Positions 1 through 64,000 of a DNA stretch of 64,000 nucleotides are shown piece after piece (position 1 is the first letter of the stretch; each line of letters begins with the position of its first letter). The stretch lies in contig NZ_JALBGV010000004.1 of NCBI RefSeq assembly GCF_023006505.1, positions 62,001-126,000 on the forward strand, read 5' to 3'. Made by a program: the position numbers and the translations under genes. This DNA comes from Neorhizobium sp. SHOUNA12A (GTDB taxonomy: Bacteria; Pseudomonadota; Alphaproteobacteria; Rhizobiales; Rhizobiaceae). The notes beneath the pieces were generated by a model. That model saw nothing but the letters and a program-made list of their open reading frames with translations. It searched no databases and had not been told where the DNA came from.

Positions 1-1025
1 ATAAATTGGCACCGCTCATAGAGGACGATGACGTCATCTGGGTACACGACTATCACCTGATCCCGCTTGCCGCAGAACTGCGCCAGATGGGCCTCAAGAA
101 CAAGATCGGCTTCTTCCTGCACATTCCCTGGCCGCCAGCGGACGTGCTCTTCACCATGCCTGTCCACGAGGAGATCATGAAGGGGCTGTCGTATTACGAT
201 CTTGTCGGGTTCCAGACAGACCATGACCTTGCCAATTTCGTCGGCGGGCTCGTGCGAGAGGGCATCGGTGACGCACTCGAGGGCGGGAAACTGACCTCCT
301 ATGGGCGCACCTTCAAGGGCGGCTACTACCCGATCAGCATCGAGACGGCGATGTTTGCGGAATATGCGAAGAAGGCAGCGAGCAACGTCATCGTGCGTAA
401 GGCCAAGCAGAGCATCGAAGGGCGGGACCTGATCATCGGCGTCGACCGGCTGGATTATTCGAAGGGCATCACCCAGCGGATCGATGCCTTCGAACACTTC
501 GTCAAATCCAACCCTGCCCATCATAACCGCGTAACCTATCTACAGATCACGCCGAAATCCCGCTCCGAAGTGCCGGAATACGAGCAGATGCAGCGCATGG
601 TGGCCGAGCAGGCAGGCCGCGTGAACGGTGCGATCGGCACGGTCGACTGGGTGCCGATCCGCTATATCAACCGCTCGATCGGCCGGCCCGTTCTGGCAGG
701 CCTTTATCGGCTCGCCAAAATCGGGCTCGTCACGCCGCTTCGCGACGGCATGAACCTGGTCGCCAAGGAATATGTGGCGGCCCAAGATTCGGACAACCCG
801 GGCGTTCTGGTGCTGTCGCGCTTCGCGGGTGCTGCGCGGGAACTGCGTGGGGCGCTGCTGGTCAATCCCTATGACATCGAAGGCACGGCAAACGCGATCG
901 CGCGCGGCATCAACATGCCGATTGAAGAGCGCAAGGAGCGCTGGGGCCGGATGATGGAGCATCTCCTCGAATACGACGTGACACGCTGGTGCGACGACTT
1001 CCTCAAGGACCTCACCGCGGCGTAA
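1..1025 (+). CDS. otsA: Trehalose-6-phosphate synthase (5'-truncated by window edge)
   Basis: Makes trehalose 6-phosphate from a nucleotide-activated glucose donor and glucose 6-phosphate in the cytoplasm; this is a GT20 glycosyltransferase of the osmoprotectant pathway. About 340 C-terminal residues are visible, against roughly 460 for the family, so the first quarter lies outside the window. Visible signatures are HDYHLIPL near the start, VDRLDYSKGI with the Arg and Lys that contact donor phosphate and sugar in E. coli OtsA, and PLRDGMNLVAKEYVAAQ, the conserved donor-site loop. The frame is open from base 3. No otsB follows; the next gene is on the opposite strand. Confidence 0.95.
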   Translation, partial: KLAPLIEDDDVIWVHDYHLIPLAAELRQMGLKNKIGFFLHIPWPPADVLFTMPVHEEIMKGLSYYDLVGFQTDHDLANFVGGLVREGIGDALEGGKLTSYGRTFKGGYYPISIETAMFAEYAKKAASNVIVRKAKQSIEGRDLIIGVDRLDYSKGITQRIDAFEHFVKSNPAHHNRVTYLQITPKSRSEVPEYEQMQRMVAEQAGRVNGAIGTVDWVPIRYINRSIGRPVLAGLYRLAKIGLVTPLRDGMNLVAKEYVAAQDSDNPGVLVLSRFAGAARELRGALLVNPYDIEGTANAIARGINMPIEERKERWGRMMEHLLEYDVTRWCDDFLKDLTAA

Positions 1026-1128
1026 GTTCGTTGAACTCCTAAGGATCAAATCCGAGTATCATTTCAGACAAGCGCCTCAGGTCGCAGCGCCCACCAGGGA
1101 CGCCACGACTGCGCATGGATATCGGCGA

Positions 1129-1836
1129 TCACGCCGCCTGCTTCAAAGACCCGAGCGCTTCGTCGAGGCTCACATGGCCGAGGAACTGGCCGCTCGTCTG
1201 CGCTTCTTCCTGATGTTCGATGGCCCAGGCGAACTGCACCGCCGGGTCCTGCTGCAGACGCTCGTAGAGCGCATTGAGCCCCGGAAACTGCCTCCGGTCG
1301 ACGACCTGGTGGAAATCGTTCCAGCGGGCGATGCCGGCGAAATAGGCATCCGCAAAGCTTTTCTCGTCGCCGAGTAGCCATTCGCATCCACCCAAGAGCG
1401 TTTCGAGTTGCGCATGCGCCTTCTCGACCTTGGCGATACCATAGGTGCGAAGTGCCTGGTTGGCCTGCGGGTCGAGTTCATGCTCCGCTGTGTGCCAGAG
1501 CGGGCCGAAGGCGTTGAAGAAAGCGGTATTGAGGAAGGCCAGCATCTGGTTCATCCGGTCGAATTTTTCCGACTTCGGATCGAAACCCCAGCCCTTGCCC
1601 ACCGTGCGCGCGGCGATATGATTGAGGATTGCCATGCTCTCGCTCATCACCCGGCCGTCCGGCAGCATCAGCGACGGAGTTTCGCCGATCGGGTTGACCG
1701 GCTTATAGGCCTCGCTCGAAACCACGGCCGGCATTTCGATCCGGCATAGCCGATATGGCGCGCCGGTCCATTCGAGCGCGACGATCGAGCCGAAGGAACA
1801 TCCTTCCGGTACGCCGTAAAACAGGATCGGTGTCAT
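1129..1836 (-). CDS. Glutathione S-transferase family protein
   Basis: Cytosolic GST-fold protein of about 235 residues. The N-terminal thioredoxin-like part starts MTPILFYGVPEGCSFGS and carries NPIGETPSLMLPDG and the glutathione-contacting ESMAILNHIA segment; an all-helical C-terminal domain follows. I chose the ATG at 1836 because an AGGGAG lies seven bases before it; ATGs at 1842 and 1875 are possible. It is divergent from a LysR-type regulator 111 bp away, the usual layout for a regulator and its target. The substrate cannot be told from sequence. Confidence 0.85.
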   Translation of the reverse strand: MTPILFYGVPEGCSFGSIVALEWTGAPYRLCRIEMPAVVSSEAYKPVNPIGETPSLMLPDGRVMSESMAILNHIAARTVGKGWGFDPKSEKFDRMNQMLAFLNTAFFNAFGPLWHTAEHELDPQANQALRTYGIAKVEKAHAQLETLLGGCEWLLGDEKSFADAYFAGIARWNDFHQVVDRRQFPGLNALYERLQQDPAVQFAWAIEHQEEAQTSGQFLGHVSLDEALGSLKQAA

Positions 1837-1899
1837 TTTCATACTCCCTGGATTGAAATTTTGAGGCCCCGGCAATATGAATTTGTGGACACTGGCGCG

Positions 1900-1930
1900 G
1901 TAGACACCAATTTTCCGCCTTTAAGTCTAC
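1900..1930. promoter_or_regulatory. Possible LysR operator in the GST/LysR divergent promoter
   Basis: An inverted repeat GTAGAC (1900-1905) and GTCTAC (1925-1930) lies between the two divergent starts, 18 bp upstream of the LysR ATG. The position fits an autoregulatory LysR site. The arms are only 6 bp and the spacing is longer than the classic T-N11-A pattern, so this is tentative. Confidence 0.25.
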
Positions 1931-1947
1931 AGGCATGGAAGCTGAGA

Positions 1948-2841
1948 ATGACTTTGCCCAACCTCAACGATCTCTATTTCTTCGTGCAGGCAGTGGAGCA
2001 TGGCGGCTTTTCCGCGGCAGGCCGCCGGCTCGGCGTGCCGAAATCCACCGTCAGCAAACGCGTGGCGGAACTCGAGGACCGGCTTGGCGTGCGGCTGATC
2101 CAGCGGACATCCCGCAGTTTCTCGCTGACCGACCTCGGCCGGGATTTCTTCCGGCACGCGCAGGCGTCAGTAATCGAGGCGGAGATGGCGGAAACCATCG
2201 TTCGCACCCACCTCGGCGAACCGAGCGGCATCGTGCGGATGACGGCCGCAGTGCCGACCGCGCAATTCGTACTCGCCGATCATCTTGCCGAGCTTTCGAC
2301 CCGTTATCCGAAGCTGCATCTTTCGCTGCATGTCAGCGACCGGTTCGTCGATATCGTTCAGGAAGGTTTTGACATCGCGGTACGCAGCCACCAGGCGCCG
2401 CTACCGGATTCGACACTTCTGCAGAAGAAGCTCGCGGTGCACTCTTTCTTCGTCGTCGCCTCACCGGATTATGTTCGCATCCATGGCGAGCCCTTGCAGC
2501 CGGAAGATCTCGCCGGACACAGGGCGGTCACTGCCGGCCCGACGGATACGGTCTGGAAGCTGGCCTCCGAGGATGGCGAAGCGGTTGTGGTGACACCTCA
2601 ATCTGTGCTTTCCGCCGACGAGCCGATGGTGATCATGAAGGCGACGATGACAGGCCTTGGCCTGACCTGCCTGCCGACGTCCGTCTGCCGCGAAGCGCTT
2701 GCCGAGGGCAGGCTGATCCGCCTGTTGCCCGATTGGACCGCCGGCAGCATCACTACGACGATCCTGATGCCGCATCGACGCGGGCAGCTTCCGGCCGTGC
2801 GCGCCGTCGTCGACTTTCTCAGCGAACGGATCGGCGCCTAA
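1948..2841 (+). CDS. LysR-family transcriptional regulator
   Basis: DNA-binding regulator of 297 residues. The N-terminal winged helix-turn-helix covers about residues 4-64 (NLNDLYFFVQAVEHGGFSAA, then GVPKSTVSKRVAELEDRLGV), followed by a periplasmic-binding-like effector domain. The ATG at 1948 puts the HTH at the N-terminus as in the family; a longer upstream start is unlikely. It diverges from the GST gene, its probable target, and a dehydratase gene follows 62 bp downstream on the same strand. Confidence 0.9.
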   Translation: MTLPNLNDLYFFVQAVEHGGFSAAGRRLGVPKSTVSKRVAELEDRLGVRLIQRTSRSFSLTDLGRDFFRHAQASVIEAEMAETIVRTHLGEPSGIVRMTAAVPTAQFVLADHLAELSTRYPKLHLSLHVSDRFVDIVQEGFDIAVRSHQAPLPDSTLLQKKLAVHSFFVVASPDYVRIHGEPLQPEDLAGHRAVTAGPTDTVWKLASEDGEAVVVTPQSVLSADEPMVIMKATMTGLGLTCLPTSVCREALAEGRLIRLLPDWTAGSITTTILMPHRRGQLPAVRAVVDFLSERIGA

Positions 2842-2903
2842 AGGGACTTTCCTTTCGGCGACTTGGCGGCTACCCATGGCCGTTCCATTCCCAAGAGGCC
2901 ATC

Positions 2904-3848
2904 ATGTCGATCGAACACACCGTCACGCCCGAACGCATCGCGGAAACCGAAACGCTCATCCGCCCGCATATCCGCCGCACGCCTGTGATGCGCGTCGACA
3001 TGCGGGATTTCGGCGGGGCACCGCTGCCGGTCGACCTGAAGCTCGAGCTGCTGCAGCATTCCGGCTCGTTCAAGGCTCGCGGCGCCTTCACCAACCTTTT
3101 GACGCGCAATGTCCCGGCGGCCGGCGTCGTCGCCGCGTCCGGCGGCAATCATGGAGCGGCCGTCGCCTACGCAGCGATGAAGCTCGGCGTTCCGGCGCAT
3201 ATTTTCGTGCCGAGCGTGGCCTCGCAGGCGAAGATCGACCTCATTCGTTCCTATGGCGCGGAACTGGTGGTCGGCGGCGATCGCTATAACGATGCGCTGG
3301 CGGCGAGCCAGACATATGTGGCGACGAGCGGTGCAATCGCCGCCCATGCTTATGACCAGGTGGAAACCCTGCTCGGCCAGGGCACGCTCGGCAAGGAGAT
3401 CGATGACGGCCTGCCGGAGATGACGACGCTGCTGGTCGCTGTCGGCGGTGGCGGACTGATCGGCGGCATCGCCTCCTGGTTCCGCGGACGGGCGAAGATC
3501 GTCGCGGTGGAATCCGACGGCGCGCCGACCCTTTACGAAGCCTTCAAGGCGGGTCACCCGGTGGATGCGCCGACCGGCGGCATCGCCGCGGATTCGCTTG
3601 CGCCAAAGCAGGTCGGCGAACTGATGTTCCCCGTTGCCCAGAAATTCCTCCAGCCGCCGATCCTGGTGACCGACGATGAGATCCTCGCCGCTCAGAAGGC
3701 ACTGTGGGCCAGCGCCCGTATCGTTGCCGAACCCGGCGGCGCTGCGGCCTTCGCCGCCCTGCTTTCCGGCAAATATGTTCCCAGCCCCGACGAACGCGTC
3801 TGCGTGCTGGTCTGCGGTTCCAACACGACGGCGGTCAAGTTCGACTAA
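2904..3848 (+). CDS. PLP-dependent threonine/serine dehydratase family protein
   Basis: Fold-type II pyridoxal-phosphate enzyme of 314 residues, related to threonine dehydratase and serine racemase. The PLP lysine is K57 in SGSFKARGAFTN, a substrate-loop SGGNHG follows, and VAVGGGGLIGGIASW is the glycine-rich phosphate cradle. There is no C-terminal ACT domain, so it resembles the short, catabolic type rather than biosynthetic IlvA. The ATG at 2904 has AAGAGG six bases upstream. It may be co-transcribed with the LysR gene and converges on prfC, 14 bp away. Threonine or serine as substrate is inferred from family only. Confidence 0.85.
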   Translation: MSIEHTVTPERIAETETLIRPHIRRTPVMRVDMRDFGGAPLPVDLKLELLQHSGSFKARGAFTNLLTRNVPAAGVVAASGGNHGAAVAYAAMKLGVPAHIFVPSVASQAKIDLIRSYGAELVVGGDRYNDALAASQTYVATSGAIAAHAYDQVETLLGQGTLGKEIDDGLPEMTTLLVAVGGGGLIGGIASWFRGRAKIVAVESDGAPTLYEAFKAGHPVDAPTGGIAADSLAPKQVGELMFPVAQKFLQPPILVTDDEILAAQKALWASARIVAEPGGAAAFAALLSGKYVPSPDERVCVLVCGSNTTAVKFD

Positions 3849-3862
3849 AACACAGGATGGTA

Positions 3863-5446
3863 TCAGGCCGCCTTGGCGACCTGATATTCCTTGATCGCGA
3901 CCATCTTGATCGCTGGAAAACGCTCCGACTCATAGCGCAGCGAGAAGCTGTCCTGCGCCAGGAAAACCGGATCGCCATCGAGATCGCGGGCGATATCGCC
4001 GCGCTTTACCGTCAGGAACTTGTCGAGATCGGCCTGATGATCGGCCGAGATCCAGCGGCAGATCGAGAACCGCGACATTTCGAAGGAGACCGGCAGGCCG
4101 TATTCGCCCTGCAGCCGTTCCTTCAAGACGTCGAGCTGCAGCGCGCCAACGACCCCGACGATGGCCGGCGAGCCGTCTTCCGGCGAGAAGAGCTGCACGA
4201 CGCCCTCTTCCGCCATCTGCTGCAGCGCTTCCTTGAGCTTCTTCGCCTTCATGGCATCTTCCAGCCGCACACGGCGGAGGATTTCCGGCGAGAAGTTCGG
4301 CACGCCCTGGAACACCAGTTGCTCGCCTTCGGTCAGCGTATCGCCGATGCGCAAAGTGCCGTGGTTCGGGATGCCGACCACATCGCCGGCATAGGCAGTA
4401 TCGGCCAACTGGCGCTGGGATGCGAAGAAGAACTGCGGCGCTGTCAGCCCGAGCTGCTTGCCCGTGCGCGACAGCCGCGCCTTCATGCCACGCTCCAGCT
4501 TGCCCGAGCAGATGCGCGCAAACGCGATACGGTCGCGGTGGTTCGGGTCCATGTTCGCCTGGATCTTGAAGACGAAGGCCGTCATCTTGTCGTCGGTCGC
4601 GTGCACCGTGCGGATGTCGGCCACCTGGTCTCGCGGCGGCGGGGCGAAATCGCCCAGCGCATCGATAAGGTCGCGCACGCCGAAATTCCGCAAAGCCGAA
4701 CCGAAGAAGACCGGCGTCATGTGGCCTTCGAGGAAAGCCTTGCGGTCGAACGGCCGGCAGGCCTCGATCGCCAGTTCGGTCTCTTCGACGAAGGCCGCGC
4801 GTTCGTTTTCCGGCAGGCGGTCGGCAATGCTCTGGGGTCCGTTGACAGGCGTCGCCTTGACGTCCGTATCCGAGCCGCGGACGGTATTGTCCGCCAGGTT
4901 ATAGGAACCGCAAAAACTCTTCGAACGGCCGATCGGCCAGGTGACCGGAGCGGTGTCGAGCGCCAGCTTCTCCTCGACTTCATCGAGTATCTCGAACGGA
5001 TCGCGGCTTTCACGGTCCATCTTGTTGACGAAAGTGATGATCGGGATATCGCGCATGCGGCACACTTCGAACAGTTTCAGCGTCCGCGGCTCGATGCCTT
5101 TTGCGGCGTCGAGGACCATGACCGCGGCATCCACCGCCGTCAGCGTGCGGTAGGTGTCGTCGGCGAAGTCTTCGTGGCCGGGCGTATCGAGGATGTTGAA
5201 GACGTTGCCGTCATATTCGAAGGTCATCACCGAGGTGACGACCGAGATGCCGCGTTCGCGCTCGATCTTCATCCAGTCGGACCGGGTCTGGATACGGTCC
5301 CTCTTCGCCTTCACTTCGCCGGCGAGCTGGATCGCGCCGCCGAACAGCAGCAGTTTTTCGGTGAGCGTCGTCTTGCCCGCGTCCGGATGGGCAATAATTG
5401 CGAATGTGCGGCGGCGGGAAACCGCCTCGGCAATCGTTTCGGGCAT
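3863..5446 (-). CDS. prfC: Peptide chain release factor 3
   Basis: Translational GTPase that recycles RF1/RF2 from the ribosome after termination. At 527 residues it has full family length. G motifs in order: [15 protein letters not shown] (G1), [12 protein letters not shown] (G2 region), DTPGHEDF (G3) and [10 protein letters not shown] (G4), followed by domain II and the RF3 C-terminal domain. The start [20 protein letters not shown] matches the family. It is divergent from dut with 95 bp between starts. Confidence 0.96.
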
Positions 5447-5541
5447 TTTTTCTAGATCCTTTACGTTGCCGCGTATCTAACGACTCCGTGGATAACTTTC
5501 AATTCGTGTTTGACCGGAGCGACCGTGGGTCGACAAATGAC

Positions 5542-6015
5542 ATGATGAACATTCACGCCCCCTCCTCACCGAAACTCAATCTCGTCCGCCTTCCTCACGG
5601 CGCCGGCCTCGATCTGCCGGCCTATGAAACCGCCGGCGCTGCCGGCATGGACCTGCGCGCCGCCGTCGAGGACGACATGCCGCTGACAATCGCCCCCGGC
5701 AAAAGAGCACTGGTGCCAACAGGCTTCATTTTCGAAATTCCGGAAGGTTTCGAGGCGCAGGTGCGGCCGCGCTCAGGCCTTGCCTTCAAGAACGGCATCA
5801 CCTGTCTCAACACGCCAGGCACGATCGACAGCGATTATCGCGGTGAGGTGACGGTGCTGTTGATCAATCTCGGCGACGAGGATTTCGTCATCACCCGCGG
5901 CATGCGGATCGCGCAGATGGTGATCGCGCCGGTGACACAGGCTCGGCTGGCCGAGATTACGGAAACCTCGATGACGGCACGCGGCGCCGGTGGCTTCGGC
6001 TCGACCGGCCTTTGA
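5542..6015 (+). CDS. dut: dUTP diphosphatase
   Basis: Hydrolyses dUTP to dUMP and pyrophosphate, keeping uracil out of DNA and feeding dTMP synthesis. This is a trimeric dUTPase of 157 residues. Conserved motifs are visible in order: AGMDLRAAV (motif 1), [11 protein letters not shown] (2), [11 protein letters not shown] with the catalytic Asp (3), [10 protein letters not shown] (4) and the Gly-rich [10 protein letters not shown] tail (5). ATG codons at 5542 and 5545 are adjacent and no strong ribosome site separates them. Confidence 0.95.
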
Positions 6016-6031
6016 ACGCAAAGGCGTTTTC

Positions 6032-6053
6032 GTTCCCGACCACTTCCGGGAAC
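6032..6053. terminator. Inverted repeat after dut, possible weak terminator
   Basis: GTTCCCG (6032-6038) and CGGGAAC (6047-6053) form a 7-bp stem with an 8-base loop, followed by AAAATTT. It sits 16 bp after the dut stop and before cysK. The downstream T-tract is short, so it may only be a pause or mRNA-stability hairpin. Confidence 0.3.
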
Positions 6054-6144
6054 AAAATTTCCATTTCTCTTTCCGTCCGGTTCCGCCTTGCTGGCATTCG
6101 TGGGGAACACGCCCTAACTTCTCTCCAAACTCAGGGAGAGCACC

Positions 6145-7113
6145 ATGCCAGAGACCAGAAAGCCGGGCCGCGGCCGAATCTATTCCTCGATCACCGAAAC
6201 CATCGGCGACACGCCGATCGTGCGCCTCGACAAGCTGGCTAGGGAAAAGGGCGTGAAGGCCAACCTTCTGGCCAAGCTCGAATTCTTCAACCCGATCGCT
6301 TCGGTGAAGGACCGTATCGGGGTGGCGATGATCGAAAGCCTGGAGGCCGAAGGCAAGATCGCGCCTGGCAGGACGACGCTGGTTGAGCCCACATCCGGCA
6401 ATACCGGCATCGCACTCGCCTTCGCGGCCGCCGCCAAGGGATACAAGCTGATCCTCACCATGCCGGAAACCATGTCGATCGAGCGCCGCAAGATGCTCGC
6501 CCTGCTCGGCGCCGAACTGGTGCTGACCGAAGGCCCGAAAGGCATGAAGGGTGCGATCGCCAAGGCGGAGGAACTCGCCGCTTCGCTTCCGGATGCAGTC
6601 ATCCCGCAACAGTTCGAAAATCCGGCCAACCCCGAAATTCATCGCAAGACGACGGCCGAGGAAATCTGGAACGATACCGACGGCAAGATCGACATCTTCG
6701 TCTCCGGCATCGGCACCGGCGGCACGATCACCGGTGCCGGCCAGGTGCTGAAGGAGCGCAACCCGGCACTCAAGATCATTGCCGTCGAACCGGAAGAATC
6801 GCCCGTGCTCTCCGGCGGACAGCCCGGGCCGCACAAGATCCAGGGCATCGGTGCAGGTTTCGCTCCGAAGATCCTGGACACGCACATCTATGACGAGATC
6901 ATCACCGTCAACAGCGGTGAGGCGATGGAGATGGCCCGCCTGGTGGCCAGGCTCGAAGGCGTGCCGGTCGGTATCTCCTCCGGTGCGGCGCTGCAGGCCG
7001 CCATCGAAGTCGGCAGCCGCGAAGAAAACGCCGGCAAGACCATCGTCGTCATCATTCCATCCTTTGCCGAGCGTTATCTGTCGACGGCGCTGTTTGAAGG
7101 ATTGGGTGGTTAG
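6145..7113 (+). CDS. cysK: Cysteine synthase A (O-acetylserine sulfhydrylase)
   Basis: Forms cysteine from O-acetylserine and sulfide with PLP. At 322 residues it has typical CysK length. The PLP lysine is K55 in [21 protein letters not shown] binds substrate; [12 protein letters not shown] is the phosphate loop; [10 protein letters not shown] completes the cofactor site. The start has GGGAG upstream. No serine acetyltransferase gene adjoins it. Confidence 0.94.
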
Positions 7114-7131
7114 CTGCACTTCTTCAGGTCG

Positions 7132-7159
7132 TCATCCTCGGGCTTGACCCGAGGATCCA
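7132..7159 (+). repeat. Palindromic intergenic repeat, copy 1
   Basis: A 28-bp element whose core is ATCCTCGGG (7134-7142), a CTTGA spacer and CCCGAGGAT (7148-7156). A copy identical over 28 bp lies inverted at 7209-7236. It falls just after the cysK stop. Elements of this general form are common between genes in rhizobial genomes; transcribed, the pair could also fold into one long stem that protects cysK mRNA or ends transcription. Confidence 0.8.
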
Positions 7160-7208
7160 CGGCCAAGCCCACCAGGGTTGACTACATTAGGGCGGGTCGC
7201 CAGGCGGA

Positions 7209-7236
7209 TGGATCCTCGGGTCAAGCCCGAGGATGA
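7209..7236 (-). repeat. Palindromic intergenic repeat, copy 2 (inverted)
   Basis: Reverse complement of the element at 7132-7159 over all 28 bp, and itself a hairpin with 9-bp arms. The two copies are separated by 49 bp of unrelated sequence. The element lies between cysK and the convergent comM gene; the rest of the 267-bp gap shows no gene. Confidence 0.8.
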
Positions 7237-7380
7237 ACGACGGAAGGGTATGTTATCCGCGTCTGCCTAAGCGGCGGTCCGCCTAAGTGGAGCTTGGTCA
7301 TCGGTGACGACTGCCCTGGCCGCAGAGCAAATTCATCGCCATCTCCCGGCCCTCGCAACCCCCATCCCTAACCTTCTGCC

Positions 7381-8916
7381 TCACGCCGCGGCCGTCGCCA
7401 GCCGTTCGCCGGCCATGCGATAGGAAATCGCCTCGGCGAGATGGAGGCGGCCGACGGTATCCTTGCCGTCAAGATCGGCGAGCGTGCGTGCGACCTTCAA
7501 AATGCGGTGGTATCCGCGGGCTGAGAACTTGAGCTTTTCCGCCGCATCCCTGAGCAGTTGGAGACCGCCGGGATCGGGTTCGGCGATCTTCTCGATCAAC
7601 GCCGTCGAGCAGCGAGCATTGGTGAGCACGCGCGGATAACCGGCCTGTTCGAACCGCTCCCGCTGCCTGTCACGCGCAGCCGCCACGCGCCTGGCGACAT
7701 CCGCGCTGCTTTCCGCCGGCCTCGGGCGAATGAGATCTGCAGCGGACACGGCCGGCACGTCTATGCGGATATCGATCCTGTCCATCAGCGGCCCTGAAAT
7801 GCGGCCCTGGTAGTCCGATATGCATTTTGGTCCACGTGCGCAGGAATGGCCGGGTTCGCCCGCCATGCCGCAGCGGCATGGGTTCATGGCGGCGACGAGC
7901 TGGATACTGGCGGGATAGGAAACCCGGTGGTTGGCGCGGGCGATAATGCATTCGCCGGTCTCCAGCGGCTGGCGGAGCGCGTCAAGCGCCTGCGGCGAGA
8001 ATTCCGGGAATTCGTCGAGGAACAGCACGCCGTGATGGGCAAGCGATGCCTCCCCGGGCCTGGCGCGCAGGCCACCACCCACCAGCGCTGCCATGGTGGC
8101 CGAGTGATGCGGCGTGCGGTAAGGCCGGCGGTCAGAGAGCTTGCCGCCGGAAAGCTGGCCGGCGATCGAATGGATCATCGACACTTCCAGCAGTTCGGCA
8201 GCCGAAAGCGGCGGCAGGATGGACGGCAGCCTAGCGGCAAGCATGGATTTTCCGGAGCCGGGAGGGCCGACCATCAGGAGATTATGACCGCCGGCAGCGG
8301 CGACTTCCAGCGCCCGCTTGGCGCTTTCCTGACCTTTGATGTCGATGAGATCCGGCAGATTGGCAGGCAAGGCACGGATCGCCGGCTGCGGACGCGAGAT
8401 GACCTGAGTGCCGCGGAAATGGTTTGCGAGCGCGATCAGGCTGCGCGGCGCGATGATATCGATATCGGCCCCTGCCCAGGCGGCTTCCGCGCCGCTGTCG
8501 GCCGGGCAGATCAGACCCTTTCCCAAAGCGTTTGCGGCGATTGCCGCCGGAAGTGCGCCGGCCACGGGCGCAAGCGTGCCGTCGAGGTTCAGTTCTCCGA
8601 GCACGACATAACCGGTGAGCGCATCTCCGGGAACGGCGCCCAGTGCCGCCATCAATGCCAGCGCGATCGGCAGGTCGAAATGCGATCCTTCTTTCGGAAG
8701 GTCGGCCGGCGCCAGATTGACGGTGATCTTCTTCGGCGGCATGGCAAGGCCCGAGGCATGCAACGCCGCCTGCACCCGCTCGCGGCTCTCGGCCACCGCC
8801 TTGTCGGGCAGGCCGACGATATGCATGTTGATTTTTCCGGGTCCGACCATGACCTGCACGTCGACCGGAACGCCTTCAATGCCCTGGAACGCAACTGTGC
8901 TGACGCGCGAAACCAT
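7381..8916 (-). CDS. comM: YifB/ComM-family Mg-chelatase-like AAA+ ATPase
   Basis: AAA+ helicase-like protein of 511 residues; ComM homologues promote branch migration during natural transformation and recombination. Visible are the N-terminal ChlI-like domain (VQVMVGPGKINMHIVGLPDK), Walker A GPPGSGKSMLA, Walker B LFLDEFPEFSPQ and the C-terminal Mg-chelatase domain with SARGYHRILKVARTLADL. I used the ATG at 8916 (MVSRVSTVAFQGIEG), which has a GGGGTGGAT upstream. The gene upstream on the same strand, 195 bp away, is gshB. Confidence 0.93.
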   Translation of the reverse strand: MVSRVSTVAFQGIEGVPVDVQVMVGPGKINMHIVGLPDKAVAESRERVQAALHASGLAMPPKKITVNLAPADLPKEGSHFDLPIALALMAALGAVPGDALTGYVVLGELNLDGTLAPVAGALPAAIAANALGKGLICPADSGAEAAWAGADIDIIAPRSLIALANHFRGTQVISRPQPAIRALPANLPDLIDIKGQESAKRALEVAAAGGHNLLMVGPPGSGKSMLAARLPSILPPLSAAELLEVSMIHSIAGQLSGGKLSDRRPYRTPHHSATMAALVGGGLRARPGEASLAHHGVLFLDEFPEFSPQALDALRQPLETGECIIARANHRVSYPASIQLVAAMNPCRCGMAGEPGHSCARGPKCISDYQGRISGPLMDRIDIRIDVPAVSAADLIRPRPAESSADVARRVAAARDRQRERFEQAGYPRVLTNARCSTALIEKIAEPDPGGLQLLRDAAEKLKFSARGYHRILKVARTLADLDGKDTVGRLHLAEAISYRMAGERLATAAA

Positions 8917-9111
8917 ATCCACCCCGCCCCTAACCTCATGTCCAGGACGCCAGCGATACACGCTTTCCGTGCCAGGAATTGCAATCTGGCATAGAAATAA
9001 GAATGAAACAAGAACATTAATCGAACAACTTCACGCATCCGCTGCAAGTGGGTTGCAGGCGGTTGCAGCGCGAGAACAAAGGCGATCCGTATCCGAAACG
9101 CCTTGCCTTCA

Positions 9112-10062
9112 TCAGGCGCGTTTTGCCTCGATTGCATCCCAGAGGAGGCTTGCGACGTCGGCGCCGCCGAACTTCTTGACTTCGCGGATGCCCGTCGGGG
9201 ATGTGACGTTGATCTCGGTCATATAGTCGCCGATGACATCGATGCCGACGAAGATGAAGCCGCGCTCGCGCAAGGCGGGTCCGATGCGGGAGCAGATTTC
9301 CTTCTCGCGCGGCGTGATCTCGGTCGCCTCGGCGCGGCCACCGACATGCATGTTGGAGCGGCTGTCGTGTTCGGCGGGAACCCGGTTGATCGCGCCGACC
9401 GGCTCGCCGTCGACCAGAAGGATACGCTTGTCGCCTTTGCGCACGGCCGGCAGATAGGCCTGGGCGATATAGGGTTCGCCGCGATACATCTGGCCGAACA
9501 TTTCGAGCAGCGACGTGAAATTGCGGTCGTCCCGGGCGGAATGGAAAACCCCGGCGCCGCCATTGCCGTAGAGCGGCTTCAGGATGATATCGCCCATCTC
9601 CTCTCGGAAGCGGGCGATTTCGCCCGGATCGCGGCTGATCAGAGTTGCCGGCATCAAATCGGCAAATTCGGTGACGAAAATCTTCTCCGGCGAGTTGCGC
9701 ACCCAGGCGGGGTCGTTGACGACAAGCGTTTTCGGGTGGATGCGCTCGAGCAGATGGGTCGAGGTGATATAGCCCATGTCGAAGGGCGGATCCTGGCGCA
9801 GGTGAACGACGTCCATCTCCGAGAGGTCGATGCGCTCCTTGTCGCCGAGCGTGAAATGATCGCCCTTGACGTCGCGCACCTGCAGCGGTTCGACGGCAGC
9901 GAAGATCTTGCCGTCGCGCATGGTCAGGCGGTCGGGGGTATAGTGAAAGAGTTCGAAACCACGCGCCTGCGCTTCGAGCGCCATGGCGAAGGTGGAATCG
10001 CCGGCAATGCTGATGCCGGAAATATGGTCCATCTGGAACGCGACCTTGCGGATTTTCGCCAT
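9112..10062 (-). CDS. gshB: Glutathione synthetase
   Basis: Joins gamma-glutamylcysteine and glycine with ATP to make glutathione. It is an ATP-grasp enzyme of 316 residues, the normal length of bacterial GshB. Family features are the N-terminal [20 protein letters not shown], the metal/ATP-binding [14 protein letters not shown], and the C-terminal [21 protein letters not shown] with its Mg-binding Glu and Asn. Glutathione supply links it functionally to the GST genes in this window. In many Rhizobiales it directly follows yraN; here a cupin gene and the ugp operon intervene. Confidence 0.95.
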
Positions 10063-10136
10063 GACTTCAGCCCCCTAGGATTGGCCCGCCTGATGTAGGA
10101 TGGCGAGCCCCCAAAGGCAACTGCAATCGGCCGATA

Positions 10137-10640
10137 TCACGCGGAGATGCCGACCTGCGTCTTTGCCCGCAACATGTTACGCAGGCGGAAAAGCATGGCG
10201 ATCGGCTTCGGGAAAGGCCGGCGGATGAATGCTACCTTTTTCAGATAGTTGTCGATGCGCCAGGTGGCCCAGGTCCGGCCCTTGAAATAGCCGACATCGC
10301 CTGCCGTCAGCGTGCGCTGCGTGCCGTCATCGGCAGTCACGTGCACTTCGCCCTCAAGGATCACCACCGTTTCGTCCCAATGGAAGTACCAGCGGAACTC
10401 GCCGGCCGTGCATTCCCACACGCCGGTCGTGGCGCAATCGTCTTCTGCAGTGGAGTGGGAGGCGGCACGCGCGCGCGGATCACCGGCGAGCACCCATGTG
10501 GGCTCGATCGGCATCGGCTTCATCTCCAAAGAATGCGGGCAGGCGCCGATGAACGCCTTAACCTTCGGTTTCTCCGGCGTGTCTGACCTGTATCTGAATG
10601 CGATTGCCGCTGCGGTCGCGGCGAGGACATGCCAACTCAT
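10137..10640 (-). CDS. Cupin-domain protein (DUF861 type)
   Basis: Small beta-barrel protein of 167 residues. The N-terminal MSWHVLAATAAAIAF is a weak hydrophobic stretch that may anchor it. The cupin core runs through GEFRWYFHWDETVVILEGEV and DVGYFKGRTWATWRID, matching the ethanolamine-utilisation/DUF861-like single-domain cupins. The ATG at 10640 is preceded by GGGGGAAAG. Ligand and activity are unknown. It lies downstream of the ugp operon on the same strand but 108 bp away, with a hairpin between. Confidence 0.75.
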   Translation of the reverse strand: MSWHVLAATAAAIAFRYRSDTPEKPKVKAFIGACPHSLEMKPMPIEPTWVLAGDPRARAASHSTAEDDCATTGVWECTAGEFRWYFHWDETVVILEGEVHVTADDGTQRTLTAGDVGYFKGRTWATWRIDNYLKKVAFIRRPFPKPIAMLFRLRNMLRAKTQVGISA

Positions 10641-10700
10641 CTTTCCCCCAAAAGCTGCCAATTCCGGGAAAATGTAGCGGCAAAGAGTAAGGCTGCTGTT

Positions 10701-10733
10701 CAGGCCAATCGTACAATTTTAACGATCGGCCTG
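10701..10733. terminator. Hairpin after the ugp operon
   Basis: CAGGCC-A-ATCGT (10701-10712) pairs with ACGAT-C-GGCCTG (10722-10733), with one mismatch and an A/T-rich loop. It lies between the ugpC stop and the cupin start. No U-tract follows on the minus strand, so it may end or stabilise the ugp transcript rather than act as a canonical Rho-independent terminator. Confidence 0.4.
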
Positions 10734-10748
10734 ATTTTCGCACTCTCT

Positions 10749-11849
10749 TTAGAGAACCGGTTCGACCGGCGCGAGCTTTGCCTCCGCCGGTACGTTGCCC
10801 GGCAGCCGCTTGCCCGTATCGAGCGAGAAGAAGTGCAGGCGCTTGGCATCGACGGCGATGCGCATTTCCGCAGAGAGCGCAATCTCCGGCGAAACGGCGG
10901 CAGTGATCTGCTGATCGCCGACGGTGCCGTGGATCAGTCGCTGGGCGCCCAGTTCCTCGGTATATTCGAGGCGGAAAGGCAGGGCCTCTTCGTCGTCGCG
11001 CGCGATGCGCAGATCCTCAGCGCGGACGCCGACGGTAACGGCGCCCGAAGTCGGTGCAAAACCGTTGAGGCTGATCATCGCCGGGCCGATCGCCAGCTTG
11101 TCGCCATGCAACTCCCCCCTGACGAGGTTCATGGCCGGCGAACCGATAAAGCTTGCCACAAAGGTAGAGGCGGGTGCGTGGTAAACTTCCAGCGGCGCAC
11201 CGATCTGCTCGATCTCTCCCCCGTTCAGAACGACGAGGCGGTCGGCGAGCGTCATGGCTTCGAGCTGGTCGTGGGTGACGTAGATCGACGTGGTGCCGAG
11301 GCGGCGCTGCAGGCGCTTGATTTCGCCACGCATGGAAACGCGCAGTTTCGCATCGAGGTTGGAGAGCGGCTCGTCGAACAGGAAGGCTGCCGGCTTGCGT
11401 ACGATGGCGCGGCCCATGGCGACGCGCTGGCGCTGGCCGCCGGAAAGCGCGCGCGGCTTGCGCTCCAGATACTGGGTGATCTCCAGCATGCGGGCCGCTT
11501 CAGCGACACGCGCGTCGATCTCAGCCTTCGGCGTACCGCGGTTCTTCAGACCGTAGGCTAGGTTGTTATACACCGTCATATGCGGATAGAGCGCGTAATT
11601 CTGGAACACCATGGCGATATCGCGCTCGGCCGGCTCGACCTCGTTGACGACCCGGCCGGCGATTTTCACTTCGCCCGCGGAAATGGCTTCCAGCCCCGCG
11701 ACCATGCGCAACAGCGTGGACTTTCCGCAGCCAGACGGACCGACAAGGACGATGAACTCGCCATCGGCTATGTCGATGGAGACGGAGCTTACCGCCTTTA
11801 CGCCGCCGGTATAAACCTTTGAAACCTCTGAAATGTGAATGCCAGCCAT
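10749..11849 (-). CDS. ugpC: sn-glycerol-3-phosphate ABC transporter, ATP-binding subunit
   Basis: ATPase that energises UgpAE, of 366 residues and of the MalK/UgpC type. Walker [12 protein letters not shown], the Q-loop in [12 protein letters not shown], signature [16 protein letters not shown], Walker [13 protein letters not shown] and the H-loop [11 protein letters not shown] are all intact. After about residue 240 comes a TOBE/OB regulatory domain. It is the last gene of ugpBAEC, one base after ugpE, so it is translationally linked. Confidence 0.95.
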
Positions 11850-11850
11850 G

Positions 11851-12699
11851 TTATTTCTCCGTTTCAGTAAGCCCGCGGATGAACAACCGCTGCATGAAAA
11901 CCACGACGAGGATGGGGGGAAGCATGGCGAGTACGGACCCCGCCATGACGAGTTGCCACTCGATGACGCCGTCCTGCGCCGTGACCATGCGCTTCATCCC
12001 CATCATCAGCGTGTAATAACCGGGGTCGGTGGTCACCAGGAGCGGCCAGAGGTACTGAACCCAGCCATAGATGAAGAGGATGACGCATAACGCGCCGATA
12101 TTGGTACGCGAGAGCGGCAGGAGGATGTCCCGGAAGAACTTCATAGGGCCGGCTCCGTCCACACGGGCCGCTTCCAAAAGTTCGTCCGGGACTGTCATGA
12201 AGAACTGGCGGAACAGGAAGGTCGCCGTGGCCGATGCGATCAACGGGACGGTCAGACCGGCCCAGGAATTCAACATGCCGAGGTCGGCGACGATCTTGTA
12301 TGTCGGCATGATGCGCACCTCGACCGGCAGCATCAGGGTGACGAAGATGATCCAGAACGCCAGTAGCCGGAACGGAAACCGGAAATAGACGATCGCGAAG
12401 GCGGAAAGGATCGAGATGGCAATTTTTCCGGCCGTGATCGTCAACGCCATGATCAGAGAGTTCAGCGCCATGTGCGAATAATTGGGCAGGCCGTGAGCGG
12501 CCGCGGCGCTCGTCAGAATGGTCGAATAGTTGTCGATGAAATGCGAGCCCGGCAGAAGCGGGACCGGCCCGCTCATCAGCGTCGAGACGTCATGGGTCGA
12601 CGCCATGATCGCGACATAGACCGGCAGCGCGACCACCAGAAATCCCAGGATCAGGAATGCGTGGGTGAGGAAAGTCAGGAAGGGGCGGTTTTCAACCAT
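11851..12699 (-). CDS. ugpE: sn-glycerol-3-phosphate ABC transporter, permease UgpE
   Basis: Inner-membrane permease of 282 residues with about six transmembrane helices, the first being [22 protein letters not shown]. The conserved EAA loop that docks with UgpC is visible as [20 protein letters not shown]. It ends one base before ugpC and begins 9 bases after ugpA, in the same operon. Confidence 0.94.
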
Positions 12700-12708
12700 G
12701 ATCGTTCC

Positions 12709-13593
12709 TCAATACTGGACGCGGCGTTCGACGAAGCGGAACTGAACAAAGGTCAGCAGCATCACGATCAACATTAGCAACACCGACTGCGCCGAGGACG
12801 AACCGATGTTCAGACCGACGTAACCGTCCTGATAGACCTTGTAGACGAGCGTGGTCGTCGCCTGCGCGGGCCCGCCGCCCGTCGTGGCATCCACGATCGG
12901 GAAGGTGTCGAACATCGTGTAGTTGACGTTGATGATGAACAGGAAAAACGTCGTCGGCGACAGAAGCGGCAGAGAGATGGTGAAGAAGCGCCTCACCGGG
13001 CCCGAACCGTCGATCGCGGCAGCCTCGATCAGCGACTGCGGCACCGACTGCAATCCAGCCAGGAAGAAAAGGAAGTTGTAGGAGATCTGCTTCCAGGCTG
13101 CCGCGATGATGATCAGGATCATCGCATGCGTGCCGTTGAGGTCATGGTCCCAGCGAATGCCGACGCGCTCAAGGAAAAAGGGCAGCAGACCGGTGGATGT
13201 ATTGAAGAGAAACCACCACAGGACACCCGCCACGACAGGGGCGACGGCATAAGGCCAAACCAGCAGGGTGGTATAGATTCTGGCGGATCGCGTCACGCGG
13301 TTAACCGCGGCCGCGAATGCAAGGCCGAGCATCATCGAAAGGATGGTTACGGACACCGCGAATACGGCGGTGCGCCAGAGAGCATCCAGATAGTTCGGGT
13401 CCTCGATCAGCTGCCGATAATGGGTCAATCCGACGAAAACGGTAGAGAAACCAAAGGGATCTTCCCGCTCGAATGAAGACTTCACTGCCTGCGCGGCAGG
13501 CCAGATGAAGAAGACGAGCGTGATAGCGAGCTGGGGCGCGAGCAGCAAATAGGGCAGCAGGCGGTTATTGAAGGTTGTTCTTTTGGTATCCAC
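12709..13593 (-). CDS. ugpA: sn-glycerol-3-phosphate ABC transporter, permease UgpA
   Basis: Inner-membrane permease of 294 residues, partner of UgpE. The N-terminal helix includes LLPYLLLAPQLAITLVFFIW, and the EAA loop is SLIEAAAIDGSGPVRRFFTI. It follows ugpB after 77 bases that hold a strong hairpin, which probably lowers permease expression relative to the binding protein. Confidence 0.94.
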   Translation of the reverse strand: MDTKRTTFNNRLLPYLLLAPQLAITLVFFIWPAAQAVKSSFEREDPFGFSTVFVGLTHYRQLIEDPNYLDALWRTAVFAVSVTILSMMLGLAFAAAVNRVTRSARIYTTLLVWPYAVAPVVAGVLWWFLFNTSTGLLPFFLERVGIRWDHDLNGTHAMILIIIAAAWKQISYNFLFFLAGLQSVPQSLIEAAAIDGSGPVRRFFTISLPLLSPTTFFLFIINVNYTMFDTFPIVDATTGGGPAQATTTLVYKVYQDGYVGLNIGSSSAQSVLLMLIVMLLTFVQFRFVERRVQY

Positions 13594-13624
13594 CGTTCCC
13601 TCACCACAACGTAATAAGCAAGCA

Positions 13625-13654
13625 AGGGAGGGCCGGCGGTAGCCGGTCCTCCCT
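13625..13654 (-). terminator. Intercistronic hairpin between ugpB and ugpA
   Basis: A 13-bp stem (12 Watson-Crick pairs and one G-U; AGGGAGG at 13625-13631 opposite CCTCCCT at 13648-13654) closes on a GGTA loop. It lies just after the ugpB stop. There is no U-tract, so it looks like a stabilising or attenuating element. Such hairpins after genes for ABC binding proteins are known to raise the binding-protein to permease ratio. Confidence 0.7.
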
Positions 13655-13670
13655 GCGGAGATCGGAACGA

Positions 13671-14993
13671 TCAGTTCGAGTTGGCCGCCTCGAATTCACG
13701 CAGAAGCGCATTGCCGCGCTGCACTGCGCTGTCGAGCGACTGCTTGGCGTCCTTCTTGTTGGCGAGGAGTGCCTGGAACTCCTCGTCGATGATGGTGCGG
13801 ACCTGGGTAAAGTTGCCGAACCGCACGCCCTTCGAATTTTCCGAGGGAGTACCGCGAGTGATCTGCTTGATGGCGATGTCGGAGCCGGGATTCTTTTCGT
13901 AATAGCCCTGCTTCTGGCCGAGTTCGTAAGCAGCATTGGTGATCGGCAGATAACCGGTGAACTGGTGCCAATCAGCCTGGACATCCGGCTTGGAGAGATA
14001 GCTGAAGAACTTGGCTACACCCTTGTAGGTCGCCTTATCCTTGCCGTTCAGCACCCAAAGGGTGGCGCCGCCGATGATGGAGTTCTTCGGCTCCTTGATC
14101 TCATCGTCGTAATAAGGCAGCGGGGCGAAGCCCGGCGTGAAGTTCTTGGCGTTGTTGATGACCCCGGCGCGGCCTGCGGAGGAGTTCATCGTGATGGCGC
14201 ATTCCTGCGAATAGAACATGGTCGCCGCCTGGTCGCCACCGACCGGGCCACCATACTTGAACAGGCCTTCGTCCTGCCACTTCTTCAGGTTTGCCCAGTG
14301 CTTGACCTGCAGAGGACCGTTGAAGGTGAATTCGGACTTCACGCCGCCGAAACCGTTCTGCAGCGTGCCGAAAGGCTTATCATGCAGCGCCGAAAGGTTT
14401 TCGGTCTGTACCCAGGTAATCCAGGCCGAGGTGAGGCCGCACTTGGCAGCGCCGGAGGAAACGATCTTCTTCGAGAACTCCTCGACTTCCTTCCAGGTCT
14501 TCGGGGCAACTTCTGGATCAAGGCCCGCCTTTTTGAAGACGTCCTTGTTATAATACATGATCGGAGTGGAGGAATTGAAGGGCAGCGACAGGATGTTGCC
14601 CTTCGTATCGGAATAGTAGCCGGTAACCGGAGCCAGGAATGTCTTGGTGTCGAAGGGTTCGCCTTCGTCCGCCATCAGCTTGTAGACAGGATAGACGGCG
14701 CCCTTGGCAGCCATCATCGTGCCGGTGCCAACTTCGAAGACCTGGACGATAGCCGGTTGCTGGCCGGCGCGGAACGCGGCGATCGCGGCGGTCAACGTTT
14801 CCGGATAACTTCCTTTATAGACCGGAACGACTTTGTAGTCGGACTGGCTCTCGTTGAATTTCTGAGCGATTTCTTCAAGCTTCTTGCCGAGTTCGCCACC
14901 CATGGCATGCCACCAGGTGACTTCCGTCGCGGCAAGCGACGACGTTGCCGACAGCGCGACCGCGAATGCGGCCATTGAGAGTTTTCTCAACAT
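13671..14993 (-). CDS. ugpB: sn-glycerol-3-phosphate ABC transporter, periplasmic binding protein
   Basis: Captures glycerol 3-phosphate or its diesters in the periplasm for UgpAEC. At 440 residues it has the usual size. The signal peptide MLRKLSMAAFAVALSATSSL ends near AA and is followed by TEVTWWHAMGGELGKKLEEI, the family's ligand-binding start. I chose the ATG at 14993 because GGAGG lies nine bases upstream. It is the first gene of the operon, with a Pho box 61 bases before it, so induction under phosphate limitation is expected. Confidence 0.95.
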   Translation of the reverse strand: MLRKLSMAAFAVALSATSSLAATEVTWWHAMGGELGKKLEEIAQKFNESQSDYKVVPVYKGSYPETLTAAIAAFRAGQQPAIVQVFEVGTGTMMAAKGAVYPVYKLMADEGEPFDTKTFLAPVTGYYSDTKGNILSLPFNSSTPIMYYNKDVFKKAGLDPEVAPKTWKEVEEFSKKIVSSGAAKCGLTSAWITWVQTENLSALHDKPFGTLQNGFGGVKSEFTFNGPLQVKHWANLKKWQDEGLFKYGGPVGGDQAATMFYSQECAITMNSSAGRAGVINNAKNFTPGFAPLPYYDDEIKEPKNSIIGGATLWVLNGKDKATYKGVAKFFSYLSKPDVQADWHQFTGYLPITNAAYELGQKQGYYEKNPGSDIAIKQITRGTPSENSKGVRFGNFTQVRTIIDEEFQALLANKKDAKQSLDSAVQRGNALLREFEAANSN

Positions 14994-15054
14994 TATTATT
15001 TCCTCCACCTTGATTGGTGTCGGCCCCCAAATAGGGTCCTCCCATGACACCACC

Positions 15055-15083
15055 GTTACAGTTTTATGTCATTTTTCTAACAG
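15055..15083 (-). promoter_or_regulatory. PhoB binding site (Pho box) upstream of ugpB
   Basis: Read on the minus strand, three 7-bp half-sites follow each other at 11-bp pitch with AAAA spacers: CTGTTAG, ATGACAT, CTGTAAC. This matches the established Pho box architecture of direct heptamer repeats of CTGTCAT type separated by four A/T bases. It lies 61 bases upstream of the ugpB ATG and outside yraN. PhoB control of ugp is known in enterics and in Sinorhizobium. Confidence 0.8.
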
Positions 15084-15106
15084 AGCAAGGACACTTGATT
15101 TGTTCG

Positions 15107-15496
15107 TTAGAATGCGTCGGGAAAATGCCGCGGCAGACGCCCTGGAAGCACTGCAATAATGTCGTAGCGCTGCGAAAGCGTCGCTACATGCTTCCGCTTC
15201 GAAAGCCACAGCGCGCTTGCCGCGCGAATACGGTTCTGGGTCATGTAGCCGACTGCGTCGATGGCTTCGCTTTCGCCTCTCCGCGCCTTGACCTCGACGA
15301 ATATGACAAGGTCCCCCTTGCGGGCTATAAGATCGATCTCGCCGATCTTTGTGCGATAGCGAATGGCAAGGATGCGGTATCCCTTCACAAACAGATAGAG
15401 CGCGGCGAGATACTCGGAGAGATGGCCTCTTTTATAAGCCTTCTGCCGCTCGGCCTTTCGCCGCTTCAGGCTGTTGTCATTGCGCTCCGCCGCCAT
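15107..15496 (-). CDS. YraN family (UPF0102) nuclease-like protein
   Basis: Small protein of 129 residues with a restriction-endonuclease-like fold. The family core is visible as KIGEIDLIARKGDLVIFVEVKAR, which holds the E-x-D and E-V-K catalytic-type residues. The function of YraN is not settled. Its start overlaps the 3' end of rsmI by 20 bases, a pairing conserved in many proteobacteria and consistent with one transcript. Confidence 0.88.
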   Translation of the reverse strand: MAAERNDNSLKRRKAERQKAYKRGHLSEYLAALYLFVKGYRILAIRYRTKIGEIDLIARKGDLVIFVEVKARRGESEAIDAVGYMTQNRIRAASALWLSKRKHVATLSQRYDIIAVLPGRLPRHFPDAF

Positions 15497-16397
15497 CCTC
15501 GCCCTTTAACTCCAGGAGCCGCTGATAAAGTACCTTGCGGGCAAGGCCGGTGAGCCGCGCAGCCTCGGCGGCGGCTTTCGCGGCTGGCATGGAGGATGAA
15601 AGCTGGCGCAGCAGCACGTCCACCTCGACTTCGCCGGGAGGTTCCTCGGCCTCTGGCGGCGCCAGAAGCAGCACGATCTCGCCCTTCACCACGCGATCGT
15701 CGTCGTAATAGGCGGCGAGCTCCTCCAGCGTACCGCGGCGAAACTCCTCGAAAGTCTTGGTCAATTCGCGGCAGACCGTCGCGCGCCGGCCAGTTCCGAG
15801 CACCTCGGCGGCAGCAGCGAGCGTTGCACCGATACGATGGGGCGATTCGAAGAAGATCAGCGTTGCCGGCACTTTCGAAAGCTCGGCCAGCCGGTCGCGA
15901 CGGCCCTTGTCCTTGACCGGCAGGAAACCGGCAAACAGAAACGCATCGGACGGCATGCCGGAACCGACGAGTGCTGCGAGCGGCGCAGAGGCGCCGGGGA
16001 TCGGCACGACCTTGTGGCCGGCCTGGATCGCCATCTGACCAAGCCGGTAACCGGGATCGGAGACCAAGGGGGTGCCGGCATCGGAGACCAGCGCCACGGA
16101 CTTTCCTTCTTCCAAAGCCGCGATCAGCTTCGGCCCGACCTCGTCGGAATTGTGCTCATGGTAGGCATAGGGCCGGTTGACGATGCCGTAGCGGTCGAGC
16201 AGGACGCGGGTCACCCGGGTATCCTCGCAGGCGAGCACATCAGCGCCGGAGAGTGTCTCCAGCGCCCTCAACGTGATGTCGCCGAGATTGCCGATCGGGG
16301 TCGCGACCAGATAAAGCGCCGGCTCCAATGGCCGCGCGGCCACGAAAGTATTGGCGACGCGATAGCCGCGCTGGCTGCTCTTCAGGTCATCGGTCAA
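15477..16397 (-). CDS. rsmI: 16S rRNA (cytidine(1402)-2'-O)-methyltransferase
   Basis: Methylates the 2'-O of C1402 in 16S rRNA using SAM, tuning the ribosomal P site. It has 306 residues of the tetrapyrrole-methylase fold. The N-terminal LYLVATPIGNLGDITLRALE is diagnostic, followed by CEDTRVTRVLLDRYGI and LVSDAGTPLVSDPGYRLG. The first 25 or so residues precede the conserved core, so a start slightly downstream is possible. It overlaps yraN by 20 bases. Confidence 0.94.
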   Translation of the reverse strand: MTDDLKSSQRGYRVANTFVAARPLEPALYLVATPIGNLGDITLRALETLSGADVLACEDTRVTRVLLDRYGIVNRPYAYHEHNSDEVGPKLIAALEEGKSVALVSDAGTPLVSDPGYRLGQMAIQAGHKVVPIPGASAPLAALVGSGMPSDAFLFAGFLPVKDKGRRDRLAELSKVPATLIFFESPHRIGATLAAAAEVLGTGRRATVCRELTKTFEEFRRGTLEELAAYYDDDRVVKGEIVLLLAPPEAEEPPGEVEVDVLLRQLSSSMPAAKAAAEAARLTGLARKVLYQRLLELKGEDGGGAQ

Positions 16398-16666
16398 GGG
16401 GCGTCACGCACAAAAGGATGGTCATGTGCCTTTATGGGCAAGCCGACGGGCTTCGGCAAGTAAAGCCCAAGCTGTTGAGAACGCATATTTTCTGTGTGCA
16501 GCGCGTGAGACAGATGCGAAATGACTTGCTAACGCCTTGTTCACCTCTTGCTTTTCGAACGGGTTGTCTGCCATTTTGCCGGTCCACATCATCCGGCTGG
16601 CCCAAAGCCGGCAGAATATCAGGGTCCGGCCCTGCCGGATCGCCACGGTCGAAAGCGATTGCGTCC

Positions 16667-17785
16667 ATGCGTATTACTCTTGAGCGGTCAAACCTTCTGA
16701 AGTCGCTGAACCACGTGCATCGCGTGGTGGAGCGACGGAACACCATCCCGATCCTCTCCAACGTGCTGATGCGCGCGTCCGGCGCCGGTCTCGACCTGAA
16801 AGCGACCGACCTCGACCTCGAAATCACCGAAGCCCTTCCGGCCATGGTCGAGACTGCCGGCGCCACGACGGTTCCGGCGCACCTGCTTTACGAAATCGTC
16901 CGGAAGCTGCCGGATGGTTCGGAAGTGCTGCTCGCCACCAATCCGGACGGCAGCTCGATGACGGTGCAATCCGGCCGCTCGAAATTCTCGCTGCAGTGTC
17001 TGCCGGAATCGGACTTCCCCGACCTCACCGCCGGCAGCTTCACGCATACGTTCAAGCTGAAGGCGACCGATCTGAAAATGCTGATCGACCGCACCCAGTT
17101 CGCGATCTCCACCGAGGAGACCCGTTATTACCTGAACGGCATATTCTTCCACACGATCGAAGCCGATGGGGATCTGAAGCTTCGCGCAGTCGCAACCGAT
17201 GGTCACCGCCTGGCCCGCGCCGATGTGAAGGCGCCATCGGGTTCCGAAGGCATGCCGGGCATCATCATTCCCCGCAAGACGGTCGGCGAGCTCCAGAAAC
17301 TGGTCGATGATCCGGAATCGGTGGTCACGATCGAAGTTTCGGACGCCAAGATCCGGGTCACGATTGGCTCAATCGTGATGACCTCCAAGCTGATCGACGG
17401 TACTTTCCCGGATTACCAGCGCGTCATTCCGACAGGCAATGACAAGGAAATGCGCGTCGATTGCCAGAGCTTTACCAGGGCTGTCGACCGCGTCTCGACC
17501 ATTTCCTCCGAGCGCGGCCGTGCCGTAAAGCTGTCGCTGACAGACGGCCAGCTGATGCTGACCGTCAACAATCCGGATTCGGGCAGCGCCACGGAAGAGG
17601 TTGCAGTCGGTTACGACAACGATCCGATGGAAATCGGCTTCAACGCCAAATACCTGCTCGACATTACCGCCCAGCTTTCGGGCGACGACGCGATCTTCAT
17701 GCTGGCGGATGCCGGTTCTCCGACATTGGTGCGAGACACTGCGGGCGACGACGCGCTCTATGTGTTGATGCCGATGCGCGTTTAA
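16667..17785 (+). CDS. dnaN: DNA polymerase III beta subunit (sliding clamp)
   Basis: Ring-shaped processivity clamp for replication, three tandem clamp folds in 372 residues, exactly the family length. The start MRITLERSNLLKSLNHVHRV and the core RRNTIPILSNVLM are typical; the C-terminus ends in the expected ALYVLMPMRV. I used the ATG at 16667 and not the much longer upstream frame. It is followed by a strong terminator and is probably expressed alone. Confidence 0.97.
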   Translation: MRITLERSNLLKSLNHVHRVVERRNTIPILSNVLMRASGAGLDLKATDLDLEITEALPAMVETAGATTVPAHLLYEIVRKLPDGSEVLLATNPDGSSMTVQSGRSKFSLQCLPESDFPDLTAGSFTHTFKLKATDLKMLIDRTQFAISTEETRYYLNGIFFHTIEADGDLKLRAVATDGHRLARADVKAPSGSEGMPGIIIPRKTVGELQKLVDDPESVVTIEVSDAKIRVTIGSIVMTSKLIDGTFPDYQRVIPTGNDKEMRVDCQSFTRAVDRVSTISSERGRAVKLSLTDGQLMLTVNNPDSGSATEEVAVGYDNDPMEIGFNAKYLLDITAQLSGDDAIFMLADAGSPTLVRDTAGDDALYVLMPMRV

Positions 17786-17792
17786 CATCATC

Positions 17793-17822
17793 AAGGCGGC
17801 CGGAAGCTCCGGCCGCCTTTTT
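17793..17822 (+). terminator. Rho-independent terminator of dnaN
   Basis: A perfect 12-bp stem, AAGGCGGCCGGA (17793-17804) with TCCGGCCGCCTT (17808-17819), closes on a 3-base loop and is followed by TTT. It begins 8 bases after the dnaN stop. Confidence 0.9.
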
Positions 17823-17905
17823 CATGCGGTTTTCCCAGGTGCGACATTTTTCCTTGCTTTTGCGGCATCGGGGTTCCACATGGGGCAAAAGGGAGAGGAT
17901 AAAAA

Positions 17906-18499
17906 ATGGAACTGCGCTTGAAGGAACGGCTTGGCCGCAAGTTCGATGATGAGATCCGGTTCTTCAAAGGCTGGATCGACGGCCCGAAACGGGTTGGCGC
18001 GATCTGCCCCACCTCCTCCGTCACCGCCAAACGCATGGCAAGCGTCATCGACACGGCCTCCGGCCTGCCTGTCCTCGAACTCGGGCCCGGCACCGGCATC
18101 ATCACCAAGGCGATCCTGAAGCACGGCGTCTCGCCGGAAAACCTGGTCTCCATCGAATATTCGACCGATTTCTTCCAGCACCTAGTCCGCACCTATGAAG
18201 GCGTGAACTTCATCAATGGCGATGCCTTCGATCTCAAGCGCACGCTCGGCGCCTTGAAGGACACGACATTCGACAGCGTTATTTCGGCAATCCCGCTTTT
18301 GAGCTTCCCGATGGAGCGCCGCATCGCGCTGCTCGAAGACCTGCTCGACCGCATCCCGGCTGGCCGGCCGGTAATGCAGATCACCTATGGCCCCGTCTCG
18401 CCGATCATCGCCCAGCCCGACCGCTACCGGATCAAGCATTACGATTTCGTCGTCCGCAATATTCCGCCGGCGCAGCTCTGGACCTACAGCCGCGGCTGA
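17906..18499 (+). CDS. pmtA: Phosphatidylethanolamine N-methyltransferase (rhizobial PmtA type)
   Basis: SAM-dependent enzyme that methylates phosphatidylethanolamine stepwise towards phosphatidylcholine, important for rhizobial membranes. It has 197 residues and is soluble, as in the Sinorhizobium-type Pmt. The SAM site is VLELGPGTGIITKAIL; the N-terminal GRKFDDEIRFFKGWID and GAICPTSSVTAKRMA are characteristic of this family. GGAGAGG precedes the ATG. It ends 2 bases before the next gene and probably heads an operon with the phosphatase gene and pyrF. Confidence 0.9.
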   Translation: MELRLKERLGRKFDDEIRFFKGWIDGPKRVGAICPTSSVTAKRMASVIDTASGLPVLELGPGTGIITKAILKHGVSPENLVSIEYSTDFFQHLVRTYEGVNFINGDAFDLKRTLGALKDTTFDSVISAIPLLSFPMERRIALLEDLLDRIPAGRPVMQITYGPVSPIIAQPDRYRIKHYDFVVRNIPPAQLWTYSRG

Positions 18500-18501
18500 C
18501 C

Positions 18502-19095
18502 ATGGCATTCGGCCTCTACATCACTCATCCGCAGGTCCGTATCGACCCGAACGTACCGGTGCCTCGGTGGGGGCTCTCCGACGTTGGCGCCGCCCGCGCT
18601 CGCGCGGCCGCCCAATCCGAATGGGCAAGGAAACTCGGCCGGATCATCTCCAGCGACGAGGTGAAGGCGATCGAGACTGCCGAGATCCTCAGCCTCGCCT
18701 CGGGCATTTCGATCGAGATCGCTGAGGACACCCACGAGAACGATCGCTCGGCGACAGGCTTTCTGCCGCCGCCGCAGTTCGAGGATGCGGCCAACTGGTT
18801 TTTCGCCCATCCGGAAGAGAGCTTCAAGGGCTGGGAACGCGCCGTGGACGCCCAGAGCCGCATCGTCTCGGCGGTCACCAGAACTCTTGCCGAGCACGAC
18901 CCGAGCACGCCGATCGCCTTCGTCGGCCATGGCGGCGTTGGAACGCTGTTGAAATGCCACCTCACCGGCTCGCCGATCGCTCGCGACCGGGACCAGCCGG
19001 GCGGCGGGGGAAATCTCTTCTGCTTCACCCTTGCGGATCGGACGCTCTCATGCGACTGGACGCCCATCGAAAAATGGGAAGGGTTCCAGGCATGA
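18502..19095 (+). CDS. Histidine phosphatase-like protein with altered RHG motif
   Basis: 197 residues with the phosphoglycerate-mutase/SixA fold. The usual catalytic RHG is replaced by LYITHPQV: the His is kept but the Arg is Thr and the Gly is Pro. The later [14 protein letters not shown] (Lys in place of the second Arg) and the second catalytic His in [11 protein letters not shown] are visible. It could be a phosphatase with altered specificity or a weak or inactive homologue. It starts 2 bases after pmtA and its stop overlaps the pyrF start (ATGA). Confidence 0.8.
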
Positions 19096-19784
19096 CAGCT
19101 CGTGATCGCCTCATCGTAGGCCTCGACATTCCGACCATCGGCGAAGCCGAAAAGATGGTCTCCACGCTCGGTGACACCGTTTCCTTCTACAAGATAGGTT
19201 ATCAGCTCGTGTTTGCTGGCGGTCTCGAACTTGCACGCGATCTCGCAAAGGATGGCAAGAAAGTCTTCCTCGACATGAAGCTGCTCGACATCGACAACAC
19301 GGTCGCGAAGGGCGTCGAGAATATCGTCAAGATGGGCATGACCATGCTCACCCTGCACGCCTATCCGAAGGCGATGCGCGCCGCTGTCGAGGCGGCCAGG
19401 GGTTCGGACCTCTGCCTGCTCGCGGTCACCGTCCTGACCTCGATGGACGAAACGGACCTCGTCGATGCCGGTTACGAATACGATCCGCACACGCTGGTTC
19501 TGCGACGCTCGGAACAGGCCCTGGCTGCCGGCATGGGCGGTATCGTCTGCTCGGCCGAGGAGTCGGCTGCGGTTCGCAAGATTGTCGGCCCTGATCTGGC
19601 GATCGTCACGCCCGGCATCCGCCCTGCGGGTTCGGAAGCGGGCGACCAGAAGCGGGTGATGACGCCGGCCGACGCATTGCGCGCCGGATCGAGCCATCTG
19701 GTCGTCGCCCGCCCGATCGTCAAGGCGCCGGATCCGAAGGCGGCGGCGCAAGCCATCCTCGCCGAGATGCAGGGCGTGCTCTGA
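19092..19784 (+). CDS. pyrF: Orotidine 5'-phosphate decarboxylase
   Basis: Last step of UMP synthesis: decarboxylates OMP. It has 230 residues, a TIM barrel of the PyrF group 1. The catalytic motif is [14 protein letters not shown], with the Asp-Lys-Asp array; LIVGLDIPT at the start and VTPGIRP near the end bind the ribose phosphate. The ATG at 19092 overlaps the previous stop in ATGA, indicating coupled translation. Confidence 0.96.
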
Positions 19785-19824
19785 TAATCCGTCGTTGCCG
19801 GAGAGATATCCTGCCGGTCGCGAT

Positions 19825-19840
19825 CCGGGACGAGTCCCGG
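19825..19840. repeat. Short perfect palindrome after pyrF
   Basis: CCGGGACGAGTCCCGG is self-complementary except for its central 2 bases. It lies 40 bases after the pyrF stop and could form the hairpin that ends the pmtA-pyrF transcript, although no T-tract follows. Confidence 0.4.
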
Positions 19841-19936
19841 TGGCCGCCGGACAGGTACGCAACGCCCGCCATATTGACTCGCCCGGGAATTTGCCGGAAG
19901 TCGTCCTAACCGAAAACACGCTGGAGGAGAGATACC

Positions 19937-20224
19937 ATGGCCAAGGGATATTGGGTCGCTCGCGTCGATGTCCGCGACCCGGAACGCTACAAGGATTATA
20001 TCGCAGCGGCCACGCCTGCCTTCGAAAAATACGGCGCCAATTTCCTTGCCCGCGGCGGCGCCATGGCGGCGATGGAAGGCAAATCCCGCGCCCGCAACGT
20101 CATCATCGAGTTCCCGTCGATGCAGGCCGCCATCGACTGCTACAATTCCCCCGAATATGCGATCGCCATCAAGATCCGCCAGGAAGTGGCGGATGGCGAA
20201 ATCGTCGTCCTCGACGGCCTTTAA
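19937..20224 (+). CDS. DUF1330 domain protein
   Basis: 95-residue single-domain protein of the dimeric ferredoxin-like (ABM-related) fold. It shows the family pattern YWVARVDVRDPERYKDYIAA, then KSRARNVIIEFPSMQAAIDC and SPEYAIAIKIRQ. No enzymatic role is established for the family. GGAGGAG precedes the ATG. It stands alone between pyrF and the NDUFA9-like gene. Confidence 0.85.
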   Translation: MAKGYWVARVDVRDPERYKDYIAAATPAFEKYGANFLARGGAMAAMEGKSRARNVIIEFPSMQAAIDCYNSPEYAIAIKIRQEVADGEIVVLDGL

Positions 20225-20245
20225 GAACCGGTTATCGCGAGCGGT

Positions 20246-20276
20246 GCGGCAGTGGAGACACTTCCACCCGTGCCGC
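20246..20276. terminator. Hairpin downstream of the DUF1330 gene
   Basis: GCGGCA-GTGGA (20246-20256) pairs with TCCAC and TGCCGC (20263-20267, 20271-20276) with a small 3-base bulge. It falls 21 bases after the stop. There is no clear U-tract, so the terminator role is tentative. Confidence 0.35.
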
Positions 20277-20326
20277 GATTCGGTTAAACAGCACTCATCT
20301 CGTCCCACAGGCTCCCGGAGCACGCC

Positions 20327-21307
20327 ATGACCATCAACAACCTTCCGCCGCTCGTCACCGTTTTCGGAGGATCGGGCTTCGTCGGCAGGCATGTGGTGCG
20401 TACGCTTGCCAAACGCGGTTATCGCGTCCGGGTCGCCGTCCGCCGTCCGGATCTTGCCGGTTTCCTGTTGCCCGCCGGTTATGTCGGGCAGATCTCGCTG
20501 GTCCAGGCAAACCTGCGCTACCGCCAATCGGTCCTGAAGGCCGCCGAAGGCGCTTCGCACGTCGTCAACTGCGTCGGCATTATGTTCGAGAGCGGCCGCA
20601 ACACGTTTGACGCGGTCCAGGATTTTGGCGCTCGCGCGGTTGCCGATGCGGCACGTGCTGCCGGCGCCAGGCTTACCCATATTTCCGCGATCGGCGCCGA
20701 TGCCAGGTCGGAATCGTCCTATGCCCGCAGCAAGGGCCGCGCCGAGGCGACGATCCTTTCGACGCTGCCAGATGCGGTGATCCTGCGGCCGTCGATCATG
20801 TTCGGGCCGGAAGACAGCTTCTTCAACAAGTTCGCCTCGATGGCCCGCACCTTCCCTGCGCTACCGCTGATCGGCGGCGGCAAGACGAAGTTCCAGCCGG
20901 TTTATGTGGAGGACGTCGCCGAAACCGTCGCCCGCTCCGTCGACGGCACGATCGCGTCCGGCAAGATCTATGAGCTCGGCGGCGGCGAGGTCATGACCTT
21001 CCGCCAATGTCTCGAAACGATGCTGCGCGTCACCAATCGCACCAATGCGCTCGTCTCGCTGCCCTTCGGCATCGCATCGCTGATCGGCAGCATCGCGTCG
21101 TTGATCCCTTTTGTCCAGCCGCCGATCACCAGTGACCAAGTGAAGCTCCTGAAGATCGACAATGTCGTTTCCGATGCGGCCGCCACGGAAGGCCGCACGC
21201 TGCAGGGAATAGGCATCCGCCCGACGCTCGCGTCCTCTATCCTGCCATCTTACCTTGTGCAGTATCGCCCGCAGGGCCAGTACACAGGCTCTGGCCGCGC
21301 GGCCTGA
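20327..21307 (+). CDS. NDUFA9-like NAD(P)-binding protein (extended SDR)
   Basis: 326-residue atypical short-chain dehydrogenase related to the NDUFA9/39-kDa accessory subunit of complex I. The nucleotide-binding motif is VTVFGGSGFVGRHVVRTLAK with a basic VRVAVRRPD after beta-2, favouring NADP. The active-site Tyr-Lys pair appears weakly as YARSKGRAE. In alphaproteobacteria such proteins are thought to associate with complex I or ubiquinone metabolism, but this is inferred from homology only. Confidence 0.85.
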   Translation: MTINNLPPLVTVFGGSGFVGRHVVRTLAKRGYRVRVAVRRPDLAGFLLPAGYVGQISLVQANLRYRQSVLKAAEGASHVVNCVGIMFESGRNTFDAVQDFGARAVADAARAAGARLTHISAIGADARSESSYARSKGRAEATILSTLPDAVILRPSIMFGPEDSFFNKFASMARTFPALPLIGGGKTKFQPVYVEDVAETVARSVDGTIASGKIYELGGGEVMTFRQCLETMLRVTNRTNALVSLPFGIASLIGSIASLIPFVQPPITSDQVKLLKIDNVVSDAAATEGRTLQGIGIRPTLASSILPSYLVQYRPQGQYTGSGRAA

Positions 21308-21566
21308 TATCATTAACCATATCCAGCAATTTGTTTCGCTTCGACATTCCGGTCGTGCCCGCTGAAAAATCGGGCACCCCTTTGTTGTCGCTCATGTTTC
21401 GGGCAAGGATAGTGGCACAAAGGTCGCAGTGGCCGAAGCAGTCGCGTTAACGGCCGGTTCAGCAAAATCCTTTATTGAATTCTTCTAATCCAACCCATAA
21501 ATCCTCCCTCACCAAACAAGCGGCGCAACCGTGACGATAAAATCTTCCATCGAAAGGCATTCCTCC

Positions 21567-21719
21567 ATGGGCAAGCCCATCGCCCTCTTTTTTGCATGCG
21601 CAGCGCTGATCATCCTCGCGGGCTCGTTCATGGCCCCGACGACGGGCGCAGCCGGCAAGAGCGAATGCACGCCCGCATACGGTGTTGATCCGTGCAGCAC
21701 GGCATCCATTCATCACTAA
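21567..21719 (+). CDS. Small secreted protein, unknown
   Basis: Predicted 50-residue protein: a Lys near the N-terminus and a hydrophobic stretch (IALFFACAALIILAGSFMAP) resembling a signal peptide, then a short tail with two cysteines. The ATG at 21567 has TCCTCC just upstream, which is the complement of a ribosome site and so gives no support; an earlier ATG at 21531 is also in frame. A bidirectional terminator follows directly. I do not recognise a family. Confidence 0.5.
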   Translation: MGKPIALFFACAALIILAGSFMAPTTGAAGKSECTPAYGVDPCSTASIHH

Positions 21720-21728
21720 GCATCGACA

Positions 21729-21764
21729 AAACAAAAAGGCCGCTCCTTAGCAGCCTTTTTGTTT
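21729..21764. terminator. Bidirectional Rho-independent terminator
   Basis: AAACAAAAAGGC (21729-21740) pairs with GCCTTTTTGTTT (21753-21764), and GCT/AGC extends the stem inside one mismatch. The A-tract on one side and T-tract on the other allow termination of the small + strand gene and of the convergent uppP. Confidence 0.85.
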
Positions 21765-21782
21765 CAAAGAATTGAGCGCCCT

Positions 21783-22667
21783 TCACTTTAGCAGTGCAGG
21801 ACGCAGGGCAGTCTCGGCCGGCGCGACGGCGCTTGAGACTACGGCACTCTGTTCACCGCGTTGCGGGACAGATCCCAGGGCGATCAGGCCGAGCAACAAA
21901 AATCCGAGAACGATTCTATAGATCGCGAAGACGGTGAAGCGGTTGCTGCGGATATAGGTCAGCAGCCATTTCACGGCGATGAAGGCGACGATCGTCGACA
22001 CGACGAAAGCCACGCCGAGCGAGGTCCAATCCTCGTGCGCGGCGCTGCCGTCCTTGAGCGTCTTCAGCAGCTCGTAGCCACTGGCCGCATACATGGTCGG
22101 AATGCCGACGAGAAAGGCAAACTCGGTGGCCGCGGCCCGGCTTCCGGTACCGGCCAGCATGGCGATGAAGATCGTGGCACCCGAACGCGACGTGCCGGGA
22201 AAGACGCCCGCAACCACCTGCGCAATGCCGACCAGGATCGCGACGAGCCAGGTTATCTGGGTGGAAGCCGGCCTGCGCGCAGCGGCCCATTCCGCAAAGA
22301 TCATCCAGATGCCGCCGATGATGAGTGCCCAGGCAATCGGTGCCGCGTCCTCGGGAAGCGCGAAACCGAGCTTCTTGACGATCAGGCCGAGAGCCGCCGT
22401 GATCAGGAAGGCAACGATCAGCTTGGCGGCATAGTCGCGATTTGCCGGCTCCCGCCAGCCGAGCAACAGGTTAAGCAGGCGACGCCAGTAGATGATGGTT
22501 ACCGCGATGATGGCGCCGGCCTGGATGACGATATTGAACGTATCAGACCGGTGACCCAGCCATTGTTCCGCGATGATGAGATGGCCGGTGCTGGAGATCG
22601 GCAAAAACTCGGTAATACCCTCGATCACACCGAGAACGAGGGCGCTGATAATCGACTGATCAGCCAT
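21783..22667 (-). CDS. uppP: Undecaprenyl-diphosphatase
   Basis: Integral membrane BacA-type enzyme that dephosphorylates undecaprenyl diphosphate to recycle the lipid carrier of peptidoglycan and surface polysaccharides. It has 294 residues. Both catalytic motifs are present: EGITEFLPISSTGHLI near the N-terminus and FPGTSRSGATIFIAM in the middle, between multiple hydrophobic helices. Overexpression of the family gives bacitracin resistance. Confidence 0.95.
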   Translation of the reverse strand: MADQSIISALVLGVIEGITEFLPISSTGHLIIAEQWLGHRSDTFNIVIQAGAIIAVTIIYWRRLLNLLLGWREPANRDYAAKLIVAFLITAALGLIVKKLGFALPEDAAPIAWALIIGGIWMIFAEWAAARRPASTQITWLVAILVGIAQVVAGVFPGTSRSGATIFIAMLAGTGSRAAATEFAFLVGIPTMYAASGYELLKTLKDGSAAHEDWTSLGVAFVVSTIVAFIAVKWLLTYIRSNRFTVFAIYRIVLGFLLLGLIALGSVPQRGEQSAVVSSAVAPAETALRPALLK

Positions 22668-22822
22668 TCTTAATCCTTTGTTGAGCAGATAAGGACAGTT
22701 TTAAGCAGTTTATGAGCCGTTGCTTGTGTTGGACCTACCAAATCCATATAGCTGCCATATGTCACGCGGGCGCGCTACGTGCCCCATCCTTCGTATACGA
22801 TATTCGTGAAGTTCAAGTATCC

Positions 22823-23515
22823 ATGCCCACGCTCTATCATCATTCCATGTCTTCGGCCTCGCGGTTCGTCCGGCTGATTCTCGCCGAATATGGCTTCCAG
22901 GCGGACCTGATCGAGGAGCAACCGTGGGAAAAGCGCCGGGAATTCCTGACGCTCAATCCTGCGGGCACGCTCCCGGTTTATGTCGACGACAGCATGAGAG
23001 TGCTTTGTGGCCCTTCCGTGCTCCTGGAATTCCTCGACGAAACCCATGGCGTGCTGAAGCGTGACCGCCGGCTGTTGGCCGAAGACCCGTGGCAGCGCGC
23101 CGAAATCCGGCGTCTGACAGAATGGTTCCTGCAGAAGATGGAGCAGGATGTCACCCGGCCGCTGACCCGGGAGCGGGTCTTCAAGCTGCAGATGACGACG
23201 GCTCAAGGCGGCGGCGCGCCGGATTCGAAGGTGTTGCGCACGTCCCGCGCCAATATCCGCCAGCATATGAAATATCTCTCCTGGCTTGCCGGCTCACGGC
23301 CTTGGCTTGCGGGCGATCGCCTGAGTTATGCCGATCTGGCCGCCGCCGCCTCGATTTCAATCCTCGACTATCTGGGGGAGATCGACTGGTCGGAGACGCC
23401 GGTCGCCAAGGACTGGTATCAGCGGCTGAAATCCCGACCCTCCTTCCGGCCGATGCTTTCCGAACGCATCCGCGGCCTCACCCCGGTATCCCATTATGCG
23501 GACCTTGATTTCTGA
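22823..23515 (+). CDS. Glutathione S-transferase family protein
   Basis: 230-residue GST. The thioredoxin-like domain opens [20 protein letters not shown] and has [12 protein letters not shown] and [12 protein letters not shown]; the C-terminal helical domain carries [17 protein letters not shown]. The ATG at 22823 gives the normal N-terminus. Its 3' end overlaps queG by 20 bases, so the two are probably co-transcribed. Substrate unknown. Confidence 0.88.
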
Positions 23516-24671
23516 CGCGCCCGCGCGCGAGGAAGAAAAGGCGCTCCGGCGGCGGGAGAAGCTGACTGCCTTCATTCGCGAGGAAGCGGCGGCTCAGGGC
23601 TTCGATCTTTGCCGGATTACGGCCCCGGACAGCATTCCACGGGCGCCGGAGCGGCTGGAGATTTTCCTCGCCGACGGCCACCACGGCAGCATGGACTGGA
23701 TGGCAGAGACGAGGCTGCGCCGCGCCGATCCGAGGGTGCTATGGGATCAGGTGCGTTCGATCGTGATGTTCGGGCTGAATTACGGGCCGGACGAAGACCC
23801 GCGCGGCATTCTCGACAAACCCGACAAGGCCGCGATCTCCGTCTATGCGCGCAACCGCGATTATCATGACGTCATCAAGGGCCGGCTAAAGGAGATCGCC
23901 ACCCGCTTTGCGGCGCGCGCCGGCGAGGACGTCAAGGTGTTCGTCGATACGGCGCCGGTGATGGAAAAACCGCTGGCGGAGGCGGCCGGGCTCGGCTGGC
24001 AGGGCAAACATACCAATCTCGTCAGCCGCACCCATGGTTCCTGGCTGTTCCTCGGCAGCCTGTTCACCACGGCGGACCTTATCGTCGATGAGGCCGAAAC
24101 AGACCATTGCGGTTCCTGCCGGGCATGCCTCGACGCCTGCCCGACGGCGGCGTTTCCGGCTCCCTATCGGCTCGACGCCCGCCGCTGCATCTCTTATCTG
24201 ACGATCGAACACAAGGGTCCGATCGATCCGGAATTCCGGCCGCTGATCGGCAACCGCATCTATGGCTGCGACGACTGTCTTGCCGCCTGTCCCTGGAACA
24301 AGTTTGCGGCAAGCGCCTCGGAGATGAAACTGCAGGCGCGCGACGACTTGAAGGAACCGTCGATCGCGTTTCTGCTGACCCTGGACGATGCGGCCTTTCG
24401 AACCTTCTTCAGCGGCTCACCTGTCAAGCGCATCGGCCGCGACCGGTTCATTCGCAACGTGCTGATCGCCGCCGGCAATTCCGGCGATGCCAGCCTCATC
24501 GGACAATGTCTCGAACTTGCGGGCGACCCCTCGCCCGTGGTGCGCGGCATGGCTATATGGGCCCTGAAGCGCCTGATGACGGATGTGGACTTCGCGCGGT
24601 TTGCCGAGGCGCGCAGCGCCGAAGAGGATCCGGAAGTGCAGCAAGAATGGCGATTGGCGGGAGCGGCCTGA
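23496..24671 (+). CDS. queG: Epoxyqueuosine reductase
   Basis: Final step of queuosine tRNA modification: reduces epoxyqueuosine to queuosine with a cobalamin and two [4Fe-4S] clusters. It has 391 residues. Cluster ligands appear as [16 protein letters not shown] and [14 protein letters not shown]; the HEAT-like C-terminal repeat includes [14 protein letters not shown]. It overlaps the upstream GST by 20 bases and the next gene by one base (TGATG). Confidence 0.94.
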
Positions 24672-25543
24672 TGAATGTGATGATCTTCGGATGCGGCTAT
24701 TCGGGCCAGGCAATCGCCGAGGCCTTCAAATCCGAAGGCCATCGGGTCTCCGGCACGGTCAGGACGGCCCACAAGGCACTGGAACTCGCTGCCCGTGACA
24801 TCAAGGCCTTCGTGTTCGACGGCAGCCCGTTCAGCGGCGAACTGCTGGCGGAGCTTCAAGAGGTGACGCATCTGGTGCAGTCGATCCCGCCCGGCACCGA
24901 GGGCGATCCACTGCTGAAGCTCGTCTCCGGACGGCTGCGTGCGCTTTGCCCGAAGCTCGAATGGATCGGCTATCTCTCGACGGTCGGCGTCTACGGCGAT
25001 CACGGTGGCGGCTGGGTCACCGAGGAGACGCCGGGCAGCCCGATCCAGGGCCGGTCGATCGAACGGGTCGATACGGAAGATGCCTGGGCTACCGAAGGGC
25101 GGGCCGCCGGTCTACCTATGGCCAGCCTGCGCCTCTCCGGTATCTATGGCCCCGGCCGCAACGCTTTCGTCAACTTGGCGCGCAGCACGGCGCGGCGCAT
25201 TATAAAGAGAGACCAGGTCTTCAACCGCATCCGCGTCGAAGACATCGGCGGCGCGGCGCTCTTTCTCGCCGGAGGCAATATGGGCGGCATATATAATGTC
25301 ACCGACGACGAGCCCGGTCCGCCGCAGGATGTCATCGTCGAAGCCGCGCGCCTGATGGGTGTCGAGTCGCCGCCGGAACTGGATTTCGAGACCGCTGACA
25401 TGACGCCGATGGCGCGTTCCTTCTATGGCGCCAACAAGCGCGTTTCCAATGCCAAAATCCGCGCCGCGGGGTTCGAGTTCCTCTTCCCCAATTACCGTAT
25501 GTCGCTCGCCGAAATGTGGACTTCGGGCCGCTGGCGAGGATAA
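24671..25543 (+). CDS. NAD(P)-dependent epimerase/SDR-like protein
   Basis: 290-residue extended SDR, similar to the YeeZ type. The Rossmann motif is VMIFGCGYSGQAIAEAFK (GxGxxG), then LEWIGYLSTVGVYGD and SGIYGPGRNAF. The canonical YxxxK is not obvious, as is usual for this subgroup. Translation is coupled to queG by TGATG overlap. No substrate is known. Confidence 0.8.
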   Translation: MNVMIFGCGYSGQAIAEAFKSEGHRVSGTVRTAHKALELAARDIKAFVFDGSPFSGELLAELQEVTHLVQSIPPGTEGDPLLKLVSGRLRALCPKLEWIGYLSTVGVYGDHGGGWVTEETPGSPIQGRSIERVDTEDAWATEGRAAGLPMASLRLSGIYGPGRNAFVNLARSTARRIIKRDQVFNRIRVEDIGGAALFLAGGNMGGIYNVTDDEPGPPQDVIVEAARLMGVESPPELDFETADMTPMARSFYGANKRVSNAKIRAAGFEFLFPNYRMSLAEMWTSGRWRG

Positions 25544-25925
25544 AATTCCCATTATGAAACGGTTGAAATTTCCATCCTGATCGGTTGATCTAGTTATTAT
25601 TTCTTAATACTTACGGCTGAGCGTCACAAAATTTGCCCAAATGAGGCAATAAATCACGTATCGCGACAAATTTTTTTCTGCGGTTTTCGTGATCACGGAC
25701 TCCCTGCGAGTCTCACTGAAACTACATTCCGCTTTCTGACTGTTTTTAAAGGTTTTCTTCCGCAGAAGCTTAGCTGGCTTCTTAAAAAGATCAGCGGCAA
25801 TCTAATCACAAATGTTACAGACTGTAATGTTCCGTGATCGAAAGCCTCACTTTTTCGCCACTTTTCGCCCCGCTTAGCCGTTTTGCACGCAACGTGCAGG
25901 GACAAAACGAACGGGGACGACCGAC
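25544..25925. other. 382-bp AT-rich intergenic region before the RlpA-like gene
   Basis: No credible gene on either strand. The sequence is notably more A/T-rich than its surroundings and holds a 13-bp palindrome TTACAGACTGTAA (25815-25827). It probably contains the promoter and a long leader of the RlpA-like gene, whose GGGGA ribosome site precedes a TTG start. Confidence 0.5.
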
Positions 25926-26336
25926 TTGACAACAATTCGACGCTCGACTTTCGCCGCGGCCTCCATTGCTGCTTTTGCAACTCTCGGCTCCGCGCAGGCC
26001 AATGCTGCGCCCGGGTGCGGTCACGCATCCTGGTATGCCCTCGGATCCAAGACGGCATCCGGGGAACGAATGAACCCTTCTCTCATGACAGCGGCCCACC
26101 GGACGCTGCCCTTCGGCACCAAGGTGATGGTGACGAACAAGCGCAACGGCAAAAGCGTCGTTGTGCGCATCAACGACCGCGGTCCATTCATCCGCGGCCG
26201 GGTGCTCGATGTTTCCAAAGCCGCGGCCAAGGACATCGGCATGATCAGTTCCGGTACCGCCCAGGTCTGTTACCAGATCGTCGATGCCGGCGATCAGAAG
26301 GTCGCAGGCAAGGGCCTGAAAGCGATCGACGGCTGA
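25926..26336 (+). CDS. RlpA-like double-psi beta-barrel secreted protein
   Basis: 136-residue exported protein. The signal peptide MTTIRRSTFAAASIAAFATL ends near the AQANA-AP site. The mature part is a DPBB domain: ASWYALGSKTASGERMNPSL, then TLPFGTKVMVTN and VVVRINDRGPFIRGRVLDVS, as in septal lytic transglycosylase RlpA. There is no SPOR domain and no lipobox Cys at the cleavage site, so it is a minimal, soluble version. The start is TTG; no in-frame ATG lies near. Confidence 0.85.
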   Translation: MTTIRRSTFAAASIAAFATLGSAQANAAPGCGHASWYALGSKTASGERMNPSLMTAAHRTLPFGTKVMVTNKRNGKSVVVRINDRGPFIRGRVLDVSKAAAKDIGMISSGTAQVCYQIVDAGDQKVAGKGLKAIDG

Positions 26337-26433
26337 AGCTGTTCAGAGAGACCGTTTAGGCCGGCCTCTTGCCCTATCGCGCAATCGCGGTTACGACCCG
26401 TGCCATACGGGTGCAACCGAGACGGAGACTGAC

Positions 26434-27723
26434 ATGCGATTGGGCGGACGAATTGCCGGGGCCATAGAGGTGCTGGCCGACATCGAGACGCGCAAACGCC
26501 CTGTCGCCGACGCGCTCAAGGACTGGGGCCTCGCCCATCGTTTCGCTGGTTCCGGCGATCGGGCGGCGATCGGAAATATCGTCTACGACGCACTGCGCAT
26601 GCGGCTCTCGCATGCCTGGCTCATGGACGACGAAAGCCCGGCGGCCCTCGCTTACGCGGTTCTCATCCGGCAGTGGGGCCTGACGCCCGACGCTCTCCAG
26701 GCCGAGTTCACGGACGACCGCTTTGCACCGCCGGCTCTGACCGAGGCGAACCTTTCGTCGCTTGCCTCCCGCAATCTCGACGATGCGCCCCTGCATGTTC
26801 AGGGCGACATTCCGGACTGGATCCAGCCGTCCTTCGAAGCCAATTTCGGCGAGAACTGGCTGATTGAGGCCAAAGCGTTGGCCGGCCGTCCCACCCTCGA
26901 TCTGCGTGCCAACACGCTGAAGGCATCCCGCGAGAAGGTCATCAAGGCGTTGGAACGCTCGAACGCAAAGACTTCGCGCATCGCCCGCAACGGCATCCGG
27001 ATTGCCGCTGGCGAGGGAGCGTCCCGCCTGCCCAACGTCACCGCCGAGCTTTCGTTCCAGAAAGGCTGGTTCGAAGTTCAGGATGAAGGCTCGCAGATCG
27101 TTGCCGAGCTCGTGCAGCCCGGCGAACATCATCAGGTCCTCGATTATTGCGCCGGCGGCGGTGGCAAGACGCTCGCCATGGCGGCCGCGATGCACAACAA
27201 GGGCCAGATCCACGCCTATGACGCCGACCGCAAACGGCTGGCGCCGATCATCGAGCGGCTGCGCCGCGCCGGCACCCGCAACGTTCAGGTGCACGACGAC
27301 GCGCGCCAGCTCAATGGCCTGAAAGGCAAGCTCGATGCGGTCCTGGTCGATGCCCCCTGCACCGGCACCGGCACCTGGCGCCGCCGTCCGGACACCAAAT
27401 GGCGACTGACCCCGAAGAACCTCGACGAGCGCATCGCCCAGCAGCAGGAAGCGCTTTCCGAGGCTGCCGTCTTCGTGAAGCCGGGTGGCGCACTCGTCTA
27501 TGTCACCTGTTCGATCCTACCGGAGGAGAACGACGCCCAGGTTTCCCGCTTCTGTGTCGAAAACCCGGAATTTTCGATCGTCCCCGCGGCAGAGCACTGG
27601 GACAGCATCTTCGAAAAAGATGGCCCGCAGCCTCGCTCGAAAGATGCCCTGACAGTGACGCTGACGCCCGCAAGTACCGATACCGACGGATTCTTTTTCT
27701 GCCGCATGCAACGCAGAGCTTGA
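26434..27723 (+). CDS. RsmB/NOP-family RNA (cytosine-5)-methyltransferase
   Basis: 429-residue SAM-dependent enzyme. An N-terminal NusB-like helical part (about residues 1-130) precedes the catalytic domain: VLDYCAGGGGKTLAMA binds SAM, DAPCTGTGTWRRRPD and YVTCSILPEEN carry the two family cysteines. It resembles RsmB (16S m5C967), although in rhizobia several paralogues exist, so the target base is not certain. Confidence 0.9.
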   Translation: MRLGGRIAGAIEVLADIETRKRPVADALKDWGLAHRFAGSGDRAAIGNIVYDALRMRLSHAWLMDDESPAALAYAVLIRQWGLTPDALQAEFTDDRFAPPALTEANLSSLASRNLDDAPLHVQGDIPDWIQPSFEANFGENWLIEAKALAGRPTLDLRANTLKASREKVIKALERSNAKTSRIARNGIRIAAGEGASRLPNVTAELSFQKGWFEVQDEGSQIVAELVQPGEHHQVLDYCAGGGGKTLAMAAAMHNKGQIHAYDADRKRLAPIIERLRRAGTRNVQVHDDARQLNGLKGKLDAVLVDAPCTGTGTWRRRPDTKWRLTPKNLDERIAQQQEALSEAAVFVKPGGALVYVTCSILPEENDAQVSRFCVENPEFSIVPAAEHWDSIFEKDGPQPRSKDALTVTLTPASTDTDGFFFCRMQRRA

Positions 27724-27757
27724 ACGCAGCGGAAGCGAAGACAAAGTCGAGTTCTAC

Positions 27758-27774
27758 TTTCAAATTATTCTAAA
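27758..27774 (+). promoter_or_regulatory. Putative Irr box (iron control element)
   Basis: TTTCAAATTATTCTAAA matches 15 of 17 positions of the palindromic rhizobial ICE/Irr motif TTTAGAATTATTCTAAA, as I recall it. It lies 83 bases before the imelysin start and after the RsmB-like stop. Iron-dependent control is consistent with the genes downstream. Confidence 0.6.
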
Positions 27775-27857
27775 CTAGATTGTTTGACACCAGTTTCCAA
27801 TTGCGCGATGAACCCTCTAACGGCCGGGGAGAGATCCGGGCCGTGAAGGAGAGGGAC

Positions 27858-29135
27858 ATGATCCGCAAGACCGTTCTTGGCGCCGCCCTGGCGCTTTTCG
27901 CCGCCTCCGCGGCGTTCGTCGTGACAGAGGCGCAGGCCGCCACCACATCCGCAGCCGTTCTCAAGCATTATGCCGAACTGGCGCATGCGAAATACGAAGA
28001 TTCGCTGACAACAGCGCAAGCGCTCGACAAGGCCGTCAACGCGCTGATCGCCAAGCCGAGCGACGAGACGCTGAAGGCTGCCAAGGACGCCTGGATCGCC
28101 GCCCGCGCTCCCTACCAGCAGACGGAAGTCTACCGTTTCGGCAACCCGATCGTCGACAATTGGGAAGGCAAGGTGAATGCCTGGCCGCTCGATGAAGGCC
28201 TGATCGACTATGTCGATGCCTCCTACGGCACGGAGAGCGACGAGAATGCGCTCTACACCGCCAATGTCATTGCCAACCCGAAGATCAAGGTCAACGGCAA
28301 GACGCTCAACCTTTCGAAGTTCAACGCCAAGACGCTGCGCAGCCTGAACGAGGCCGGCGAGATCGAGGCCAACGTCGCGACCGGCTACCACGTCATCGAA
28401 TTCCTGCTCTGGGGCCAGGATCTGAACGGCACCGGACCGGGCGCCGGCAAGCGTCCCTATACGGACTACGACAAGGCCAATTGCACCAACGGCCATTGCG
28501 ATCGCCGCGCCGAATACCTGAAGGCCGCGTCCGCCCTGCTGGTCTCCGACCTCAAGGACATGGTCACCGCCTGGGGCCCGAAGGGCAAGGCGACCAAGAA
28601 CGTCGAGGCCAATTCCAAGAAGGGCCTGACCGCCATCCTGACGGGCATGGGTTCGCTCTCCTACGGCGAGCTTGCCGGCGAGCGCATGAAGCTCGGCCTG
28701 CTGCTGCACGATCCGGAAGAGGAGCACGATTGCTTCTCCGACAACACCTACAACTCACATCTCAACGACGCGGTCGGCATCAAGTCGGCCTATACGGGCG
28801 AATATACTCGTGTCGACGGTACCAAAATGACCGGGCCTTCGCTCTCCGAACTGGTTGCCGCGACCGACAAGTCGTTGGACAGCGAGATGCTCGGCAAGCT
28901 CGACGCGACGCTCGCCGCCATGAACGCCATGGCCGACCGGGCGAAGAAGGTCGAGGCCTACGACCAGATGATCGGCGAAGGCAATAAAGAGGGCAATGCG
29001 GTCGTCCAGAAGGCGATCGACGGCCTGATCGACCAGAGCAAGAGCGTCGAGCGCGTCATTGCGTCGCTGAAGCTTGGCAAAGTGGAGCTTGAAGGTTCCG
29101 CCAGCCTCGATAATCCCAACGCCGTCTTCAAATAA
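27858..29135 (+). CDS. Imelysin-family (IrpA-like) periplasmic protein
   Basis: 425 residues with a signal peptide (MIRKTVLGAALALFAASAAF, cleavage near AQA-AT). It is an imelysin-like M75 family protein; relatives are iron-regulated and linked to iron uptake. The GxHxxE motif is intact as G176-Y-H178-V-I-E181. AAGGAGAGGG precedes the ATG. It heads a four-gene same-strand group with a di-heme protein, a second imelysin and a DUF1513 protein, and has a putative Irr box upstream. Confidence 0.9.
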   Translation: MIRKTVLGAALALFAASAAFVVTEAQAATTSAAVLKHYAELAHAKYEDSLTTAQALDKAVNALIAKPSDETLKAAKDAWIAARAPYQQTEVYRFGNPIVDNWEGKVNAWPLDEGLIDYVDASYGTESDENALYTANVIANPKIKVNGKTLNLSKFNAKTLRSLNEAGEIEANVATGYHVIEFLLWGQDLNGTGPGAGKRPYTDYDKANCTNGHCDRRAEYLKAASALLVSDLKDMVTAWGPKGKATKNVEANSKKGLTAILTGMGSLSYGELAGERMKLGLLLHDPEEEHDCFSDNTYNSHLNDAVGIKSAYTGEYTRVDGTKMTGPSLSELVAATDKSLDSEMLGKLDATLAAMNAMADRAKKVEAYDQMIGEGNKEGNAVVQKAIDGLIDQSKSVERVIASLKLGKVELEGSASLDNPNAVFK

Positions 29136-29148
29136 GCAATGAAAAAGG

Positions 29149-29180
29149 CGGGCCGCGGCTGACCTTCAGCCTGCGGCCCG
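29149..29180 (+). terminator. GC-rich hairpin between imelysin and di-heme genes
   Basis: CGGGCCGC-GGCTG (29149-29161) pairs with CAGCC-T-GCGGCCCG (29167-29180) with a single bulge. It ends 8 bases before the next ATG, where the ribosome site should be, and has no U-tract. It may attenuate or occlude translation of the downstream gene, or protect the imelysin mRNA end. Confidence 0.6.
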
Positions 29181-29188
29181 ATGCGCAT

Positions 29189-30727
29189 ATGAGAACGCCC
29201 AAGTCTTTCATCTTCCTGTTGCCGTTGCTTTCGGGCGCTTTCCTTCTCACGCCGCTGATCGCGACCAGTGGCGATGCACTTTTCCCGACCGTCCGCACGG
29301 ATCTCAATCCGAAGGACCAGAAACGCGTCGAGAGCGTTACCCGCCCGACGACCGATTTCTCCAAGCCCGAGCCATTCGAGACCATGTCGGGCGGGGCAGC
29401 GACGAGCCGCGCCGACGTCAATGGCGACGCTTTCTCGCATTTCTCCGCCAACATCACCTTCGAGGAAGAAGGGATGTTCAAGCTTGGCAATGCGCTGTTC
29501 ACAAAACTCTGGGTCTCGGCGCCGTCCTCGACGCAGGCGTCCGACGGGCTGGGGCCGCTGTTCAACGCCCGCGCCTGCCAGAGTTGCCACCTGAAGGATG
29601 GCCGCGGCCACCCGCCGGAAGGGGGTGCCGACGCGACCTCGATGTTCTTCCGGCTCGCCCGTCCGGCGCGCACCGACGATGAGCGCGAGGCGGTCGCCGA
29701 TTACAGGAAGCTCAATTTTCCCGACGCGATCTATGGCGAGCAGTTGCAGGACCTCGCCGTGTCCGGCCTCGCCTCCGAAGGCCGGATGGGGATTTCCTAC
29801 GAGGAAATCCCCGTCAAGCTCGGCGACGGCGAGATCGTCCGCCTGCGTAAGCCGAGCTATTCGGTCGCCGACCTCGGCTACGGTGCTATGGAAGGCGACG
29901 TGACGTTGTCGCCGCGGATCGCGCCGCCGATGATCGGCATGGGCCTGATCCAGGCTATCCACGATGCCGACATTCTCGGCCTGGCCGACCCGGACGACAA
30001 GGACGGCGACGGGATCTCCGGCAAGCCGGCCATGGTGCGCGACCACAAGACCGGCGAGCTGAAGCTCGGCCGCTTCGGCTTCAAGGCGCAGAATGCCTCG
30101 GTCCGTGACCAGAGCTCGTCCGCCTTTGCCGGCGACCTCGGCATCTCCACTCCCGACAATCCGTTCGACCACGGCGACTGCACCAAGGCCGAGGCTGCGT
30201 GCCTCGCCATGCCGACCGGCGTGCAGCAGCGACTCGGGCCGGTCGAAGCACCTGATCCGGTCCTGCCGCTGGTTACCTTCTATTCCGAAAACCTAGCGGT
30301 GCCAGCCCGCCGCGATATCGGCGACAAGACGGTTCTGAAGGGGAAGGAACTGTTCTACCAGGCCGGCTGCACCGCCTGCCACACGCCGAAGTTCGTGACC
30401 AGCCGCGATGCCGGCAACAAGGCGCAGGTTTTCCAGCTAATCTGGCCCTATTCCGATTTCCTGCTGCACGACATGGGCCAAGACCTTGCCGACGGCCAGC
30501 CGGTTGGCGTTGCTACCGGCAGCGAATGGCGCACCCAGCCGCTCTGGGGCATAGGGCTGACCGAAACCGTCAACGCCCACACCTTCTTCCTGCATGACGG
30601 CCGGGCGAGAAACCTCACCGAAGCCGTCCTCTGGCACGGTGGCGAGGCGCAGAAGGCCCGCGATGCCTTCGCCGCGCTCGGAAGACAAGACCGTGCCGCC
30701 CTCCTCAAATTCCTGGAGTCTCTGTGA
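29189..30727 (+). CDS. Di-heme oxidoreductase-like protein (DUF1111)
   Basis: 512-residue exported c-type cytochrome-like protein. The N-terminus (FIFLLPLLSGAFLLTPLIA) is a signal or anchor. Two CxxCH heme sites are present: C130-Q-S-C133-H and C394-T-A-C397-H. The family is often called thiol oxidoreductase and co-occurs with imelysins, where a role in periplasmic iron redox handling is suspected. Its stop overlaps the next start region (TGATG). Confidence 0.88.
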   Translation: MRTPKSFIFLLPLLSGAFLLTPLIATSGDALFPTVRTDLNPKDQKRVESVTRPTTDFSKPEPFETMSGGAATSRADVNGDAFSHFSANITFEEEGMFKLGNALFTKLWVSAPSSTQASDGLGPLFNARACQSCHLKDGRGHPPEGGADATSMFFRLARPARTDDEREAVADYRKLNFPDAIYGEQLQDLAVSGLASEGRMGISYEEIPVKLGDGEIVRLRKPSYSVADLGYGAMEGDVTLSPRIAPPMIGMGLIQAIHDADILGLADPDDKDGDGISGKPAMVRDHKTGELKLGRFGFKAQNASVRDQSSSAFAGDLGISTPDNPFDHGDCTKAEAACLAMPTGVQQRLGPVEAPDPVLPLVTFYSENLAVPARRDIGDKTVLKGKELFYQAGCTACHTPKFVTSRDAGNKAQVFQLIWPYSDFLLHDMGQDLADGQPVGVATGSEWRTQPLWGIGLTETVNAHTFFLHDGRARNLTEAVLWHGGEAQKARDAFAALGRQDRAALLKFLESL

Positions 30728-31830
30728 TGCGCAAGACATTCTTTGCCGGACTCGTCTCGCTGCTTCCCGCCACCGCCTTTGCGCAGGAAGGTGAACCTGC
30801 TCCCTCGGTGAATCTGCCGATGGCTGACGTCACCAAGGCGATGACGGCGGCGGTGGACGGGTTTATCCGGCCGGGCTACGACGCATTCTACGCGTCCGCG
30901 GGCAAGATGACGACGGCGATGAAGACGCTCTGCGAGGCGCCCTCCAAGACGAGCTACGATGCCGCGAAAGGCGCCTTCCGCGACGCGGCGGTCAGCTGGG
31001 CACATATCGAGGTAGTGCGTGTCGGTCCCGTCATCGAGCAGAACCGCTTCGAGCGCATCCTCTTTTATCCCGACCGCAAGAGCACCGGGTTGAAGCAGGT
31101 CCAATCGGTCCTCTCCAAGGTCGACGAGACCGCCACCGACCCCGCCACGCTCGGAACAAAAAGCGTTGCGATGCAGGGTTTTGGCGCGCTCGAATATGTG
31201 CTTGCCGGCACCGGTTCCGACGAACTACTCAAGGCGAAGAACAGTTATCGCTGCCGCTATGGCGCGGCCATCGCCGGCAATATCACCAATGTCGCCAAGG
31301 AGCTTTCCGATATCTGGGACGCGCCCGACGGCATCCAGAAGACGTGGGAACAGCCGGGGCCCGACAACCTCAATTTCCGCACCGGCGGCGAGGCGATCAC
31401 GGCGCTGCTCGGCATTCTCGTGCATGGCGCCGAAGCGGTGCGCGACCAGCGGATCGAAACCTTCTACAAGGGCGCCGACAAGGCGAAGTTCCCGAAACAG
31501 GCACTGTTCTGGCGCTCGGAAAACACCTGGCCCGCTATCAAGGGCAATCTCGAAGGCCTTTCGGCCCTGCTCGAAAAATCCGGCATGGTGGAACTGCTGA
31601 AGGAAAAGGACCGGCCGATCGTCGCCGCCACCGAGGCGAAGCTGACGTCGATGATCGAGCTTTCGGCGAAGATCACGCCGGACCTCGACAAGGCGGTCGA
31701 GAGTGCGGCCGAGCGCAAGAAGCTCGATACACTGCTCGCGGACGGAAAGGACGTGATCACCAAGCTCAACGACGGTTATGGCGGCGCGATCGGGCTCAGC
31801 TCCGGCTTCTCGTTTGCCGACGGCGACTAA
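30727..31830 (+). CDS. Second imelysin-like periplasmic protein
   Basis: 367 residues with signal peptide MRKTFFAGLVSLLPATAFAQ. It is a shorter paralogue of the gene at 27858. The family GxHxxE motif is changed to G151-F-G-A-L-E156: the Glu stays but the His is Gly, so metal binding at that site is probably altered. The start at 30727 overlaps the upstream stop; translation is coupled. Conserved partner of DUF1111 and DUF1513 proteins. Confidence 0.85.
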   Translation: MRKTFFAGLVSLLPATAFAQEGEPAPSVNLPMADVTKAMTAAVDGFIRPGYDAFYASAGKMTTAMKTLCEAPSKTSYDAAKGAFRDAAVSWAHIEVVRVGPVIEQNRFERILFYPDRKSTGLKQVQSVLSKVDETATDPATLGTKSVAMQGFGALEYVLAGTGSDELLKAKNSYRCRYGAAIAGNITNVAKELSDIWDAPDGIQKTWEQPGPDNLNFRTGGEAITALLGILVHGAEAVRDQRIETFYKGADKAKFPKQALFWRSENTWPAIKGNLEGLSALLEKSGMVELLKEKDRPIVAATEAKLTSMIELSAKITPDLDKAVESAAERKKLDTLLADGKDVITKLNDGYGGAIGLSSGFSFADGD

Positions 31831-31834
31831 GACC

Positions 31835-32917
31835 ATGTGGCGCGGCGAGGCCATCGACCGGCGCGGCTTTCTGAAAGCGGCGGGTGTCATTTTCACCACC
31901 GCCCTTGCGCCGCGCTCGCTGATGGCGCTCGAACGCACAGATGCGGTCTATGCCTCCGGCTTCAAGGCGCCGGATGGATCTTTCGGCGTCGCCACCGTTT
32001 CCGAACGCGGCGAGATCATCGACCGCGTCGCCCTTCCCGCCCGCGCCCACGGCATGGCCTATAGCACCGCCACCGGTCGCACTGTCGCTTTTGCCCGCCG
32101 TCCCGGCACGTTTGCCATGGTCTTCGATCCATCACGACAGGCCGAGCCGATCATGATCACCTCGCCGGAAGGCCGGCATTTTTACGGTCACGGCCATTTT
32201 TCACCGGACGGCCGCTTCCTCTATGCCAGCGAGAACGATTTCGATGGCAATCGCGGCATGATCGGCGTCTACGACGCCCGGGACAAATTCCGCCGCATCG
32301 CCGAGTTCGACGCGCACGGCATCGGCACCCATGACATGACCGTCTCCGACGACGGAAAGCTGCTGGTCATCGCCAATGGCGGCATCGAAACCCATCCGGA
32401 TTTCGGGCGCACCAAGCTCAATGTCGACCGCATGGAACCGTCGCTGGTTCTGCTCGATGCGAAGACCGGCGCCCTTATCCAGCGGCACCGCCTGCCCGCT
32501 TCGCTGAAACAGCTCTCCACCCGCCATCTCGACATCACTGACAACGGCCGCATCTGGTTCGCCTGTCAGTGGGAAGGTGCGCGTAACGCGCTGCCGCCGC
32601 TTGCCGGCTGGTTCTCCAAGGGCGAGGACCTTTCGTTCGTCTCGCTGCCGGAGAAAACGACCGTCCGGCTTGGCAATTATGTCGGCGCTATCGCCGTCAA
32701 CCGCCGTGACGGCGTCGTCGGCCTCACCTCGCCGATCGGCGGGGCCGCAGTCACCCTCGACGCGAAAACCGGGGCCGTGCTGAAGGAAGAAACCGTCCGC
32801 GAGGCCGCCGGCGTCGCGCCCGCCGCGCATGGCGTTGCCGTTTCCTCCTATGACGGGCGGTTCAACCAGACACGCAGCCAAGTTGCCTGGGACCAGCACA
32901 TCGTCCGGCTGGGCTGA
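31835..32917 (+). CDS. DUF1513 beta-propeller protein, Tat-exported
   Basis: 360 residues. The N-terminus IDRRGFLKAAGVIFTTALAP is a twin-arginine signal, so it is folded before export and may carry a cofactor or metal. The body is WD-like, with repeats such as GHFSPDGRFLYASENDFDG and HDMTVSDDGKLLVIANGGIE. The family has no proven function but recurs beside imelysins. It follows the second imelysin after 4 bases and closes the operon. Confidence 0.87.
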   Translation: MWRGEAIDRRGFLKAAGVIFTTALAPRSLMALERTDAVYASGFKAPDGSFGVATVSERGEIIDRVALPARAHGMAYSTATGRTVAFARRPGTFAMVFDPSRQAEPIMITSPEGRHFYGHGHFSPDGRFLYASENDFDGNRGMIGVYDARDKFRRIAEFDAHGIGTHDMTVSDDGKLLVIANGGIETHPDFGRTKLNVDRMEPSLVLLDAKTGALIQRHRLPASLKQLSTRHLDITDNGRIWFACQWEGARNALPPLAGWFSKGEDLSFVSLPEKTTVRLGNYVGAIAVNRRDGVVGLTSPIGGAAVTLDAKTGAVLKEETVREAAGVAPAAHGVAVSSYDGRFNQTRSQVAWDQHIVRLG

Positions 32918-32954
32918 CCTTTCCTGGCTGCCGGAGCGCCCTAATTGCGGCGGG

Positions 32955-33407
32955 ATGAGCAAGAACGTCGTTATGATCGCCTTCATCGTCGCCTGCGTCG
33001 CACTCGGCGCCTTGAGCGGCGCAAGCAACCAGCCTGGCGAGTGGTATCAATCGCTCGACAAACCATTCTTCAATCCTCCGAGCTGGATTTTCGCTCCCGT
33101 CTGGACGGTTTTGTACGTCCTGATCGGGGTCGTGCTTTCCGAAACCTGGTATGACGAGAACAACGGCCGCCGGCTCGTTCTCTTTGCCATACAAGCCGCG
33201 CTCAACCTCCTGTGGTCGCCGGCTTTCTTCGGCCTGCAAAGCCCCGTTCTCGGCCTCGTCGTCATCGTGCCGCTGCTGATCTCCATCCTACTATTCATCG
33301 GCGCAAGCTGGCGGGAAAACCGCAAATCTGCGTGGCTTTTCGTGCCTTATGCACTCTGGGTCGCCTTCGCGACGCTCCTCAACCTGTCGATCGTTCTGAT
33401 GAATTAA
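32955..33407 (+). CDS. tspO: TspO/MBR family tryptophan-rich membrane protein
   Basis: 150 residues, five hydrophobic helices, rich in Trp. The family hallmarks WYQSLDKPFFNPPSWIFAPV and NLLWSPAFFGLQSP are clear. Relatives bind porphyrins and cholesterol-like ligands and act as stress or oxygen sensors in bacteria. The ATG at 32955 yields the compact N-terminus. It follows the DUF1513 gene by 37 bases, so read-through is possible. Confidence 0.88.
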   Translation: MSKNVVMIAFIVACVALGALSGASNQPGEWYQSLDKPFFNPPSWIFAPVWTVLYVLIGVVLSETWYDENNGRRLVLFAIQAALNLLWSPAFFGLQSPVLGLVVIVPLLISILLFIGASWRENRKSAWLFVPYALWVAFATLLNLSIVLMN

Positions 33408-33479
33408 GTACGCTCCATCGTACGGCTTGCCGAACATCGCCGGCCATGCCAATTTCGCAACTGCGAAAGGGGCGGGAAC

Positions 33480-33929
33480 ATGAACGGGAAAGATACGGGC
33501 GACTTCCGCGAGCGGGTGCGCCAGAGCTTCGCCCGGCAGGGCGCGATGGGGATGCTCGGCGCAGAGCTGACACGTGTCGAACAGGCGATAGTCGAGATCG
33601 AGCTCCCTTTCGACATCAAGCTTACCCAGCAGCACGGTTTCCTGCATGCCGGCGTGATTTCTGCAGCGCTTGATGCCGCCTGCGGTTATGCCGCCTATAC
33701 GGTGATCGAACCGGACGCCTCGATCCTCACCATCGAATTCAAGGTGAACCTGATGTCGCCTGGCCGGGGTGAACGTTTTCTGTTCCGCGGCGAAATCACC
33801 AAGCCGGGCTCGACGATCATAGTCGCCGACGGCCGCGCCTATGCGATCGGCGACGGCCCCGCCAAACTCATCGCTTCCATGACCGGCACCATGATGGTGA
33901 TCCGCGGCCGAGAGGACGTAACCGGATGA
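33480..33929 (+). CDS. PaaI-type hotdog-fold thioesterase
   Basis: 149-residue single hotdog domain. Features are QQHGFLHAGVISAALDAACGYAA, with the HGG-like acidic active-site region, and ILTIEFKVNLMSPG. These enzymes cleave acyl- or aryl-CoA thioesters; the substrate here is unknown. Its stop overlaps the next start as ATGA, indicating translational coupling with the nucleosidase-like gene. Confidence 0.85.
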   Translation: MNGKDTGDFRERVRQSFARQGAMGMLGAELTRVEQAIVEIELPFDIKLTQQHGFLHAGVISAALDAACGYAAYTVIEPDASILTIEFKVNLMSPGRGERFLFRGEITKPGSTIIVADGRAYAIGDGPAKLIASMTGTMMVIRGREDVTG

Positions 33930-34579
33930 CTTCTTCTCTTCCTCTCGGCGAGCCGAGCCTCGCCGGCGGCAAGTCCATTCTTTTCGTGATGGCCGTCGAC
34001 GCCGAGTACGGCCCGGCGCTGAAATCCCGCATCAAGCCGCTAATGACTGGCGTCGGCCCGGTCGAGGCAGCCGTCGTGCTGTCCCATGCGCTGACGAGGC
34101 TGGAAGCGACAGACGACCTGCCCGATCTCGTCGTCTCGCTCGGCTCGGCCGGTTCCCGCAACCTCGAGCAGACAGAAATCTACCAGGCCTCGTCAGTCGC
34201 CTATCGCGACATGGACGCCTCGCCGCTCGGGTTCGAGAAAGGCCGCACGCCCTTCCTCGACCATCCGGCGATCATGCCGCTCCCCTTGCGCATCCCCGGC
34301 GTCAGGGAAGCCTCGCTATCGACAGGCGGCAATATCGTCTCCGGTGCCGCCTACGATCTCGTCGGTGCCGACATGGTCGACATGGAAACGTTCGCGGTGC
34401 TGCGCTGCTGCCAGCTTTTCGGCCTGCCGCTGATCGGCCTGCGCGGTATTTCGGACGGCAAGGAAGAGCTGAAGCATGTCGGCGATTGGACCGAATACCT
34501 GCATGTGATCGACAAAAAGCTGGCAGATGCGGTCGACAGCCTGTTCGAGGGGTTGGAGGATGGCGCCATCGTCCTCTGA
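33926..34579 (+). CDS. Nucleoside phosphorylase/MTA-SAH nucleosidase-like protein
   Basis: 217 residues of the PNP/UDP fold. The family pattern is ILFVMAVDAEYGPAL at the start, PLMTGVGPVEAAVVL, and ADMVDMETFAVLRCCQLFGL with the substrate-binding Met-Glu. The ISDGKEEL near the end contains the catalytic-type Asp. It resembles MTA/SAH nucleosidase but is shorter and diverged, so the base and sugar specificity is uncertain. It overlaps the thioesterase by 4 bases. Confidence 0.8.
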   Translation: MTSSLPLGEPSLAGGKSILFVMAVDAEYGPALKSRIKPLMTGVGPVEAAVVLSHALTRLEATDDLPDLVVSLGSAGSRNLEQTEIYQASSVAYRDMDASPLGFEKGRTPFLDHPAIMPLPLRIPGVREASLSTGGNIVSGAAYDLVGADMVDMETFAVLRCCQLFGLPLIGLRGISDGKEELKHVGDWTEYLHVIDKKLADAVDSLFEGLEDGAIVL

Positions 34580-34596
34580 AGGCGCGATTTTCGCCT

Positions 34597-34629
34597 TGTT
34601 CCCCGTTGCCAGAAAGGGGAAGTTTCTTT
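34597..34629 (+). terminator. Probable terminator before guaA
   Basis: TTCCCC (34599-34604) pairs with GGGGAA (34616-34621) across an 11-base loop, followed by GTTTCTTT. It lies between the nucleosidase-like gene and guaA. Confidence 0.45.
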
Positions 34630-34640
34630 AAAGGCTCGGC

Positions 34641-36218
34641 ATGACCCAGATAGCTCATCCCGACAGCATCCTCATCATCGATTTCGGCAGCCAGGTGACG
34701 CAGCTGATCGCGCGTCGCATCCGTGAAGCGGGCGTCTACTGCGAAATCCACCCCTTCCAGCACGCCGGCGCAGCATTCGAGAAACTCCAGCCCAAGGGCG
34801 TGATCTTCTCCGGCGGCCCGGCATCGGTCACCACCGAAGGCAGCCCGCGCGCTCCGCAGGCGGTGTTCGACAGCGGCGTTCCGATCCTCGGCATCTGTTA
34901 CGGACAGCAGACGCTCTGCACCCAGCTCGGCGGCGTCGTCGAAGGCGGGCATGCGGCGGAATTCGGCCGCGCCGACGTCGAGATCAAGAAGGCGAGCCCG
35001 CTGTTTGACGGTTTCTGGGAAATGGGCGGGCGTTATCCGGTCTGGATGAGCCACGGCGATCGCGTCACCCAGTTGCCGCACGGTTTCGAAGTGATCGCGA
35101 CGTCGGAAAATGCGCCTTTTGCGATCGCGGCCGACGAGAGCCGGCATTACTACACCACCATGTTCCACCCGGAAGTGGTGCATACGCCCGACGGCGCCAA
35201 GCTGCTCTCCAACTTCGTGCACAAGATCGTCGGGCTGAAGTCCGATTGGACCATGGCCGCCTATCGCGCCGAAATGATCCGTAAGATCCGTGAACAGGTC
35301 GGCAAGGAACGGGTGATCTGCGGCCTCTCCGGCGGCGTCGATTCCTCGGTTGCGGCTGTCCTGATCCACGAAGCGGTCGGCGACCAGCTAACCTGCATCT
35401 ATGTCGACCACGGGCTGATGCGCCAGGGCGAAACGGAGCAGGTCGTCGGTATGTTCCGTGACAACTACAATATTCCGCTCGTGCATGTGGATGCGTCCGA
35501 CCTGTTCCTGACCCAGCTTGCCGGCGTTTCCGATCCGGAAGTGAAGCGCAAGACGATCGGCCGCCTGTTCATCGAAGTCTTCGAGGCGGAAGCCGCCAAG
35601 ATCGCCGCCGACGGCAAGGGCTCCCCGGCATTTCTGGCCCAGGGCACGCTCTATCCGGACGTGATCGAAAGCGTCTCCTTTTCGGGCGGACCTTCGGTCA
35701 CGATCAAGAGCCACCACAATGTCGGCGGCCTTCCCGAACGCATGAACATGAAGCTGGTCGAGCCGCTGCGCGAACTGTTCAAGGACGAAGTGCGCGCGCT
35801 TGGCCGCGAACTCGGCCTGCCGGAGAGCTTCATTGGCCGCCATCCCTTTCCGGGTCCTGGCCTCGCGATCCGCTGCCCGGGCGGCGTCACCCGCGAAAAG
35901 CTCGACATCCTGCGCAAGGCCGATGCGATCTATCTCGACGAAATCCGCAAGGCCGGCCTCTACGATACGATCTGGCAGGCATTTGCAGTGCTGCTGCCGG
36001 TGCAGACCGTCGGCGTCATGGGCGACTACCGCACCTACGACTTCGTCTGCGCATTGCGGGCCGTCACCTCGGTCGACGGCATGACCGCGGATTTCTATCC
36101 CTACGACATGAACTTCCTCGGCCGCACCGCCACCCGCATCATCAACGAAGTCCGCGGCATCAACCGCGTCGTTTATGACGTGACCAGCAAGCCACCCGGC
36201 ACGATCGAGTGGGAGTAG
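34641..36218 (+). CDS. guaA: GMP synthase (glutamine-hydrolysing)
   Basis: Converts XMP to GMP. It has 525 residues with the class I amidotransferase domain first ([30 protein letters not shown] with the catalytic Cys, then MFHPEVVHT), followed by the ATP-pyrophosphatase domain ([17 protein letters not shown]-loop) and the C-terminal dimerisation domain ending KPPGTIEWE. The 3' end of guaA is a known insertion point for genomic islands, and here an accessory block starts directly after the stop. Confidence 0.97.
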
Positions 36219-36304
36219 GGGTTTAGCGTCGCCTGGCGTAGGAATTCGTATTCTGTCGTTGAAGGTAACGTGTCGTATGCGGACGAACGTTTGGTGCTCA
36301 TGTT

Positions 36305-36430
36305 GTTGTCTACTTCAGAGCCGTCCAAATCACCGAAAATTCGCTGGTAGGCGTCGGTGACGATCTGCTTGTTGTTCGCGCTCGTCGCGAAGCTCCCTGG
36401 AAAATGGACAAGTCGTTGGAGCAGGGCCAC
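36305..36430 (-). pseudogene. SnoaL/NTF2-like N-terminal remnant
   Basis: The minus-strand frame reads SANNKQIVTDAYQRIFGDLD, a typical N-terminal helix of SnoaL-like proteins, then loses similarity after about 25 residues and runs on antisense into the guaA 3' end. The rest of the about 130-residue domain is missing. The only upstream start is GTG. It sits just downstream of an intact SnoaL-like gene and marks a junction at guaA. Bases 36219-36304 hold nothing I recognise. Confidence 0.55.
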
Positions 36431-36459
36431 TTTCGTCCCGCTGCTCCAGATGCGGTGAC

Positions 36460-36849
36460 TTATTTGCCCCAGAACTGGTCCTCTTCTTCCGGATCGGAGG
36501 AGAACAGCCAGACTTCGACGATCTTGCCGTCCTGCACGCGCAGCAGATCGATACCGGACTGGTCGACCTTGGCGCCTTCGCGTTGACCCGCGAACTCTAT
36601 CTCGATGGCAACCAGATCCCCGTTGGCGAGATAACGATGGGCATGGGTGATCGCGAAACTACCACCAGACTTTGCCATCATGGCGCCCATCATGGCACCA
36701 AATTCGGCAATGCCGTTCTTGGTGCCCGAGAACTGGTTATTGCCCGGCTGATGCCAAATGACCTGGGGCGAAAGCAGTTCGCCAAGCGTGGCCTGATCGC
36801 CGGTCTGGACGGCTTTGATATAAGCTTTTCCGATGTCGATAGTGGTCAT
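36460..36849 (-). CDS. SnoaL/ketosteroid isomerase-like protein
   Basis: 129-residue NTF2-fold protein. It has IGKAYIKAVQTGDQATLGEL, then SPQVIWHQPG and the usual C-terminal DLLRVQDGKIVEVWLF. Members of this family are isomerases, cyclases or non-enzymatic ligand binders; the role here is not known. It is divergent from an AraC-type regulator 133 bp away, which is its likely controller. Confidence 0.85.
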   Translation of the reverse strand: MTTIDIGKAYIKAVQTGDQATLGELLSPQVIWHQPGNNQFSGTKNGIAEFGAMMGAMMAKSGGSFAITHAHRYLANGDLVAIEIEFAGQREGAKVDQSGIDLLRVQDGKIVEVWLFSSDPEEEDQFWGK

Positions 36850-36982
36850 TGCGGTCTCTCATTTGCAAATGTTGGAACCTGCTGCGAAGTGCCCTTCGCA
36901 GCTCATGAGAGTGATAATAATGGGTGGAATGCCATTCTGTCGTGGTTCATAGGCGCCGAAATATGATACTTATCGGACATGC

Positions 36983-37891
36983 ATGGCCGGAATTGGCGCG
37001 ACGCGAATGACAAAGAGCCGAGCGAAGCTGGATCAACTGAATTACCGTCCGAGCGGGCGCGATCTGGATATTGAGATATTTCATTTTTCGGACTTGCGGC
37101 GCCGGGTGAGCTCCGAGCAAATCCTGGCGCTGTATCATTATTCCTTCCACACCCTGATCTGCGTGACCGAAGGTGCGGTGACCCAGGTCGTGGACTTCCA
37201 GCCGGTCAATTGCGCGGCTGGATCCCTCCTCGTCTTGAGGCCCGGGCAGGTTCACAGTTTCGGTAGTGATAAAGATTGGGACGGATGGATGGTCCTGTTC
37301 CGCGCAGAATTCCTCCCATCGGAGACACAGGCGACTGCCGATCTGCTGCCTGTCCTGAGTCTGGATCGGTTACCGGATCACCTATCCCTGATCGCTGCCG
37401 ATTTCGGCGCTGTGAAGGAGGCGATCGCCAGGATGCAGCGGGACGCCGCGAGCCCCGCCCCGCCCAAGGATATACACGCGCTCCTGCGATACGAACTTTG
37501 TGCGCTGCTTCTGCGCCTTGCCATCCTGCGGGATCAGCACATGGGCATCGACGTGGCACAAAGCCCGGGTGTGCAGCGTTATGCCAGGTTTCGCAGGCTA
37601 GTCGAACAAAACTATGCCGGCTGGCATCAGGTATCCGCCTATGCGGCAGCTCTAGGCTGTCCCGAGAAAAGCCTGACGCGAGCGGCGTTGGAGGCGACCG
37701 GGCAAAGCGCCAAAAACGCCATCACGGCGCGCATCGCCTTGGAAGCCAAGCGGCTCCTGGTCCATACCAACAGACCTATCTACCTCATTGCAGAGGGCCT
37801 CGGTTTCGCGGAGGCAACCAATTTTGCCAAGTTTTTCAGCCGCGAAACCGGTTTCACCCCGATTAAGTTTCGCAAGCAGTACAAGAACTGA
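36983..37891 (+). CDS. AraC-family transcriptional regulator
   Basis: 302 residues. The N-terminal cupin-like sensor domain shows HYSFHTLICVTEGAVTQVVD and LLVLRPGQVHSFG. The C-terminal double HTH begins near YARFRRLVEQNYAGWHQVSA and ends EATNFAKFFSRETGFTPIKF, the AraC signature. A start at 37007 (MTKSRAK) is equally possible. It is divergent from the SnoaL-like gene. The 220 bp that follow hold nothing I recognise. Confidence 0.88.
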   Translation: MAGIGATRMTKSRAKLDQLNYRPSGRDLDIEIFHFSDLRRRVSSEQILALYHYSFHTLICVTEGAVTQVVDFQPVNCAAGSLLVLRPGQVHSFGSDKDWDGWMVLFRAEFLPSETQATADLLPVLSLDRLPDHLSLIAADFGAVKEAIARMQRDAASPAPPKDIHALLRYELCALLLRLAILRDQHMGIDVAQSPGVQRYARFRRLVEQNYAGWHQVSAYAAALGCPEKSLTRAALEATGQSAKNAITARIALEAKRLLVHTNRPIYLIAEGLGFAEATNFAKFFSRETGFTPIKFRKQYKN

Positions 37892-38111
37892 ACGCCTTGG
37901 GGATAGCGCCTTAACCGGCGCGGATAGCTTGGAAATTGATTCCATCCTGCCAAGGGCGCGGCATCATGTCTCGAAACGGCGTTCGTATTCGGCGATTTTC
38001 GCTCTAAGTGCCGTCATCCCGGTCTGACAGTACTTTTTTGCAGCTTTGAAAGCCAATGAAAGCCGCCCTTCACGAGGCGTTTCCCGCGCGAACTGTACTT
38101 TAGCCGGCGCC

Positions 38112-38573
38112 CTATAAGCCACCCATGATCAGTTTCCCGACCGCCAACTCGCTCGCGAAATAGCCGCTGTATTTGGGCACGCTATCGGGCATGTCCAGCA
38201 CTCGACGATGATAGAACATGTCGAACCGAACCGGCGGCAGCCGGGCCTCGGGCTCGAAGTTGCTCGCCGGGATGAACATCACCTTGAAAGGCCCGAAGCC
38301 GGCAACCTCCACAACGGGCTTGCCGCAGGTCCGGCAGACCCCGCGATTGAAGTTCGGTGGGGGTCGGTATTTCTTGAATGAGATAGTGCCGGCGTTTTTC
38401 AGCACGACATCCTTGCCGCGGACGGCGATCACATCCGCAAACGGTTTGCCGTTGAACGCCTGGCAGATCAGGCAGTGGCACCGGAACCTGGCTTTGGGCG
38501 AGGCATGCACCTCGAACGAGCAGGCGCCGCATTCGCATGAGCCGCGTAACGGCAACGACGCGTCATTGGTCAT
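38112..38573 (-). CDS. GFA/CENP-V family zinc-binding protein
   Basis: 153-residue protein with the glutathione-dependent formaldehyde-activating fold. Zinc ligands are visible as CECGACSF, FRCHCLICQAF and CRTCGKPVVEV. Most family members are not true formaldehyde-activating enzymes, so the activity is open. It lies 39 bp after the aldehyde dehydrogenase on the same strand and may be co-transcribed with it. Confidence 0.87.
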   Translation of the reverse strand: MTNDASLPLRGSCECGACSFEVHASPKARFRCHCLICQAFNGKPFADVIAVRGKDVVLKNAGTISFKKYRPPPNFNRGVCRTCGKPVVEVAGFGPFKVMFIPASNFEPEARLPPVRFDMFYHRRVLDMPDSVPKYSGYFASELAVGKLIMGGL

Positions 38574-38612
38574 GTTCTTGCTCCCGAGCTTGATTTGATG
38601 ACGGCATGCTGG

Positions 38613-40040
38613 TCACCGGAGCATCACGTTGAGGATGGTATCGATCGGCTGTCTGAAGGGCGCGCGAATAAGGTTGGAGAGGTTCCAACGCCCCTGCTCG
38701 TAGATCCCCTTGGCATGGCTGAGGGTACGGAAGCCTTCGATGCCATGATATGCGCCCATCCCGCTGGTCCCGACGCCGCCGAAAGGCAGGTCATCCTGGG
38801 CGATGTGCATGATCGTGCCGTTGATGGTGACGTTGCCGGAGGTCGTTCGGCTCAGCACCTTGCGTCGATCTTCGTCATCCGCACCGAAATAGTAGAGCGC
38901 GAGCGGCCGAGGCCGGGCGTTCACGTAGGCGATCGCGTCTTCGACGTCGCGGCAGGGGAAAATCGGCAGGACCGGGCCGAAGATTTCCTCATGAGCGATG
39001 CGCATGTCATCTGTGACGCCAAGCACCACGGTTGGCGCCAGTGTGTTGAGGCGAAGGGATGCTTCACCGGGCCGATTGCCGACCTCGATGATCTGCGCTC
39101 CTTTGGAGCGGGCGTCGTCGATCAAGCCCTGGAGCCGGGCATAGTGCCGCTCGTTGATGATCGAGGTGTAATGTTCACTCGTTGGACCATCCGCATAGAA
39201 GGAAGCCACCTTCCGGTCATATGCCTTGACGAATGCGTCAACCTCGCTTTCGTGGACCAGTGCGTAGTCCGGGGCGATGCAGGTTTGTCCGGCGCTGAGC
39301 AGCTTTCCGTAGGCAATTGACGCCGCCGCCTGGTCGAGGACGTGTCCCTTGGCAACGATGCTCGGCGACTTGCCTCCGAGTTCGAGGGTGACCGGAACGA
39401 GGTTGTCGCTTGCGGCCTTCATCACCGATCGCCCTACAGCAGTGCTCCCGGTAAAGACCAAGTGGTCGAACGGCAAAGCCGTGAAGGCAGCCCCCACGGC
39501 GGCATCACCACTGACGATCGCGAACTGATCTTCGGCGAATACCTCGCCGAGCATTTTTGCGAGCAGCGTATTGGTGACGGGCGTGAACTCCGAGGGCTTC
39601 AGCATCACCCGGTTTCCGGCGGCGATAGCAGTTGCGACCGGCATCAGCGCGAGGTTTACCGGATAGTTCCACGGCGACATCACGCCGACGACGCCAAGCG
39701 GCTGGTATTCGATGCGGGCCTTGCCCATTCGCATGTGCAGAGCAACGTGGCGGCGGGTCGGCGCCATGAATTTGGCAAGGTTGCGGATCATATACTTGGT
39801 GCCCTCGGCGACCCCTCCCACCTCCATGATCGCCGTTTCATACTTCGAGCGATGCCCGAAATCGGCATTGATGGCCTCTTCGATCACTTTGCGGTGCCCG
39901 ATGATCGCGGCCCTGAACCTAGTCAGATCAGCGCGTCGCTGCGCCAGCGACGGTGCGCCCTCATGCAGGAAGGCAGCGCGCTGAGCCGCGAGGAGACTGC
40001 CTAGCCGATCGGCGTCGGCGGTATTTACGGTTGCGTTCAT
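38613..40040 (-). CDS. Aldehyde dehydrogenase, coniferyl-aldehyde type
   Basis: 475-residue NAD(P)-dependent aldehyde dehydrogenase. Motifs: VGVMSPWNYPVNLAL, FTGSTAVGRSVM (nucleotide), LELGGKSPSIV (general-base Glu) and AGQTCIAPDYALV (catalytic Cys). The short length, the IAPDY after the Cys and the C-terminal hydrophobic-basic tail place it with coniferyl/fatty aldehyde dehydrogenases. The ATG at 40040 has GGAG seven bases upstream. A TetR gene diverges 97 bp away and probably controls it. Confidence 0.9.
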   Translation of the reverse strand: MNATVNTADADRLGSLLAAQRAAFLHEGAPSLAQRRADLTRFRAAIIGHRKVIEEAINADFGHRSKYETAIMEVGGVAEGTKYMIRNLAKFMAPTRRHVALHMRMGKARIEYQPLGVVGVMSPWNYPVNLALMPVATAIAAGNRVMLKPSEFTPVTNTLLAKMLGEVFAEDQFAIVSGDAAVGAAFTALPFDHLVFTGSTAVGRSVMKAASDNLVPVTLELGGKSPSIVAKGHVLDQAAASIAYGKLLSAGQTCIAPDYALVHESEVDAFVKAYDRKVASFYADGPTSEHYTSIINERHYARLQGLIDDARSKGAQIIEVGNRPGEASLRLNTLAPTVVLGVTDDMRIAHEEIFGPVLPIFPCRDVEDAIAYVNARPRPLALYYFGADDEDRRKVLSRTTSGNVTINGTIMHIAQDDLPFGGVGTSGMGAYHGIEGFRTLSHAKGIYEQGRWNLSNLIRAPFRQPIDTILNVMLR

Positions 40041-40062
40041 GGTCCACTCCAATGTAGACAGG

Positions 40063-40129
40063 AGAAACTTTCGCTCTTGACGTAGGCGTTTAAGCAACCA
40101 CTGTCAACAATGTAACCACAAGAAACTTT
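40063..40129. promoter_or_regulatory. Direct repeats in the aldehyde dehydrogenase/TetR promoter
   Basis: The 9-mer AGAAACTTT occurs at 40063-40071 and 40121-40129, one near each divergent start. The spacing suggests paired TetR or polymerase sites; no clear palindrome is visible. Confidence 0.3.
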
Positions 40130-40137
40130 GAGGCATC

Positions 40138-40749
40138 ATGCAAGACGCTCCCAACCGCCCTTATCACCACGGTGATCTCCGTCGCGCGGTAATCGAGACA
40201 GCGTTGGACATGCTTGCCGAGGAGAAGGGCTGGCAGTTCACGCTGCGGGAAGTAGCGCGCCGGGCTGGCGTCAGCCACGCAGCACCCTATAAGCACTTTC
40301 CGGACAAAGCGGCGCTGCTTGCAGAACTCGCCATGATCGGCTTCGACCGGCTGCGCGAGACCCTATCGGCAACGAAGTCTGAAGCGCCCAAAACTCTGCA
40401 CGACGAAATTGCCCCAATATCTCGTGCCTACGTCGCGTTCGGAACGGACAACCCGGCTCTCTACCGCCTGATGTTCAGCGCAGGGGAGGAGAAAGCCGAA
40501 GGGGTACATCTCAATCAGCGGGCGCTTGCGGTCTTCGATGTGGCGCTCGAAATCCTTCGGCGTGGCCAGGCCGCAGGGAGCATTCGCAAGCGGCCAATAG
40601 AAGGCCAGGCAGCAGCTTGGTGGGGGCTCATCCACGGCATGACCATGCTTGCGATCGATGGGCTACTGGTGCCCGAGAAGGTCGGATCGGCTCCCTTGGA
40701 TGCGGCCTTGGGCACGCTGGTGGAAGGGCTGGCGAACCCGGCAACATGA
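40138..40749 (+). CDS. TetR/AcrR-family regulator
   Basis: 203 residues. The N-terminal HTH is YHHGDLRRAVIETALDMLAE through FTLREVARRAGVSHAAPYKH, followed by a TetR_C-33-like ligand domain. It diverges from the aldehyde dehydrogenase gene, the usual position of its target. The 127 bp between it and the convergent reductase gene hold no gene I can support. Confidence 0.9.
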   Translation: MQDAPNRPYHHGDLRRAVIETALDMLAEEKGWQFTLREVARRAGVSHAAPYKHFPDKAALLAELAMIGFDRLRETLSATKSEAPKTLHDEIAPISRAYVAFGTDNPALYRLMFSAGEEKAEGVHLNQRALAVFDVALEILRRGQAAGSIRKRPIEGQAAAWWGLIHGMTMLAIDGLLVPEKVGSAPLDAALGTLVEGLANPAT

Positions 40750-40876
40750 CACTGGCTGAGAACGGCGCCCACACGCTGTCAGGCCACCCCAACCTTCGTG
40801 TGGCCTTCAGATATTCGGTCGCGCGCTGTCCGAAGACGTTGGCGCGCGACCAGTTCTTGGCGTCGATCACACGGTC

Positions 40877-41488
40877 CTAGATCGATTGCTGCTCCTTCTT
40901 GAACAAATCCTGGAAGATGAGCTGGCCCCAAGTGCGGCCGCGTGCGTGCACCAGCGCGCCACCCTCGTTGAGCTTTCCGAGCTTGACGGGTGCGAATCCG
41001 AGCTGTTTGGCCAAATCCGCCACGGGAGCGATCGCGCCCTGGTCGTCGCTCGACAGAAAGACGACCCGGTGCCCGCCCTCGACGATCGGATCGGCAGCCA
41101 GGGTGGCCGCAGCCAAGTGATTGAAACCTTTCACGAACCTGGCGCCGGTGAACGACTTCGCGACGAAGGCGGAGGACGGGAGGCCGTCCAGCTCTTCAGG
41201 GGGAACTCCAAACGCATTCGTCGCGTCGATGATTGTCTTGCCTTCCCAGCTCGGCAGGACCTTCGCAACCTCGCGATGCTCCCCGAACGGGACCGCCAGG
41301 ATGATTGTGTCGGCCTCGACTGCATCCCGCAGCGGCTTGGCGACGACCGTGGAGCCAATCGCCCGAGCCTGCGGCGCCAACGCCTCGGGCGGACGGCGGC
41401 TCGCGACGGCCACCTCGATATTTCTACGAGCGAAGGCACGGGCGAGAGCCTGGCCTACGGCACCGAATCCTATAATTGCGTAGCTCAT
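40877..41488 (-). CDS. F420/NADP-type oxidoreductase (NPDR-like)
   Basis: 203-residue Rossmann protein of the NADP-dependent F420 reductase-like family. The nucleotide motif is YAIIGFGAVGQALARAFARR with VAVASRRP after beta-2, indicating NADP(H). DTIILAVPFGEHREV and GKTIIDATNAFG are typical. Rhizobia do not make F420, so another electron partner is likely. The ATG at 41488 is preceded by AGGAGAAAC. An SDR gene lies 190 bp upstream on the same strand. Confidence 0.85.
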   Translation of the reverse strand: MSYAIIGFGAVGQALARAFARRNIEVAVASRRPPEALAPQARAIGSTVVAKPLRDAVEADTIILAVPFGEHREVAKVLPSWEGKTIIDATNAFGVPPEELDGLPSSAFVAKSFTGARFVKGFNHLAAATLAADPIVEGGHRVVFLSSDDQGAIAPVADLAKQLGFAPVKLGKLNEGGALVHARGRTWGQLIFQDLFKKEQQSI

Positions 41489-41678
41489 AATGTTTCTCCT
41501 GCGTTGATATTGATTCCCCGCCCTCAACGACGCCGGGTTGCCGTGCGCCGACCTTTGCGTAGACGTCCCGTCGTGAACGACTTCCTAGCGGCCGGACCGA
41601 CCGTTCAACGCGGAAGTCATTTCACCATGGACACGCTAGTTCCCGCCGATCAGCCGCCTCCCGCGATCCGGCACGAAT

Positions 41679-42413
41679 TCAGATGGCCGAGAAGCCGCCG
41701 TCGACTGACAACTCCAACCCATTCACGAAGCTCGAATCGTCTGAAGCAAGGAACAGCGCGGCCGCCGCAATTTCCTCAGGACGACCCATCGTTCCCCGTG
41801 GGATCAAGGATTCGAACATTTGCTTCGCCTCGGCGGTGAGAACCTGGTCCTGCATCGGCGTGGCGATCGGCCCCGGGTGCAGCACGTTCACCCGGATATT
41901 CCTGCCCTTGAGTTCGTTGAGCCAGCCGCGTGCGAACGCGTGCAGCGCCGCCTTGCTCGCCGCATACACGCTGTAACCAGGAAAACCCTTCAGCGAAGCA
42001 ACTGACCCGGTCATGAAGATCGATCCGCCATCGTTGAACAGCGGCAGCGCCTTCTGAACCGTAAACAGCGTGCCCCGCGTATTCAGGTTGAAGGTCGCAT
42101 CGAAATGCTGCTCGGTAATCTCGCCCAGGGGGACGGCTTCGCCCGTGCCAGCGCTCGCGTACAGGACGTCGATCTTGCCCTTTTCCCGTTTGACTATATC
42201 GAACAGGCGGTCGAGGTCGTCGAGATTGGACACGTCGCCGCGCACGCCGGTCACGTTCCGGCCGATCAGCTTGACGGCCTCGTCCAGCGCTTCCTGTCTC
42301 CGGCCCGTGATGAAAACATAGGCGCCTTCTTCAACGAACCGCTTGGCGCTTGCCAGCGCCATGCCGCTCGATCCGCCGGTGATGACTGCAATCTTACCTT
42401 CAAGCTTTCCCAT
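41679..42413 (-). CDS. Short-chain dehydrogenase/reductase
   Basis: 244-residue classical SDR. It has the cofactor motif VITGGSSGMALASAKRFVEE, the NAG-like ASAGTGEA, the active-site Ser in MTGSVAS and Y-A-A-S-K in GYSVYAASKAALHAF, then NVLHPGPIATPM. The Arg after beta-2 (FITGRRQEAL) favours NADP. A LysR gene diverges from it 274 bp upstream and probably regulates it. Confidence 0.9.
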   Translation of the reverse strand: MGKLEGKIAVITGGSSGMALASAKRFVEEGAYVFITGRRQEALDEAVKLIGRNVTGVRGDVSNLDDLDRLFDIVKREKGKIDVLYASAGTGEAVPLGEITEQHFDATFNLNTRGTLFTVQKALPLFNDGGSIFMTGSVASLKGFPGYSVYAASKAALHAFARGWLNELKGRNIRVNVLHPGPIATPMQDQVLTAEAKQMFESLIPRGTMGRPEEIAAAALFLASDDSSFVNGLELSVDGGFSAI

Positions 42414-42661
42414 GACTTCTCCTTCTAGGCTCTGCCTTTGGTCGTTCGGGGATGCCCCGAGAACCTCCAGATAGGTCCGACGGAGTCAGGCGTTGAGTGC
42501 GGAAGCGCGCACATCGGTGGTGCAAAATCGCTCCGGCTGGACGAATGACGCCAACCTCAACGATCGGTGTCCGCCGTTTGAAATCAGGCCGCACATGACC
42601 ACATAAGCTATGATGACCGCCCGTACTGCTGTACGACGCGTTGGATACGGGCTTGGGAAGG

Positions 42662-42677
42662 CGCACCGCGCGGTGCG
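42662..42677. promoter_or_regulatory. 16-bp perfect palindrome before LysR gene
   Basis: CGCACCGCGCGGTGCG is fully self-complementary and ends 10 bases before the LysR ATG at 42688. It may be an operator for autoregulation or a hairpin over the ribosome site. Confidence 0.4.
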
Positions 42678-42687
42678 GGATTGCACC

Positions 42688-43602
42688 ATGATCGACTGGG
42701 ATGACATTCGCTACTTTCTTGCCGTGGCGCGCGGAGGCTCGGTGCGGGCTGCCGCCGAGGGCCTCGGGGTGTATCACTCGACCGTGCTGCGACGCATCGC
42801 ACAGCTCGAGGAACGCCTCGGGGCGCAGATGTTCGAAAAGTTGCCCTCCGGCTACCGCCTGACGGCTGCGGGCGAAGAAGTCCTCGAACTCGCCAACCAG
42901 ATGGAAGCGTCGTCGCACCAGCTGGAGACGCGCGTCTTCGGGCGCGACCAGAGCGTGCGCGGGCTTCTGCGGGTGACGCTGGCCCCGACCCTCGCGACAC
43001 ACCTGCTGATGCCGGACTTCGCCGATTTCGCGCGTCTGCATCCGGACATCGAGATGGACATCTTGTCGTCCGGCGAGCTCGCAAATCTGACCAACCGAGA
43101 GGCCGACGTGGCGATCCGCGTCGTCTACGACCGCAAAACCCTGCCGGTCAATCTTCACGGCCTGAAGGGACCGGATCTGTTTGGCGGCGTCTACATGTCC
43201 CGCGATCGGCTAGCCGCATGGGGTGCGGGCGCACCTGATCCCATCCGGTGGATCGTCATAAGCATTCATGGAATTCCGGATTGGGCCAGCGCGGGTGAGG
43301 TTCGCACCACGGGGGTTCCCTTCAGGGTCACGGACGCCGAGGCGCAGATCGCTGCTGTGCGGCAAGGGCTCGGGATCACGACGCTGCCGTGCTTCGTCGG
43401 AGATGCCGACCCCCACCTGGTGAGGGTGCCGGGTACCGACCTGCACATGTACGGAACGCTCTGGCTTCTCACACACGGGGAGACACGCAAGACCAAGCGC
43501 GTGCGGCTCTTCACGGAGTTCGTATCCCGCAGGCTCGCAGCGTACTCTCCGCTTTTGGCGGGGCAAGCCGCGACGGATCGAGAACGATGCGGGCCGGACT
43601 AG
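42688..43602 (+). CDS. LysR-family transcriptional regulator
   Basis: 304 residues. The HTH is DWDDIRYFLAVARGGSVRAA through GVYHSTVLRRIAQLEERLGA, then the substrate-binding domain. The ATG at 42688 gives the normal N-terminus; earlier starts would add residues unrelated to the family. It is divergent from the SDR gene and converges on another LysR gene with 7 bp between stops. Confidence 0.9.
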   Translation: MIDWDDIRYFLAVARGGSVRAAAEGLGVYHSTVLRRIAQLEERLGAQMFEKLPSGYRLTAAGEEVLELANQMEASSHQLETRVFGRDQSVRGLLRVTLAPTLATHLLMPDFADFARLHPDIEMDILSSGELANLTNREADVAIRVVYDRKTLPVNLHGLKGPDLFGGVYMSRDRLAAWGAGAPDPIRWIVISIHGIPDWASAGEVRTTGVPFRVTDAEAQIAAVRQGLGITTLPCFVGDADPHLVRVPGTDLHMYGTLWLLTHGETRKTKRVRLFTEFVSRRLAAYSPLLAGQAATDRERCGPD

Positions 43603-43609
43603 TTACAGG

Positions 43610-44500
43610 CTATCCGTCTTCACCCATCTCGGAAAAAAGCCAGTCCCGAAACGCCTTCACCTTGCGCTGCCGGATCGCATCGGGAGGGTAAACGAGATAA
43701 AAACTGGATTGGGCCTTCAACGCATGTTCGAACGGGCGGACCAGCCGCCCCGCTGCGAGGTCGCCTTCCACAAGCATGGTCCGGCCAAGCGCGACGCCTT
43801 CGCCCTGAACCGCCGCCTCGATCGCGAAGGTGTAGGAATCGAAGGTCAGCCCCCCGTTTGGGTCTAGGCCCGTCACGCCTGCGCTCTCAAGCCAGGCCGC
43901 CCAATCGATCGGATAGCCGTCGCGAATAAGGGTGTGATATTTGAGATCCTCGGGTGTCCGCAACGGGTGCTTGCCGGCCATGAGTCGTGGACTGCAAACC
44001 GGCGACACATCTTCGCCGGCCAGGAATTCGCTCGTCAGTCCTGAATAGTCGCCTCCGCCATAACGAATGGCGATATCGATCCCATCGCCTGAAAAATTGG
44101 TCAGCGTGCCTGTTGTCGAGACACGCACGTCGATCTCGCTGTGTGCCCGATGAAAGCGATAGAGGCGCGGCACGAGCCATTTGCCCGCAAAGCCGCCCGA
44201 CGTGCTCACAGTCAATGTCGTGTCGGAGCGGCGCGTCGTTGCAATGCTCGTGGCCGCTGCCAGTTGATCGAGCGCTTCGCGCACCGCGCGCGCATAGGGC
44301 TCTCCGATCGCCGTCAGCCGGACCGAACGCGTCCCCCGATCGAACAGCGTTACGTCGAGTTGCTGTTCCAGGTTCTTGATCGCCCGGCTGATGGCGCCGT
44401 GGGTCACGAAGAGTTCCTCCGCGGCCTTGGTGAAACTCAGATGGCGAGCCGCCGCCTCGAAGGCGGGCAGAGCGGTCAACGGGGGGAGCTTTCTTGGCAT
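43610..44500 (-). CDS. LysR-family regulator, GcvA/TrpI type
   Basis: 296 residues starting MPRKLPPLTALPAFEAAARH, the typical opening of the GcvA/AmpR subgroup, with the HTH segment FVTHGAISRAIKNLEQQLDV. The ATG at 44500 is preferred to an earlier one at 44530. It diverges from a DUF1127 gene 141 bp away. Confidence 0.9.
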   Translation of the reverse strand: MPRKLPPLTALPAFEAAARHLSFTKAAEELFVTHGAISRAIKNLEQQLDVTLFDRGTRSVRLTAIGEPYARAVREALDQLAAATSIATTRRSDTTLTVSTSGGFAGKWLVPRLYRFHRAHSEIDVRVSTTGTLTNFSGDGIDIAIRYGGGDYSGLTSEFLAGEDVSPVCSPRLMAGKHPLRTPEDLKYHTLIRDGYPIDWAAWLESAGVTGLDPNGGLTFDSYTFAIEAAVQGEGVALGRTMLVEGDLAAGRLVRPFEHALKAQSSFYLVYPPDAIRQRKVKAFRDWLFSEMGEDG

Positions 44501-44641
44501 GATAACCTGTGAGCGTTGATCACAAATCATGCAATATTAGTCGTTTGTCGTCCAGCAGGGAAAGAAGCAAACTCCTTCCCATCAACAACGCAAAGGCGAC
44601 GGCGACCAAGCTGAGAAACGCCACTGAAGAGGATTAAGACC

Positions 44642-44884
44642 ATGAGTGTTACTCACGCATCGCTTGATATTTTTCATGGATCGGCAGCAAGCGAACGCGG
44701 GCATCGGCCAATCAATGCAATCGCCGCTTTGATCGGTGCGGCCCGCGATCTGGCCACGCGCCAGGTTCTGGTGATCCGGCATCGAATCGACATGCGGCGT
44801 CTCAACCGCTTTTCGGATCATAGTCTTGAAGACATCGGCTTCGAGCGCGACTGGGACGGAACCGTCATCCTGCGGCAGCCATAG
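44642..44884 (+). CDS. DUF1127 (YjiS-like) small protein
   Basis: 80 residues; the C-terminal RRLNRFSDHSLEDIGFERDW is the DUF1127 signature. Such small Arg-rich proteins are frequent in rhizobia and several bind RNA or affect carbon and phosphate responses. GAGG precedes the ATG. A VOC gene follows 42 bp later on the same strand. Confidence 0.88.
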   Translation: MSVTHASLDIFHGSAASERGHRPINAIAALIGAARDLATRQVLVIRHRIDMRRLNRFSDHSLEDIGFERDWDGTVILRQP

Positions 44885-44926
44885 CCCGCCGACCGCTTCG
44901 CCAGCCATCATCGAGGGACAATGATC

Positions 44927-45379
44927 ATGAACATCTACCCCCATCTCTGGTTCAATGGCCAGGCAGAAGAGGCCATGGAGTTCTATCGATCCGTGTTCAA
45001 GGACTCCAGGCTCCTTGCACGCACCGAACTGCCCAACCCGGAACTGTCGGTGGTGCGGTTCGAGCTCGGCGGCCTGCAGATCGCCGCGCTGAATGCCAAC
45101 TCGCGCGTGCCGTATAACGAGGCGTTCTCGTTTCTCGTCGAAACAGGTGATCAGGAAGAAACCGACTACTACTGGAATGCTCTGATCGCCGACGGCGGCA
45201 AGGAGCAGCCCTGCGGATGGCTGACGGACAAGTTCGGCGTTTACTGGCAGGTCACACCCGCCATCCTGCTGAAGATGATCGCCGACGCGGATAAGGACAA
45301 GGCGGAGCGGGTGATGCAGGCCATGTACAGGATGAAGAAGATCATCATCGCGGATCTCGAACGCGCCTACCAGGGTTAG
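44927..45379 (+). CDS. VOC-superfamily protein, PhnB-like
   Basis: 150-residue paired beta-alpha-beta-beta-beta protein. It has MNIYPHLWFNGQAEEAMEFY, SVVRFELGGLQIAALNAN and EQPCGWLTDKFGVYWQVTP, typical of the PhnB / 3-demethylubiquinone-methyltransferase-like group. GAGGG lies 9 bases before the ATG at 44927. No reaction is established. It resembles the VOC gene at 57302 in its last third. Confidence 0.87.
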   Translation: MNIYPHLWFNGQAEEAMEFYRSVFKDSRLLARTELPNPELSVVRFELGGLQIAALNANSRVPYNEAFSFLVETGDQEETDYYWNALIADGGKEQPCGWLTDKFGVYWQVTPAILLKMIADADKDKAERVMQAMYRMKKIIIADLERAYQG

Positions 45380-45431
45380 CGACGCTCGTCGCGCCCGACT
45401 TCACAGCACCACTTCAGATATGGAGGAACCC

Positions 45432-46163
45432 ATGGGGACGCTTATGGGCAAGAGAATTCTCGTCATCGGCGGCAGCTCCGGCATCGGTCTCGGCGTTGCG
45501 ACTGCGGCTTTGGACAAAGGCGCCGAAGTGGTGATTGTCGGCCGGTCGCTGGAGAAGCTGCAAGCAGCCGAACGGGCGCTTGCGGCAGCCGGCAAAGTCA
45601 GCACCTTCGCAGCCGACATGACCCAGGAGGCAGAGATCGCTCGCCTGTTCGCAGGAATCGGCGGCCTCGATCATCTTGTCTCGACGGCAGGAACGCCGCC
45701 GCCCGGCTACCCCATCGGGGACACCGACTTGAATGTCGTTCGCGGCTTCATCGACAACAAGCTGGTGGGCGCGGTCCTGGTGGCCAAGTACGCAGTCCGC
45801 ACCTTGAAGAAGGGTGGATCGATGACCTTCACGTCGGGCATCAACAAGGACAAGCCGCCGGTTCCCGGCGGATCGGTCGTGGCAGCCATCGCCGGGTCGT
45901 TCAGCTATTTCGCGCATGCGCTGTCGCTGGAACTGGCGCCGACAAGGGTCAACGTGGTGTCGCCGGGCTGGGTCGATACACCCATGTTCACCGAACTGGC
46001 CGGCGAGAATAAATCCAGCCTTTTCGAGAGCATGGCGACGCGGCTCCCGGTCGGACGGATCGCGAAACCAGCCGATGTGGCGCTGGCCTATGTCTACGCC
46101 ATGGAGAGCGAGTTCACGACGGGCCAAACGCTGCATATCGACGGCGGCCAGAGCCTAATCTGA
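45432..46163 (+). CDS. Short-chain dehydrogenase/reductase
   Basis: 243-residue SDR. The cofactor site is ILVIGGSSGIGLGVATAAL, with VIVGRSLEKL after beta-2. The usual YxxxK is not obvious: the region reads AIAGSFSYFAHALSLELAP, so the catalytic Tyr-Lys pair appears replaced, as in a few SDR subgroups. VVSPGWVDTPMF and LHIDGGQSLI close the fold. GGAGG precedes the ATG at 45432. Confidence 0.85.
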   Translation: MGTLMGKRILVIGGSSGIGLGVATAALDKGAEVVIVGRSLEKLQAAERALAAAGKVSTFAADMTQEAEIARLFAGIGGLDHLVSTAGTPPPGYPIGDTDLNVVRGFIDNKLVGAVLVAKYAVRTLKKGGSMTFTSGINKDKPPVPGGSVVAAIAGSFSYFAHALSLELAPTRVNVVSPGWVDTPMFTELAGENKSSLFESMATRLPVGRIAKPADVALAYVYAMESEFTTGQTLHIDGGQSLI

Positions 46164-46185
46164 TCGCTTCCGCGGAGGAGCCATC

Positions 46186-46362
46186 AGCAAAGCCATTACC
46201 GGCGCAGACATCGCACGTCCGGCTGGCCGGAATCCCGATCGCTGCCCGGACCACTCTCTCGGCATTGCTCGGCTTCAGAAAGACAGGGGCTTCAAGCCGA
46301 TATTCGACGTCGAGCAGGCCGTTCCTGACTATATCGACTGGCTTAGGCGGCACGACCGCTGG
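46186..46362 (+). pseudogene. C-terminal remnant of an NAD-dependent epimerase
   Basis: The frame reads DHSLGIARLQKDRGFKPIFD followed by VEQAVPDYIDWLRRHDR, the usual end of extended-SDR epimerases. There is no N-terminal Rossmann part and no start codon in this frame nearby. It lies between the SDR stop and the FAD monooxygenase and fills most of the 275-bp gap. Confidence 0.55.
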
Positions 46363-46438
46363 GCCCGGAGGCGATCGATCTTCGAAAGGAAACTCCTTCC
46401 GGTGTGGCGCAATCACGGCCTGCATCCTGAGTTCTCAC

Positions 46439-47710
46439 CTAACCCGGTAGCGCAGTTTGATGGGCCGGATGCAGCTCCGTATATTCGGGCAGAAGCCAGC
46501 TGCCGTCCCTGTCTTCCGGCAAAAATCTGGCGACCAGGTCCGGGATGCGGAACAGTGCGGCCAAGGCCGTCACGGAAAGAAAGACGTTTATCCCAAATCG
46601 CGTCTTGGGCATCCCCAGGCGCAGGAGCGATGGGTTTATGTTCTGGATTTCGTTGACGAAGGGCCGTAGCGTTTTGTCGTAGAGCGCAAAGGCTCGCGCG
46701 AGATCTCCCGTATTGCGATTGATCTCACCCGCCAAGACATAAGCTCCGACCAGGCTGCCGGATACGCCCATGCCGCTGAACGGGGATGCACAATGCGCGG
46801 CATCGCCGACGAGAACCACGCGACCCTTGCACCAGGTGTCTGTGCGGACCTGCACCACTTCCTGAGAGTAGAAATTGGGCGTCGTCATCATGCCCTGGAT
46901 GAATCGATCGGTCTGCCAGCCGGCGTCCCGGAACCGCTCTATCCAGAATTGCTTTTGCTGATCCAACGGCGCCCTGTGAATGGCCGATGCTTCTTCGGAG
47001 CTTTCCCTGAGCACGAAGTAGACTTGCGTTTCCGTCGGATTATGGCTCCGCCGCATGATCATCCGGCCGCCAGGAGCGAGGTATGTATTGCGGATGTTGC
47101 CGTCGTCGGCCGGTGTGCGTGGGATGAACCAATAGGCCATGTGGATGCCCATTCGCAGGTAAGGGTCGGCTGCATCCGGCGGCAGGATACCCTTGCGAAT
47201 GCGCGATCCCTGACCATCCGCTCCGACCAGCAGATCGAAGGTGTCAGAGGTGCCGTCGGAGAAGTGAGCTAGAACTTTCTCGTCGTCCTGCTCGAACCGC
47301 TCCACGGTCTTGCCGAAGACGTATTCAACGTCATCCCTGGTCACGTCATGGAGAATGCGCACGACATCGCCGCGCATGATCTCGTATTCGGATGTGAGCG
47401 ATTGCGCGCCGCGACCGGATGTGTTGGCCAGAATCGTCGCCTTGGCATAACCTTGGGAGTCGACGAACGAGACGCCAGCCTCATCGACAAGCTTGCTCCG
47501 GATGGCGCCGATAAGCCCCATGCGCTTGGCGGCCTCGATGCCTTGACCGCGCAGGTCCACCTGCGCACCCGTGGCCCTGAGGTTTGAGAACCGCTCGACG
47601 ACGACGACTTGATGGCCGCTTCGGGTGAGCCAATAGGCCAAGGCCGGACCCGCAATCCCTCCACCGCAGACAAGAATCTTGAGGGAGCGATTTTCAGTTT
47701 CAATTTTCAT
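46439..47710 (-). CDS. FAD-dependent monooxygenase under tet operators
   Basis: 423-residue class A flavoprotein monooxygenase (PHBH fold, related to the TetX-like group). The FAD motif is ILVCGGGIAGPALAYWLTRS, followed by the DG-type motif FDLLVGADGQGSRIR and the GD motif GRVVLVGDAAHCASPFSGMG. The second half carries a hydrophobic C-terminal segment. It is divergent from a tetracycline-type TetR across two tet operators, so induction by a tetracycline-like molecule is likely. Whether it destroys tetracyclines is not shown by sequence. Confidence 0.88.
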   Translation of the reverse strand: MKIETENRSLKILVCGGGIAGPALAYWLTRSGHQVVVVERFSNLRATGAQVDLRGQGIEAAKRMGLIGAIRSKLVDEAGVSFVDSQGYAKATILANTSGRGAQSLTSEYEIMRGDVVRILHDVTRDDVEYVFGKTVERFEQDDEKVLAHFSDGTSDTFDLLVGADGQGSRIRKGILPPDAADPYLRMGIHMAYWFIPRTPADDGNIRNTYLAPGGRMIMRRSHNPTETQVYFVLRESSEEASAIHRAPLDQQKQFWIERFRDAGWQTDRFIQGMMTTPNFYSQEVVQVRTDTWCKGRVVLVGDAAHCASPFSGMGVSGSLVGAYVLAGEINRNTGDLARAFALYDKTLRPFVNEIQNINPSLLRLGMPKTRFGINVFLSVTALAALFRIPDLVARFLPEDRDGSWLLPEYTELHPAHQTALPG

Positions 47711-47724
47711 GTGCGCAACTCGAA

Positions 47725-47770
47725 TCTATCAGTGATAGGCTGATTTACGAAATTCCCTATCAGCGATAGA
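47725..47770. promoter_or_regulatory. Two tet operators between monooxygenase and tetR
   Basis: CTATCAGTGATAG (47726-47738) and CTATCAGCGATAG (47757-47769) match the Tn10 tetO core CTATCANTGATAG, the second with one change. Their centres are 31 bp apart, as in tetR/tetA regions. On the minus strand a TTGACA (-35 type, 47777-47772) precedes the proximal operator, so TetR bound there would block the monooxygenase promoter. Confidence 0.9.
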
Positions 47771-47778
47771 TTGTCAAG

Positions 47779-48390
47779 ATGGCTAAGCTAACTCGTGAAA
47801 CCGTAATTGCCGAAGCGCTCGATCTGCTCGATGAGGTTGGTCTTGAGGGCATCAGCACGAGACAACTCGCGAAGCGGCTCGGCGTCGAACAACCGTCGCT
47901 GTACTGGCATTTTCGCAAGAAGGAGGAACTGCTCGCCGCCATGGCCGAGACTGCGATGGCGCCCCACGCGACCGCTACGCTTCCAAGGCCAGCCGACGAT
48001 TGGCGTGATTGGTTCCTCGACAACACGCGCAGTTTCCGGCGAACGCTGCTGATGCGCCGCGATGGCGCAAAGCTCCACGCGGGCAGCCGCCCCGGTGTGG
48101 CGGACATCGATCGGATCGCGCACAAGATGGCCTTCCTGGTCGCGTCCGGTTTGCCCGAGCGGGACGCTCAGATGGCGATGCTCGCGTCCAGCCGCTTCAC
48201 CGTCGGAAGCGTGCTCGAGGAACAGGCCGAGGCCAGTCTCGGCGCAACTGCGGACGATTTGATCGGGGTTCCGCAGATAGATCACGAAGCCGCTTTCGAA
48301 GAAGGGCTGAAGCTGATTCTTGATGGCCTCGCCGCACGAGTGGAGCGCCGATCAACGAGGGCGACCATCGACCGTCAGATGCGGACCTGA
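47779..48390 (+). CDS. tetR: TetR-type tetracycline-responsive repressor
   Basis: 203 residues, closely similar along its length to class A and B TetR. The HTH is ISTRQLAKRLGVEQPSLYWH. By alignment without gaps the ligand residues N82, F86, H100, R104, P105 and E147 are kept, while H64 is Ala (a His sits at 63), Q116 is Lys and T103 is Ser. Thus it probably binds a tetracycline-like ligand with altered affinity. Two tet operators lie directly upstream. It ends 49 bp before a convergent LysR gene. Confidence 0.9.
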   Translation: MAKLTRETVIAEALDLLDEVGLEGISTRQLAKRLGVEQPSLYWHFRKKEELLAAMAETAMAPHATATLPRPADDWRDWFLDNTRSFRRTLLMRRDGAKLHAGSRPGVADIDRIAHKMAFLVASGLPERDAQMAMLASSRFTVGSVLEEQAEASLGATADDLIGVPQIDHEAAFEEGLKLILDGLAARVERRSTRATIDRQMRT

Positions 48391-48439
48391 TTCAGCGCGT
48401 CGCTTTCTTGTGAGCGAGATGATCGGCCCGCGGCGCCAC

Positions 48440-49336
48440 TCAGACAGGGGCAGGTCCTGCGAGGTGCGGAGCCGGTTCGCAATACTCAATCAGCAATTCG
48501 GTGAGGACCCGTATCTTCCGTGCGGGATGCTGACCTGGCGGGCGGATGACATATGCACCGGCCGGGGGTGGTGGATGACGCGTCATGACCGGCATGAGCG
48601 CACCGGAAGCTATATATTCATGAGTAAGGTAATCGGGCAGGTAAGCGATGCCGAGTCCCGCTGTCGCGGCGGCAACGAGAGCTATGCCGTTGTCGGCCTT
48701 GAAGCGACCTTGCGGACGAACCGTGATGATCTTGTCGCCATCCATGAGTTGCCAGGCTTCGGTGCCCTGCATGAGGGCCTCGTGAGCGACGAGTTCCTCC
48801 GGCGTTTCGGGCGCCCCATGCGCCTTGATATAGTCCGGGCTCGCGACGAGCTTCCCATAGATCGGTCCGACGCGCCTTGCGACCAGGTTGGAGTCCTGGA
48901 GATAGCCAACTCGTATCGCGCAATCGTATCCCTCCGTGATGAGATCGACGAAGCGATCACTGTAGCAGGTGTGGATTTGGAGCCGGGGGTGGCGTCGCGC
49001 CATTTCCGCGAGGATGGGAGCGAAGTGGGTCGGTCCGAAGGAAAGCGGCACGGCAACTCGCAAGCGGCCGCGAAGGTCACCGGCGGGTAGGATCGTTTCC
49101 TTGGCAACGTCGATCTCGGCGCAAACTCTGGCTGCATAGTCTCGGAAAGTGGCGCCGGCTTCCGTGAGAGCGGCGCCCCGGGTCGTTCGTGCAAGCAACT
49201 GGACGCCAAGTTCCGCTTCAAGCCGGATTAGCCGACGACTGACGATCGACTTGGAGACGCCGAGCCGGAGCGCAGCCGCGGAAACGCCTCCAGCATCAGC
49301 AACTTCTACGAAGGTCTGTAGCTCTTCAATGTCCAA
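48440..49336 (-). CDS. LysR-family transcriptional regulator
   Basis: 298 residues from a TTG start (LDIEELQTFVEVADAGGVSA), with GVSKSIVSRRLIRLEAELGV as recognition helix region. An ATG at 49465 would add 43 residues foreign to the family and leave only 21 bp before the divergent gene; the TTG has GGAA upstream and leaves 150 bp for promoters, so I prefer it. The likely target is the divergent isochorismatase-like gene. Confidence 0.85.
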   Translation of the reverse strand: MDIEELQTFVEVADAGGVSAAALRLGVSKSIVSRRLIRLEAELGVQLLARTTRGAALTEAGATFRDYAARVCAEIDVAKETILPAGDLRGRLRVAVPLSFGPTHFAPILAEMARRHPRLQIHTCYSDRFVDLITEGYDCAIRVGYLQDSNLVARRVGPIYGKLVASPDYIKAHGAPETPEELVAHEALMQGTEAWQLMDGDKIITVRPQGRFKADNGIALVAAATAGLGIAYLPDYLTHEYIASGALMPVMTRHPPPPAGAYVIRPPGQHPARKIRVLTELLIEYCEPAPHLAGPAPV

Positions 49337-49486
49337 ATCAGCGTTCCTTATTTCGCGACACAGCTTACCGCCAAAGGGGACTACCGCAACTTGGATAGGA
49401 ACGGCAATAGTCCTTGCGGGCAACGTGCCCCTGGCACATGTCTCTGAAAAACCAATGCCGCTCACACGGCAGCAAAGGATGTAACA

Positions 49487-50140
49487 ATGACCTTTCGTAA
49501 TGGCCTTGCTTCGCTTCTTCGTCCCGAAGATTCAGTACTCGTTCTGATCGACCACCAGCCCTACCAGCTCACCAATCTGAATAGCCACGACCCGCAGGCT
49601 GTCGTCAACAATGTGACCGCGCTGGCAAAGCTGGCAAGGGCTTTCAATGTTCCGACGATCCTCACCAGCGTGATCGCGGATCGCGGTGGCAAGCTTTTCA
49701 AGCAAATCACTGACGTCTTCCCAGGGCAGGAAGTGATCGACCGGACCTGGGTGAATACCTGGGAGGACGAGAAAGTGGTGGACCTGGTCAAGGCGACCGG
49801 CCGCAAGCAATTGATCATCGCAGGCCTATGGACCGAAGTTTGCGTAGCGATGCCAGCGATTCAGGCAGCCGGCGAAGGCTGGGACGTGACCGTAATTACC
49901 GACGCATCGGGCGGAAGTTCAACCGAGTCTCACCAGGTCGCCATACAGCGGATGATTGCGGCCGGCGTCAACATGATGACCTGGATGGCTCTGGCTGGCG
50001 AATGGCAGCGCGACTGGGCTCGCACCGAGCATGTCGAAGAGCTGACTGAAGTGCTCATCTCGCACATGAGCGGCAGCGGCATCGCATATCTCTGGGAGCA
50101 GCAGCTGCTCAATACGCCGGTGCCGAGCAACGCAGGATGA
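49487..50140 (+). CDS. Isochorismatase-family hydrolase (YcaC-like)
   Basis: 217-residue cysteine hydrolase. The catalytic Asp is in SVLVLIDHQPYQL and the Cys in GLWTEVCVAMPAIQA, with the cis-peptide region before it. It resembles YcaC-type hydrolases of unknown substrate. It is divergent from the LysR gene. Downstream sequence to 50384 contains no gene I can support. Confidence 0.88.
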   Translation: MTFRNGLASLLRPEDSVLVLIDHQPYQLTNLNSHDPQAVVNNVTALAKLARAFNVPTILTSVIADRGGKLFKQITDVFPGQEVIDRTWVNTWEDEKVVDLVKATGRKQLIIAGLWTEVCVAMPAIQAAGEGWDVTVITDASGGSSTESHQVAIQRMIAAGVNMMTWMALAGEWQRDWARTEHVEELTEVLISHMSGSGIAYLWEQQLLNTPVPSNAG

Positions 50141-50384
50141 TCTGAGCGGGGGGGACGAAAGACTTGAGCGATCCGGCGCCAACACGCTGACTGCATATCG
50201 AGTTGCGTCATCCCCGCTTCACAAGATGGCCGCCCATGCCTGAATGCAGGGCGGCCGGCATGATCAACGACCATTCCTCCAGCCCTATCCGCGACTGCAG
50301 CCGGCTCAGTCCGGCTATCCATCGCCTGGCCCGTTTGCGGTCACTCGGCCACCGGATCGCGTCTCCGATGATCGTCCCCAGCGC

Positions 50385-50615
50385 AACAAGGCGCTCGTGA
50401 TCAAGGCGATGACCTCGCTATTCCAACGTCATGATGCGCCGGCAGTAGAGTTCCTCTCCGTGACGGATTAGATCCAACACAATCCCAACATTCCCCGAGG
50501 TCGCGAGGCGCTGAAGGCGCTTGTTGCTGCGCTGTCGAAGGACGTCTATTACGAGCCCGGCCTGATGGTCGCGGAAGGTGCGAGAAATTTGTTACCTTCG
50601 TTCGCAAATTCATAA
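50385..50615 (+). pseudogene. SnoaL-like gene remnant with nonsense codon
   Basis: The frame reads NKALVIKAMTSLFQRHDAPA then VEFLSVTD, TAG at 50469, IQHNPNIPRGREALKALVAA and KDVYYEPGLMVAEG before a stop at 50613. SnoaL relatives have DYIQHNP here, so a Tyr codon has probably become TAG. The C-terminal third is missing. It is the right-hand edge of the accessory block. Confidence 0.65.
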
Positions 50616-50662
50616 AGGCGGCACACGCTGCCGGTTACCAAAACGTACAGGACGCCTGATTT

Positions 50663-51253
50663 ATGCTTCGCAGCCTCTATAACTGGACGATGGCGCTCAG
50701 CGCCCGCAAATCCGCGGCGGTATGGCTTGCTATCATCGCCTTCGTCGAAAGCTCCGTCTTCCTAGTGCCGGCCGACGTGCTGTTCCTGCCGATGGCGCTT
50801 GCCCGGCCGGAGCGCGCCTGGCGCTATGCACTGATCGCCACGGTTTTTTCCGTGCTCGGCGGCATTGCCGGCTGGAGCATCGGTTATTTCGCCTTCGATG
50901 CGCTTGCCGAACCGATCCTTCAGTTCTGGGGCAAGCTCGACACCTTCAACGAGCTCAAGGCCGGTATCACGTATGAAGCCGTGGTGCTGATGCTGGTGAC
51001 GTCAGGTTTCGCGCATCTGCCGCCGATCAAGGTGGTGACGATCCTGTCCGGGGTGGCACATATTAATCTCGGCCTGTTCGTCGTCTCGGCGATCGTCACC
51101 CGCGGCGCCCGCTTTTTCCTGCTCGCCTGGCTGCTGCGCCGTTACGGCGAGGACATTCGCCATTTCATCGAGAAGCGGCTGGGCCTGATCGCAATGGCGG
51201 TCGCGGCGGTGCTGATCGTCGCTTATGTCGCTTACAAATTCCTGACGCATTGA
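50663..51253 (+). CDS. YqaA/DedA-like membrane protein
   Basis: 196-residue inner-membrane protein of the SNARE-associated/VTT superfamily, with about four hydrophobic segments (AVWLAIIAFVESSVFLVPAD, then LIATVFSVLGGIAGWSIGYF). FVESSVFLVPADVLFLPMAL is the conserved re-entrant region. Such proteins are linked to lipid flipping and membrane homeostasis. It converges on the PLD-like gene. Confidence 0.87.
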   Translation: MLRSLYNWTMALSARKSAAVWLAIIAFVESSVFLVPADVLFLPMALARPERAWRYALIATVFSVLGGIAGWSIGYFAFDALAEPILQFWGKLDTFNELKAGITYEAVVLMLVTSGFAHLPPIKVVTILSGVAHINLGLFVVSAIVTRGARFFLLAWLLRRYGEDIRHFIEKRLGLIAMAVAAVLIVAYVAYKFLTH

Positions 51254-51300
51254 GGCATTCACGTTTCTTGCCTTTGCCCCGGGGGCTCCGGGATCACGCG

Positions 51301-53268
51301 TCAGCGGGCAAAATAGCGTAGCTCGTCGCCCTTGCGTCCATCGAAATAAGGCGCTTGCCAGCCGTCGTCGGTGTGGAGAAAACCATGCCCGGTCGAGGCT
51401 TTCGGTGGAGTTGCACCGGTCAGCAGCGCCTTTCTGCGCTGCTCCTCGAGGACGGCCCGGTAACGGTAATGGTCCTGGACGTCGAGGACATGCACCGCAT
51501 AGGCGGCCGCGAGCCGCGGCGCGCCCTTGATGATCAGCATGTTCTCGTCATTGGCATAGGACGCCTTGAAACCGAGATTGTGACTGCCGGTGATCACGAC
51601 ACAATCGGTCTGCGACAGCGGATCGATCACCACGACCTTGTCGTGTATGATCGCAGTCCCCGCCGTCAGCAATTCGCGCTGGAAATCCCCGATCAGGTCG
51701 CGGATGGCGCTCGCCCTCACCATCATCACGCGGGGTGCACCCTTCAATTGATAGATGGAAGGCGCCGGCGCCTTGGTAGCCCCGTCTTCCTCGTCGGCAT
51801 CGTCTTCCCGGATCGGAATTTCGTAATTGGGCATCGCCTGTGGCGCGCTGATGGCTCCCAGCACGAGCAGGTCGGGTTTTTCGGCGGCGATCTTGACCGC
51901 CTCGCCGATGATGCTGTTGCGGCCTTGCTGGGCCGGATAGAAGCTCAAGAACAGCAAGGCCTGCTTGGCGCCCCGCATCAGGTCGAAGACCTCCTGCATG
52001 TCCGGAGGTGTTGCCGGATTCTGGCGCGGAACGCTGACCTTGGACATGTTGGGCGAGAACCATGCTATCGCCTTCGCCGACGGGGCCACCGAAGCAATAT
52101 CGAGAGGATGCGGAGTCGCTCCATCCGCACGCAGCTGGGGCCCCTGATCGACATTGTTCGGCTTGCTCAGCGGAGCCGGCTCCGGAATCACGTCGGCCAG
52201 AAGGCGCTGCCAATAACCGAGATAGACCTCGGCGAGCTTCATATCCTCGATCATCACCGCATTGTTCGTCTGGCCGCAAAGACCGGTCGACGTCCAGTTG
52301 GTGCTGCCGGTCAGCACGGTAATGGGCTCGCCCGTCCTGGAGACCAGCACGCCGAACTTGTTGTGGCCGATATGTTTGCTGTTGTTGAACATCCGGTTCT
52401 GCAGACGGTCACCAAGCTTGGCCCGCAATCTGGCGCGTGCAGCCTCGTTGGTCGTATCCCAGGTCTTGCCGTCTTCCGACTTGCCGGCAGTCGAAAGGAT
52501 CAGGTGGATACGGGCATGATGGATGTCGATGAGGTCGATCAGTTCCTCGTCGTGAAGTTCGTAGAGCGCCAGATAGATATCCGCGTCCAGCTTTTCCGCG
52601 AGATCAAAGAAACCTTTGACCGTCTTCAGTGCATCGCCGCCCAGGAACCACCGCAGGGGATCGCGCCGATCCGCGATGCGTCTGAGAACCTCGCTCTTCG
52701 ATGGCGTCTTGCCATCGGGGGTCTTCAATTGCTTCCTCAGATTCTGGGTCGACAGGATGCCGTTGTTGAACGCCACCGTGGCCTTGCCAAAGCGGCCGGT
52801 CACCAGCAGTTCATCGGTCAAAACGGGCTCCCCGCAGAAAAAGAGGGGGATCGGGTCACCTTTGTAGCGAGGCTTTCCGGCATCGTCGAGAAAGGGCGCC
52901 GTCGCCGAAGGCGGCACAGACAAGCGCCCCGGACCGGCCAAGCCTACCGGTACGACCTCGTAGCGGACCTTGAACTCCCCTTCCCGCAGCACCGTCTCGT
53001 TGCGGCTGCGGCGAAGCGTAAGATCGCGCCAGGAAAATTTCTGGATGGGCCAGACGCTGGTATCCTGCTCCTCGCCCTTCGGATTGGACTGCGTGTCGAA
53101 AGCGACCCATGCAGGCAAGACACGCCTTGCAACCTCATTGCCGGCAAGATCGAAGTGGATCCGGGTTATCATGAACCCGAGACAATCCTTGATGATCCCG
53201 TCAGTCCGCCAAGCCAGATAGCCGACTTCGTTGTTGCACCACGCATTCGCCTTGACGATCCTGGACAT
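51301..53268 (-). CDS. Phospholipase D-like protein with two HKD-type motifs
   Basis: 655 residues without signal peptide, so cytoplasmic or released. Two PLD half-sites are visible: HIGHNKFGVLVS with LTGSTNWT (roughly residue 305), where the expected Asp of HxKxxxxD is Val, and IIHDKVVVIDP with ITGSHNLG (roughly residue 545), which is canonical. The first 180 residues are unlike known PLD domains to my eye. The ATG at 53268 has AGGGG six bases upstream. Substrate, lipid or nucleic acid, is unknown, and neighbours give no hint. Confidence 0.8.
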   Translation of the reverse strand: MSRIVKANAWCNNEVGYLAWRTDGIIKDCLGFMITRIHFDLAGNEVARRVLPAWVAFDTQSNPKGEEQDTSVWPIQKFSWRDLTLRRSRNETVLREGEFKVRYEVVPVGLAGPGRLSVPPSATAPFLDDAGKPRYKGDPIPLFFCGEPVLTDELLVTGRFGKATVAFNNGILSTQNLRKQLKTPDGKTPSKSEVLRRIADRRDPLRWFLGGDALKTVKGFFDLAEKLDADIYLALYELHDEELIDLIDIHHARIHLILSTAGKSEDGKTWDTTNEAARARLRAKLGDRLQNRMFNNSKHIGHNKFGVLVSRTGEPITVLTGSTNWTSTGLCGQTNNAVMIEDMKLAEVYLGYWQRLLADVIPEPAPLSKPNNVDQGPQLRADGATPHPLDIASVAPSAKAIAWFSPNMSKVSVPRQNPATPPDMQEVFDLMRGAKQALLFLSFYPAQQGRNSIIGEAVKIAAEKPDLLVLGAISAPQAMPNYEIPIREDDADEEDGATKAPAPSIYQLKGAPRVMMVRASAIRDLIGDFQRELLTAGTAIIHDKVVVIDPLSQTDCVVITGSHNLGFKASYANDENMLIIKGAPRLAAAYAVHVLDVQDHYRYRAVLEEQRRKALLTGATPPKASTGHGFLHTDDGWQAPYFDGRKGDELRYFAR

Positions 53269-53384
53269 GGCCATCCCCTACCCTCTGACCATTTCCTAGC
53301 AGATCAAATTCGCAGGAATATTACAATCGCAAATCCATGCGTCGTTTTTATACCCGCCCTGATAGATGAGCGGGAAAGGATGTT

Positions 53385-53942
53385 TCAGAACCCCATCGAT
53401 TGCTGCGCCGGTTCCGGCGGTGTCAGGCGTACACCCTCGAGCTCCAGCATGCGGGATTTCGAAGTCGAGCCGCCAGGAGCCGAAAAGCCGCCGATCTTGC
53501 CGCCGGCAGCGAGTACACGGTGGCACGGAATGATCAGAGCCACCGGGTTTTTGGCCATTGCCTGGCCGACGTCGCGGGCGGCCTCGGGACCGGCGCCAAG
53601 CTGCTTGGCAATTGCGCCATAGGTCGTCGTATGCCCCCAGCCGATCCGGCGGGCGGCGGCATAGATCTGCTTGAAGAAGTCGTCCTGACCATCGAGATCC
53701 AGCCTGACCTTCGAGAAATCGACTTCTTCGCCGGAAAAATACCGCTTCACGGCGTCGACAGCTTCGAGCACTTCGACCGGAGGCGTGCCCGGCTGGGCCT
53801 CCGGTAACCGGCGGCGCAGCAGCTTTTCGGTCGAATCCGCGCTTTTGGTCGGGAGCTGGAACCGAGTGATGCCGACATCATTCCAGGTGATGCCGCAGAA
53901 GCCGCCGGCAGTTTCAAAAATCAGGTATTGATGCATTGTCAT
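53385..53942 (-). CDS. ogt: Methylated-DNA-protein-cysteine methyltransferase
   Basis: Suicide repair enzyme for O6-alkylguanine in DNA, 185 residues. The active site NPVALIIPCHRVLAAGGKIG carries the acceptor Cys in PCHRV; WGHTTTYGAIAKQLG is the HTH-like DNA-binding segment. It diverges from an AraC-type regulator 137 bp away. Confidence 0.93.
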   Translation of the reverse strand: MTMHQYLIFETAGGFCGITWNDVGITRFQLPTKSADSTEKLLRRRLPEAQPGTPPVEVLEAVDAVKRYFSGEEVDFSKVRLDLDGQDDFFKQIYAAARRIGWGHTTTYGAIAKQLGAGPEAARDVGQAMAKNPVALIIPCHRVLAAGGKIGGFSAPGGSTSKSRMLELEGVRLTPPEPAQQSMGF

Positions 53943-54079
53943 GAGGAAACCTCCGCATTGCGATTGACCTTAAAATCGTGCCTCATGCCCAAGGATTCAA
54001 CCCGTTTCTTGCCTGAAAGGACGAAGTTCTCGCAGAACTGTCGGTTGAAGTTCCCTGGCCGCTCCTTAAATTTTCCGCC

Positions 54080-54868
54080 ATGAGCGGATCGCAAGCATTG
54101 GCTGGAAAAGCGCGCCTGACGGCGGAGAGGCTGCATACGCCTCCCGGCGGCGGACGCTTTGCGATATCGCGCCTGACGCTCGGGCTTTTTCTCGTCGATC
54201 AGGACCGCCACCGGATCGCCATCGGCTCTGACAAACGGCAACATGTGCCTCTGAAAGCCGGCGAAGGCTGGATCCTGCCGGCGGGTGCGGCGGGTATTTG
54301 CGAATATGACGAGGCGCTGTCTTTCCTGAGACTTGAGGTGCCCGAAAACCTGCTCGCCGATGTGGGCTTCGAACGTCATTCGGATTTCAGGCCGGTTATC
54401 GGCACTTTCGACCCGCTGCTGGCGCAGCTTGCACACCAAACAGTGTCGATTGCCGGCCATGCGTCGGCGCTCTACGGTGAAACGATGCAATTGGCGCTCG
54501 CGGCGCACCTCGCCCAGATCCTGGCTCCCGCCCAGCCGAAGCTTGTCGGCATCGACGACAAGCGGCTGCACCGCGCACTTGACTACATCCACGAAAACCT
54601 TTCGACCAACCTGTCACTGGAAGACATGGCAGCCGAAGCGGCGATGAGCCGTTTTCACTTTGCGCGGGCATTTACCAGGGCGCTCGGCAAATCGCCACTT
54701 CAATACGTCATCCGTGAGCGGATGGAGTTGGCAAAACTGTTCCTGAAGACCACGCGGCTGCCGGTCGCCTCCGTTGCGGCCCGGGTCGGTTATGAGGATG
54801 TCTCGCGGTTCGGCCAGCATTTCCGTCGCCACACGGGCAGGACGCCCGCTGCCTTCAGGGCCGATTGA
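54080..54868 (+). CDS. AraC-family transcriptional regulator
   Basis: 262 residues. A cupin-like N-terminal half (LKAGEGWILPAGAAGICEYD) precedes the two HTHs: LSLEDMAAEAAMSRFHFARA and VASVAARVGYEDVSRFGQHF. No Ada-type cysteine domain is present, so despite its place beside ogt it is not an Ada protein. It may regulate ogt or the hydrolase gene that follows after 95 bp. Confidence 0.88.
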   Translation: MSGSQALAGKARLTAERLHTPPGGGRFAISRLTLGLFLVDQDRHRIAIGSDKRQHVPLKAGEGWILPAGAAGICEYDEALSFLRLEVPENLLADVGFERHSDFRPVIGTFDPLLAQLAHQTVSIAGHASALYGETMQLALAAHLAQILAPAQPKLVGIDDKRLHRALDYIHENLSTNLSLEDMAAEAAMSRFHFARAFTRALGKSPLQYVIRERMELAKLFLKTTRLPVASVAARVGYEDVSRFGQHFRRHTGRTPAAFRAD

Positions 54869-54963
54869 AGCAATAATCGCATAACGAACGCCAAGATCTG
54901 CGCCTGTGCCGCTTCTGCGTAACCACCAAATTCCCGTCATTGTAACCAAGATGGGAGAACGCC

Positions 54964-55686
54964 ATGAAAGCCGCTGCTTTTTCAACCTTCTGCGTCGCGA
55001 TGATGACCTCCGCTGCCCTCGCGGAGGATATCCAGACCCGCAGCGTTTCCTTCGAGAACCAGGGCGCGGCGCTCGCCGGCACGCTCTATCTGCCACCGGA
55101 CTACAGAGCCGGCGAGAAACGTCCAGGCGTGGTGGTTAGCGGCGCCTGGACCTCCATCAAGGAGCAGATGGCCGGCCGCTACGCCCGCGAAATGGCGGAC
55201 CGCGGTTTTGCCGCACTCGCCTTCGATCATCGAGGCTGGGGACAGTCGGGCGGTGAAATCCGCTTCAAGGAGGATCCGGCCGAAAAGACCGGCGACATCG
55301 CTGCCGCGGCCGCATTCATGGCGACACTGCCGGAAGTGGATGCGACCAACATCAACGGGCTCGGCATCTGCGCGTCGGCGGGATACATGGCAGCGGCGGC
55401 GACGGACAATGGCAATTTCGCTGCCGTTGCCCTGGTCGCACCATGGCTGCACAACCAGCAGATCGTCGAGCAGGTCTATGGCGGGCAAGAGGGTGTTTCC
55501 AAGCTGATCGCCACGTCACGCGAGGCGGTGATCTCCGAGCGCCGCGGTGAACCAAGGATCATCACCGCCGCCAGCACGACCGACAAGGGCTCGCTCATGT
55601 ATCAGGTCCCCTATTACACGGAGACCGATCGCGGCCTTATCCCGGAATATGACAACCGCTTCAACCTCGCCTCCTGGGAGCCGTAG
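54964..55686 (+). CDS. Alpha/beta hydrolase half of a split fusion gene
   Basis: 240 residues ending at an in-frame TAG (55684). The signal peptide MKAAAFSTFCVAMMTSAALA is followed by an S9/S15-like hydrolase core: FDHRGWGQSGGE (oxyanion region) and GICASAGYMAAAA with Ser138 as nucleophile. The Asp/His part of the triad would lie after the stop. The same frame continues without shift for 232 more codons, so TAG probably replaces TGG (Trp) in SWEP*LTYDSVSLG. As it stands the enzyme is likely inactive. Confidence 0.75.
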   Translation: MKAAAFSTFCVAMMTSAALAEDIQTRSVSFENQGAALAGTLYLPPDYRAGEKRPGVVVSGAWTSIKEQMAGRYAREMADRGFAALAFDHRGWGQSGGEIRFKEDPAEKTGDIAAAAAFMATLPEVDATNINGLGICASAGYMAAAATDNGNFAAVALVAPWLHNQQIVEQVYGGQEGVSKLIATSREAVISERRGEPRIITAASTTDKGSLMYQVPYYTETDRGLIPEYDNRFNLASWEP

Positions 55687-56382
55687 CTGACCTATGATTC
55701 CGTTTCCCTCGGGGCAAAGCTCGACAAGCCGACCTTGATCGTCCATTCGGAGGGAGCTGCCGTGCCGCAGGGTGCGCATGCGTTTTACGCGCTGCTGCCG
55801 GGCGAGAAATCGGAACTCTGGCTCGACGGTATCAGTCAGTTCGACTTCTACGACCGATCGGAGCCGGTGACGATTGCGGCGGACGCCGCGGCAGCGCATT
55901 TCACCCGCGTCAACGCGTCTCGGCAGATCGATCCCGAGGACCGCGCGGAGATCATCGACACGATCACCGATATCGCTGCCGGCGCCGACCGGCATCAATG
56001 GGACCGGGTACGTCGCGCCTTCGCCGACGAGGTGACGCTTGACTATACGAGTCTTTGGGGCGGCAAGCCGATTGCCCAACCGGCCGATGAAGTGATCCGG
56101 CAATGGTCCGGTTTTCTCCCGGGTTTCGACGAGACGCGGCATCTCGTGACCAATCATACGATCACGGGCTTACAAGGCGAGAAGGCGACCGCCGAGGCCG
56201 ATTTCCAGGCGACCCATCGCATCGGAACCGATCTCTGGGTGCTGATGGGCCATTACCGGTACGAACTCGTCAAGGTTAACGCCGCCTGGAAAGTGTCCGC
56301 GCTGACCATGATTGCGACGGACGAGACCGGCGACAGGGCGCTCACTCAGCGCGCTGCCGAACGCGCGCCGAAAACCCGCTAA
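55687..56382 (+). pseudogene. C-terminal half of hydrolase plus NTF2-like domain
   Basis: In the same frame as the upstream half: LTYDSVSLGAKLDKPTLIVH and GISQFDFYDRSEPV complete the hydrolase fold, and about residues 320-460 of the joined protein form a SnoaL/NTF2-like domain (RAEIIDTITDIAAGADRHQW and WVLMGHYRYELVKVNAAWKV). The only usable internal start would be a non-ATG codon near 55735 with no ribosome site. The undamaged gene would be 54964-56382, about 472 residues. Confidence 0.7.
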
Positions 56383-56537
56383 ACTTGAGGAGGACCAGGC
56401 GGCCGCCGACAGCTTTTTCTGGCAGGCTTATCCGCTAAAACCGATGCCGGAGCGGCTTGCAAATTAACCATGATTGCAATTGTTCCGCATTTGTTCTTTA
56501 CTCATCCAAGGAGTCTCGCTAAAAATCATTCAACGGC

Positions 56538-57224
56538 ATGAGGTCGCATTACTATGACGGTAGCAAGATGAGCTTGCGCAAGCACGCTAGCCAGCTCTCG
56601 TTCCCCTTTGGCGAGAGCTGGCAGCTACCCAACCGGCCAGAACGACGGAAGAGCAAGCTGATGTTCGTGCTCAAGCCTTCCGCTCCCCTCGGTCTCATCA
56701 TGCATGGCGATGCCATGATTCACGCGACAAACCAGAATACTCGCGATGCCTATCCCGCCGATCTTCTTCATATGAGCCTGCTTTGCATGGAAGAGTTCGA
56801 TGAGCCGCCCCTGGCGCTTATCGAGGCAACCAGGATGGTCATGGCCGGCATCCACGCAAGGCCTATACCGATCACGCTCGACAGCAGCGGCCTGTTTGGA
56901 GGCAGGCGTCACCTCGCCCTGTATCGCGCCAAGGGCAATCCGATTGTCAACCAGTTCGCGCAGATGCTGCGTCATGCCCTCACCCGACACAACCTACCGA
57001 ATGTCTGGATGGCGGACGCCGCCCCGCATGTGACGCTGATCTATGGCTGCGGCCGAATTGAACCCATGCCTATCGAGCGGAACTACGCCTGGATCGCCGG
57101 GGAATTCATGCTGGTCTACAGCCATTATGGCGAAACCCGGCACGAGGAATTCGGGAGATGGAGTTTCGATCCGAATGCCCCTGCTTATCCGATGCGGCCA
57201 GAACAGCTCCGCATGACGATCTGA
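56538..57224 (+). CDS. 2H phosphoesterase (2'-5' RNA ligase-like)
   Basis: 228 residues. The two H-x-S/T motifs of the superfamily are LLHMSLLCM and APHVTLIYG, about 115 residues apart as expected. The family cleaves or ligates 2'-5' RNA or cyclic phosphates; the physiological substrate is unknown. A start at 56568 (MSLRKHASQ) is possible, as neither ATG has a strong ribosome site. Confidence 0.85.
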   Translation: MRSHYYDGSKMSLRKHASQLSFPFGESWQLPNRPERRKSKLMFVLKPSAPLGLIMHGDAMIHATNQNTRDAYPADLLHMSLLCMEEFDEPPLALIEATRMVMAGIHARPIPITLDSSGLFGGRRHLALYRAKGNPIVNQFAQMLRHALTRHNLPNVWMADAAPHVTLIYGCGRIEPMPIERNYAWIAGEFMLVYSHYGETRHEEFGRWSFDPNAPAYPMRPEQLRMTI

Positions 57225-57301
57225 CGGAAAAGAATTTCGTGAACATGTCGGGCCGACGGGAGCGCGGGCGTCCTGTGGCCGGTCACCCATTTGAGGAGAG
57301 A

Positions 57302-57787
57302 ATGATGGTCATCCAGAAACATAAAATCGTGCCCCATCTCTGGTTCGAGAACGACGCCGAAGAAGCGGTCAATTTCTACGTCTCGATATTCGACAATTCA
57401 AAGATCACCGATGTCTCGCGCTTTGGCGACGCCGGCCCTGGCTTGAAGGGTTCGGTGATGGCGATGGGCTTCGAGCTCGAAGGCCAGAGCTTTGCGGCGA
57501 TCAACGGCGGACCTTTGGCGAAGTTCAACGGCGCGGTTTCCTTCCTTGTCCATTGCGAGACGCAGGATGAGATCGACCATTATTACGGCAAGCTCGTCGA
57601 AGGTGGCCAGCAGCAGCCCTGCGGATGGCTGACGGATCGTTTCGGCCTCGTCTGGCAGGTCAATTATGCCAGGATGGCGACCATGCTGACGGATAGCGAC
57701 AACGCCCGGGCCAGTCGTGTCATGCAGGCCATGTTCTCGATGAAAAAGATCGAAATTGCCAAACTGGACGCTGCCTACGCGGGGTGA
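57302..57787 (+). CDS. VOC-superfamily protein, PhnB-like
   Basis: 161 residues, with IVPHLWFENDAEEAVNFYVS, MAMGFELEGQSFAAINGG and QQPCGWLTDRFGLVWQVNY. It is a paralogue-like relative of the gene at 44927. GGAG lies just before adjacent ATGs at 57302 and 57305. It converges on the chemoreceptor gene with 20 bp between stops. No reaction is established. Confidence 0.87.
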   Translation: MMVIQKHKIVPHLWFENDAEEAVNFYVSIFDNSKITDVSRFGDAGPGLKGSVMAMGFELEGQSFAAINGGPLAKFNGAVSFLVHCETQDEIDHYYGKLVEGGQQQPCGWLTDRFGLVWQVNYARMATMLTDSDNARASRVMQAMFSMKKIEIAKLDAAYAG

Positions 57788-57807
57788 CGCAACGCCACCT
57801 GCCGATA

Positions 57808-59250
57808 TCAGACCTTGATCGCGAGGCGCAGCCCACCCCAGTGACGCCCGTTGACGGTGATCGGGGCGGAAATGTCCTTCATCAGCACGAACTGACCGCC
57901 GCCCATGTCTCGACGGTAGGTCTGCAGCAGGAAAGGTTCCTTGTTGCGACCTGCCGCCAAGCCGACGCGGTCGTTGAAGATCCGCCGGTTGCGGCAGTTG
58001 GCGGTATTCCAGGTCACGTCGCCGGGACGCTGTCGCTGCGAAAATTTTTGATTATGGGTCGGCAGATAACCGTTTTCGTCGATGGCCGCACAGAATGCCA
58101 CCTGCGGGTCGCTTTCGGCTGCTTGTTCCTGGATCGGCGGCAGGACGGCGTCGGTGAACTCCGTAAAGCGCGTCATGTATTGCACGGGATCGCTGCCGGG
58201 GATCGCCGCGTATTGCCGATCGAACAGGGCGCCAAGATCGATGCGGCCGGATTTGACGGCCGCCTCGAAGACAGATGAAACCTCGGCGGCATAGGCCATC
58301 ACCGCGCGGATATGGGGGCTGTCCGGCGTCTCTATGCCGGCACTCGCCGTCGTCTGGATCATCCGCTCGGAAATAGTCACCACCTCGCCGACGCGCGACG
58401 AGGTCTGCTGCAGCTGGTCGTTGGATTTCAGGATCGCGCTTGCGGCGGAAGCGATCGAAGATGCGAACTCGCCGCATTGCCGGTCGACGGTCTCGGTGGT
58501 CCCGGCAAGCGAAGACGCGTTGTCGAGGATCTGAGTCATGACGCCTTCGACGCCCTTGAATGAACCCTGGACCTTCATCGCGGTCGTCTTGACGCCCTCG
58601 GCCGACTGGCTGGCGCCTTCGCCGGCCGCCACCAGCCGGTCGATGCGGCTGTTCAGTTGATCGAGCGTGACCTGGATCGAACTTGTGGTCTGGGAAGTCT
58701 GTAGCGAAAGCGCCCGCACTTCCGCGGCGACAACCGCAAAACCCTTGCCGGCTTCGCCCGCACGGGCAGCTTCGATCGCGGCGTTCAGCGCCAGGAGGTT
58801 CGTCTGCCGGGCAATCATGCCGATCGCGTCCGCCAAACGTCCGACGTCTCCGAGCGCTGTGGAAAACAGCTTGATCTCGGCGCCGATTTCCTGCGAGGCA
58901 TGCACCATGTGGTCGATCGCCGTGATCGAGCCGGAAAGCTGCTCAGCCTGCTCGCCGAGCACCTTGCGAGCGTTCGCGGTCAGCTTGTCGGATTCCTGGA
59001 GGGAACGGGCAACATGGCCATTGGCGTCCGCGATCGATTGAGCGGACTGGGTCAAGCGACCAAGCAATTTCGCATGTTCCGAGGATTGCGTCGCCGTATC
59101 CTGGATGGCGCCGGCGATATCGACCAGATGAAGGCCGAGTGCGGAAGCCTCGTTTGCAAGCTTGGCGACGGATCGCTTCAACGCCTCGCCGTCGACAGCC
59201 ATGGGCTCAGACGGCACTTCTTCCCTAACAACCTGTCCGACCAAATCCAC
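57808..59250 (-). CDS. Soluble methyl-accepting chemotaxis protein, C-terminal sensor
   Basis: 480 residues without any transmembrane segment. The MCP signalling coiled coil is N-terminal to central, with the kinase-contact hairpin about residues 148-182 ([35 protein letters not shown]). The C-terminal 110 residues ([20 protein letters not shown] and [20 protein letters not shown]) look like a Cache/PAS-type ligand domain. So the order is reversed and sensing is cytoplasmic. It stands alone. Confidence 0.85.
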
Positions 59251-59381
59251 ATCTCCCGAATATTAGGGGAATATAGGATATCTATGGTTAACGGACAGTT
59301 GCCGCGGGTATCTCGCAAAGACATATACTTTAGGCTGAGATACGACACCCCCTCCCGGCCGGATAAGGCGGGAAAGACGGA

Positions 59382-59546
59382 TTAGCCGAGACGATCGAAA
59401 GCCTTCGGATCGATGCCGAGGGTGGTCAGGTCGACGTTGCTCGGACGGCGATGGTTTTCAACGGCAGCCGAAACCGAGATTGCGGCGCTCATAACTGCAA
59501 AGGCGCGGCCAATGGCGCTGCCACGGGTCTTCTTCTGTACGGACAT
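59382..59546 (-). CDS. Small conserved-type protein, unknown
   Basis: 54 residues starting MSVQKKTRGSAIGRAFAVMS and ending SNVDLTTLGIDPKAFDRLG, a short helical protein resembling the small DUF1127-like proteins of rhizobia in its LGIDPKAF end. AAGGAGAG precedes the ATG by six bases, which decides the start over an earlier one at 59630. Function unknown. Confidence 0.65.
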   Translation of the reverse strand: MSVQKKTRGSAIGRAFAVMSAAISVSAAVENHRRPSNVDLTTLGIDPKAFDRLG

Positions 59547-59719
59547 GTGAAACTCTCCTTTTCGTTCTGCTAAGATATGATGTCTGTGCTGTTTTTGTGC
59601 AATGCACAACGAAACAGAGGAGCCATGCAACTGTCACATAACAACCGTTAACCACGCCGGATGGCTTGCGTGGCGAGGGTTGTGCTTGGTATCGGTCGAG
59701 CCCAAATGAAGAGGCTTCG

Positions 59720-60073
59720 ATGGCAATCACGATCTACGGCATCAAGAACTGCGACACCATGAAGAAGGCGCGCGACTGGCTCGACCGCAAGGGCGTCACG
59801 TACACTTTTCACGATTACAAGGCTGAAGGGATCGACCGGGCGCATCTCGATACCTGGGCGGACCGCGCCGGCTGGGAAATCGTGCTCAACCGCGCCGGCA
59901 CCACGTTCAAGAAGCTCGACGAAACGGACAAGGCGAACCTCAACCGGGAGAAGGCGATCGCGCTGATGCTTACCCAACCTTCGATGATCAAACGGCCGGT
60001 GCTGGAAGCGGAGGGAAAGCTGATCGTCGGCTTCAAGCCGGAGATTTACGAAGAAGCCTTTTCCGAGATCTGA
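59720..60073 (+). CDS. ArsC/Spx-family reductase-like protein (YffB type)
   Basis: 117-residue thioredoxin-fold protein. The N-terminal IYGIKNCDTMKKARDWL has a single Cys (CDTM), as in YffB rather than Spx CxxC. The C-terminal MIKRPVLEAEGKLIVGFKPE holds the conserved RP loop. Glutathione-dependent thiol reduction is likely; arsenate reduction is doubtful, with no ars genes nearby. It is followed by ybaK after 16 bp. Confidence 0.88.
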   Translation: MAITIYGIKNCDTMKKARDWLDRKGVTYTFHDYKAEGIDRAHLDTWADRAGWEIVLNRAGTTFKKLDETDKANLNREKAIALMLTQPSMIKRPVLEAEGKLIVGFKPEIYEEAFSEI

Positions 60074-60089
60074 ATCCAGGATTCGAGCC

Positions 60090-60563
60090 ATGTCCAAGAC
60101 AACCCGCGCCACCCAGATGCTCGAAAAGGCCGGTATCGCCTTTGCCACCGTCACCTATGACTACGACCCGAATGCGGACCGGATCGGGATGCAGGCGGCG
60201 GAGGCGATCGGCGAGGAGCCGCGCCGTGTCCTGAAGACGCTGATGGCGGAAGTGGACGGCAAAGCGGTCTGCGTCGTGGTGCCGTCGGACCGTGAAGTCT
60301 CGATGAAGAAGCTTGCAGCGGCATTCGGCGGTAAGTCGGCGAACATGATGAAGCCCGCCGATGCGGAACGGGCGACCGGTTATCATGTCGGCGGCATCAG
60401 CCCCTTCGGCCAGAAGAAACTGGTGCCGACCGCGATCGAGATCACCGCGCTCGACGAGCCGCATGTCTTCATCAATGGCGGCCAGCGCGGACTGCAGGTG
60501 CGGCTCGACCCGAAGGCGGCCCGCGACGCACTGAAGGCGGTCGCAGCGCCGCTGGTGGCATGA
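60090..60563 (+). CDS. ybaK: Cys-tRNA(Pro)/Cys-tRNA(Cys) deacylase
   Basis: 157-residue YbaK/EbsC trans-editing protein that hydrolyses mischarged Cys-tRNA(Pro). The core LMAEVDGKAVCVVVPSDREV, the Lys in MKKLAAAFGGKSANMM, and YHVGGISPFGQKKLVPT are characteristic. It overlaps the next gene by 4 bases (ATGA), giving translational coupling. Confidence 0.92.
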   Translation: MSKTTRATQMLEKAGIAFATVTYDYDPNADRIGMQAAEAIGEEPRRVLKTLMAEVDGKAVCVVVPSDREVSMKKLAAAFGGKSANMMKPADAERATGYHVGGISPFGQKKLVPTAIEITALDEPHVFINGGQRGLQVRLDPKAARDALKAVAAPLVA

Positions 60564-61459
60564 TGGTGATCATGAGTGAAATGACTTCGACCCTTCGAAT
60601 TCTCGAGCCCTATCCCGGCATCTTCGCCTATTACGATGGCCGGGTGCCCGGCAAACGGCTGCATGCGAAAAGCGCAAACTGGCTGGACGACGGCGCCTAT
60701 TCGCTGGGCGTCGCGTCCTATGCGATCGTCGATCAAGGCGAGGCGCTGGTCTGTGACACCCATATCTCGCTCAGTCACGCTAAAGCGATCCGCACCCATC
60801 TGGAAGGGCTCGGCGTCAGGAAGATCCGCACCGTGCTCAGCCACTGGCACAAGGATCATATTGCTGGAAACGCGATCTTTGCCGATTGTGAAATCATCGC
60901 GCTGACGCTGACGGCCGAGAAGCTGAAAGAAAACCGCGAGAAGATCGAAAGCGCCAATCCACCGATCTCACCTCTCATCATGCCGACGACGCTGTTCGAT
61001 GGCCAGCTCGATCTGACGGTCGGCCGCCGTCGGATCGAGCTGCATCATTTCGCCATCCACAGCGCCGACGGCAACGTGATCTGGCTGCCGCAAGAACGGC
61101 TTCTGTTCGCCGGCGACACGCTGGAAGACACCGTCACCTATATTTCGGAAGCGGCCGAGATCGGTACGCATATCGGCGAACTCGCGCGGATGGCCTCCTG
61201 GCCGATCGCAAAAATCCTGCCGGCGCATGGCGATGCGGAGCGCATCGCGGCCGGTGGTTATGGGCCGGACCTGATCGACGCCAACCGCGCCTATCTGCGC
61301 CGCATGGCGGGCGCCATCGCCGCCGGCAAGGATATCGATCCCTCGCTGAAGTCGCTCGTCGCAGAAGAAATCGCCTCGGGCGCCGTGCTTTATTTCGCGC
61401 CTTACGAAGAGGTTCATGCCAGCAACATTGCCGCGGTCAAGGCGGCGCTGCAGCGCTGA
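60560..61459 (+). CDS. Metallo-beta-lactamase-fold hydrolase
   Basis: 299 residues. The zinc-binding HxHxDH appears as SHWHKDHIAGN, the bridging Asp in LLFAGDTLED, and the last His in ILPAHGDAERI. The first metal-site His/Asp arrangement is complete, so it is probably active; substrate unknown. It is translationally coupled to ybaK (ATGA). Confidence 0.87.
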   Translation: MMVIMSEMTSTLRILEPYPGIFAYYDGRVPGKRLHAKSANWLDDGAYSLGVASYAIVDQGEALVCDTHISLSHAKAIRTHLEGLGVRKIRTVLSHWHKDHIAGNAIFADCEIIALTLTAEKLKENREKIESANPPISPLIMPTTLFDGQLDLTVGRRRIELHHFAIHSADGNVIWLPQERLLFAGDTLEDTVTYISEAAEIGTHIGELARMASWPIAKILPAHGDAERIAAGGYGPDLIDANRAYLRRMAGAIAAGKDIDPSLKSLVAEEIASGAVLYFAPYEEVHASNIAAVKAALQR

Positions 61460-61488
61460 CCGGCCGGATGAACCGGCGGATCAAATCA

Positions 61489-62304
61489 TCACGGCCATTT
61501 CGCCGACCATTGCTTGAGAGCGGCAAGCGCCGGTGCCGGCCATCTGCGGACCGCCGGACGCAGGATGATCTTCTTTCCCATCGGCTTCCAGGCGAGATAA
61601 AGCTTTCTCGCCGAAATATCGGCGGCGACCAGCGCCTCGACCTCGGTGCACATATGCGGCATGCAGGCTTCACCGATATAAAAACCGTTCTTGAACGCTC
61701 CGCTGCCGGGTCCGGTGATGGAGTTCTCGAATTCCTGTCGATGCTCGCCAAGCATGGCGTTTGCCGTATCGGCGATCGGACCAATGCCGAGAAGTTCGGA
61801 AGGGTGCTCCGCCTTCTTCATGTCATCCCACCCCATCGTCGCATTCGGCTGGAAGGCGACCTTGCCTGCCTCGGCGAAACCTTTTCCGGGCGTCCAGGTC
61901 CAGCGCAGGCTCGGCTGTCCGGGGATGGCTTCGGTTGCAAGCAGAAGGTGATCGCCCTCTGCCGCAATCGAAGCGGCACCGCGGCAATCGTCCATCGGCT
62001 CGTCGACGCGCGGCTCTCCGCCCGGTGGAAACGAGACGACCAGGGGTGAACCCGGGCATGCGTTGCCGCCGTCCGAACTCACCACCACGACGAATGGTAC
62101 GCCCGCGACCAGACCGACATTGTCGATCAGCAGGAAGCGATTGGAATGGACCTGCCTGCCGTCGATCGTCAGTTTCTCCTCATCGTCATCGGATGCGATG
62201 GCCACCTGATGGTCGAACATGGTCGCTGCAAAATCTGCCGAGAGACTGACGGAGGCCGAGGCGCCGAAGAGAACGGCGCCTAACAAGGCGGTTTTCATGA
62301 ACAT
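61489..62304 (-). CDS. Secreted protein, DUF1176-like
   Basis: 271 residues with signal peptide MKTALLGAVLFGASASVSLS ending near A-D. No enzymatic motif is visible; four Cys (CPG, DDC, EAC, HMC) could form two disulfides in the periplasm. ATGs at 62304 and 62298 are both possible. It is divergent from the aminopeptidase gene. The function is unknown and the DUF assignment tentative. Confidence 0.6.
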   Translation of the reverse strand: MFMKTALLGAVLFGASASVSLSADFAATMFDHQVAIASDDDEEKLTIDGRQVHSNRFLLIDNVGLVAGVPFVVVVSSDGGNACPGSPLVVSFPPGGEPRVDEPMDDCRGAASIAAEGDHLLLATEAIPGQPSLRWTWTPGKGFAEAGKVAFQPNATMGWDDMKKAEHPSELLGIGPIADTANAMLGEHRQEFENSITGPGSGAFKNGFYIGEACMPHMCTEVEALVAADISARKLYLAWKPMGKKIILRPAVRRWPAPALAALKQWSAKWP

Positions 62305-62377
62305 CGATCCCTGAGCTTCAATTTTGCCCCAAACCTCTTTAAGTCTCTTCGATGACAGAAATCAGGTGAGGTCTCTC

Positions 62378-63631
62378 ATGACAATCGTGCCGAATTTTCA
62401 AACCGTCGTCGATCCTCAAAAGCTCGAAAAGCTGGCGGAAGTGGCCATCAAGGTGGGCTTGCGCCTCGAGAAGGGCCAGGATCTGGTGATCACGGCACCG
62501 ATCGCCGCCCTGCCGCTCGTGCGGCTGATCACCAAACACGCGTATATCGCCGGTGCCGGCATCGTCTCGACCTTCTATTCCGACGAAGAAACGACCCTCG
62601 CGCGCTACCAATACGCGTCCGATGCAAGCTTCGACAAGGCATCCGGCTGGCTCTATGACGGCATGGCCCAAGCCTATGCCAACGGTGCCGCACGACTTGC
62701 CATTTCCGGCGACAATCCGATGATGCTCTCCGGCCAGGACCCGGCCAAGGTGGCGCGCGCCAACAAGGCCAATTCCATGGCCTACAAGCCGGCGCTCGAA
62801 AAGATCGCCAACTTCGACATCAACTGGAACATCGTTTCCTACCCCAACCCTTCCTGGGCGCGCCAGGTCTTTCCCGACGTTCCGGAAGACGTCGCGGTCG
62901 GCAAGCTGGCGGACGCGATCTTCGCCGCCTCCCGCGTCGATCTCGCCGATCCAGTCGCAGCATGGGCCGAACATAACGGCAATCTCAAGAAGCGCTCCAC
63001 ATGGCTCAACGGCGAGCGCTTTTCGGCGCTCCATTTCACCGGCCCGGGCACCGACCTGACGGTCGGCCTTGCCGACGGCCACGAATGGCATGGCGGCGCC
63101 TCAACGGCCAAGAACGGTATTACCTGCAACCCCAACATCCCGACCGAAGAGGTCTTCACCACGCCGCATGCGCTGAAGGTCGAAGGCCATGTCTCCAGCA
63201 CCAAGCCGCTCTCGCACCAGGGCACGCTGATCGACAATATTCAGGTGAAGTTCGAAGGCGGCCGGATCGTCGAGGCGAACGCTTCGAAGGGCGAGGAAGT
63301 GCTGAACAAGGTGCTCGATACCGACGAAGGCGCCCGCAGGCTCGGCGAAGTGGCCTTGGTGCCGCATTCCTCGCCGATCTCCAGGAGCGGCATCCTGTTC
63401 TACAACACCCTGTTCGACGAAAACGCCTCCTGCCACATCGCGCTCGGCCAGTGCTATTCGAAATGCTTCCTCGACGGTGCGTCGCTCAGCCAGGACCAGA
63501 TCAAGGCCCAGGGCGGCAATTCGAGCCTGATCCACATCGACTGGATGATCGGCTCCGACAAGGTCGATATCGACGGTCTGCGCGCCGACGGCGCCAAGGT
63601 GCCGGTGATGCGCAAGGGCGAGTGGGCCTGA
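62378..63631 (+). CDS. M29 (thermophilic-type) aminopeptidase
   Basis: 417-residue metallo-aminopeptidase of the AmpS/AmpT group. Metal and catalytic residues lie in FEGGRIVEANASKGEEVLN, VALVPHSSPIS and HIALGQCYSKC; HIDWMIGSDKVDIDG closes the C-terminal domain. It trims N-terminal residues from peptides in the cytoplasm. The ATG at 62378 has GGTGAGG six bases upstream. Confidence 0.93.
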   Translation: MTIVPNFQTVVDPQKLEKLAEVAIKVGLRLEKGQDLVITAPIAALPLVRLITKHAYIAGAGIVSTFYSDEETTLARYQYASDASFDKASGWLYDGMAQAYANGAARLAISGDNPMMLSGQDPAKVARANKANSMAYKPALEKIANFDINWNIVSYPNPSWARQVFPDVPEDVAVGKLADAIFAASRVDLADPVAAWAEHNGNLKKRSTWLNGERFSALHFTGPGTDLTVGLADGHEWHGGASTAKNGITCNPNIPTEEVFTTPHALKVEGHVSSTKPLSHQGTLIDNIQVKFEGGRIVEANASKGEEVLNKVLDTDEGARRLGEVALVPHSSPISRSGILFYNTLFDENASCHIALGQCYSKCFLDGASLSQDQIKAQGGNSSLIHIDWMIGSDKVDIDGLRADGAKVPVMRKGEWA

Positions 63632-63648
63632 TTAGCTCATGATCCGTT

Positions 63649-63680
63649 GACCATATGTAGTTTTTAAACTACATATGGTC
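63649..63680. promoter_or_regulatory. 32-bp palindrome, putative toxin-antitoxin operator
   Basis: GACCATATGTAGTTT (63649-63663) and AAACTACATATGGTC (63666-63680) are perfect reverse complements around a TT centre. The right arm ends one base before the GTG of the toxin. The position and symmetry fit an autoregulatory operator bound by the antitoxin-toxin complex; it could also terminate the upstream aminopeptidase transcript. Confidence 0.75.
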
Positions 63681-63681
63681 C

Positions 63682-63978
63682 GTGTTCGAGCTCAAGCAGA
63701 CGGAAACGTTTCTGAAATGGCGCACGCGTCTGAAGGACGAGCGTGCTCGCGCATTGATAGCCTCGCGTCTGGACCGGCTCGCTTTCGGGCATGCCGGAGA
63801 TGTGGCCCCCGTCGGTGAAGGTGTCAGCGAACTGCGCATCCATCATGGGCCGGGTTACCGCGTCTATTTTCAGCAGCGCGGTGACATCCTAATCGTTCTT
63901 CTGTGCGGTGGCGACAAAAGCAGCCAGGCAAAGGACATCAAGGCTGCAAAGCGACTGGCGATGGAATGGAGTGAGTGA
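63682..63978 (+). CDS. RelE/HigB-type toxin (addiction module killer)
   Basis: 98 residues of the Gp49/HigB-like branch of the RelE/ParE superfamily: TFLKWRTRLKDERARALIAS, GEGVSELRIHHGPGYRVYF and LLCGGDKSSQAKDIKAAKRL. Relatives cleave mRNA on the ribosome. The start is GTG; the nearby ATG at 63675 is out of frame. The stop overlaps the antitoxin start (TGATG), with toxin gene first. Confidence 0.9.
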   Translation: MFELKQTETFLKWRTRLKDERARALIASRLDRLAFGHAGDVAPVGEGVSELRIHHGPGYRVYFQQRGDILIVLLCGGDKSSQAKDIKAAKRLAMEWSE

Positions 63979-64000
63979 TGGCTGAAAAACTAACCGTTTA
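63978..64000 (+). CDS. Antitoxin of the RelE/HigB module (3'-truncated)
   Basis: Only MAEKLTV is visible before the window ends. The opening is typical of HTH antitoxins paired with this toxin type, and the one-base overlap with the toxin gene supports the call. Confidence 0.6.

Follow-up and report, generated by a model that had tools for sequence, protein, structure and literature searches.

A probable recent nonsense pseudogene of a hydrolase-SnoaL_4 fusion in an operon lost repeatedly within Neorhizobium

The window analysed here is a stretch of 64,000 nucleotides from Neorhizobium sp. SHOUNA12A (genome G000). It carries on its forward strand a reading frame of 472 codons, counting an interior TAG, that runs from an ATG at 54964 to a TAA at 56380-56382. 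The TAG at 55684-55686 divides this frame into 240 sense codons before and 231 sense codons after, all in one phase, and the peptide around it reads SWEP-stop-LTYDSV. A preliminary description, made from the sequence alone, had joined two same-phase frames across this codon into a single 472-codon gene, and both the codon count and the local peptide agree with it. The part before the stop matches Pfam Hydrolase_4 (9.9e-8) and Peptidase_S15, both above their cut-offs, and the part after it matches SnoaL_4 (PF13577; 1.2e-23, 83.9 bits against a cut-off of 24). The proteins of relatives align through the stop over residues 1-472, at 88% identity in Neorhizobium tomejilense (locus L033, genome G344) and 84% in N. 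galegae DS1978 (L034, G306), the nearest named relatives at this locus by protein identity, and at 79% in Xaviernesmea oryzae (L035, G311); a further copy is that of N. petrolearium (L036, G314). Since domains are matched on both sides and relatives align through the stop, the continuity of the frame across the TAG is more than chance.

The N-terminus of the fusion gene, judged by eye from its sequence, resembles a signal peptide, and the product is probably exported. The gene very likely forms one operon with the AraC-family gene that precedes it and the SnoaL_2 gene that follows it (Table 1). No second intact copy was seen in the same genome, where the hydrolase part has only one weak other match (25% identity, 7e-4) and the NTF2-like part matches only itself; no plasmid match was obtained for positions 53900-57300 of the window.

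Table 1. Features of the interrupted operon; positions are those of the window.
Feature	Position	Strand	Evidence or remark
AraC-family regulator, open here	54080..54868	+	Pfam HTH_18 1.2e-22; ends 95 bp before the fusion gene
Fusion gene up to the stop: start resembling a signal peptide, with the YcjY/DLH-type hydrolase through residue 240	54964..55686	+	Pfam; predicted structure of the N. tomejilense orthologue
Premature in-frame TAG; Trp (TGG) in the 5 aligned relatives retaining the position	55684..55686	+	
Frame after the stop: final quarter of the hydrolase fold, then the NTF2-like domain	55687..56382	+	Pfam SnoaL_4
SnoaL_4 match	55936..56304	+	Residues 84-206 of the post-stop stretch
Scar of the ~426-bp deletion in the third cistron (SnoaL_2)	56391..56394	+	Start and most of the cistron removed
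What is left of the third cistron: 24 terminal codons plus TAA, no start codon	56393..56467	+	

The context of the stop had suggested in the preliminary description a change from TGG to TAG, with the residue in homologues as the place to look, and the relatives uphold this suggestion. In a DNA alignment of the locus from seven genomes, the window has TAG where five of the six relatives have TGG (G302, G344, G306, G311 and G314), the codon being deleted in the sixth (G304). Moreover, when 297 genomes of the family were searched with the stop position masked as X, all 7 hydrolase matches of at least 50% identity (L004-L010) were found to have Trp. A wider set of 47 homologues of at least 40% identity has Trp in 46 and Leu in 1 (L049), a count biased toward Trp, as one scan pattern behind that set included this residue; across 40 more distant homologues the position is variable.

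A natural end of the hydrolase at the TAG, followed by a separate NTF2 gene, was considered and is ruled out. The NTF2-like part is indeed a separate gene in 24 homologues, yet in 24/24 of them the hydrolase ends at query residue 317-322 and not at 240, that is, 77-82 residues past the position of the TAG; homologues ending at the TAG itself, with the NTF2-like part encoded separately, were what the preliminary description had named as speaking against an interrupted gene. A structure predicted for the intact protein of N. tomejilense (mean pLDDT 89.7, 45 sequences in the alignment) places residue 241, the stop position, in helix 235-242 of the hydrolase fold. Truncation at this point would cost, in the predicted model, two strands (257-262 and 282-287), one helix (299-315) and the whole NTF2 domain, and the stop is thus predicted to cut away part of a conserved domain.

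The stop is not the only lesion of this operon. A third cistron of 164-190 codons lies next to the fusion gene in G302, G344, G306, G311 and G314 (164 aa in the first three), and its intact copy in G302 (locus L081) belongs to the SnoaL_2 family (Pfam 3.3e-17). Compared with these relatives, the window lacks ~426 bp after the fusion gene, and the start codon and most of the third cistron are gone. A SnoaL_2 remnant of 24 codons, at 56393-56467, directly follows the fusion gene.

Other lesions are found in related genomes. G302, whose flanks are 96.5% identical to the window, has lost ~1.2 kb from within the AraC gene to within the hydrolase, and its third cistron is open. At that locus (L081, 1498-2436) the deletion has produced an in-frame hybrid of 312 aa, in which the beginning of the AraC gene runs on into the end of the hydrolase and the NTF2 domain. 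G304 (L109), 96.4% identical to G344, retains of the fusion gene only pieces matching window positions 54964-55078 and 55796-55844; its third cistron is 5'-truncated and carries an in-frame TAG of its own, unrelated to that of the window. Altogether, 57 genomes of the genus were searched: an intact copy of at least 77% identity was found in four (G344, G306, G311 and G314) and a broken copy in three (G000, G302 and G304), and for the other 50 no match above ~43% identity appeared among the matches listed. Three different lesion sets thus occur among the seven copies in the genus. The preliminary description had seen the stop lesion correctly, but had missed the broken downstream cistron and the other lesions in the two related genomes.

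Selection on the two parts of the gene appears normal. Against G344, dN/dS is 0.145 before the stop and 0.148 after it, intact pairs giving 0.10-0.20; no relaxation is visible on either side of the stop, and these ratios give no proof of decay. After the stop, the changes on the G000 branch number 5 (synonymous) and 2 (non-synonymous), and those on the own branch of the intact G306 22.5 and 20.5, respectively; these counts do not discriminate because the intact G306 has as many non-synonymous changes. The dN/dS pattern agrees equally well with a stop of recent date, with an error of base calling and with continued use. The normal-looking constraint would therefore mean that the loss, if real, is recent.

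We observed the lesions in the window, the intact copies of relatives and, in related genomes, lesions of other kinds, and our reading of them, to which we give a probability of about 0.8, is that the fusion gene is a recently inactivated gene or pseudogene, represented in intact relatives by a hydrolase plus SnoaL_4 protein of ~472 residues that is probably exported, and that a separate deletion has hit the SnoaL_2 gene. The gene probably became a nonsense pseudogene recently, in an operon that the genus has lost more than once. An error of base calling or assembly, with the fusion gene intact in the living strain, is unlikely, and even then the SnoaL_2 deletion could be real. Such an error is favoured by the single-base difference from the relatives at the stop, by a dN/dS without relaxed constraint before or after it and by the state of the assembly, a 6.56 Mb draft in 217 contigs. 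Yet the surrounding sequence gives no sign of generally poor quality: when 48 frames of G302 were compared over the 64-kb window, overlapping frames being resolved by codon-position signal, the TAG at 55684 was the sole in-frame stop in the window. In the converse comparison, a TGA of G302 falls within 2 of the 51 window frames, once in a 5' stretch that overlaps another frame and once in a frame whose alignment covers only 31%, and the frame changes flagged between the two genomes appear to be mostly small compensating gaps. The second large lesion in the same transcription unit, together with the loss of the gene by other lesions in two related genomes, also makes a real loss likely.

Some readthrough of the TAG to a full-length protein, through a suppressor tRNA or through leaky termination, is highly improbable, even though 231 open codons follow the stop under a constraint like that of intact copies. 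The stop is not conserved, as the 5 aligned relatives retaining the codon lack it, and the partner gene downstream is also broken. TAG moreover serves as the terminator of 6 of the 51 kept frames in the window, and prfA, encoding RF1, is present above the cut-off. None of the 44 tRNA genes has a CUA anticodon, although mutated or divergent tRNAs could fall below the threshold of the search, and no tRNA gene lies within the 64-kb window. We give just as little credit to a split of the gene that would leave a short hydrolase and, translated from an internal start, a SnoaL protein, both of them functional. The 24 homologues with separate genes indicate that the SnoaL domain can work alone, and among the start-like in-frame codons between the stop and 56060 (TTG 55735, GTG 55762, GTG 55867, GTG 56032 and three CTG) the GTG at 55867 has a GGAG a few bases upstream; however, this GGAG is very close to the GTG, no in-frame ATG occurs in that interval and the break lies inside the hydrolase fold, well ahead of the natural boundary. 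Recent pseudogene, sequencing error and readthrough had been left side by side in the preliminary description; the pseudogene fits best, and readthrough is without support. The recent pseudogene resembles ordinary bacterial nonsense pseudogenes, with a sense codon in the orthologues, truncation within a domain and more lesions nearby, and nothing sets it clearly apart from them; the decay seems recent, with constraint still normal.

The intact protein deserves attention in its own right. By sequence profile and by fold, the solved structures nearest to the hydrolase are those of E. coli YcjY (PDB 5xb6, 1.8e-34) and P. aeruginosa PA2218 (PDB 2hdw, 3.7e-30), and the intact N. tomejilense orthologue matches YcjY by structure as well (Foldseek 1e-23; VIA Z 35.0 over 289 residues, 2.5 Å). 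In the alignment, YcjY, PA2218 and the orthologues share the Cys of the nucleophile elbow, whereas before the DLYD motif YcjY and PA2218 have His and the orthologues Gln; the solved chains of the two contain no SnoaL domain in the matched stretch. The elbow Cys, at residue 136, is found in 46/46 near and 39/40 far homologues with a letter there. At residue 292, 45 of the 47 near homologues have Gln, the other 2, which are among the most distant of the set (L082 and L099), having His; in 37 far homologues the count is His 34 and Gln 3. The locus L099 (G348) is a 157-aa frame restricted to the final portion of a related hydrolase (query 217-312, ~40% identity), perhaps another truncated paralogue.

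Judged from the family, Cys136 and residue 292 would be the catalytic positions. Because Gln stands at the position of the canonical catalytic His, we file the hydrolase as a YcjY/dienelactone-hydrolase relative with a putatively changed active site rather than as a standard member. UilS, described as an AHL lactonase of Serratia marcescens, is an alpha/beta hydrolase annotated as dienelactone hydrolase (NF047920; PMC11633161). The hydrolase reaches 53.1 bits (3.7e-14) with this NCBIfam model, far below the 400-bit cut-off of the equivalog, and is thus not placed in the UilS family. For the second domain, the single-domain SnoaL_4/NTF2-like protein Kfla4162 (PDB 4gb5) was matched by Foldseek over 148 columns (1.7 Å, 28% identity); proteins of this type stand alone, whereas the SnoaL_4 domain of the window is fused behind a hydrolase.

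The three parts recur together in different arrangements. Several Rhizobium have separate neighbouring genes for hydrolase, SnoaL_4 and SnoaL_2 (L041, L042, L045 and L063), and L033-L037 have the hydrolase-SnoaL_4 fusion with a separate SnoaL_2. A hydrolase gene accompanied by a SnoaL_4-SnoaL_2 fusion is found in L049, L051, L052, L053, L055, L058 and L059, the fusion lying ~1 kb further in L055. All three are joined into one protein in the order hydrolase-SnoaL_4-SnoaL_2 in two Verrucomicrobia (L048 and L050) and in the order SnoaL_4-SnoaL_2-hydrolase in seven Flavobacteriaceae, two of them checked by Pfam (L064 and L067). No SnoaL_2 was found in the retrieved flanks of L038, L044 and L046, so the three-part set is frequent but not universal. 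The AraC gene also lies upstream of the hydrolase in L033-L043, L045-L047 and L063, at 53-89% identity, and in L044 at 40%. The intact fusion, which the preliminary description had called unusual, appears less so, being intact in five genomes (L033-L037), while elsewhere its parts are joined in a different order.

In a tree of 45 hydrolases, each three-part fusion type forms one well-supported group, and the window's fusion type needs a single origin (77/92 support; 76% of bootstrap trees). This tree omits L004-L006 and L077-L080 (duplicate loci), L081 (broken), L056, L072, L082 and L099, as well as rows without an arrangement label, below 36% identity or shorter than 200 residues. L054 is labelled in it as a hydrolase with a fused SnoaL pair, yet its second domain is no clear SnoaL_2. 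Eleven inner branches are left open, and the position of the Ensifer L038 next to the fused clade is uncertain. A full-text literature search, with subscription papers and preprints outside its scope, yielded nothing on a hydrolase-SnoaL module, judged by titles, and no paper on a Neorhizobium nonsense pseudogene.

Under the proposed explanation, translation would end at the TAG that stands for the Trp codon, giving 240 residues that lack the final two strands and the final helix of the hydrolase as well as the NTF2 domain; a separate deletion has taken away most of the downstream SnoaL_2 gene, its start included. No working product would then be made in the window strain, and the pathway may no longer be under selection in its lineage. 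As for the intact relatives, the hydrolase may attack an ester, lactone or thioester with its Cys nucleophile (Cys136), and the SnoaL domains may act on the small-molecule substrate or product of the hydrolase. It is nearly as likely as not that the Cys-nucleophile, Gln-for-His YcjY-like hydrolase, SnoaL_4 and SnoaL_2 make up an undescribed three-part module that processes one exported or periplasmic small molecule and whose parts are rearranged between genomes, with Neorhizobium repeatedly losing it and the window representing a loss in progress.

The stop itself is ordinary gene decay, and the window appears to show a disused operon falling apart. The three lesion sets in one operon within the genus show that the operon is dispensable there. 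More interesting than the stop is the intact three-part set, with its conserved His-to-Gln change and its several arrangements, and this association of three domains with an altered catalytic position is amenable to biochemical test.
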